Below are positions 1 to 37,674 of a stretch of 37,674 nucleotides of DNA, in pieces. The translations under genes and the position numbers were made by a program. The notes beneath the pieces are model-generated. The model was not told the DNA's origin and ran no database searches. It worked only from the letters and a program-made list of their open reading frames with translations. The stretch is from Gemmatimonadaceae bacterium (GTDB lineage: Bacteria; Gemmatimonadota; Gemmatimonadetes; Gemmatimonadales; Gemmatimonadaceae), in the NCBI GenBank assembly GCA_025358925.1, contig JANYHT010000038.1, positions 1 through 37,674 of the forward strand, in the 5' to 3' direction. Position 1 is the stretch's first letter. The number at the start of each line of letters is the position of its first letter.

Positions 1-1014
1 ATGGGGGAAGAAGTCGCGCCGACGCATCCGCGCGCACCGGAGCTTGTTTCATTGCTTTTGAAACGTGGCGCGGAGCCCTATGACTCGCAGCTGCTGTACA
101 ATGTGTTTGCCAATCACGCGTCACGCGCGCGACTGAACGACGATCTCGTGTGGCTGCTAAACGCCATCTACGATCAATCAGTACAGTTGGGCCGCGCCAA
201 CGATTGGAATGATCCTGAGTGGTTGATGCTGGACATGGGCGGCTACGGCCGTGGTGCGCATTATCTGCTGGATGCGGCGGTGCGTGGTAAGCATCGCCGG
301 TTGATTCACTGGATGCGCGAGCATGGGGCCAATCCGTCGACTTCGAGCGAATCGGCGCCCCGCGGCATTGCCGCGTTTGTGGAGGCGTGCTTGCAACGGG
401 ATCGCGCAACCGCCGCGGCGATGCTCGGCGAACATCCGGAATATCTCGTCGCTCCCGATGCGCTTTTTGCAGCAACCATACGGGACGACGTGCGTGCCGC
501 CGAGCTGGTGCTCGACCTCGGCGTATCACCGAATATCGCTGATCGCCACGACGGGCAGCGTCGCGCATTGCACGTGGCCTCGTTCACGGGCTCGACCCGC
601 GTGGCTGCCCTATTAATTGCACGCGGCGCTGACGTGGACGCGCGCGAAATGCGATTTGGCACCACACCATTGGGCGTGGCGGTGTGGGCACAGCAGGCAG
701 GCATGATCGCATTGCTCGGCGCGCACAGTCGCGATGTGTTCAATCTCAGTTTCGCGGGCGACGTGGCGCGCATTCGTTTTTTGATGACGGAAAATCCCGC
801 GCTCGCTGAAAATGTGTTGCCTGATGGTCAATCGATGCTCATGCGATTGCCTGAAAACGAAGATGTCGCGCTTGAAATTGTTGCGCTTCTCCTCGCCAAC
901 GGTGCCGATCCATCGTGGCTTGACGCCAACGGTACGACGGCGGCGGAGCAGGCATTTGATCGGGTGTTACTACGGGTGGCGTCGGTGCTGGCGGGAGCTC
1001 AACGGGCACGGTAG
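1..1014 (+). CDS. Ankyrin-repeat protein, probably 5'-truncated by the window edge
   Basis: The 337-residue frame carries ankyrin-like helix pairs. Examples are a leucine-rich unit ending LLLKRGAEP near residues 18-26, a unit with ALHVASFTGS and ALLIARGADVDARE around 188-216, and a last unit with ALLLANGADPSWLD near 296-309. Ankyrin repeats bind other proteins, and no enzyme domain is visible. An ATG lies exactly at base 1, and the protein begins in the middle of repeat-like sequence, so the true start is probably upstream of the window. The stop at 1012-1014 is 16 bases from the first likely start of the TonB-dependent receptor, so the two may be cotranscribed. The partner and function are unknown. 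Confidence 0.8.
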   Translation: MGEEVAPTHPRAPELVSLLLKRGAEPYDSQLLYNVFANHASRARLNDDLVWLLNAIYDQSVQLGRANDWNDPEWLMLDMGGYGRGAHYLLDAAVRGKHRRLIHWMREHGANPSTSSESAPRGIAAFVEACLQRDRATAAAMLGEHPEYLVAPDALFAATIRDDVRAAELVLDLGVSPNIADRHDGQRRALHVASFTGSTRVAALLIARGADVDAREMRFGTTPLGVAVWAQQAGMIALLGAHSRDVFNLSFAGDVARIRFLMTENPALAENVLPDGQSMLMRLPENEDVALEIVALLLANGADPSWLDANGTTAAEQAFDRVLLRVASVLAGAQRAR

Positions 1015-1030
1015 GTTGGGCGTTCATGAA

Positions 1031-3142
1031 ATGTTCATGTACGGCTCCGCCTCCCTCTTGCCGATGCTCCCCATGTTGCGTGCTCGCTTGCGTTCCAGTG
1101 CCATGTTCACGACCAGTGTTGGTTTCGCGCTCTGCGCGACCAATGCGGCGGCACAAGTCGCGCCGAAGAAGGCGCCCGTCGTTATCCCGCAGGTCGAAGT
1201 CGTGGCCACACGCATTCCGCAGGCGCCGCATGACGTGCCCGCGTCGATCGAAGTGATTCGCGGCAGTGATTTACGCGCGCGCGGCGTCACGTCGCTCCGC
1301 GATGCACTGGCTCTCTCGGCGGGTGTCGCCATCGCGCCGGGCGGTGACAATGGGCCGGCCAGTGCAACGCCAGAGATTTGGGGCCTGCGCGAGTTCGACG
1401 CATTTCTCCTTGTCGTTGACGATATCCCGTGGGGCGGCGCGCTCAATCCCGCCGTCACGACATTGAGTTTGCGCGATATCGAACGCATCGAGATTTTGCG
1501 TGGACCGGCGCCGGTCACCTACGGTGCGACGTCGTTCGTTGGTGTGATTCACGTTGTGCATAGTGCGGCGGCCGCCACGACCACGTATCTCAATGCGACC
1601 GGTGGCACATTCGGTACCGGCAGTGTAGCGGGCGATTTTGTGCTGCCGTCCACCGGGCTCTGGAAATCGCGCGCCAGTGTCGATGTGGATCGTGAGGGTT
1701 TTCAGGATGATCGCACTTCTTTCGCGCGCGGCCATGCGTTGTTGCGCACCGCGAAGATGGAAGACCACGCGAAGACGTGGCTGACGGCCGACGTGAACAT
1801 CCTGCGACAGGACCCCGCCAGCCCGCACCCGCGCGAGGGCAAAGCGTTGTCATCGCAGACACCGCTCGATGCAAACTACAATCCGAACAACGCGTATCTC
1901 GACGAAAATCGCGTCGTGGTTGCCGCGGGTTTTGAACGCTCCGTGTTGAGCGGAACGACATGGGGAACCACCGCGTCGTACACGTATTCTGGTCGCAATC
2001 TCTTTCGCGGATTTCTCACAGATATTTCGAATAGCGCCAACAATGCTTCGGGGTTCAAGGAAAACATTACAGAAAATCACTTGTACGCCGACTCGCATCT
2101 CATCTGGCCCGAATATGCGCACGTGCGCTTCATGGCCGGTGCGGACATCCTCACTGCCAGCGGTGAGGCGAAGGGCGCGACATTTACGTATACAGCGTCG
2201 CTCAATGGCATCGCTGCGCCAAACGTGACCGAGCCCACAGTGTTGAACAAAGATGCGGGCAATAGTCGCGTGTTTGTGGGCGCGTATGGTTCGGCCGAAT
2301 GGCGCCCGACCACGCGACTTAACGTGAGCGGTGGTTTGCGGCTCAACGCAACGAACGAATCACGCGGTGAAGGAGCAAGCGTCTCGCATACGAAGCCGAG
2401 TGGCAGCGTGGGCATCATGTACGGATTGTGGGAGGACAGCGCGAATCACGTACGCGTGTTCGCGAATTATCGCGACACGTTCAAGCCGGCCGCATTCGAT
2501 TTCAGTCTTGCGGAAAACGAAGGGGTGCTCAATCCGGAAATGTCGCGCAGTTACGAAGGTGGCGTGAAGGCGCGTACAATGGACGGCCGTGTGGACCTCG
2601 AAGTCAGTGCATTTCACATGGATTTTGAAAATCTCGTCACGTCGACAGTGGTGAATAATCTGCCAGCGCTCATCAATGCGGGATCCACACGCTTCCAAGG
2701 TGTGGAATTCGCCGCGAACGTGCAATTGCCAAACGCGGTTTTTGCGCGCGCGACTTACAGCATCCACGACGGTAAGTTTGTCGACTTCGTGCAAGCGTTT
2801 GACGGTGTGCCAACACAACTTGCCGGCAAGCGTTTCGAAATGTCGGCGAAAGCACTCGCGTCAGCTGGGCTCACGCTGTCGCCGGAACAAGGTTTTATTG
2901 CGCACGCGAGCATGAACTACACGGGGAATCGCTACCTCAACAAACGGAATTCAGCGCTAGTGCCCGCGTTTTCGACGATTGATGCCGGCGTTGGATTCCG
3001 CACGGCAATAACGGAATTTCGCGTCGATGGGCGTAACCTCGGCAACCGTCGCGACGCGGTATCAGAGAGTGAGTTTGGCGACGCGCAGTATTATCGGATG
3101 ACGGCGCGGACGGTACGAGCTGGGGTGGTTGTGAAGTACTAG
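1031..3142 (+). CDS. TonB-dependent outer-membrane receptor
   Basis: About 703 residues. An N-terminal hydrophobic signal region ends near TNAAAQ, followed by a TonB-box-like stretch and plug domain (VVATRIPQAPHDVPASIEVI, then DALALSAGVAIAPGG and IERIEILRGPAPVTYG, the typical plug motif). A long beta-barrel with alternating aromatic strands follows and ends in the usual C-terminal aromatic residue (VVVKY). Such receptors import siderophores, cobalamin, sugars or peptides using the TonB-ExbBD energy system; the substrate cannot be read from the sequence. The frame is open upstream to 812, but that part overlaps the ankyrin gene and is not signal-like. I prefer ATG 1031 or 1037, with 1064 and 1073 as later options. 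Its TAG stop is the first unit of a heptad repeat array. Confidence 0.9.
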   Translation: MFMYGSASLLPMLPMLRARLRSSAMFTTSVGFALCATNAAAQVAPKKAPVVIPQVEVVATRIPQAPHDVPASIEVIRGSDLRARGVTSLRDALALSAGVAIAPGGDNGPASATPEIWGLREFDAFLLVVDDIPWGGALNPAVTTLSLRDIERIEILRGPAPVTYGATSFVGVIHVVHSAAAATTTYLNATGGTFGTGSVAGDFVLPSTGLWKSRASVDVDREGFQDDRTSFARGHALLRTAKMEDHAKTWLTADVNILRQDPASPHPREGKALSSQTPLDANYNPNNAYLDENRVVVAAGFERSVLSGTTWGTTASYTYSGRNLFRGFLTDISNSANNASGFKENITENHLYADSHLIWPEYAHVRFMAGADILTASGEAKGATFTYTASLNGIAAPNVTEPTVLNKDAGNSRVFVGAYGSAEWRPTTRLNVSGGLRLNATNESRGEGASVSHTKPSGSVGIMYGLWEDSANHVRVFANYRDTFKPAAFDFSLAENEGVLNPEMSRSYEGGVKARTMDGRVDLEVSAFHMDFENLVTSTVVNNLPALINAGSTRFQGVEFAANVQLPNAVFARATYSIHDGKFVDFVQAFDGVPTQLAGKRFEMSAKALASAGLTLSPEQGFIAHASMNYTGNRYLNKRNSALVPAFSTIDAGVGFRTAITEFRVDGRNLGNRRDAVSESEFGDAQYYRMTARTVRAGVVVKY

Positions 3143-3191
3143 GGATTAGGGATTAGGGAGAACGGCAATCATTCCCTATTCCTAATCCCTA
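3140..3191. repeat. Paired TAG-heptad arrays forming a convergent hairpin
   Basis: On the plus strand the receptor's TAG stop starts three units of TAGGGAT/TAGGGAG (3140-3160). After an 11-base spacer the opposite strand carries TAGGGAT, TAGGAA, TAGGGAA (3172-3191), starting at the TAG stop of the converging four-helix gene. The first 11 bases of the arms match perfectly and the rest nearly so, so RNA from either side can fold into a stem of about 20 bp. A bidirectional transcription terminator is a reasonable inferred role, although there is no U-run. Confidence 0.75.
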
Positions 3192-3569
3192 CTCCCTGAG
3201 ACTTGCGTGCAATCGATTCAGCATACGAGCGACTTGAGCCGCGAGATCCATCGCGATGGCGAGGTCAGACGGCATAGTGTGTCGTAAACGTTCGGCAATT
3301 AAAAGCTGCGTTTCGATCTCTGCGATTGACCCACGCGCGATTGCGATGAAATGCCGATATTCTCGCCGACTATGACGCATGTTCCCTTCTGCAATGTTGC
3401 TTGCCACAGACACTGACGCACGACGGAGCTGCCTTGTTAACCCAAACCGTTCGTCGACGGGAAACCGACGCGTGACCGCGTAGACTTCGACGACCAGCGT
3501 GACGGCCATTTGCCACACGTTGAGATCGCGAAAACTTCGAACGTTGGAAGCACCTTCCGGTTCAGTCAT
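3189..3569 (-). CDS. Four-helix-bundle protein (S23 / 23S rRNA intervening-sequence family)
   Basis: 126 residues with the full family pattern: SFRDLNVWQMAVTLVVEVY near the N-terminus, FPVDERFGLTRQLRRASVSV in the middle, the signature SNIAEGNMRHSRREYRHF, then IARGSIAEIETQLLIAERL. Members are homopentameric four-helix bundles, often encoded inside 23S rRNA intervening sequences or as solitary genes. Their role is unknown and no catalytic residues are recognised. Here the gene stands alone, with TAG-heptad arrays on both sides: its own stop lies in the 3172-3191 array and another array lies about 48 bases upstream of its start. The last codons (LRE, stop) are part of the repeat. Confidence 0.9.
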   Translation of the reverse strand: MTEPEGASNVRSFRDLNVWQMAVTLVVEVYAVTRRFPVDERFGLTRQLRRASVSVASNIAEGNMRHSRREYRHFIAIARGSIAEIETQLLIAERLRHTMPSDLAIAMDLAAQVARMLNRLHASLRE

Positions 3570-3616
3570 GCCGTCTCGTTACGCTCCAGCGTCACTAAAC
3601 CGTCATTGGATTGCGT

Positions 3617-3642
3617 ACTCCTAACCCCTAACCCCTAACCCC
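3617..3642 (-). repeat. TAG-heptad array at the histidine-kinase stop
   Basis: Read on the minus strand, this is AGGGGT, then TAGGGGT twice, then TAGGAGT. The kinase stop TAG (3635-3637) is one of the units, and the preceding codons for RG already belong to the repeat. There is a single arm only, with no inverted partner nearby, so it is not an obvious hairpin. Confidence 0.75.
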
Positions 3643-5005
3643 TCATCCCCAGCCTCAGCCGAAACTCCGTCCGCCCTAAACGCGACTCCACAATGTCCAA
3701 CTGTCCTCCATGCAGTTCGGCGATACGCCGCGCGATGGCCAATCCAAGACCCGCACCGCTGGTTGTACTGCTTTCCGAACGTGAACGCGCGCTGTCGACG
3801 CGGTAGAATCTTTCAAAAACACGTTCGTGATCCTCTGTTGGAATGCCCGGACCTGCGTCCACCACACTGATCTCGTAATGCGCAGCCGCACGCGCCATGA
3901 CGACACCGACGGTGCCACCCTTCGGTGAATACCTGATGGCATTGTCGAGGAGGTTGAGCAGCAAACGTCCCAACAGATCCACATCGCCATGAAACGGCGC
4001 CTCCACCACGTCCTGCACGTGAATCACCACCGCGCGTTGGTCCGCGATAGAGCGCACGCCGCGTGCCGCATTGTGTACGAGTTCTTCGAGATAGAGTGCT
4101 TCGGGGCGCGCAATCAGGTGCCCGGCGTCCGCGCGTGAAAGTAAAAACAGATCATCCACAATCCGCGTGAGACGTCGGGCCGCATCGTGCATGATCGTCA
4201 CAGATCCGCGGTATTCACTCTCACTGCGATGCGCCCGCGACAGCGTAATATCCGCTTCAGTACGCACGATTGCCGTTGGCGTACGGAGTTCGTGCGAGGC
4301 GTCCGACACGAATTGTCGTTGTTGCGCAAAGGCGTGCTCGAGCCGATCCAGCAAACTATTGACCACTCGTGCGAGACGTACTAATTCGTCGCCACCTTGC
4401 ACGGGAATTCGTTCGTCGAGATTTGCCGCACTAATCCGCGCGGCATGCGCCGCCATCGACGCGACAGGCGCAAGACTCCGCTTCGCCAGCATGTAGCCGC
4501 CTAACGCCGCCGAAAAAACGAAGAGGGGAATAGCCACGAGAAACATCTGGCGAATACGTTCCAGCACAGCATCGATGTCGCGTCGTGCATACGCACCGCG
4601 CAGTACAAATCGCTGCCCCTCAATCACGAACGGGCGATCAAGCGTGCGTCGCGCCACGCCCGTGTCGAGCGACACCGTGGCATTGCGCGCCACCGTTTGT
4701 CCGCTCGCGTCGAGTATGACAATCTGCAAATCGCGAAAGTGTACTTCGTCAACAGTACTGCGCATCGCCTGCACGACCGACATCGTGGATCGTCGTTCGG
4801 CGACCAACTCACGCGAAAACGCGCTGAGTGCGTCACTTATGAAACGATCCGTTCGATTTTCCAGCGTACGCGCGACCACCACGTAGCACGCGACCGCGAA
4901 CAATATGAGTGGGAGCAACAGCAGCACACTGTACGCGAGTGTGAGACGTGATCGCAGCGACGATGGCCACTGCAACATCGGGCTACGGTACGCGCCGCGT
5001 GACAC
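3635..5005 (-). CDS. Sensor histidine kinase (HAMP, HisKA, HATPase_c)
   Basis: 456 residues from a GTG start. TM1 spans about 21-45 and TM2 about 154-174, with a periplasmic sensor of roughly 110 residues between them. HAMP follows (about 175-225), then HisKA with phospho-acceptor H238 in DASHELRTP. The ATP-binding domain has an N box (LLNLLDNAIRYSP), a G1 box (DAGPGIP) and a G2 box (GAGLGLAIAR). It autophosphorylates and passes the phosphate to the regulator encoded just upstream, whose end it overlaps by 23 bases. An alternative ATG at 4978, four bases past the regulator stop, would remove the overlap. The architecture resembles BaeS/CusS-type kinases; the stimulus is unknown. The 3' end runs into a TAG-heptad array. 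Confidence 0.93.
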   Translation of the reverse strand: MSRGAYRSPMLQWPSSLRSRLTLAYSVLLLLPLILFAVACYVVVARTLENRTDRFISDALSAFSRELVAERRSTMSVVQAMRSTVDEVHFRDLQIVILDASGQTVARNATVSLDTGVARRTLDRPFVIEGQRFVLRGAYARRDIDAVLERIRQMFLVAIPLFVFSAALGGYMLAKRSLAPVASMAAHAARISAANLDERIPVQGGDELVRLARVVNSLLDRLEHAFAQQRQFVSDASHELRTPTAIVRTEADITLSRAHRSESEYRGSVTIMHDAARRLTRIVDDLFLLSRADAGHLIARPEALYLEELVHNAARGVRSIADQRAVVIHVQDVVEAPFHGDVDLLGRLLLNLLDNAIRYSPKGGTVGVVMARAAAHYEISVVDAGPGIPTEDHERVFERFYRVDSARSRSESSTTSGAGLGLAIARRIAELHGGQLDIVESRLGRTEFRLRLGMRG

Positions 5006-5717
5006 TCTTACGTGCGCGGGTCGCGCCGGTTTTGTTCACCGTTGGTGTTGGCGCGTCAAGCAAAAATCCAGTACCGCGTACGGTGTGAAAGAGCGCAATA
5101 TCCTCGCCGTCGTCGATTTTTCGCCGGAGCCGACTCGCGTATACATCAATGATGTTTGAGTACGTATTGCGCGTGTCTTCCCACACATGGGCCATAAGGT
5201 CGGAGCGACTCACGACATGCCCCGTGTTGCGCGCGAGGTACAGCAGAAACGCGAATTCCTTTGCCGTGAGCGTGATCTCGCGATCGTTCCGACGCACTAC
5301 ATGGCGGCCCGTGTCGATCACCAAGTCACCCACGCTCAGTTGCGGCGCCAGCGTATCGCTGTGCCGACGCACAAGAGCGCGCAAACGCGCCAACAGTTCG
5401 CCGAAATCGAATGGCTTTGTAAGATAATCATCTGCCCCCGCATCAAGGCCGGCGATCCGTTGGTCGACGCTATCGAGCGCCGTTAACATGAGGATGGGTA
5501 CGCGATCTCCATGCTCGCGAATCGCGTGACACACTTGTATGCCACTCATGCCAGGTAACAGGATGTCCAGGATGATCGCGTCAAATCGTCGCGTTTCGGC
5601 AAGCGCAAGCGCCAACGGACCGTTCACCGCCAGCTCGAGGACGTACGACGCCTCGCGAAGCCCGCGCGCAATGGACGTGCGGAGCTGGCGATCGTCTTCG
5701 GCGAACAAAATGCGCAT
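4983..5717 (-). CDS. OmpR/PhoB-family response regulator
   Basis: 244 residues. The receiver domain has the acidic pair at 8-9 (AEDD), phospho-acceptor D51 (IILDILLPG), a conserved Thr in MLTALD and Lys in YLTKPFDFGEL. The C-terminal winged helix has LTAKEFAFLLYLARN, VVSRSDLMAHVW, NIIDVYASRLRRKID and VRGTGFLL, which fits DNA-binding OmpR-type regulators. The frame is open further upstream, but MRILFAEDD at 5717 is the standard beginning. It forms an operon with the histidine kinase (23-base overlap) and is divergent from the DUF1345 gene, with a 123-base shared upstream region. No target operator was recognised. Confidence 0.93.
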   Translation of the reverse strand: MRILFAEDDRQLRTSIARGLREASYVLELAVNGPLALALAETRRFDAIILDILLPGMSGIQVCHAIREHGDRVPILMLTALDSVDQRIAGLDAGADDYLTKPFDFGELLARLRALVRRHSDTLAPQLSVGDLVIDTGRHVVRRNDREITLTAKEFAFLLYLARNTGHVVSRSDLMAHVWEDTRNTYSNIIDVYASRLRRKIDDGEDIALFHTVRGTGFLLDAPTPTVNKTGATRARKSVTRRVP

Positions 5718-5840
5718 GCTCAACAACTTAGCCTGCGGCCGGTTCACGCGGACGTCGTCGTGCGACGTTGATTGCGGACGCGGAGTACGTTTCAGCGTGT
5801 TGCTCGTTCGCACTGCGCACTGAACTCTTGCCCACACGAA

Positions 5841-6554
5841 ATGTCCGTGCCCGACCCCGCTGTGCCTGAACATAGAACCCGCGGCTGGCGACTTCGGTTC
5901 GCACATTTCCGTGCGGGTACGCGACTCATCATCGCGCTCGTGTCAAGCATCGTCACGGCAATTGCGTTGCGGACGGTCATCGGTCCAGAAATGTGCCTCG
6001 TGGCCGCATGGGATGGTTTCGCGCTCGTCGCGCTTATCCTCACGTGGCTGACCATTCTTACTCTGCGTCCTGAACAGATCTGCGTGCTTGCCCAGCGCGA
6101 AGACAACAGTCGGTTCGTCTCACTGGTGCTGGTCGTGTTGGGGGCAAGCGCATCGCTTTTAGCGGTGGTGTTGCTGCTGCAGTCCAGCATGTCCATGCAG
6201 GTCGGCGAACGCTACGCGGCGATCACACTCGCGCTCTCGGCCGTGGCACTCGGATGGTTACTGATTCACACTGTGTTCACCTTGCGTTATGCACACTTGT
6301 ACTACGACGGCGGCAAGGTCAGTGACATTGACTCTGCAGCACTCGCCTTTCCGGGTGATGAAACGTCACCTGACTATCTCGACTTTGCGTATTTCGCGTT
6401 CGTCATTGGTATGACGGCGCAAACATCGGACACCGCTGTCAAAACACGACTCATGCGACGTACGGCGCTTTTGCACGGCATCATTTCGTTTGCGTTCAAT
6501 ACGGCAATTGTCGCACTCAGCATTGGCGTGCTCACGGGATTACTCGCGAAGTAA
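5841..6554 (+). CDS. DUF1345 family membrane protein
   Basis: About 237 residues with five or six hydrophobic segments: near LIIALVSSIVTAIALRTVI, FALVALILTWLTIL, FVSLVLVVLGASASLLAVVL, AAITLALSAVALGWLLI, and a final one after GIISFAFNTAIVALSIG. The conserved DUF1345 block is present: HTVFTLRYAHLYY, then FPGDETSPDYLDFAYFAFVI and GMTAQTSD. The function of this family is unknown. ATG 5841 is chosen because it precedes MSVPDPAVPEHRTRGWRLRF, a normal cytoplasmic lead-in; the longer frame overlaps the divergent regulator's upstream region. The gene converges on the M48 protease gene with a 29-base gap. Confidence 0.85.
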   Translation: MSVPDPAVPEHRTRGWRLRFAHFRAGTRLIIALVSSIVTAIALRTVIGPEMCLVAAWDGFALVALILTWLTILTLRPEQICVLAQREDNSRFVSLVLVVLGASASLLAVVLLLQSSMSMQVGERYAAITLALSAVALGWLLIHTVFTLRYAHLYYDGGKVSDIDSAALAFPGDETSPDYLDFAYFAFVIGMTAQTSDTAVKTRLMRRTALLHGIISFAFNTAIVALSIGVLTGLLAK

Positions 6555-6583
6555 GCGCGCCTGAGGTGGGAGAGGTCGCCGTG

Positions 6584-7426
6584 CTATCGCGTGGCAGCCT
6601 TGGGTGCCGCAGGAAGCTGCGCGAGACGCCGCTTCATATTCTGATAATCCGGCGAGTCCGAACGAAGCGCGTTCAGAGTTGCGGAAGGCGTATTCGCGAG
6701 CATCTGCCGCACGTCATCGATGCGGTCTTGCGTGCCCGGATGGTCTGCAAACCACGAGGCAGTGGCACCGCTGCCTCCGCTCTGCTGCTCTTCGGCGAGC
6801 AGCTTTTGGAAGAATGTCAGCATGCCGCGCGGACTAATGCCAACTCGAATCACGTTCTGGAACCCTCCGTCGTCCGCTTGCTTTTCATCCGTTCGACTAA
6901 ACTTTGCAAACACCGCCGTTCCGCCAACTTGAATGGCTGCTTGCGCCGCCTGATTGTTGCACACGTTGGTGAGCACGCACGCGAGCGAGACGCCAATATT
7001 AGCGCCCTGTGCCTGCTCCATTTGCTTGACCGAGTGTCGGCGAACAACGTGTTCGATCTCGTGAGCGATGACGGCCGCCAGTTCACTCTCGTTTTCAGCG
7101 CGCGAAAGTATACCGCGATTTACATAGATGAAGCCGCCTGGTAGCGCGAACGCGTTGACGACGTCGGTGTTGACTACGGTAAATTGCCAGCTGAGGTCGG
7201 AACGTGAAGTCTTTCGCGCGATGGAATTGCCGAGTGCGCTGACGTAGGCCGTGACGACACCGTCATTCAGCATGGCCATTTGTGTCTTCACCTGATCGGC
7301 AGCCTGCTGACCGAGCGCCACCTCTTGTTGCTGCGAAACGGCACACGCGGCGAGGCTCAGTGTGAAGGAGAGGGATAAAAGCGGGACGAACCGCGAAACG
7401 CGGGCAAAGTGAAGAGGAGTAGTCAT
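6584..7426 (-). CDS. M48-family metalloprotease, predicted lipoprotein
   Basis: 280 residues from ATG 7426 (MTTPLHFARV). A hydrophobic signal ends in a lipobox-like LSLAAC, with C28 as the lipidation site. The M48 catalytic motif HEIEH (H122, E123, H126) lies in ELAAVIAHEIEHVVRRH. A downstream DEKQAD segment fits the third zinc-ligand region, and NAFALPGGFIYVNRGIL is the usual block before the active site. Relatives (BepA/LoiP type) degrade misfolded outer-membrane proteins at the periplasmic side. The C-terminus holds the typical TWFADHPGTQDRI-like block (here ASWFADHPGTQDRIDDV). The gene is monocistronic and convergent with the DUF1345 gene. Confidence 0.92.
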   Translation of the reverse strand: MTTPLHFARVSRFVPLLSLSFTLSLAACAVSQQQEVALGQQAADQVKTQMAMLNDGVVTAYVSALGNSIARKTSRSDLSWQFTVVNTDVVNAFALPGGFIYVNRGILSRAENESELAAVIAHEIEHVVRRHSVKQMEQAQGANIGVSLACVLTNVCNNQAAQAAIQVGGTAVFAKFSRTDEKQADDGGFQNVIRVGISPRGMLTFFQKLLAEEQQSGGSGATASWFADHPGTQDRIDDVRQMLANTPSATLNALRSDSPDYQNMKRRLAQLPAAPKAATR

Positions 7427-7565
7427 ATTCGCACAAACATGCATGAGACGGGCCACAGGTGATACTTGTGGTATGTCCTGACCAGCTCATCCATCTGGAA
7501 CTCTATTTCGGTGAGATGCGACACATGCTGATAACACCAGTTACGCTGGACGCGGAATTTTGGCG

Positions 7566-8528
7566 ATGACACTCACACCAACTTCGCTGGACGACGTCCG
7601 TGCCGCGCAGGCCCGCATCGCGACGGTGGCGCTGCGCACGCCCTTGCTGCGTCTGCATACGGCCGACGCGACCGGCGAGATTTACCTCAAACTCGAAAAC
7701 CTGCAACCCATTGGCTCGTTCAAGATTCGTGGTGCTGCGAACGCGATGGCGATTGCCGGACACGATGCGCTCGCGAGCGGGGTCTACACGGCGAGCGCGG
7801 GTAACATGGCGCAGGGCGTTGCGTGGTGCGCGCGCGATTTAGGGGTACGCTGCCAGGTGGTGGTCCCGGAACACGCGCCGCGTGCAAAAACTGCTGCAAT
7901 TGAACGTCTGGGTGGCGAAGTCTTTCGCGTGCCGTTCGAGGAATGGTGGGAAACGCTCGTACGGCACGGCTGCCCAGGGATGCAGGGACTCTTTATCCAT
8001 CCCTTTGCTGATGCGGGCGTGATGGCGGGCAACGGTACGATCGCGCTCGAAATTCTCGATGAATTATCGGATGTGGATGTTGTGCTGGTGCCGTACGGCG
8101 GTGGTGGTCTCGCGTGTGGCATCGCGGCCGTTGTTCGCGCGCTCAGCCCGCGCACGCGCGTTCTTGCCGTCGAAGTAGAAACGGCCGCGCCCCTGACGGC
8201 ATCGCTTGCCGCGCGTACACCCACCCCGGTCCCCTACACGCGCACGTTCATCGACGGCATGGGAAGCGGGGCGGTGTTCGGCGAGATGTGGCCGCTGGTG
8301 CAGGAGTTAATAGCCGGAACGGTGGTGGTAAGCGTAGCGCAAATTGCGGATGCCGTGCGATTGCTGGCGGAGCGCGCCCACGTGGTCGCGGAAGGCGCCG
8401 GTGCGGCGGCATTGGCTGCAGCGCGTAGCGGCCAATTTGAAGGCAAGCGCGCGGTGTGCATCGTCAGCGGTGGAAACATCGATGCGCATCGCATGGCGGC
8501 AATTCTGCAAGGCACCGTACCGGAGTAA
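7566..8528 (+). CDS. PLP-dependent threonine/serine dehydratase
   Basis: 320 residues of fold-type II PLP enzyme. K53 in GSFKIRGA forms the Schiff base, with ENLQ just before it. The phosphate-binding glycine loop is VPYGGGGLACG (G178-G181), and the C-terminal CIVSGGNID block contacts the pyridine ring. It deaminates threonine or serine to 2-oxobutyrate or pyruvate; related enzymes act as serine racemase or hydroxyaspartate ammonia-lyase. No C-terminal ACT domain is present, so it is the short catabolic (TdcB-like) or racemase-like form rather than feedback-regulated IlvA. ATG 7566 is preferred over the TTG two codons upstream. It stands divergent from the M48 gene. Confidence 0.9.
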   Translation: MTLTPTSLDDVRAAQARIATVALRTPLLRLHTADATGEIYLKLENLQPIGSFKIRGAANAMAIAGHDALASGVYTASAGNMAQGVAWCARDLGVRCQVVVPEHAPRAKTAAIERLGGEVFRVPFEEWWETLVRHGCPGMQGLFIHPFADAGVMAGNGTIALEILDELSDVDVVLVPYGGGGLACGIAAVVRALSPRTRVLAVEVETAAPLTASLAARTPTPVPYTRTFIDGMGSGAVFGEMWPLVQELIAGTVVVSVAQIADAVRLLAERAHVVAEGAGAAALAAARSGQFEGKRAVCIVSGGNIDAHRMAAILQGTVPE

Positions 8529-8581
8529 AGCGCAACCAAGCGCCAGAGGTAGCTGACTCGTGCGCCGTCACGCACCTTAGT

Positions 8582-8611
8582 TTGACAGCGTCACTTCGTA
8601 ATGCCTGTACG
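8582..8611 (+). promoter_or_regulatory. Candidate sigma-70-type promoter for icd
   Basis: A perfect TTGACA hexamer at 8582-8587 is followed after 18 bases by TGTACG (8606-8611), a weak -10 match, 29 bases before the icd ATG. It lies in the 111-base gap after the dehydratase gene. The assignment rests on hexamer matching alone. Confidence 0.35.
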
Positions 8612-8639
8612 CTCCTTCGCCTACACAGCACACCACATC

Positions 8640-9857
8640 ATGGCCAAGATCAAGGTTGTAAATCCCGTCGTCGAGATGGACGGCGACGAGATGACGCGCA
8701 TCATTTGGCAGTTCATCAAGGACAAGCTCGTCCTGCCTTACCTCGACATCCAGCTCGATTACTACGACCTCGGCATCGAGCATCGGGACGCAACGAACGA
8801 TCAAGTGACGATCGATTCGGCGGAGGCCACGAAGAAACATGGCGTCGCAGTGAAATGTGCGACGATCACGCCGGACGAAGCACGCGTGAAAGAGTTCGGG
8901 CTCAAAAAAATGTGGAAGAGCCCTAACGGCACGATCCGCAACATTTTGGGCGGTGTGATTTTTCGCGAACCCATCATCATGCGAAATATCCCCAAGCTCG
9001 TGCCAGGATGGACGAAACCCATTGTGATCGGTCGTCACGCGCACGCCGATCAGTACAAAGCCACGGATTTTAAAGTGGTAGGCCCGGGTACGGTGACGAT
9101 GACGTACACGCCTGCCGACGGCACACCACCAACGCAATTTGAAGTCGCAAAGTTTGGCGCGGATGGCGGCGTCGCCATGGGCATGTACAACTACAACGAT
9201 TCTATTCGCGATTTTGCACGCGCGAGTTTGACGTATGGCTTACAGCGCACCTACCCGGTGTATTTGAGCACCAAGAACACGATCCTCAAAGCGTATGACG
9301 GCACGTTTAAGGACATCTTCGAACAGGTGTTCAATGACGAGTTTAAAGCCGATTTCGATGCGAAAGGTATCACGTACGAACATCGATTAATCGACGACAT
9401 GGTGGCTGCAGCACTCAAGTGGGAAGGCGGCTATGTGTGGGCGTGCAAAAACTACGATGGCGACGTGCAGTCGGACATCGTCGCACAAGGCTTCGGTTCA
9501 CTCGGTTTGATGACGAGTGTGTTGCTCACACCCGACGGTAAGACGATGGAAGCCGAGGCGGCACACGGCACCGTGACGCGCCATTTCCGCGAGCATCAGA
9601 AAGGCAACAAGACGTCGACAAATCCCATCGCATCGATTTTTGCGTGGACGCGCGGCCTGGCGCACCGAGGCAAGTTGGATGACACGCCAGCGCTCATTGC
9701 GTTCGCCAATGCGCTCGAAGCCGTGTGTATCAAGGCCGTCGAATCAGGCGAGATGACGAAAGATCTCGCGATCCTCATCAGCAAATCGGCACCGTATCTC
9801 GATACCGAAACATTTCTCGATACCATCGATCGTCGGTTACAAGCGACGATGGCCTAA
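8640..9857 (+). CDS. icd: NADP-dependent isocitrate dehydrogenase (eukaryote-like type)
   Basis: 405 residues, converting isocitrate to 2-oxoglutarate with NADP in the TCA cycle. The sequence is of the homodimeric, eukaryote-like subfamily: [20 protein letters not shown] at the start, [20 protein letters not shown] (substrate Ser and Arg residues), [37 protein letters not shown] with the metal-binding Asp, then [13 protein letters not shown] and [12 protein letters not shown] for nucleotide binding. ATG 8640 matches the family start; the 13 extra upstream residues are not conserved-looking. It is convergent with the MFS transporter, with a GC-rich hairpin between them. Confidence 0.96.
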
Positions 9858-9869
9858 TCGCAACTGTTC

Positions 9870-9907
9870 CGCGCGGGCGCGACGCTACGTCAGTCGTCGC
9901 CCGCGCG
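9870..9907. terminator. GC-rich hairpin between convergent icd and MFS genes
   Basis: CGCGCGGGCG plus ACG at 9870-9884 pairs with CGTCGCCCGCGCG at 9895-9907, leaving a two-base bulge and a loop of about 10 bases. TTT follows on the plus strand. The right arm lies inside the end of the transporter gene. A weak rho-independent or bidirectional terminator is inferred. Confidence 0.45.
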
Positions 9908-11132
9908 TTTCGGGAATCCATCGCCACGCAATGGCGGCGAGCAAAAATGCGCCACCCGTTACCGCAAATGCTGACGAGAACCCTCGTGACGCTGCCATAC
10001 TGCCCACAGTAAACGGCGCCGCTGCGCTGGCGATGCGACCAAGGTTATACGTGAAACCCTGCGCCGCACCGCGAATGCTCGTGGGATACAATTCGGCCGT
10101 CAGTGCGCCAAAACCGCTGTAGTATCCCGTTCCAAAAAATGCGACGAGCGGCCCAAGTAAGAGCAGCACCCACGGCGATCGTGTGATGCCGTACAGCGGC
10201 AAGAGCAAACTCGCCAGCAACAAGTAGGTGATGTATGTGCGCTTGCGCCCAACAGCGTCACTGACAAACCCAAATGTCACGTAGCCGAGCCACATGCCAA
10301 CTTGCATGGCGATGACGAGCCCGGACATGACACGCGCCGTCAACCCAATACCACCAGCTGTTGTTGGAAGCGACAAGTAGGAAGGGATCCACGTGTTCAG
10401 GCCCCACCAGCCGAACAGCGTGCATGCATTCATGAACGTGACCGCAATGGTGACGCGCCCCAACGATCCACGAAACGCCAGTGCGAGGCTCGGCCGTGAC
10501 TCACGAGGCGCGGCGGCGGCGGCTTTGCGTGCCTCCTTCCACAGCTCCGGCTCCTCAACGCTGCGCCGCACCCAAATAGTGAGCAATGCAGGCAACACGC
10601 CAACAAAAAATACCGCGCGCCAACCAAACGCGGGTAATACAATCGCGGTCACCAGCGCAGCAAGTCCGTAACCAATGGCCCACGCACTCTGCATAAAACC
10701 CAAGGCTTTGCCGCGATGTGCGTCCGGCCAACTCTCACTTACTAAGGCCGCACCACTCGCCCATTCACCGCCCATACCGATGCCCAAAATGGTGCGAAAT
10801 AACATCAGCTGCGCGAGATTTTGCGACAGGCCACACAACGCCGTGGCAACGGAGTAAATGAGTACGCTGCCCATGAGTGCGCGCGTACGCCCAAAACGAT
10901 CAGAGATAAAACCAAACGCAATGCCACCAGAAGCAGCAGCGAGTAATGTCACGGAGCCGAGCAAACCCGCCTGACCTTTGGTGAGCCCGAACTCCGCGAT
11001 GATGGAGGGAATAACGAGCGCATACAGCATGACGTCGAATGCATCGAGCATCCAACCAGCCGATGCCGCCACGAGCGCACGTTTAGCGCGCGCATCACCT
11101 GCGTTCCACCAGCCGAAGAGAGAGTTGACCAT
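9885..11132 (-). CDS. MFS transporter (metabolite:H+ symporter type)
   Basis: 415 residues with about 12 transmembrane segments. The MFS loop 2-3 motif is GFISDRFGRTRALMG, repeated in the second half as GFVSDAVGRKRTYI. A third signature, GIGMGGEWASGAALVSE in TM4, and the start AGWMLDAFDVMLYALVIPSI fit the AAHS/sialate-lactate symporter group that takes up organic or aromatic acids. The substrate cannot be assigned. The start at 11132 gives a short cytoplasmic N-terminus typical of this group. It is divergent from the rhomboid gene and convergent with icd. Confidence 0.92.
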   Translation of the reverse strand: MVNSLFGWWNAGDARAKRALVAASAGWMLDAFDVMLYALVIPSIIAEFGLTKGQAGLLGSVTLLAAASGGIAFGFISDRFGRTRALMGSVLIYSVATALCGLSQNLAQLMLFRTILGIGMGGEWASGAALVSESWPDAHRGKALGFMQSAWAIGYGLAALVTAIVLPAFGWRAVFFVGVLPALLTIWVRRSVEEPELWKEARKAAAAAPRESRPSLALAFRGSLGRVTIAVTFMNACTLFGWWGLNTWIPSYLSLPTTAGGIGLTARVMSGLVIAMQVGMWLGYVTFGFVSDAVGRKRTYITYLLLASLLLPLYGITRSPWVLLLLGPLVAFFGTGYYSGFGALTAELYPTSIRGAAQGFTYNLGRIASAAAPFTVGSMAASRGFSSAFAVTGGAFLLAAIAWRWIPETRGRRLT

Positions 11133-11249
11133 CCGGCAATGCTCGACGCCTGCAGCGCGCGCGTCAAGACTGATTCATAACGCCGCCACGTCAGTAGCGC
11201 ACCGACGTGAGTGCTTGCCCGCACGCGCAACGTGCCATCATACTCCAGC

Positions 11250-11816
11250 ATGACCACCACCGCGCTCACCAAGCACGTCAAACGACCATCGCTCGTGCTC
11301 GGCGGCACTCTTGCTGTCGCGTGGGTAGCCTTTGCGGTCACGATTCTGTCAGGTGGAGCACTGTTGGCATTTGGTATCGTGCCCCGTACGCTCGTAGGAC
11401 TTCGTGGCATTCTGTTCGCGCCATTTCTGCATGCAAACCTGCAACATCTGTTGTCGAATAGCGTGCCGTTCGCGATGCTGGGTTGGCTGGTGATGCTGCG
11501 CGATGCACGCCATTTCATTCCGGTCACACTCTTTGCTATGTTGGGCTCCGGGTTGATGGCGTGGTTACTCGGAGCGCCCGGTTCCGTGCACATTGGCGCA
11601 AGCGGGGTCATTTTTGGCTATCTCGGCTTTCTTATGCTGAGTGGCTGGTATACGCGCAGTTTGGGCAGCATTGCACTGAGCGTGCTGGTGACCGCGCTGT
11701 GGGGCGGAGTTGTGCTCGGCGTCATGCCTGGTGTACCTGGCGTGAGCTGGCAAGGACATCTTGGCGGATTTATTGGTGGTGTGTTGGCGGCGCGTTGGTT
11801 TCGCGTGAGGCGATAG
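11250..11816 (+). CDS. Rhomboid-family intramembrane serine protease
   Basis: 188 residues and about six hydrophobic segments. The catalytic serine motif HIGASGVIFG gives S118, and the partner histidine H170 lies in WQGHLGGFIGG. HANLQHLLSN (N69) supplies the oxyanion-side residues, as in bacterial rhomboids. These enzymes cleave transmembrane proteins within the membrane; the substrate is unknown. The frame opens at GTG 11211, but ATG 11250 gives a better N-terminus. It is followed after 41 bases by the VPS10-like gene on the same strand. Confidence 0.9.
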   Translation: MTTTALTKHVKRPSLVLGGTLAVAWVAFAVTILSGGALLAFGIVPRTLVGLRGILFAPFLHANLQHLLSNSVPFAMLGWLVMLRDARHFIPVTLFAMLGSGLMAWLLGAPGSVHIGASGVIFGYLGFLMLSGWYTRSLGSIALSVLVTALWGGVVLGVMPGVPGVSWQGHLGGFIGGVLAARWFRVRR

Positions 11817-11857
11817 CCGTCGGATCGCTTGAACGAAGGACTCTCAACGGAGCGTGT

Positions 11858-14800
11858 GTGCGGTCAAGTGTGCGTTGTATCCTGATGATCGCGGGTGCCG
11901 TGTTCGCGCATACCGTTTCGCCGCGTGCTGTTGCTGCGCAACCGCGAAAAAGTGAACCGGCGAAAACTTCGTCGACGACAACGTCAGCGACGCGACCTGC
12001 GTACAATCCGGCACTCTATTCGGATCCCAACGCAACGAGTCGCAACTTCAAATCACTGCGCTGGCGGCTCATCGGCCCATTTCGCGGAGGTCGCGTTGAC
12101 GCGGTCGCAGGGGATCCTACCAAACCCTTGGTATTCTATTTCGGTGCGGTGAACGGTGGTGTGTGGAAGTCCGCCAACGCTGGTATGTCGTGGGAGAACA
12201 TCACTGATGGTCGAACGGATATTTCGTCTGTTGGCGCAATCACGGTAGCGCCGTCCGACCCGAATGTGATTTATGTGGGTACCGGCGAGTCGCAGCTTCG
12301 CGAAGATCTCACGTATGGTAGCGGTGTGTACCGTAGCACTGACGGTGGCGTAACGTGGACCTCGTTAGGGTTGAGTGACACGCATCAGATTACGACGATT
12401 CGCGTGCATCCGAATAATCCGGACATCGCGTATGTTGCTGCGATCGGACACGCGTTTGGTCCAAATGCTGAACGGGGTGTCTTCCGGACGACGGACGGTG
12501 GGAAATCATGGAAGAAAATTCTTTTCGTCAACGATTCGACGGGCGCGACAGATTTGTCGCTCGATCCAACGAACCCGCGAATCCTTTTTGCGGCCATGTG
12601 GAAGTTTCAGCGCACGCCGTGGGGGATGGATGCAGGCGGCGGCCGCAGCGGACTGTGGAAGTCGAAAGATGGCGGTGACACGTGGGCTGAGATCACGAAA
12701 AATCCTGGCATGCCAACCGCGCCGATCGGCAAAATTGGTGTTGCCGTGTCGCCCGCAAATCCCCAGCGCATTTACGCTTCGGTCGAAGCAAAAGACACGT
12801 TGGGCGGCATTTTTCGATCAGACGACGGCGGTGACAATTGGACGCGCACCAATGGCCAACAACAATTTCAAGTGCGTCCGTGGTACTACTCGGCGGTGAC
12901 GGCCGATCCGACCAACGAAAACACGCTGTACGTCATGAACTTGCAGGTGTGGAAGTCGATCGATGCGGGCAAGACCTTTTCCCGCGTTCGCGTGCCGCAT
13001 GGCGATACGCACATCATGTGGGTCGATCCGAAAAATCCAGAGCGTCTGATCAACGGCAACGATGGCGGTGGCACGGTGTCACTCGATGGCGGCAAAAGCT
13101 GGTCGTCCATCATGAATCAGCCAACGGCGCAGTTTTATCACGTGATAACGGACACCGCGTGGAACTATCGGTTGTTCGGCGCGCAGCAGGATAATTCGAC
13201 GGTCTCAATCGCGTCGCGTTCTGACTTCGGTGCCATTACCGAACGCGATTGGTGGCCCGTGGCGGGCTGCGAAAATGCGCACATCGCGGTGGATCCGCGG
13301 AATAGCAGCATCACGTACGGCGGATGCTACACGGGGACGCTCTCGCGCCACGACAATCGTACACAGCAGTCGCGCGATATTGCGGTGTGGCTGAACAACT
13401 ACGATGGCATCGCGGTGAAAGATGTGCCACATCGATTCCAGTGGACGTTTCCAGTGATGCTGTCTCCGCACGATCCTGGCGTGTTGTACGCGGCGTCGCA
13501 AAATGTTTGGAGATCAACGAACGAGGGATATAGTTGGGAGAAAGTGTCGCCCGACCTCACGTATGCGGACACGGCAACGATGGGGCCGAGTGGTGGTCCG
13601 GTACACAAGGACATGACAGGTACAGAGTGGTACGCGACCGTCTTCGCGTTGGCCGAGTCTCCGACAACGAAGGGCGAGTTGTGGGCAGGGTCGGACGACG
13701 GCCGCGTGCACATCACGCGCGACAATGGCGCGACGTGGCTGGATGTCACACCGAAAGCGATGGTGAAGCACACGCGGGTGACCACGATTGAGCCATCACG
13801 CTACGAACCAGGCGTGGCGTATATGTCGGCCACGCGGTATCAGCGCGATGATTTTCAACCGTACTTGTACAAAACCAACGATTACGGTAAGTCGTGGACG
13901 CGCATTGATGCTGGTATTCCGAATGGTGCGTATACCCGCGCCATTCGTGAGGACATCGTGCGTCGCGGTTTACTGTTTGCGGCAACGGAAACTGGCGTGT
14001 ACGTGTCGTTCGATGACGGTGGACGCTGGGAACCACTGCAACTGAATCTCCCGCGCGTGAGCGTGCGTGACATACGCGTGCAAGGCAACGATCTGCTCGT
14101 CGCAACACACGGTCGCAGTTTCTGGGCGCTCGATGATATTGCGGTACTGCGGCAGATGCATGATTCCGTCACAGCGAAGCGTGTGCATCTCTTTCAACCA
14201 AGCGTTGCGTATCGTTTTGCGAACGGCCACAGCGGCGGCGGTCGCAATGTTGGTGAAAATCCATACGATGGCTTACTCGTTGACTATTGGTTGAAGGACA
14301 CGCCGACCGAAAAGGTCACGCTCGAGTTTTTGAACGCGCGAGGAACGGTGATGCGTCGTTTCAACGGGAGCACTGGCATGACGTCGAAAGACAGCGTGCC
14401 GAAGGATTCCGTACTGCATAAAGACTCCCTCGCCTACACGGCGTCTGACTCCGTCGTCACCACGCGGGTTGGATCGAATCGTTTTTGGTGGAACCTGCGC
14501 TATCCAGACGCGAAGCGAATCAAGACCGTCGTCAATGATGAAGGTACGTTAAACGGTCCAACGACTGTTCCGGGAGAGTATCGCGTACGGCTCATTGTGG
14601 GTCGTGACTCGCTGACACGCCCCTTCACCGTGAGACTCGACCCGCGTATTGACGCCACGACAGCCGACCTACAGCAAACGTTTGACCTTGGCATGAAGGT
14701 GCAAGGTCGCATGAATAACATCGTGGATGCGTTTGCGCGCATCGAAGATGTTCAGAAGCAAATCGACGTGCGTGCAGAACAGTCGTCAGCGCAAGAGTAT

Positions 14801-15148
14801 GCGAAGCGCGTGAAGGACGCGGTGACCCCGGTGCGAGCACACCTCGAAATCGTGCGCACCGAACTCGTGGACTGGTTCAATCACGACGATCAAGCGACGC
14901 TGCATTTTCCGATAAAGCTCTACAACATGATGTTGTCGCTGAACTCACAAGTGCTGGGGCAGGAAACGAGGCCCACCAAACAGCACGGCCAGATTCTCGA
15001 CGATTTAGGTGGAAAAATTGACGTGCAACTCCAACGGCTTCAAGAGCTCGAGGCAACGGAAATCAAGGCACTCAACAGCCTGTTGCAGGAGTTGGGTCTC
15101 CCGCCAATTTTCCTTCCACCGATGGGCGCAAAGAAGACGATTTCTTAG
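11858..15148 (+). CDS. Secreted VPS10/sortilin-like BNR beta-propeller protein
   Basis: About 1,096 residues from GTG 11858, with GGAG a few bases upstream. The signal peptide MRSSVRCILMIAGAVFA is followed by AVAAQ. The mature start (LRWRLIGPFRGGRVDAVAGD) and many Asp-box or BNR repeats (VYRSTDGGVTWTSLG, VFRTTDGGKSWKKI, LWKSKDGGDTWAEI, IFRSDDGGDNWTR) form a ten-bladed propeller of the sortilin type. A C-terminal region with a bacterial Ig-like segment (TTVPGEYRVRLIVG) and a helical tail follows. Homologues are abundant secreted proteins annotated as glycosyl hydrolase, but catalytic activity is unproven. A later ATG at 11885 is possible. The last 77 bases overlap the convergent RnfD-like gene. 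Confidence 0.9.
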   Translation: MRSSVRCILMIAGAVFAHTVSPRAVAAQPRKSEPAKTSSTTTSATRPAYNPALYSDPNATSRNFKSLRWRLIGPFRGGRVDAVAGDPTKPLVFYFGAVNGGVWKSANAGMSWENITDGRTDISSVGAITVAPSDPNVIYVGTGESQLREDLTYGSGVYRSTDGGVTWTSLGLSDTHQITTIRVHPNNPDIAYVAAIGHAFGPNAERGVFRTTDGGKSWKKILFVNDSTGATDLSLDPTNPRILFAAMWKFQRTPWGMDAGGGRSGLWKSKDGGDTWAEITKNPGMPTAPIGKIGVAVSPANPQRIYASVEAKDTLGGIFRSDDGGDNWTRTNGQQQFQVRPWYYSAVTADPTNENTLYVMNLQVWKSIDAGKTFSRVRVPHGDTHIMWVDPKNPERLINGNDGGGTVSLDGGKSWSSIMNQPTAQFYHVITDTAWNYRLFGAQQDNSTVSIASRSDFGAITERDWWPVAGCENAHIAVDPRNSSITYGGCYTGTLSRHDNRTQQSRDIAVWLNNYDGIAVKDVPHRFQWTFPVMLSPHDPGVLYAASQNVWRSTNEGYSWEKVSPDLTYADTATMGPSGGPVHKDMTGTEWYATVFALAESPTTKGELWAGSDDGRVHITRDNGATWLDVTPKAMVKHTRVTTIEPSRYEPGVAYMSATRYQRDDFQPYLYKTNDYGKSWTRIDAGIPNGAYTRAIREDIVRRGLLFAATETGVYVSFDDGGRWEPLQLNLPRVSVRDIRVQGNDLLVATHGRSFWALDDIAVLRQMHDSVTAKRVHLFQPSVAYRFANGHSGGGRNVGENPYDGLLVDYWLKDTPTEKVTLEFLNARGTVMRRFNGSTGMTSKDSVPKDSVLHKDSLAYTASDSVVTTRVGSNRFWWNLRYPDAKRIKTVVNDEGTLNGPTTVPGEYRVRLIVGRDSLTRPFTVRLDPRIDATTADLQQTFDLGMKVQGRMNNIVDAFARIEDVQKQIDVRAEQSSAQEYAKRVKDAVTPVRAHLEIVRTELVDWFNHDDQATLHFPIKLYNMMLSLNSQVLGQETRPTKQHGQILDDLGGKIDVQLQRLQELEATEIKALNSLLQELGLPPIFLPPMGAKKTIS

Positions 15149-15920
15149 CATGCACTCGTTTACGGCGCCACGCTTCCCAAACGTTCGCTACGAGTAGACC
15201 AGCGAGCAAAAAGTAGGCAGCACCCACCAGTTCAAACACGGCGTAGCTGACGATCGCCGTGATCACGCCAAACACCACTTGGTCGCGAGCTTTTGGTGGT
15301 GACGTTGGCGGGTCGGTCACCATGAAAAACGCAAAGAATAGTGCCGCGTGCAGATCTGGCGCACGATACAATTCTGCCACCGTACTGGGATCGCTGCCGA
15401 ACGCCGTGATCGTGAAAAGTGCGTAGTAAACGCCGAGGAAAGCCAACACTGCCGGCATTTTGTTCACGCGCTGCGTGATGTAAAGTCCTGTGGCAAAAAG
15501 CACGGTGAGCGCGAGTAACGGCAGCTCGGGCAGCGCACCCCACCAGCTCTGACCCGTATCGAATACATAGAACGTGGCCACCAAGGCGAGCGCCGCCGGG
15601 TTAAACACGTTGGCGGAGCGCGTGCGAAACACATATTTGCTGGCAACGCCAACGGCCGCCGTAATGGCGACGACGTACCACGGTTCATGGGGACTTAGTA
15701 CCATTGCCACTAAGAGCCCGGTGAGCAACGCACCGCCTGGGAACGACCACGTGCCGTCGCGCCAGCGCAAAATTGGCGCATCAAGAAGCATCGCAACAAT
15801 GGACGCCGAAAAAACACCTGGTGCCACAATGGTCACGCCGCCGCCGAATGCCGCAAGCACGACGAGCACGGTCAGCAAAATGATGAGGAGCCCTTTCGGC
15901 GTGCGGAAGAACCGCTTCAT
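15072..15920 (-). CDS. RnfD/NqrB-like integral membrane protein
   Basis: 282 residues with about eight or nine transmembrane segments. The RnfD/NqrB core is visible as VFNPAALALVATF, the GLYITQRVNKMPAVLAFLG region, and FFAFFMVTDPPTSPPK, which matches the family ATDPVTSP motif. RnfD and NqrB are subunits of ion-pumping NADH or ferredoxin complexes. I see no SGAT flavinylation motif in this protein, so it may lack covalent FMN and instead pass electrons to the FMN_bind partner. Its ATG overlaps the apbE stop (ATGA), so translation is coupled. The other Rnf subunits are absent from the window. The C-terminal 25 codons overlap the convergent VPS10-like gene. Confidence 0.82.
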   Translation of the reverse strand: MKRFFRTPKGLLIILLTVLVVLAAFGGGVTIVAPGVFSASIVAMLLDAPILRWRDGTWSFPGGALLTGLLVAMVLSPHEPWYVVAITAAVGVASKYVFRTRSANVFNPAALALVATFYVFDTGQSWWGALPELPLLALTVLFATGLYITQRVNKMPAVLAFLGVYYALFTITAFGSDPSTVAELYRAPDLHAALFFAFFMVTDPPTSPPKARDQVVFGVITAIVSYAVFELVGAAYFLLAGLLVANVWEAWRRKRVHAKKSSSLRPSVEGKLAGDPTPATGC

Positions 15921-16837
15921 GCGTCGGCGAATCCTGTGGTGGCCACACGCTCAAGCGCGGGCGTGACAATCATGCCGCGCAACTCGTGTCGTTCGAGCAA
16001 TGCCAATCCATCGACCGGTCCAAGGACGAATGCGGCAGTTGCGAATGCATCAGCGATCATGGCGGACGTTGCAACTACCGTGACGCTCGCGACCGCCGTT
16101 GTGGACGCGCCCGTGCGCGGCTGCATGATGTGATGCTCAGCAACATTACCGGGCGCATGCCGTGCATAGTCGCCTGAGGTACAGACTGCGCACTCCGATA
16201 CCTGCAGCGTCTCGAGAGTCTGTGTAGCGTCGCGCGGATGGCGGATGCCCACGGTCCACTCGGCGCCCTCGGCATTGTGACCGCCGAGAAAAAGGTCACC
16301 GCCCGCGTCGATCGCGAAATTGACAAACGGCGCGAGTTCGCGCACGGCCATATCAACTGCGAGTCCCTTGGCAACCGCGCCCAAATCGAGCAAAAGGGGT
16401 CGATGCAACGTGATCGTCCGCGCGCCGGCATCGAGTTCGACGTCGCGGTAGCTCACATCAGCTGGAGCATCAATGCGTGACTGCACCACGTCACCACTCC
16501 GGTACTCCCGATTGAAGCCACGCGCTTCCATGCGATGACCGACGGTTGGATCAAACGCGCCCTGTGTTTCGCCGGCCACCGCGAGCGCAAACCGTACGGC
16601 TTCAAAGAGCAGCGGACTCACCGGCACGGGCGTGCCCACGCGCGTTGAGAGCTGCCGCAATTCGCTCTGCGTGTCGAAACGTGAGCACACGGCCTCGATG
16701 CGCTCAAACCACGCCACCGCGCGATCAATTCCAAGCGTTCGAGAACGTCGCGCGCGCTGGCTGGTGCCATGCCCTACGATTTGCATTGAGACAACGGTGC
16801 CCATTTGCGCAAAGGTATGAACGAACGCGTCGCTCAC
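15917..16837 (-). CDS. apbE: FAD:protein FMN transferase (ApbE)
   Basis: 306 residues, about the usual length. The motifs are FAQMGTVVSM at the start, GAFDPTVG, the substrate helix LLDLGAVAKGLAVD, FAIDAGGDLFLGG, CTSGDYAR, HHIMQPRTG, and the Mg-binding VVATSAMIADAFATAAFVLG. ApbE uses FAD to attach FMN covalently to Thr or Ser in SGAT-like motifs. Its GTG start overlaps the FMN_bind stop (GTGA) and its TGA overlaps the ATG of the RnfD-like gene, making a coupled three-gene operon. Oddly, the N-terminus (MSDAFVHTFAQMG) has no signal peptide or lipobox, whereas most ApbE proteins are exported. Confidence 0.94.
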   Translation of the reverse strand: MSDAFVHTFAQMGTVVSMQIVGHGTSQRARRSRTLGIDRAVAWFERIEAVCSRFDTQSELRQLSTRVGTPVPVSPLLFEAVRFALAVAGETQGAFDPTVGHRMEARGFNREYRSGDVVQSRIDAPADVSYRDVELDAGARTITLHRPLLLDLGAVAKGLAVDMAVRELAPFVNFAIDAGGDLFLGGHNAEGAEWTVGIRHPRDATQTLETLQVSECAVCTSGDYARHAPGNVAEHHIMQPRTGASTTAVASVTVVATSAMIADAFATAAFVLGPVDGLALLERHELRGMIVTPALERVATTGFADA

Positions 16838-17661
16838 TTCGATCGGCTAAGCGCTTCGGCCACGGCGTAGTAGAACGCGTTTGCACTCTGCGTTGCACCA
16901 GACACATAGTCAACATCGGGGCTCTGTCGGGCAACTACTTGCGGCGGCAGCGCGGCGATCCACGAACAGGAATAGCGTGTGAGACACTGTGAGATTGACG
17001 CCGAGATGATGCGCCCGTCTTTGATCTCGACCATCGCTTCAATGTCGCCATGTCGTGACGTGCCGCGTCCAAAAAACATGCCGTCGCGATACGGTGGGCC
17101 GAGCGGAATCGGCGCTGCGGCCGCAGACAGCGGAGCAGGCGAGGGTGCAGGTGCAGGTGCTTGAACTGCGGGTGGTAGCTGTGCTGCGACCGTCGCTGGT
17201 GCCGATGCGATAGGCGGTGGTGGCGCAGTGGCAGGTGTAGATACAACCGCCATGGCGCTCGAGGCCGACTTGGCCGACTTGGCCGACTGCGTAACGCTGT
17301 CGACAGCGCCTTTAATGTCTTTGCGCGTCGAGCTTTTCGTCACCGGTGCTGCTTTTGCGACGGTCGGCGTGAATCCTGCAGACACCTCCACCGGCTTGGC
17401 GGGCGCAACCGTCGTGCTCGTTGCCACGGATACGCGCGCGTTGGGCGCGCTCCGCCGCACAGCGCTTTCATCGGCAAAACGACTTGCGGCGACCTGCGTG
17501 CGCATGAATCCGGCTGCGTACACCGCCAGCACCGTCGCTGAGCCCAACGCGACGAGATTAGAGCTACCGCGCTTGCCGGTGCGCGTGGAAGCCGAGGTGG
17601 CAGAGCTGGACTTCACGTCAGCCGTTGAAAAAGAAGGTAGGAAATTGCGCAAGAGTCTCAT
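16834..17661 (-). CDS. Membrane-anchored FMN_bind domain protein, likely ApbE substrate
   Basis: 275 residues. A basic N-terminus (about 1-34) is followed by one transmembrane segment (about 35-52, LVALGSATVLAVYAAGF). Next comes an Ala/Pro/Thr/Ser-rich linker of about 130 residues, then an FMN_bind domain (about 193-275). The flavinylation motif DYVSGATQSANAF places the FMN acceptor at T257; C226 and C232 lie just upstream in CLTRYSCSW. The linker would let the flavin domain reach across the envelope. It is the first gene of the operon with apbE and the RnfD-like gene, so a small extracytoplasmic flavin-based electron-transfer module is inferred. It starts 86 bases from the divergent M13 peptidase gene. 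Confidence 0.9.
   Translation of the reverse strand: MRLLRNFLPSFSTADVKSSSATSASTRTGKRGSSNLVALGSATVLAVYAAGFMRTQVAASRFADESAVRRSAPNARVSVATSTTVAPAKPVEVSAGFTPTVAKAAPVTKSSTRKDIKGAVDSVTQSAKSAKSASSAMAVVSTPATAPPPPIASAPATVAAQLPPAVQAPAPAPSPAPLSAAAAPIPLGPPYRDGMFFGRGTSRHGDIEAMVEIKDGRIISASISQCLTRYSCSWIAALPPQVVARQSPDVDYVSGATQSANAFYYAVAEALSRSK
17263..17289 (-). repeat. Triplicated 9-bp repeat in the FMN_bind linker
   Basis: Three tandem copies of GGCCGACTT/G encode a repeated S-A-K tripeptide in the low-complexity linker. This is in-frame and length-variable in principle, so it may be a slippage site that changes the linker length. Confidence 0.7.
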
Positions 17662-17747
17662 CCTCTTACTACGGCATGGTTGTCAATGTTGCTGTAATAT
17701 GCTCCGACAGACTTTCTCCAAATACTTCTCCCTCGGAGCTGAGGACG

Positions 17748-20898
<3,151 letters not shown>

Positions 20899-21319
20899 CG
20901 GTCGAACAGCAACGGCTGACCGCGATCACACGAAGGACGCGAATGTTGCTCCGAACAGGATCCGATTGGATCGGGTGATGCCGGTATCGCACTTTTTCAT
21001 CTAAGAAAGCGTGCAACGCCAGTCTGCCCGTCGACACGCCGCCCGAGCACGCACGGTCCCCATTCGCGCGGCATTTCCCGGAATTTTCAAATGAACCGTT
21101 TAGCAACCACCCGACGTTCGTATTCATCACCGGTTCAGCGTGCGCGATGGGCCGTCAGATACTCAAAAAAATAACAACACCGCGAATCACGCAAATAGAA
21201 CCGTTCAATTCCTGGAATTCGCGGTCTGTTGTTGCTTTTTCTGCAGGACGGCAACCGCTCGACGTGTAATAAATCATTGCAGTAGTCACCAACGACAGCT
21301 ATTGCCGACGCTCAGTCGC
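20899..21319. other. Intergenic stretch of about 420 bases, no gene seen
   Basis: Only short shadow-like frames occur. The visible structure is a terminator-like inverted repeat in the second half (listed separately) and a small GGATCCGATTGGATCG inverted repeat near 20962-20977. It separates the Old Yellow Enzyme gene from a decayed gene on the other strand and may hold more of that decay. Confidence 0.6.
21164..21240. terminator. Candidate bidirectional terminator
   Basis: AACAACA-CCGCGAAT near 21173-21187 pairs with ATTCGCGG-TC-TGTTGTT near 21216-21232, giving about 15 paired bases with a two-base bulge. A-rich sequence (21165-21172) precedes it and CTTTTT (21235-21240) follows, so a U-run would exist on both strands. 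It lies between convergent genes. The loop of about 28 bases makes it less than ideal. Confidence 0.5.
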
Positions 21320-22117
21320 TCAAAGCATCAAAGAGTTGCCATGCGCCGAGAGTGTTTCGGGGCAAGCCAATGAAGTTGTAAGAAGTATGTCGAAACTCTC
21401 GCCACCATCGTCGCGATATCGCACGGTGAGCAGCAGCGGGAAGCGAACTTCAAGCAGTCGGGACGGATGCGGCAGTACTATGTTTCCGCAGAACCGCCCG
21501 ACGTGATCGAACACATCGATCGTCGGTGCACCGTCGCGCGTGACGTTGCGCTGCGTCCACGTCCGTCCGAGCGTATCGAGGAAAGTCGCGTGCGTCGCAA
21601 ACCGTGGCTTTCGTCGTCCCACGGCCAGAGAGCTTATCACTCCGCTTAACTCGCGACGTTTTATGCCGGCCCGTTCAGCGTCCGCGAGCATCCGAGATCG
21701 CAGGGCCTTAGCGGAATCGCGCTCAAATAGACTCAGCTCAACCAGTGGAATACCTTCGGCCTAATGACACGAGAGAGTACCCGTTCTCCGCCCATCGCGA
21801 AATACGATATGCTGTGTCCGGAGCGGTCATCGCAATCATGCCGTTGGTTGATACTGCGAGCAATACTGGCAAGAAAGTTGTCCTCCGCTATCAAGTGGTT
21901 CTCGTGATTCCGCTTGGCGACAATAGCAGCAACTCCGTTCCCGGATCGAAGAGTGCCGCAACCGTACTGTCGTCGACGATCGTGGCGCTGCGCAATGTAG
22001 GCTGCTCGATATTCCTGAACTGCTGCACGATCACGATATCGGTCAGGTGCTTGACGGCGACTTGCCGTCGCTCACAGCCGCAAGGACGATAAGCAGAAGT
22101 ATGCGAGCAACACGCAT
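21320..22117 (-). pseudogene. Decayed secreted protein, 6-bladed beta-propeller-like
   Basis: Pieces of one protein appear in successive minus-strand frames. ATG 22117 opens a signal-like MRVARILLLIVLAAVSDG that stops after 24 codons. A shifted frame then gives IVIVQQFRNIEQPTL...VAALFDPGTELLLLSPSG. Another gives TAPDTAYRISRWAENGYSLV. The last frame runs from ERDSAKALRSRM to a C-terminal block DVFDHVGRFCGNIVLP...LLTVRYRDDGGE. The order and content resemble Gemmatimonadota secreted proteins that end in a WDVFD-type propeller strand. At least two or three frameshifts or stops break it. It lies 12 bases after the M20 peptidase stop on the same strand. Confidence 0.6.
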
Positions 22118-22129
22118 AGCGCCACCGCC

Positions 22130-23578
22130 CTACGGCGCCTTCCCCGCGACACGCACCAACGTCCGATATATCATCTCCGTGCCTCGGCGTAATGACTCGA
22201 TGCTCACGCGTTCATCGTTGCCGTGCATGCGTTTGAGTTCGTCGGCCGTGATGGCGTAAGGATAAATACCAAACACAGGAATACCGCGACTACGCCATGC
22301 GCCGGCATCCGTACCCGCCTGAAAGAGATACGGCGTCACTTTCGCGGTGGGATACGTCACTTTCGCTTCGCGCTCGAGCGCGATGTACAGCTCCGACGAC
22401 GTTGGCGATTCTGGAATCATCGTCGCGGCGGCCGCCGTCGCAGTAGGCGGAGCAGTGCCAGATGGTGGCGCAACCTTGACCTCGACGCGCGCATCGTTGA
22501 TCACGCGCGTTAACTCCGCAATCATGCTCGCGGCCGTCGTACCAGGGATCGTGCGGATGTTGAGCGTCGCATCAGCTGAGCCGGGAATGACATTGCTACG
22601 AAAACCTGCCGTGAGGAACACTGGGGCAATGGTATTCCGCATGATCGAGTGGAGCAGCGGATCCTTGCTGATCATTTTATCCGCAGCGTGCGCTTTCGCC
22701 GCCGTGCCGCTGACTAAGTCGCGAAAGTACTGTGACATCGGCGGCACACTCGTTTCTGCGAGCGTCGAAAAGAAACGTTTCGTGCTCGCGGTGAGTTGTA
22801 CGGCCGTCTCGTAGTCCGCGAGTTTCGCCATCGCTTTCGACAATACGAAAATCGCGTTATCAGGCTGCGGCATCGAACTGTGCGTGGAAGTTCCGCGCGC
22901 CGTAACGATGAGTTGCACCGACGATTTGTCGGCCGTAGAAATGCTGACGTATTTAGCACGGCCGTCATCGCCTTTGATGATCCAGCCGCCTTCATTCAGC
23001 GCAAACGCTGCGTCGATTTTCGCAAAGTGGTCGCGAGACAGCCACGATGTGTTAAACGGCGCACCTTCTTCATCGGCTTCAGCGAGGAAAATCAAATCAC
23101 GCGACAGCGGAATCTTCTTCTCCGCAATCATCAACGCGGCGCGTGCGAATACAGCCATGCCGCCTTTAAAATCAATGGCCCCGCGACCGTATACACTGCC
23201 GTCTTTAATCACGCCAGCGAATGGATCAACCGTCCACTTCTCGCGCTCAACGCCCACGACGTCGGCGTGCGCCGCTATTAACAAGGGCTTCTTTGATCCA
23301 TCACCGCGCAGTCGCGCAATAAAGTGCGACTTTCCCGCCACCGGGGTTGGAATGATATCCACTTCAAAACCAAGTGCTCTAAATCGCGGTGCGAGAAGCT
23401 CCGCAAGTTGCGCTTCATTACCCGGGGGATTGCTCGTGTTCACGCGAATGAGTTCGACCAGCAGCGCCGCCGTAGGGTCGAGCGGTGGGGTGCCTTGAGC
23501 CTGTGCGGAGGTCACCGACACCGACGCCAGCAACATGAGTCCGAACATCAGGTGCAAAAACGCGCGGATGTAGTGCAT
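22130..23578 (-). CDS. Secreted M20/M25/M40 zinc peptidase
   Basis: 482 residues from ATG 23578 (MHYIRAFLHLMFGLMLLASV), with a signal peptide ending near SAQAQG. Metal ligands are H104 in AAHADVV, D136 in GRGAIDFKGG and the Glu pair at 170-171 in AEADEEGAP. A dimerisation or lid domain begins at VQLIVTARGTSTHSS, and the final ligand lies in LFQAGTDAGAWRSRGIPVFG. M20 enzymes remove residues from peptides or hydrolyse acyl-amino acids. The 23-residue longer frame upstream has no signal and is rejected. It is divergent from the small secreted protein gene at 23726. Confidence 0.93.
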   Translation of the reverse strand: MHYIRAFLHLMFGLMLLASVSVTSAQAQGTPPLDPTAALLVELIRVNTSNPPGNEAQLAELLAPRFRALGFEVDIIPTPVAGKSHFIARLRGDGSKKPLLIAAHADVVGVEREKWTVDPFAGVIKDGSVYGRGAIDFKGGMAVFARAALMIAEKKIPLSRDLIFLAEADEEGAPFNTSWLSRDHFAKIDAAFALNEGGWIIKGDDGRAKYVSISTADKSSVQLIVTARGTSTHSSMPQPDNAIFVLSKAMAKLADYETAVQLTASTKRFFSTLAETSVPPMSQYFRDLVSGTAAKAHAADKMISKDPLLHSIMRNTIAPVFLTAGFRSNVIPGSADATLNIRTIPGTTAASMIAELTRVINDARVEVKVAPPSGTAPPTATAAAATMIPESPTSSELYIALEREAKVTYPTAKVTPYLFQAGTDAGAWRSRGIPVFGIYPYAITADELKRMHGNDERVSIESLRRGTEMIYRTLVRVAGKAP

Positions 23579-23725
23579 GGCGGTGTGGTGAGTGGGGCTC
23601 AGAGAGCGACGGGAAGGCGAGCACGATTGATCGCGCGGAACGTGCACACACCGCGACGTCTCGGCCAGCCCCTCAGGTTAAATACCGACTTGCGAAAGCC
23701 GAGCAGAATAGATTGCGTCCTTCAC

Positions 23726-24127
23726 ATGAACACTCTAAAAGCACTTCTGCTCTTGTCGTTCGCCGTTGTCGCCGCTCCCGTATCAGCGCACGCGCAAGCC
23801 CCGGCGCCCACGCCCGTGCCCACAATCACCGGCGAATGGAATGCCTCGATGAACACCCCGGGAGGCGCGCGCGCGTTCGGACTCGTCTTCAAAGTGGAGG
23901 GCGAACAACTCACCGGCACCGTGAAGCGCGACGCCGGCGACGTCCCGCTCGAAGGCACGGTCAAAGGAAAAACGGTGACGTTTAGCTATTCCGTCAACTA
24001 CAACGGCAACGCCTTGCTGCTCACGATGACGGCCACAGTGTCGGGCGATACGATGAAAGGCACCGTCAGCTTTGGTGGTCAAGCCGACGATGACTTCAAC
24101 GCGACACGTGCGGCGAAAACGCCGTAG
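23726..24127 (+). CDS. Small secreted beta-rich protein of unknown function
   Basis: 133 residues. A clear signal peptide (MNTLKALLLLSFAVVAAPVS, cleavage near AHAQA) precedes a Pro-rich linker. The remainder looks like a single beta-barrel or lipocalin-like domain with alternating strands: ITGEWNASMNTPGG, FGLVFKVEGEQLTGTVKR, VPLEGTVKGKTVTFSYSVNY, MTATVSGDTMKGTVSFGG. No catalytic motif is recognised. Similar short proteins are common in secretomes of related soil bacteria. The last 32 bases overlap the convergent DoxX-like gene. Confidence 0.8.
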   Translation: MNTLKALLLLSFAVVAAPVSAHAQAPAPTPVPTITGEWNASMNTPGGARAFGLVFKVEGEQLTGTVKRDAGDVPLEGTVKGKTVTFSYSVNYNGNALLLTMTATVSGDTMKGTVSFGGQADDDFNATRAAKTP

Positions 24128-24509
24128 TCGGCGTTCGACGCAGCAGAACGACTAAGATCGACAAGAAGACCGCGAGCACGAGTGTCGTTGGCGAACCGAG
24201 ACCCTCGACGCTCGTGTGGGAGTACAACGCGCCGGTGAGGTCTGCGGCCAATCCCGCGTATGCCCACTCGCGAAGTCGGGGCGAATTCGGCACCCAAAGC
24301 GCGATGACGGCTGAGATTTTTGCGAGGGTTAATGGTCGGAGGAGGTAGCCCGGAATGCCGAGCGTCGCCATCGATTGAAGGACGTCGGAACTTCCCGCGA
24401 ACTCGAATGCCGCAGACAGGATTAGCAGCGCGCTGAGGATAACCGTGGCGGCAATGCCGATTTGGGCGCGGCGGCGACGAAGAGAAGCAAACGCAGATGG
24501 CGCGGTCAT
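24096..24509 (-). CDS. DoxX-like membrane protein
   Basis: 137 residues with four hydrophobic helices: [20 protein letters not shown], the [20 protein letters not shown] region, [20 protein letters not shown], and [14 protein letters not shown]. This matches the DoxX/DUF4260-like four-helix membrane fold, including the GIPGYLL and LREWAYAGL blocks. Members are linked to redox or oxidative stress in some bacteria. It is divergent from an HxlR regulator with a 96-base gap holding a 29-base palindrome, an arrangement that suggests direct regulation. Confidence 0.85.
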
Positions 24510-24536
24510 AAAGTCCTTGAGGTAGGCGGTGAAAGC

Positions 24537-24565
24537 GTACTAGGTTACGATTCGGAACCAAGTAC
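24537..24565. promoter_or_regulatory. 29-bp palindrome, candidate HxlR operator
   Basis: The arms GTACT-A-GGTT-A-CGA and TCG-G-AACC-A-AGTAC surround one central T. 12 of 14 arm pairs are complementary. It lies 27 bases upstream of the DoxX start and 40 bases upstream of the HxlR start. HxlR/DUF24 regulators such as YodB bind dyads with TACT...AGTA outer halves, which this site contains. It is placed to repress both divergent genes. Confidence 0.65.
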
Positions 24566-24605
24566 ACGATTGCGACCAGCTACCCACAGCTCAAGGCGCA
24601 CATTT

Positions 24606-25049
24606 ATGAGCCCAACGCACATCCATGTGCCTCCCGTTAGCGATACATCAGTCCGCGACACTGCCTACCCGTCGACAGCAGAGCGCCAAGATCCCGCCAA
24701 ATGCACCGCAGTGCGCGACGCCATGCAGCGTATCGGCGAAAAGTGGACCATCCTCGTGGTGGGGACACTCGGCGCGGGAGCAATGCGTTTTAGCGGTTTG
24801 AAGCGGGCCGTCGAAGGCATTTCGCAACGCATGTTGACGCTCACGCTTCGTGATCTCGAGCGTGACGGGTTGGTCACCCGCACCGTCTATCCCACCGTGC
24901 CTCCGCAGGTCGAATACGCGCTGACACCGCTGGGACAATCGTTATTTGAGCCCATGATGAGCATCGCGCGTTGGGCCGATCAGCATCGGGACAGCGTGGA
25001 GTCGGCACGCGCAACGTATGACGGCGCACGGAAAGCCGACGCGCGTTAG
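24606..25049 (+). CDS. HxlR-family winged-helix transcriptional regulator
   Basis: 147 residues from ATG 24606. The HxlR domain is complete: [20 protein letters not shown] with the conserved N-terminal Cys (C33) that serves as a redox sensor in several relatives, [33 protein letters not shown] as the helix-turn-helix, and the wing [17 protein letters not shown]. The extra N-terminal 30 residues are not conserved-looking. It most likely controls the divergent DoxX-like gene and itself through the palindrome between them. The longer open frame into the DoxX gene is rejected. Confidence 0.92.
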
Positions 25050-25143
25050 GTTCGCACCACAGCGTACCGTCGAGGCTCTGCGTTTGATGGTTAGCAGCTG
25101 CGGAACTGCGGCTTGGACGCGCAACTACGGAGGAATTCTGAAC

Positions 25144-25809
25144 ATGGTTCGAGATCGACGGCTCGCCGTTGTGTTGCTCGCGAGTACAGCGCTCGTTGGA
25201 TGCGCATCGGCACAACATGGTACGAGTGCGGCCGCGCCAGGCGCGCCCACCGTACTGTCACAGGCGGAGTTGCGCAAAGCACCTTCACCAACGGCGGCAA
25301 AAGCGTCGCCCGCCGACGTTGAATTTTTTCAAGGCATGATTCCACATCATGCCCAGGCCGTTCTCATTGCGGGATGGGCAGCGTCACACGGCGCGCGCAA
25401 CGACGTACGCATTTTGTGCGAGCGCATTGTCGTCGGACAACGCGACGAGATCGGCCTCATGCAGTACTGGCTGCGCTCGCACGGTGAAGAGGTCCCACCT
25501 GCCAACAAGATGACCATGAAAATGAAGATGAACGGCATGGTCATGGAGATGTCGATGCCCGGTATGCTCAACGATGCACAACTCGCGGCGTTGGACAAGT
25601 CGCGCGGCTCAGAGTTTGATCGACTGTTTCTCACCGCGATGATCGCGCACCATGAAGGTGCCGTCTCCATGGTGAATGAGTTGCTCGGCTCACACAATCC
25701 GGCCAATGACGATCTCGTGTACAAAATGGCATCCGATGTCTACGCTGATCAGACCACGGAAATCGAACGCATGTCAAAGATGCTGCAAACCGTTCCTGTC
25801 GCGCGCTGA
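25144..25809 (+). CDS. DUF305 family lipoprotein
   Basis: 221 residues starting at ATG 25144 after a strong GGAGGA Shine-Dalgarno. The lipobox is ALVGCAS. Two DUF305 modules carry the paired histidine motifs FFQGMIPHHAQAVLIAGWA and FLTAMIAHHEGAVSMVNELL, with DVRILCERIVVGQRDEI and ADQTTEIERM as the following helices. A Met-rich segment lies between them (KMTMKMKMNGMVMEMSMPGM). The His and Met residues suggest metal (copper) binding, an inference from composition. The LVIVD protein gene follows after 41 bases on the same strand, so an operon is likely. Confidence 0.92.
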   Translation: MVRDRRLAVVLLASTALVGCASAQHGTSAAAPGAPTVLSQAELRKAPSPTAAKASPADVEFFQGMIPHHAQAVLIAGWAASHGARNDVRILCERIVVGQRDEIGLMQYWLRSHGEEVPPANKMTMKMKMNGMVMEMSMPGMLNDAQLAALDKSRGSEFDRLFLTAMIAHHEGAVSMVNELLGSHNPANDDLVYKMASDVYADQTTEIERMSKMLQTVPVAR

Positions 25810-25850
25810 ACTCCACGAATTTTCAATCTTCTCCTTTCAACCGCCGACCC

Positions 25851-27773
25851 GTGAAATTCACCAAACTGTTGTCGATCCCGCTTGCTGTTGGAGTTCTGTA
25901 TTCTGCTGCGTGTGCCATGAACTCGTCGACGTCATCGGGTCCTGCCGCATCGTCGAGTGGTGCAGGCGCGATGAATATGTCCACGACGCCGCCGAGCCCC
26001 GATCCGCGTGTTGGTTTGCGCCCGGGCATCATGACGCAGTATTCGAAGGACAGCACCAAGCGTATCATGGTCAAGCCCGCCGCTGAAGCGTCGTGGAACA
26101 TGCGCTTGCTCGCCAATCGTCCGCCCGCCGAGCCGTTCGTTGGTGTCACGCATTCTGATTTGGGCTTTCGTGGGCACTACGCCATTCAAGGCAATTACGA
26201 TGGCTATCAAGTGTGGGACATTTCCAATCCGCGCTCGCCAACGTTGTACGACGAATACGTCTGCCGTGGTTCGCAGAGCGACGTTTCAGTATACCAGAAC
26301 CTGATTTTTGTGTCGGGTGAATCGGTGTCGGGCCGTTTGGATTGTGGCACACAGGGCGTACCCGATTCCGTCAGCAAAGAACGCTTTCGCGGCATTCGTA
26401 TTTTCGATGCGACAGATCTCAAGCATCCGAAGTACATCGCGAGTGTGCAGACGTGTCGTGGTTCGCACACGCACACCGTAGTGGAGGATCCGAAGGATAA
26501 GGCCAACGTGTACGTGTACATCTCTGGCTCGTCCGGCGTGCGTCCTGAGTCTGAACTGGCGGGCTGCATCGATCTCGCGCCGGACGTTGATCCGCGTGGC
26601 GAGCAGTTCCGCATTGAAGTCATTCAGGTACCACTCGCCCATCCTGAACAGGCAAAGGTTATTGCGAAGCCGGGCATTTTGGCCGCACTCGGTGTTGCAC
26701 CGCGTAATGTCGGACGCACAGCATCGGACTCGGCGGATCGTGCAGCGCAAGCGGCTGCGCGCGGTGGAGCAGGTCGTGCCGGTGGCGCGTCGGCTGGTCG
26801 TGGTGGTACAGCGGCGGGTCGCGGGCCTGCCCGCGTTCCGACGGGACCGGTGCAGTGCCATGACATCACGGTGTATCCGGCGGTCGGTTTGGCCGGTGGC
26901 GCGTGTGGCGGTTACGGCTTGCTGCTCGACATCAGCGACGTAAAAAATCCGAAGCGCATTTTTGCGGCGGCCGATTCGAATATGTCGTTCTGGCATTCTG
27001 CGACGTTCAGCAACGATGGCAAGAAGATCTTGTTCAGCGATGAATGGGGCGGTGGTTCAGCGCCGCGTTGCCGTTCGACGGACAAGTACGAGTGGGGTGC
27101 AGATGCGCTGTTCACCATCGAAAACGGTAAGGAAGTTTTTAAGAGCTATTACAAGATGCCGGCTGCGCAAACGTCGATGGAAAATTGCGTTGCGCACAAC
27201 GGATCGCTGGTGCCGATCCCGGGTCGCGACGTCATGATTCAGGCGTGGTATCAGGGTGGCGTGTCGTTGATGGATTGGACCGACGTCTCGCATCCGAAAG
27301 AGATTGCGTTTTTTGATCGTGGCCCGATCGATACGGTGTCGGCTGGTGCCAACGGTGGATCGTGGTCGATCTACTGGTACAACGGCTACATGTACAGTTC
27401 GGAAATTGGTCGCGGACTTGACGTGTTCGAACTGTTGCCGAGCGGATTCATTACGCAGCACGAGCTGGATGCCGCGAAAACGGTACACTACGATTATTTG
27501 AACGTGCAGGGTCAGCAGAAGATGGTATGGCCGGCCACGTTCGTGCTCGCGCGTGCGTACGTCGATCAACTGCAGCGGAGCAACGGTCTGACGAGTGCGC
27601 GTGTGACATCGCTCATGTCTGAGATCGATGCGGCAGAAAAAGTGAAAGGCGGTGCGAGAAAGACCGCGCTGACGTCGTTGGCGACAAAGCTTGATGGCGA
27701 AGCGGGCAGTTCGTCGAGTGCGGCGAAAGTGCGTATGCTGTCGGCGACGATCAAGGAGCTGGCGGGGATGTAG
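25851..27773 (+). CDS. LVIVD-repeat secreted beta-propeller protein
   Basis: 640 residues from a GTG start. The signal is MKFTKLLSIPLAVGVLYSAACA, with a possible lipid-modified Cys. LVIVD-type propeller repeats follow: DGYQVWDISNPRSPTLYDEY, GIRIFDATDLKHPKYIASVQ, GLLLDISDVKNPKRIF, GVSLMDWTDVSHPKEIAFFD, GLDVFELLPSG. A Gly/Ala/Arg-rich insertion (about 300-330, GGAGRAGGASAGRGG) interrupts the propeller. The C-terminal 80 residues are helical. The exact function is unknown; it is probably a cell-surface or periplasmic partner of the DUF305 protein encoded just upstream. A strong terminator follows. Confidence 0.88.
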   Translation: MKFTKLLSIPLAVGVLYSAACAMNSSTSSGPAASSSGAGAMNMSTTPPSPDPRVGLRPGIMTQYSKDSTKRIMVKPAAEASWNMRLLANRPPAEPFVGVTHSDLGFRGHYAIQGNYDGYQVWDISNPRSPTLYDEYVCRGSQSDVSVYQNLIFVSGESVSGRLDCGTQGVPDSVSKERFRGIRIFDATDLKHPKYIASVQTCRGSHTHTVVEDPKDKANVYVYISGSSGVRPESELAGCIDLAPDVDPRGEQFRIEVIQVPLAHPEQAKVIAKPGILAALGVAPRNVGRTASDSADRAAQAAARGGAGRAGGASAGRGGTAAGRGPARVPTGPVQCHDITVYPAVGLAGGACGGYGLLLDISDVKNPKRIFAAADSNMSFWHSATFSNDGKKILFSDEWGGGSAPRCRSTDKYEWGADALFTIENGKEVFKSYYKMPAAQTSMENCVAHNGSLVPIPGRDVMIQAWYQGGVSLMDWTDVSHPKEIAFFDRGPIDTVSAGANGGSWSIYWYNGYMYSSEIGRGLDVFELLPSGFITQHELDAAKTVHYDYLNVQGQQKMVWPATFVLARAYVDQLQRSNGLTSARVTSLMSEIDAAEKVKGGARKTALTSLATKLDGEAGSSSSAAKVRMLSATIKELAGM

Positions 27774-27801
27774 TCGCACAGTTGATCGATTCTGATCGAG
27801 T

Positions 27802-27839
27802 AAAGGCGGTGGGGCATCGACGATGCCTCACCGCCTTTT
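27802..27839 (+). terminator. Strong rho-independent terminator
   Basis: AAAGGCGGTGGGGCATCG pairs with CGATGCCTCACCGCCTTT: about 17 pairs including one G-U, a tiny loop, and TTTT at 27836-27839. It ends the DUF305-LVIVD transcription unit and insulates the following gene. Confidence 0.9.
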
Positions 27840-27856
27840 GCGTGAATGTGTGCAGA

Positions 27857-28003
27857 AACTAAGGAAATCGCTGGTATTAACACTTTATAAGCGCAATTAT
27901 CTTAGTTTTTGATTGCTAGCGTCGTCACACCGATGCAGAAGCGACTGTGCGTATAACTAAGATATTTGTCTGTATAATATATTTATGATGGCAAAAATCT
28001 TAG
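27857..28003 (+). promoter_or_regulatory. Repeated CTTAG/CTAAG operator-like sites upstream of the AbiEi-HipA fusion
   Basis: Four related sites lie in this AT-rich stretch: AACTAAG (27857-27863), TATCTTAGTT (27898-27907), AACTAAGATA (27955-27964) and ATCTTAG (27997-28003). The second and third are perfect 10-base reverse complements of each other, 47 bases apart. The third lies just upstream of the -10 hexamer, inside the promoter spacer, where a bound protein would block polymerase. This fits autoregulation by a toxin-antitoxin system (AbiEi and HipB antitoxins bind promoter inverted repeats). Confidence 0.6.
27973..27978 (+). promoter_or_regulatory. Consensus -10 box; transcript likely leaderless
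   Basis: TATAAT is an exact consensus -10, with only a weak -35 (GTGCGT) 17 bases upstream. A start site 6-9 bases downstream falls at 27984-27987, on the first ATG of the fusion gene (27985), so the mRNA would have almost no leader. No Shine-Dalgarno precedes that ATG. Confidence 0.6.
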
Positions 28004-30009
28004 AATATGGTAAGTTTAAGAATATGATATTTATCGCCGACAACCCGCGATCCGCGAATGCCTTGTACGCGTCGACGCACGCTGGGGCGACAAAACGCCT
28101 CGCGCACGGCATCTATACCGACGACTTCATAACCGATCCAGCCGACATCATCCGCGCCAATCTGCTGGCGATTATCGCTCGATTGCTTCCGACCTGCTAT
28201 TTGTCGTATAGCACCGCAGCCGTGCTGGACGCGGTTCCAATGCGCGGCGCTGCACCAAACGACGACGCTATTGTCTTCGCCTCAGACCGAAGCGCGACTC
28301 GACGCACCCTGCGGCTGCCAGGCGTCAAGATCGTCCGCTTGGCCGCGTTGCCGTCCGCCGAAACCGATGTGATGGACGCGCCGACACGCGTTGCGTCCGC
28401 CCTTCGCGACCCGCCAACGGTTGCGCGCATACGGGTTTCGGGTCGACTACAGAATGTCCTCGAGTGTTTGTCGAAAGTGCGCCTACATCCCGAAGCAACA
28501 CTCCCAGACTACCACGTGCGCGAGTTGATAGCTGCGTTAGGGGCGGCGGACCGAGAGCGCGCAGAAGATTTCGCGCAACGCACCGATATGATGGTCGAAT
28601 TCCGCCGCTTTCGTGCGCTCGTTCGAAGTACCTCCGACATCGCCACGGTACGACTTCGCTCGACGGAAACGTTTGACGTGCACTTTTACGACTGGCGCGT
28701 TGGACGCCTCACGGCGCTCAGCAACGAAGAGTTCGCGTTCGTGTACGACGACACGTGGATGTTTCCGTTGAGCCGACAGCTCCCAGTCCACAAGAATGCG
28801 AGTGGTTCGCGCGAAGTCTATCGTAAGCGCGGGATGCCGACATTTTTTGAGAATTTTCTCCCAGAAGGTTGGACGCGAAACTGGTTGGCGCGCACGCATC
28901 ATCTCGATACTGATGATGAGCTTGGCCTCCTCACTACGACGCGCAAATATCTTTCCAACGTGACGCTGCGTCCACTCGGCATTCCGCGTAACGAGTTCCG
29001 TTTCGATACGCTAACGGTTCGACTCGGCGACCTCGCTGAGCCAGCCGCACGCAACAGTGATCTATTGGCCGTCCGCAACATGATTGACGAGACGATCGAC
29101 ACAAGCGCGCTGTGGCTCGCCATGCGCGATCGCGGTGGCGTCCGTATTTCTGGAGTGCAGCCCAAGTTGCCAGTTTCGTTGACGGTCGGTGCGCATGCAG
29201 GCGCGACGCCACGACTCGGCCTCGGAGATTTGCGACATCCCTGCTCCCACATTCTCAAATTCCAATCTCGCGAGTATCCACAATTCGTCGAGAATGAGTG
29301 GGCGACGATGGAACTGGCACACCGTGTGGGACTCGATGTACCAGCAGTTCGCATGGTCGATCTACGGCGCAAGCGTACGGATGCTCCCACGCGTGCGTTA
29401 CTCGTCGAACGATTCGACATTCCAGGCACCAACGCGCTGGCAATCGGCGGTGCTGATCTCCCGCTGATGTGGCATGAAGATGCGTGTTCGCTGCTCGGAC
29501 GCAAACGACAGGAGAAGTATGACGTGTCCATTGAAGATGTGGCCGACGCGTTGCAAATGGCCGGGCTAGTGGTTGACGACATGTGGAAATTCTTGTCCCA
29601 TGTGGTGTTTGCATGGATCACGGGCAATGGGGATCTACATGCAAAGAACTTCTCGGTCGCGCGCATTTTTGCGGCGAGCGCGACGGGAGGAGCCCCGTCC
29701 GTGCAGCACGTCTCGTACACGCCGCTCTATGACTTGCTCAACACGGGCTTGGCGATCACTGAAGATGCGTTCGCGTTGCGATTAAACGGAAAGTCATCAC
29801 GCATTGCTATGAAAGATTTTGAACGGCTCGCAACCCGGTGGAACGGCGCAGTTGATGAAACACAGGCGCTCGTACACCGTCTTGCAAGTGCCGTGCATGA
29901 GCAACTCAACGACGTCATCGCTCACTCACTGCTCGAACCGACACGCGCTGGACAGTACCGCACGATCGTTTCCGCGCGACTCGCCGGATTGGATCGACGT
30001 CGTCGTTAA
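27985..30009 (+). CDS. AbiEi-like antitoxin region fused to a HipA-type kinase
   Basis: 674 residues. The first ~200 resemble AbiEi antitoxins: THAGATKRLAHGIYTDDF (end of a winged helix), DIIRANLLAIIARLLPTCYL, SYSTAAVLDAVPM, then a strand-rich part. A HipA N-subdomain follows (FDVHFYDWRVGRLTALSNEE, PLSRQLPVHK, FFENFLPEGWTRNWLA). The kinase core is complete: Ser loop RISGVQPKLPVSL (S389), ATP lysine K425 in HILKFQ, VENEWATMELAHRVGLDVP, LLVERFDI, catalytic GNGDLHAKNFS (D550, N555), metal D583 in PLYDLLNT. HipA kinases inhibit growth by phosphorylating targets such as GltX. No separate hipB or AbiEii gene is adjacent, so antitoxin and toxin may be one chain. M14 (28024) is an alternative start. 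Surrounding AT-rich DNA suggests transfer. Confidence 0.85.
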   Translation: MMAKILEYGKFKNMIFIADNPRSANALYASTHAGATKRLAHGIYTDDFITDPADIIRANLLAIIARLLPTCYLSYSTAAVLDAVPMRGAAPNDDAIVFASDRSATRRTLRLPGVKIVRLAALPSAETDVMDAPTRVASALRDPPTVARIRVSGRLQNVLECLSKVRLHPEATLPDYHVRELIAALGAADRERAEDFAQRTDMMVEFRRFRALVRSTSDIATVRLRSTETFDVHFYDWRVGRLTALSNEEFAFVYDDTWMFPLSRQLPVHKNASGSREVYRKRGMPTFFENFLPEGWTRNWLARTHHLDTDDELGLLTTTRKYLSNVTLRPLGIPRNEFRFDTLTVRLGDLAEPAARNSDLLAVRNMIDETIDTSALWLAMRDRGGVRISGVQPKLPVSLTVGAHAGATPRLGLGDLRHPCSHILKFQSREYPQFVENEWATMELAHRVGLDVPAVRMVDLRRKRTDAPTRALLVERFDIPGTNALAIGGADLPLMWHEDACSLLGRKRQEKYDVSIEDVADALQMAGLVVDDMWKFLSHVVFAWITGNGDLHAKNFSVARIFAASATGGAPSVQHVSYTPLYDLLNTGLAITEDAFALRLNGKSSRIAMKDFERLATRWNGAVDETQALVHRLASAVHEQLNDVIAHSLLEPTRAGQYRTIVSARLAGLDRRRR

Positions 30010-30082
30010 ACGCAAGAAGAGCAGATCGCCAATCTGCGTATCTCGAACAGCAGCATCCCGTCGCTGAGCGCATATTCCGCAC

Positions 30083-31708
30083 ATGACTTCCACGCTGAAA
30101 TTCCGTCGCGCCGTTTTGACGTCGCTGCTCTCGGGACTTGCCGCCACAACGCCGCTATTTGCGCAAGCAAACGCGCGTACCGGACCACGGTTTGAAATCA
30201 CCTTCGCCGCCGCAGCGCACCCGGCGCCCATCACCGGTCGCGTGTACGTCGCGATCAGTCGAACGAATGATCCGCAACGCACCCCCATCGCGCAAACCGG
30301 TGAAACCGGTGTACCGCTGTTTGGTGTGAACATCGAGAATGTGGCGGCGGGTACACCCATCGTGCTTGACGCGTCAACATTCGGACATCCTGTGCAAAGC
30401 CTGCGCGACATTCCCGCAGGCGAATACTGGGTGCAGCCGTTCGTGAACATCTATACCAAGTTCGCGCGCGCGGATGGACACACCGTGTGGCTCCATATGG
30501 ACCAGTGGGAAGGGCAGAATTGGAAACGTTCGCCCGGCAATATTTTTGGTGACCCGATCAAGATCACGTTCAACCCCAAGTCCGCGACACCAATCAAGCT
30601 CGTCGCAAATAAAATCATTCCGCCAATTGTGGTTCCCGCAGAAACGGAAACGGTGAAGCGCATCAAAATGCAAAGCACGATTCTCACGAAATGGTGGGGA
30701 CAACCAATCTTCCTTGGCGCGACGGTGCTGCTGCCGAAAGACTACGACAAGCATCCGGAAGCGAAATATCCCATCGTGTACGACGAAGGACATTTCTCGT
30801 TGCGCGCGCCAGGTATTGGGGCAACGCCGTACTGGAATGCGGATGGCACACCGCGCATGATCATCGTCACGCTGCAACATCCGTCTCCCTACTATGACGA
30901 TTCGTATGGCGTGAATTCAGCGAACAACGGACCGTACGGCGACGCGATCATGCAGGAACTCATTCCGGCAGTTGAAACAAAGTTTCGAGTTATTGGCCAG
31001 CCGTACGCACGACTGCTCACGGGTGGATCAACCGGCGGATGGATTTCACTCGCGAAGCAAGTGTTCTATCCCGAGTTTTACGGCGGAACGTGGTCGCTGT
31101 GTCCGGATGGCGTAGATTTTCGCTATCACCAGATCGTGAATGTGTACAGCGATACGAATGCGTACTTCATTGATCGTGGTTGGATGAAAATTGATAGGCC
31201 AACGCAACGGAAACCCGACGGCAACATCACCGCGATGATGAAAGACGAGAATTGGTTTGAGCTGGTGTCCGGCGATCATTCGCGCTCCGGCGGCCAGTGG
31301 GATATCTGGGAAGCGACGTATGGCCCAGTCAGCGCGAATGGTTATCCGACGCCAATCTGGAATAAGCAAACAGGCGTCATCGATCATCAAGTAGCCGAAT
31401 ATTGGAAACAACACTACGATCTGCGCAATATTTTGCAAACGAACTGGACCACGCTCGGCCCAAAGCTTTCACACAAAATGAATGTGTATGTCGGTGACGC
31501 CGATTCATATTTTTTGAACATGGGTGTGCACATGCTCGACGACTATCTCAAGACCACCAGCGCACCGAAGTACAGCGGAGAGACAGTCTTTCAGCCGATG
31601 GCGCCGCATTGTTGGGGACCACCAATGCAAGAGCTTCTGCCGAAGATGGCAAAGCACATTGAGCAGTTCGCGCCACCGGGCGCCGATGTAAAAAGTTGGC
31701 GTTACTGA
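30083..31708 (+). CDS. Secreted alpha/beta-hydrolase, esterase-like
   Basis: 541 residues with a signal peptide (LTSLLSGLAATTPLFAQA). An N-terminal beta-sandwich-like domain (GPRFEITFAAAAHPAPITGR to about 190) precedes an esterase-D-like alpha/beta-hydrolase domain. The nucleophile elbow LLTGGSTGGWISL gives S316, the strand before it is YPIVYDEGHFSL, and the likely late catalytic His is in APHCWGPPMQELLPKM. It probably cleaves an ester or acts as a feruloyl or enterochelin-type esterase; the substrate is unknown. It starts 73 bases after the fusion kinase. Confidence 0.82.
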   Translation: MTSTLKFRRAVLTSLLSGLAATTPLFAQANARTGPRFEITFAAAAHPAPITGRVYVAISRTNDPQRTPIAQTGETGVPLFGVNIENVAAGTPIVLDASTFGHPVQSLRDIPAGEYWVQPFVNIYTKFARADGHTVWLHMDQWEGQNWKRSPGNIFGDPIKITFNPKSATPIKLVANKIIPPIVVPAETETVKRIKMQSTILTKWWGQPIFLGATVLLPKDYDKHPEAKYPIVYDEGHFSLRAPGIGATPYWNADGTPRMIIVTLQHPSPYYDDSYGVNSANNGPYGDAIMQELIPAVETKFRVIGQPYARLLTGGSTGGWISLAKQVFYPEFYGGTWSLCPDGVDFRYHQIVNVYSDTNAYFIDRGWMKIDRPTQRKPDGNITAMMKDENWFELVSGDHSRSGGQWDIWEATYGPVSANGYPTPIWNKQTGVIDHQVAEYWKQHYDLRNILQTNWTTLGPKLSHKMNVYVGDADSYFLNMGVHMLDDYLKTTSAPKYSGETVFQPMAPHCWGPPMQELLPKMAKHIEQFAPPGADVKSWRY

Positions 31709-31760
31709 GTATTTTCGTATCGTCGTTCACACGCTTCATTCACCTCAAAAACATCGCACA

Positions 31761-32186
31761 ATGCAAACGCATGGTTCAGCAGCTTGGTCGGGTGGCTTTC
31801 GTGATGGGAAGGGTGCAATCTCCACGAAAAGCGGCGCGCTCACCAACTATCCGTATGGTGCCGCGAGTCGGTTTGATGGCATGCCCGGCACAAATCCAGA
31901 AGAGTTGATTGGCGCGGCCCACGCCGGTTGTTTCACGATGGCCCTGTCGTTGATGTTAGGCGACGCGAAACTCACGGCGGATCAGCTGAATACGCAGGCT
32001 GACGTTACGTTTGAAAAACTTGCGGATGGTTTCAACATCACGAAGGTGCACCTCACGCTCACGGCCAAGATTCCTGGGGCGGACGACGCCACCTTTCAAG
32101 AAATTGTGGCGAAAGCGAAGGCCGGGTGCCCAGTATCGAAGCTGCTCAAGGCAGAAATTACCATCACCGCAACGTTGCTTCCGTAG
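31761..32186 (+). CDS. OsmC-family peroxiredoxin-like protein
   Basis: 141 residues with the full OsmC pattern: GTNPEELIGAAHAGCFTMALSLML (peroxidatic C57) and KAKAGCPVSKLL (second redox C123), plus ISTKSGALTNYPYG near the start. OsmC reduces organic hydroperoxides using a disulfide between the two cysteines and dihydrolipoyl-type reductants. It lies 52 bases after the esterase gene and 25 bases before the penicillin acylase gene, on the same strand. Confidence 0.95.
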   Translation: MQTHGSAAWSGGFRDGKGAISTKSGALTNYPYGAASRFDGMPGTNPEELIGAAHAGCFTMALSLMLGDAKLTADQLNTQADVTFEKLADGFNITKVHLTLTAKIPGADDATFQEIVAKAKAGCPVSKLLKAEITITATLLP

Positions 32187-32211
32187 CACACCATTCACGT
32201 CTAATCGACCG

Positions 32212-34428
32212 ATGATGCTGACCTGCCTGCACGCTGTGCGTACGACGCGCGTTGTTGCGCTCTTGATGTCGATCGGGGTGCTGTTCGCGCCGAGTGTGTC
32301 GAGTGCGACCCCCGCTACCGATCTTGCGCGTTGGAAGGTGCAGGCGAGTCGCGTCACGATCATTCGAGATACGTGGGGTGTACCGCACATCTTCGGTAAG
32401 AGTGACGCCGACGCCGTTTTCGGGTTGGTGTATGCGCAATCCGAAGACGATTTCAATCGCGTGGAGATGAACTACATCAACGCGAGTGGACGCTTGGCCG
32501 AGGTGGAAGGTGAGGCGGAGATCTATCGTGATTTGCGGATGAAGTTGTTTATCAATCCGGCCGACATGAAGGTCAAGTATGCGGCAAGTCCGGTGTGGCT
32601 CAAGCAGTTGATGAACGCGTTTGCGGATGGGCTCAACTACTATTTGGCGACACATCCCAACGTAAAGCCGAAGTTGATTACGCATTTCGAGCCGTGGATG
32701 GCATTGACGTTCAGTGAAGGCAGCATTGGTGGTGACATCGAGTCGGTGAATTTGCGCGGCCTGGAGCAAGTGTATGGCAAGAAGCCGATGACAGACACGC
32801 CAGACGACGCCGACGTGGATGCGCTCCCTGCTGAACCGAAGGGGTCAAACGGTTTTGCGATCGCGCCGGCGAATACGCTGTCGAAACATTCGATTCTTCT
32901 GCTCAACCCGCACACGTCGTTCTATTTTCGCCCCGAAGTGCAGGTGCACAGCGAAGAGGGCTTGAACGCGTATGGCGCGGTGACGTGGGGCCAGTTCTTT
33001 GTGTATCAAGGATTCAATGATCGCTTGGGATGGATGCATACGTCGGGCGGTGGCGATGTCATCGACGAGTACATCGAAACGGTCACTGAAAAAAACGGGG
33101 TATTCAGCTATAAGTACGGCGCCGAACAACGGCTGTTCAAAACGGTGAAGATCACGTTGCCGTATAAGCAGGGCGGTACGATGGCGAAGAAAGAGATGAC
33201 GGTGTATTACAGCGTGCATGGACCGGTCGTGCGATCAATGAACGGAAAGTGGATTACGGTCAAGATGATGAACGATCCATTGCACGCCTTGCAACAGTCA
33301 TGGCTGCGAACGAAAGCTCGCAACTACGCGTCATTTTTGAAAATTATGGATTTGCGTACGAATTCGTCCAACAACACGGTCTATGCGGATGCAGACGGCA
33401 ACATCGCGTATTTCCACGGCAATTTTATTCCAAAGCGCGACACATCGTTTGATTGGACGAAGCCGGTGGACGGCAGCAATCCGAAAACCGAATGGCAAGG
33501 ACTGCATGCGGTAAGCGAAACGATTACGCTGTTCAATCCGAAGAGTGGTTGGCTGTACAACACGAACAATTGGCCGTTCACCTCGGCGGGCGCGTATAGC
33601 CCCAAGGCCAAGGACTATCCGAAGTACATGGTGTCGAACCCCGAAAATGCGCGTGGCTTGCATGCGGTGCGCGTGCTGAACAACAAGCACGATTTTACAA
33701 TCGACGGGGTCATTGCGGCCGCGAACGACACGTATCTGACCGCGTTTGAATCGCTAATTCCGGCGCTGCTTAAATCGTATGATACAACGCCCAATAGCGA
33801 TCCGAATAAGTCGGCGTTGGCGGAGCAGATTGCGTCGTTGCGATCGTGGGACCTGCGGTACTCGGTGACATCAATCCCCACGTCGCTCGCGATTTTCTGG
33901 GGCCAAGACCTGATGGCGCGCAGTGGTGCTGCGGCGCGCGCGAAAGGCGTCTCGGTTGACGAATACATGGAGCAGTACGCGACGGCGAAAGAACGGCTTG
34001 ATGCGTTGGCGCGTGCGTCGGCGAAACTCACAACCGATTTTGGTTCGTGGAAAACAGCATGGGGGGACATCAACCGATTTCAACGGTTGACGGGCGACAT
34101 CGTGCAGCCATTTGATGACAACAAGCCAAGCATTCCTGTTGCCTTTCCATCATCGACATGGGGTTCATTGGCGGCGTTTGGTATGACAACACGGGCAAAC
34201 ACCAAACACATTTATGGTGATCGTGGCAACAGTTTTATCGCCGTCGTTGATTTTGGCCCGCGACTGACAGCGAAGAGTTTGCTGGCGGGTGGTGAGAGCG
34301 GCGACCCGGCGTCAAAGCATTTCAATGATCAGGCGGAGATGTATTCGAAGAGCCAGTTCAAGGATGTGTGGTTTTATCGCGCGGACGTGGAGCAGCACGC
34401 GGAGCGCACGTACAAACCTGGGGAATAG
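32212..34428 (+). CDS. Penicillin acylase family Ntn-hydrolase
   Basis: 738 residues from ATG 32212, with a signal peptide (TTRVVALLMSIGVLFAPSVS, cleavage near SSATPA). The alpha region has VTIIRDTWGVPHIFGKSDADAVFGLVYAQSEDDF. The autoproteolytic site is in EPKGSNGFAIAPANT, making S212 the new N-terminal nucleophile of the beta chain. LLLNPHTSFYFRPE and the later NTVYADADGNIAYFHGN and W-rich beta blocks are typical. Family members hydrolyse acyl amides, including beta-lactams and acyl-homoserine lactones. The upstream open frame overlaps osmC and is rejected. Its TAG stop starts a heptad array. Confidence 0.94.
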   Translation: MMLTCLHAVRTTRVVALLMSIGVLFAPSVSSATPATDLARWKVQASRVTIIRDTWGVPHIFGKSDADAVFGLVYAQSEDDFNRVEMNYINASGRLAEVEGEAEIYRDLRMKLFINPADMKVKYAASPVWLKQLMNAFADGLNYYLATHPNVKPKLITHFEPWMALTFSEGSIGGDIESVNLRGLEQVYGKKPMTDTPDDADVDALPAEPKGSNGFAIAPANTLSKHSILLLNPHTSFYFRPEVQVHSEEGLNAYGAVTWGQFFVYQGFNDRLGWMHTSGGGDVIDEYIETVTEKNGVFSYKYGAEQRLFKTVKITLPYKQGGTMAKKEMTVYYSVHGPVVRSMNGKWITVKMMNDPLHALQQSWLRTKARNYASFLKIMDLRTNSSNNTVYADADGNIAYFHGNFIPKRDTSFDWTKPVDGSNPKTEWQGLHAVSETITLFNPKSGWLYNTNNWPFTSAGAYSPKAKDYPKYMVSNPENARGLHAVRVLNNKHDFTIDGVIAAANDTYLTAFESLIPALLKSYDTTPNSDPNKSALAEQIASLRSWDLRYSVTSIPTSLAIFWGQDLMARSGAAARAKGVSVDEYMEQYATAKERLDALARASAKLTTDFGSWKTAWGDINRFQRLTGDIVQPFDDNKPSIPVAFPSSTWGSLAAFGMTTRANTKHIYGDRGNSFIAVVDFGPRLTAKSLLAGGESGDPASKHFNDQAEMYSKSQFKDVWFYRADVEQHAERTYKPGE

Positions 34429-34503
34429 GAGTTAGCGGTTAGGGGTTAGGCGGCGCACGCTTTGTCGTTCCTAATCCCTAACCCCTATTCCCTCTTCCCT
34501 AAT
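34426..34503. repeat. Paired TAG-heptad arrays after the penicillin acylase
   Basis: On the plus strand the acylase TAG stop begins TAGGAGT, TAGCGGT, TAGGGGT, TAGG (34426-34450). After a spacer of about 18 bases the minus strand carries degenerate TAGGGAA, AGGGAA, TAGGGGT, TAGGGAT, TAGG units (34469-34503). The arms form a long imperfect hairpin. No gene ends at the minus-strand arm, which is unusual for this repeat family. Confidence 0.7.
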
Positions 34504-34614
34504 TCTGTCGTCAAGCAGCCACAACAGTTGTTGCGATGAGTCCGCAGAAATCGCGTTTTGGGCACACCGTACGACAGTGTAGGGTCTGGCACCAATCTTC
34601 CAATGACCTGTGCT

Positions 34615-35028
34615 ATGAAAGTCGCCCACGCGCTACTTGTTGCCGTTACGATGGCCTTTCCGATCGCGCTCCTTCACGCGCATCCGGCATCATCGCCCTG
34701 TGGCGAGCATGCGTCGTCCGCGCGGAGCCTGCGAATCGATGGCGAAGTGAGCGACATGTACGTCAAAGGCGACTCACTCGAAGTCGTGTTTTGCAACACG
34801 GGTCGCTTTCAAACAAGTATCGTGGGTGAGATACAGGTACGTCTCGTCGGCGACTCCGTCGTGACAGCCCTGCCAATCACCTCGGCATCCGTAAAGTCCG
34901 GCGAGCAGCGGACAATGCGCATCGCGATGCCCAAGTTAGCCAAAGGCGCGTATGTGCTATTTGTCGTGGTGGACTTTGGTGGCGCGCAACTCACCGCGGC
35001 GAAGGCAGAGCTGGAGATTAGGGATTAG
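34615..35028 (+). CDS. Small secreted protein of unknown function
   Basis: 137 residues from ATG 34615 (MKVAHALLVAVTMAFPIALL), with a signal peptide ending near HAHPAS. The mature part looks like one beta-sandwich: LRIDGEVSDMYVKGDSLEVVF, TSIVGEIQVRLVGDSVV, RTMRIAMPKLAKGAYVLFVVV. Two cysteines (CGEH and VFCNT) could form a disulfide. No family is recognised. The last codons (IRD) and the TAG stop are heptad-repeat units. An alternative ATG is at 34603. Confidence 0.7.
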   Translation: MKVAHALLVAVTMAFPIALLHAHPASSPCGEHASSARSLRIDGEVSDMYVKGDSLEVVFCNTGRFQTSIVGEIQVRLVGDSVVTALPITSASVKSGEQRTMRIAMPKLAKGAYVLFVVVDFGGAQLTAAKAELEIRD

Positions 35029-35046
35029 GGATTGGGGATTAGGGAA
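35018..35046 (+). repeat. TAG-heptad array at a stop codon
   Basis: Four units, TTAGGGAT, TAGGGAT, TGGGGAT and TAGGGAA, with the small secreted protein's stop (35026-35028) as the second unit. Single arm, no nearby inverted partner. Confidence 0.75.
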
Positions 35047-35126
35047 CTACGCGCGGGCTCGTATACGTACTTTTCGTGTACAATCACGACAGCGTGTACG
35101 CATAGACCTCGCCCTTGGACCATCGG

Positions 35127-35636
35127 ATGACAACGACTGACGCTCCTGTTCCCCAAATAGCCATTCTCGCGGGCGGCTGCTTTTGGGGTGTTGAAGAAAT
35201 TTTGCGCGCCGTGCCAGGTATTCTCGAGACCGACGTGGGTTATACGGGCGGTTGGCTCGAAAATCCCACCTATCACGATACGCATGACAGCAAGTCGGGC
35301 CATGCCGAAGCCATTCGCATCACGTTCGATCCCGCGGTGCTTACGTACGAGACGTTGCTCGAGCAGTGGTTCTTTAAGTTGCACGATCCCACCACACTCA
35401 ATCGCCAAGGCAACGATATCGGCACGCAATATCGCTCGGCGATTTTCTATGTATCGCCAGAGCAGCAAGCCACAGCGATTGCAGTGAAAGCACGCGTTGA
35501 AGCGTCTGGCAAATGGAAAAAACCGATCACCACCGAAATCACCGCTGCCACCACGTGGTATTCAGCGGAAAAATATCACCAAGACTATTTACAGAAAAAC
35601 GTTGGCGGATATTCATGCCATTTTCTTAGGGACTAG
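35127..35636 (+). CDS. msrA: Peptide-methionine (S)-S-oxide reductase
   Basis: 169 residues. The catalytic motif GGCFWG places C18 as the nucleophile. VGYTGGWLENPTYHD, GHAEAIRITFDP, WFFKLHDPTTLNRQGNDIGTQYRSAI and a C-terminal YHQDYLQKNVGGYSCHFLRD with a resolving Cys are all as in MsrA. It repairs S-methionine sulfoxide in oxidised proteins. ATG 35127 is preferred over TTG 35115. A TACAAT (35079-35084) could be its -10. The final codons (LRD) and TAG stop are units of the following heptad array. Confidence 0.96.
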   Translation: MTTTDAPVPQIAILAGGCFWGVEEILRAVPGILETDVGYTGGWLENPTYHDTHDSKSGHAEAIRITFDPAVLTYETLLEQWFFKLHDPTTLNRQGNDIGTQYRSAIFYVSPEQQATAIAVKARVEASGKWKKPITTEITAATTWYSAEKYHQDYLQKNVGGYSCHFLRD

Positions 35637-35660
35637 GGGTTAGGGGTTAGGGATTAGGAA
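35626..35660 (+). repeat. TAG-heptad array at the msrA stop (left arm)
   Basis: Units TTAGGGAC, TAGGGGT, TAGGGGT, TAGGGAT, TAGGAA include the msrA stop 35634-35636. The matching inverted arm is 1.7 kb away at 37343-37382, on the far side of the inserted element. Confidence 0.75.
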
Positions 35661-35670
35661 GGTCAAGCCG

Positions 35671-35703
35671 GGGTGTGTCCCGAAGTCAGTTGAAATTCGG
35701 GTG
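35671..35703 (+). repeat. Left 33-bp terminal inverted repeat
   Basis: Begins GGGTGTGTCCCGAAGTCAG and ends ATTCGGGTG. It contains an internal CCCGAA...TTCGGG dyad. The exact reverse complement occurs at 37294-37326. After one extra base, GTGCC is also shared. Confidence 0.9.
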
Positions 35704-35722
35704 AGTGCCGGAGAAGCGCTGC

Positions 35723-35988
35723 TCAGGCAGCGACGGCGGTGGTGGGGAGTTTGGTGCTCAACGCGGTTTGCAGCAAGGCCATATGCTTCACGCCACGCAC
35801 GCGTCGAAAGTTGTGCTCGATCTGGAGCAGCGTCGCGGCGACCCAGCGCTGCTTCTGGTTGCTGTTCCGCCAATGATCCACGCGTTGCGTCTTGCGTTCG
35901 ATTTGCGCCATCACGCTTTCGATCAGGTTGGTCGTGTTGAGACTGCGGCGCAGGTCCTCAGGCACGCCGAGGCGATGCAGCGTGAGTT
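35723..35988 (-). pseudogene. IS256/Mutator-family transposase, C-terminal remnant
   Basis: About 88 codons remain: LTLHRLGVPEDLRRSLNTTN, then LIESVMAQIERKTQRV, WRNSNQKQRWVAATLLQIE, FRRVRGVKHMALLQTAL. This is the conserved end of IS256-type transposases. Similarity stops near 35988 and the catalytic DD part is missing, so it cannot be active alone. Confidence 0.85.
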
Positions 35989-36225
35989 TACCTGTAACCA
36001 GATCTCAATCGCGATCTACTACCTCACAGTAGAGTATCGCAGTTTGCAGAGAGATATAGAGGCTAAAGAAGAATCGGTGCTAAATTGTGCAAGTCGTAGT
36101 TTCGATTGTGGCGGTGGTGGCATGGTCTTGGTTGTCATGTCGCTGGAGCTAGACTGGGACCTGATGGTTCTGGACTCGCTGGCAGGCCGCTACGCATACC
36201 AAGGCTGCTAATTAGGAAGACCACC

Positions 36226-36648
36226 ATGAGGATGAGAGCGTCCGCTTTCTTCACATCGATTGTTCTCGCCGCGTTTCCGATACGGCTGCTCGCTCAATCG
36301 CCAGTGAGAGATACATCCTTCTTTGAGTTTCGTGTTTCGGATAGCCTAACTTTTCGAGCGCATGGCGACACGGTATGGTCCATTGCAACAGGTCGCTCAA
36401 CGCGGATTGTCGATTCGGCTGGTCATATCTCAATGCATCGACTAAAGGACGGTGTCGTTGAGGATACGAGATGGATCGTGAAGGGTCTTACAGCCTATCG
36501 CACCGACAGTTCTTCTGGAGCAGCGTCGCTGCCTGCAGTAGTGTTTCAGACGTATTTCAAGCAGATCGAGTCTGCGCGAAGGTTTAATAGAATCACAAGA
36601 GGCGTTCCACCGACGGAAACTGGCAAATCGCAGTTCCTACCCGAATAA
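36226..36648 (+). CDS. Secreted protein inside the mobile element
   Basis: 140 residues from ATG 36226, with AGGA nine bases upstream. The signal peptide is MRMRASAFFTSIVLAAFPIR with cleavage after LLAQ. The mature part is beta-strand-rich: FFEFRVSDSLTFRAHGDTVW, GRSTRIVDSAGHISMHRL, EDTRWIVKGLTAYRTDSS. No family is recognised. Codon usage is less GC-biased than that of its neighbours, which suggests foreign cargo or loose constraint. A perfect 20-bp hairpin follows 19 bases after the stop. Confidence 0.6.
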   Translation: MRMRASAFFTSIVLAAFPIRLLAQSPVRDTSFFEFRVSDSLTFRAHGDTVWSIATGRSTRIVDSAGHISMHRLKDGVVEDTRWIVKGLTAYRTDSSSGAASLPAVVFQTYFKQIESARRFNRITRGVPPTETGKSQFLPE

Positions 36649-36667
36649 ACTTTGGCAGTGATGACAT

Positions 36668-36713
36668 ACGATGAACACCTCCCGCTCTATGAGCGGGAGG
36701 TGTTCATCGTTTT
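36668..36713 (+). terminator. Perfect 20-bp hairpin terminator
   Basis: The arms ACGATGAACACCTCCCGCTC (36668-36687) and its exact complement (36691-36710) enclose a TAT loop, followed by TTTT (36710-36713). It ends the preceding plus-strand gene. The stem is unusually long and perfect. Confidence 0.85.
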
Positions 36714-36714
36714 G

Positions 36715-36825
36715 CTAATGCTTCTTGTCTCTCGGCGGATTTGGATCTCGACCGTAACTATCGCTATCTCGAATCGTACCGTCCCGGCGGTGCGTGATCA
36801 CTTCGCTCAGGTTTTGTTTTGCCAT
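36715..36825 (-). CDS. Possible 36-residue hydrophilic small protein
   Basis: An ATG at 36825 opens a frame ending at TAG 36717-36715: MAKQNLSEVITHRRDGTIRD, then SDSYGRDPNPPRDKKH. It is hydrophilic and charged, with a Pro-rich tail. The stop lies just before the 20-bp hairpin in the transcribed direction. There is no good Shine-Dalgarno. Coding status is uncertain; homologues would decide it. Confidence 0.35.
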   Translation of the reverse strand: MAKQNLSEVITHRRDGTIRDSDSYGRDPNPPRDKKH

Positions 36826-37028
36826 TCGGTTGTCAGTTTAGCGCAAGTTTTCGATACGGCCACGCGTTTTTTCGACGCGTCAATAGTTGATGTGTGAATG
36901 CACGAGTAAAACGGAAATGGATCGTACGAAACCCTATCGACCGGAAGGCGGAGCTCGGTTTGCGTACCAGCGAGGTTCTCGCCCCAGCGGAACCTGTCAA
37001 CGAATTTAAGACACCAAGGGGACTGCGT

Positions 37029-37215
37029 TTATTGAATGGCGTCCTCTGAAGCGCTGAGGCGTTTGGGTGGATTGATCCACACCGCGCTCGGCAGAGGAGC
37101 GGGTGTGGGGGGACGACGGACGAAGCGCTCTGGATGGGCGATGTAGGCGGTGGTGAGGACGATCGCCCGTTGCGTCGCCGCTGCGGTGCTTGGCTGGTGC
37201 GCGGTCGAGGCTATT
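37029..37215 (-). pseudogene. IS3-family transposase, C-terminal remnant
   Basis: The minus-strand frame holds QRAIVLTTAYIAHPERFVRR and PAPLPSAVWINPP, the hallmark C-terminus of IS3-type (integrase-core) transposases, followed by a stop at 37029. Downstream, a GTGTCTTAAATTCGTTGACA block (near 36995-37014) resembles an IS3-type terminal repeat. The catalytic core is missing. Confidence 0.75.
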
Positions 37216-37293
37216 CGTACTTTTCGCATGGGTGGTGCCCTCTGTTTTGGAGCGGGAATCCTGCCAGGGATCAACGCTGCAGTATGGAGGCAC

Positions 37294-37326
37294 CACCCGA
37301 ATTTCAACTGACTTCGGGACACACCC
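37294..37326 (-). repeat. Right 33-bp terminal inverted repeat
   Basis: Exact reverse complement of 35671-35703. It partly overlaps a second, internal 10-bp inverted pair, GGGTGGTGCC at 37230-37239 and GGCACCACCC at 37289-37298. Confidence 0.9.
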
Positions 37327-37342
37327 GAAGCTGTTGCTCAGC

Positions 37343-37382
37343 CCCTAATCCCTAATCCCTATTCCCTATTCCCTATTCCCTA
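37343..37382 (-). repeat. TAG-heptad array at the metalloprotease stop (right arm)
   Basis: On the minus strand: TAGGGAA three times, TAGGGAT twice, then TAGGGGC. The first TAG (37382-37380) is the stop of the protease gene. It is the inverted counterpart of the msrA array across the inserted element. Confidence 0.8.
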
Positions 37383-37674
37383 TTTCTTTTCCAGTATCAG
37401 CGTCACGCGATCCGCCACATCGCTCCAATGCGCACGTAAAATCGCACTGCTCGCTACTGCCGCTGACAAACGCGCCTCACGCTGAATTTCGCGCAACTGC
37501 GCGCGGGCCAACGCTGGCAAATCACTCTGCATGACATTCGGTGCGGTGACAAACGGCAACGGTCGTGGCGGCACAGTTGCGCCGCCACCTGGTACAGTGG
37601 CCGTCGTCGCAGGTGGATTCACCAACGCGTCCAATCGCTGCAAATACACGCGCTGCAATTGTCGACGATTCGCA
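37380..37674 (-). CDS. C-terminal end of a zinc-dependent metalloprotease (DUF4953-like), partial
   Basis: The frame is open to the right edge of the window, so the gene's 5' part lies outside. The 97 visible codons match the tail of DUF4953/DUF5117-type zinc metalloproteases: RRQLQRVYLQRLDALVNPPA, a Pro/Gly-rich linker, SDLPALARAQLREIQREARL, and an end similar to RAHWSDVADRVTLILEKK. The zinc site is not included. These are large secreted proteins. The stop is the first unit of a heptad array. Confidence 0.7.
   Translation of the reverse strand, partial: ANRRQLQRVYLQRLDALVNPPATTATVPGGGATVPPRPLPFVTAPNVMQSDLPALARAQLREIQREARLSAAVASSAILRAHWSDVADRVTLILEKK

Follow-up and report, generated by a model that had tools for sequence, protein, structure and literature searches.

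The closest described systems to the locus reported here are the insertion sequences (IS) of the IS256 family and the mobile insertion cassettes. ISCth4, a member of the IS256 family, features tips that are alike at 24 of 31 bp and has 8-bp duplications (PMC7780238). Mobile insertion cassettes, or transporter IS, have been described in PMC3129680. The window analyzed here is a stretch of 37,674 nucleotides from a Gemmatimonadaceae bacterium and makes up one whole contig of a 4.0 Mb assembly (72 contigs, 96% complete). It features an element at positions 35671-37326, bounded by a perfect inverted repeat, that lies between msrA on one side and an opposite-strand gene on the right flank, with 348 bp from its right end to the end of the contig. 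The element is probably an ordinary insertion sequence of the IS256 family that survives only as a dead, mosaic remnant and whose perfect ends arose by overwriting of one tip. It resembles IS256-family elements such as ISCth4 in its transposase family, and its intact relatives feature a single ORF, a length of about 1.4-1.5 kb, tips of about 31-33 bp and duplications of 8-9 bp; the 24/31 tip identity of ISCth4 (PMC7780238) is comparable with the 23-29/33 of these relatives. The window element differs in that it is without most of the transposase, has 33/33 tips of one type, has no target duplication and contains foreign filler. As in mobile insertion cassettes (PMC3129680), IS ends surround a passenger gene and no working transposase is present; however, searches revealed neither a second copy nor a target duplication nor a cognate transposase, and the interior resembles debris. 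Apart from the oddity of the tip conversion, the element is ordinary in kind.

The same tips bound intact elements of about 1.40 kb in sister genomes, where they are flanked by 9-bp target duplications. Six elements in one of these genomes (G338) are exactly 1,403 bp long and one more measures 1,404 bp; perfect 9-bp target duplications surround four of the copies, and the 418-aa transposase of the one G338 element inspected in detail scores 205 bits against the NCBIfam IS256 profile (cut-off 150). The window retains both ends of such an element. The 3' end, at 35666-35987 on the minus strand, encodes the transposase C-terminus (about codons 331-414) in an open frame and is 66-76% identical to the intact elements at the DNA level, with 60% amino acid identity over transposase residues 331-414. 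The relic that a first-pass annotation had described as a dead IS256 C-terminus is the same feature; at 35723-35998 (-) it matches Pfam Transposase_mut (PF00872, E=3.8e-5, profile positions 322-377 of 379) and NCBIfam IS256 (E=6.9e-10), and about 300 transposase codons are gone. The 5' end consists of the leader and approximately the first 14 transposase codons (37191-37293, minus strand, 79-83% identity to the intact elements), and the alignment with the 5' ends of the sister-genome elements extends over 37191-37327. The window aligns only with both ends of the intact elements, which indicates that transposase codons from about 15 to about 330 were lost. The window thus holds the IS256/Mutator-type transposase as a C-terminus alone, whereas the intact relatives exceed the family cut-off; a complete transposase with its catalytic residues is missing. 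Since neither transposase fragment has lost its open frame and neither tip is damaged, the codons may have been lost only recently and the ends may still work. A further relic of this element family, in the closest genome (G383, 95% amino acid identity), is a fragment of an IS256 5' end inside a short inverted repeat, GGTGCCTCAATACTCAG ... CTGAGTATTGAGGCACC (L172, G383:C248:5219-5255).

The perfect 33-bp inverted repeat is present as annotated, at 35671-35703 and 37294-37326; none is expected in shuffled sequences, and allowing one gap extends the repeat to about 39 bp. Its tips are those of a family-type terminal inverted repeat and are common to the intact relatives. The two tips of the window are identical at 33/33 positions vs 23-29/33 in 13 relatives with two ends, and the best-preserved mobile relatives, which have perfect target duplications, feature tips identical at 25 or 28 of 33 positions. 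In order to assign the window tips to an end, distinct tips were sorted by side, giving 15 for the 5' end and 21 for the 3' end; 13 of the 5'-side tips were assigned by the adjoining transposase homology and 2 by a conserved inner motif. The left tip (IRL, plus strand) lies on the transposase-3' side and is of the 3' type in comparison with the 3' tips of the 21 relatives. The right tip (IRR, 37294-37326, minus strand) lies on the 5' side and is also of the 3' type. The window tip sequence scores +17.5 bits towards the 3' type, while true 5' tips score negative in 15 of 15 cases in a leave-one-out test, and the bases G12 and T16 of the window tip are found in 0/15 of the true 5' tips. Immediately inside the right tip the window retains the 5'-type sequence GTGCCTCCATAC. 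The tip score, the two diagnostic bases and the retained inner sequence together identify the right tip, as judged from its sequence, as a 5' tip that was overwritten by 3'-type tip sequence. Conversion or recombination between ends would account for this homogenization; alternatively, the window sequence may be the natural 5' tip of a subfamily. The perfect ends had been read as a mark of recent movement or selection. This reading is not supported, because the right tip is of the 3' type and relatives with fresh 9-bp duplications have imperfect ends, and the perfect ends point to end homogenization instead. A caution follows for the interpretation of similar loci: mobile IS256-family copies have imperfect, asymmetric tips, and a perfect inverted repeat is no sign of recent movement. 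If tip homogenization recurs in dying elements, it would make a small, testable point about the decay of IS ends.

The space between the two ends is occupied by parts of different origin. The IS3 C-terminus that had been annotated as a dead relic was confirmed at about 37032-37181 (-) and has a longer relative that exceeds the NCBIfam IS3 cut-off. It is part of an IS3-family 3' end at 36987-37181 (minus strand), which features the transposase C-terminus and an intact 3' terminus. The IS3-family relatives have a common boundary at 36985-36990 with the conserved terminus GTTGACAGGTTCCG directly ahead of it, and in the window the terminus is exact at 36987. The IS256 start is fused to the IS3 end in an open frame, which a chance join would produce one time in three. 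The remaining 1.0 kb or so (35988-36986) is foreign filler of about 50% G+C for which searches of the family and of 395 genomes of the phylum returned only chance-level matches. An open frame on the plus strand at 35988-36211 has the best codon usage of the three forward frames and ends 15 nt ahead of the next ORF; it has no family match and is possibly the tail of a truncated upstream gene. These features suggest that 35988-36986 is a slice of an unrelated gene neighborhood rather than packaged cargo.

The annotated secreted-protein gene with its own terminator corresponds to an intact 140-aa ORF at 36226-36648 (+) that is followed by a hairpin. The ORF features a putative signal peptide, judged by eye, and is the best-scoring frame, with atypical codon usage. 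It has no Pfam or NCBIfam match, and no relatives were found in plasmids, phages, genome_contigs or viral_contigs, nor a clear one in any collection searched; candidate relatives in two members of the family (35-39% identity, E>=2e-4) were too weak to be convincing. The fold predicted for it without an alignment has a pLDDT of 39.8, which is too low for use. The hairpin is a perfect 20-bp stem at 36668-36710, with a predicted RNA folding energy of -39.5 kcal/mol (z=-10.6), and is probably a bidirectional terminator. It is not listed by a terminator consensus scan because the T tract 3' of the stem is short (TTTTGCT). A 36-aa ORF at 36718-36825 (-) is similar to the C-terminal portion of DUF2188 (Pfam PF09954, E=7.1e-6, profile positions 38-62); it is convergent with the orphan ORF, and the hairpin is common to both.

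The element is flanked by two arms of a convergent pair of G-rich (GGGATTA)n heptamer arrays, the left arm at 35627-35658 (+) and the right arm at 37344-37382 (-). Without the element the loop between the arms is 31 nt, and the loops of ten other pairs inspected in the own and the closest genome are 3-53 nt. Quadruplex-forming GGGNATC heptamer arrays occur in Xanthomonas and Nostoc (PMC4692102). The window arrays are likewise intergenic and G-rich, with a 7-nt unit and often in convergent pairs; however, the unit is GGGATTA rather than GGGAATC or GGGGA(T/C)T, and the text of PMC4692102 contains no mention of GGGATTA or Gemmatimon. The literature searched contained nothing on quasipalindromes with transposons. 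The dispersed arrays often form convergent pairs with short loops, and the window contains them at 3142-3196, 3620-3649, 34421-34502, 35014-35043, 35627-35658 and 37344-37382. The own assembly features 128 near-matches to two heptamer units; the arrays are also present in the closest genome, and a genus-wide search listed array matches for these two genomes only.

No target-site duplication of 8-9 bp was found at the element, the best agreement being 5 of 7. The imperfect 7-bp pair CAAGCCG/GAAGCTG was rejected as a target duplication because the relatives have 9 bp, and an IS1272-like inverted-repeat replacement (PMC5678879) was rejected because the relatives make 9-bp target duplications. In an old copy a missing duplication is still compatible with ancestry as an IS256-family element, and the flanks, a single heptamer pair whose loop length is normal, support a simple insertion into the hairpin loop with a duplication that has since been lost. 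In the preferred reading of a decayed IS256-family element, an element of about 1.4 kb would have entered the loop of the convergent heptamer pair between msrA and the opposite-strand gene and would later have lost transposase codons from about 15 to 330. The gap would have come to be filled by the IS3-family 3' end abutting 1 kb of unrelated DNA with the orphan gene, the hairpin and the DUF2188-like mini-ORF. The 5' tip would have been overwritten by a 3'-type tip, through gene conversion between the ends, a template switch from one end to the other, or recombination with a further copy. The parts, their relatives, the 3' type of the right tip and the absence of a target duplication and of a second copy are observations, from which the order of events and the cause of the tip homogenization are inferred. 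Encoding no transposase, the remnant could move only with one supplied in trans.

There are some discrepancies between this reading and the earlier proposal that the element is a non-autonomous cargo carrier. A search of the whole own assembly for other copies of the 33-bp ends found only the known pair, no second copy of the whole element is present, and the exact 33-mer is absent from genome_contigs and viral_contigs. A 33-mer occurring only here, with flanking similarity pointing to an inversion or a local duplication, had been named as an outcome that would refute the proposal. Half of this applies: the 33-mer is unique in this genome, but sister genomes have divergent forms of it as genuine tips of IS256-family elements, and it is therefore a true IS end and no local duplication. 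The full-length IS256 element expected to share these ends exists in sister genomes with divergent tips, but no other IS256/Mutator transposase was found in the own, 96% complete assembly, where the tips also occur only here. These absences are weak evidence, because the assembly is incomplete and draft assemblies often lose repeated IS copies; an autonomous partner could be missing for this reason. In G294, ten identical 3'-type tips (L088-L092) were observed, several of them about 35-120 bp from a contig end, which indicates that multicopy IS256 elements break such assemblies. A mobile insertion cassette, in which IS256 tips move the secreted-protein gene with a cognate transposase in trans, is quite unlikely. 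In its favor, both tips are intact and identical, the ORF is uninterrupted and followed by a terminator of its own, the cargo is rare and atypical in codon usage, and related autonomous elements are present in sister genomes. IS ends do surround a passenger gene without a transposase; however, movement as a unit would be expected to leave several copies, a target duplication or empty sites, and neither these nor a cognate autonomous element was found in the incomplete own assembly. The ORF and the 1-kb middle were found nowhere else, the middle consists of debris (the IS3 3' end and the truncated upstream frame) that fits an accidental slice better than packaged cargo, and the autonomous relatives have asymmetric tips whereas those of the window are symmetric and of the 3' type. 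With its tips intact, the element could be mobilized in trans and carry cargo, but nothing found supports this. A variant in which the 5' tip of an IS256-derived cassette was converted to the 3' type, and the symmetric ends are still mobilized by a related transposase with the orphan gene aboard, is very unlikely.

Two further explanations concern the right junction. Recombination between two IS256 copies, with another copy's 3' end supplying the right tip and right flank through a join in the inner tip sequence that both share, would make the locus a rearrangement breakpoint and is unlikely, though it ranks ahead of the cassette. It accounts jointly for a right tip of the 3' type and for the absence of a target duplication, and msrA is widely separated from the right-flank gene in two complete genomes of the genus, G019 and G074. 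However, this distance is weakly informative because the order of genes near msrA is not conserved across the genus, and the flanks look like one pair of heptamer arrays whose loop is of ordinary length. Gene adjacency gave no readable empty site, as the contig of the closest genome stops short of msrA and the other genomes are non-syntenic there. An assembly artefact, in which a misjoin at similar tips produced the perfect pair of tips or the junction on the right, is the least probable of the explanations considered. IS tips are classical misjoin sites and the element lies close to the contig end; against this, the true 5' and 3' tips have about 16 contiguous bases in common, which would be too short for most assemblers to join, and the heptamer pair continues from one side of the element to the other. 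Elsewhere in the window, a HipA-like protein of 674 aa at 27985-30009 (+) matches HipA_C (E=1.4e-37) and Couple_hipA (E=1.1e-16) and features about 230 additional N-terminal residues ahead of the HipA part.
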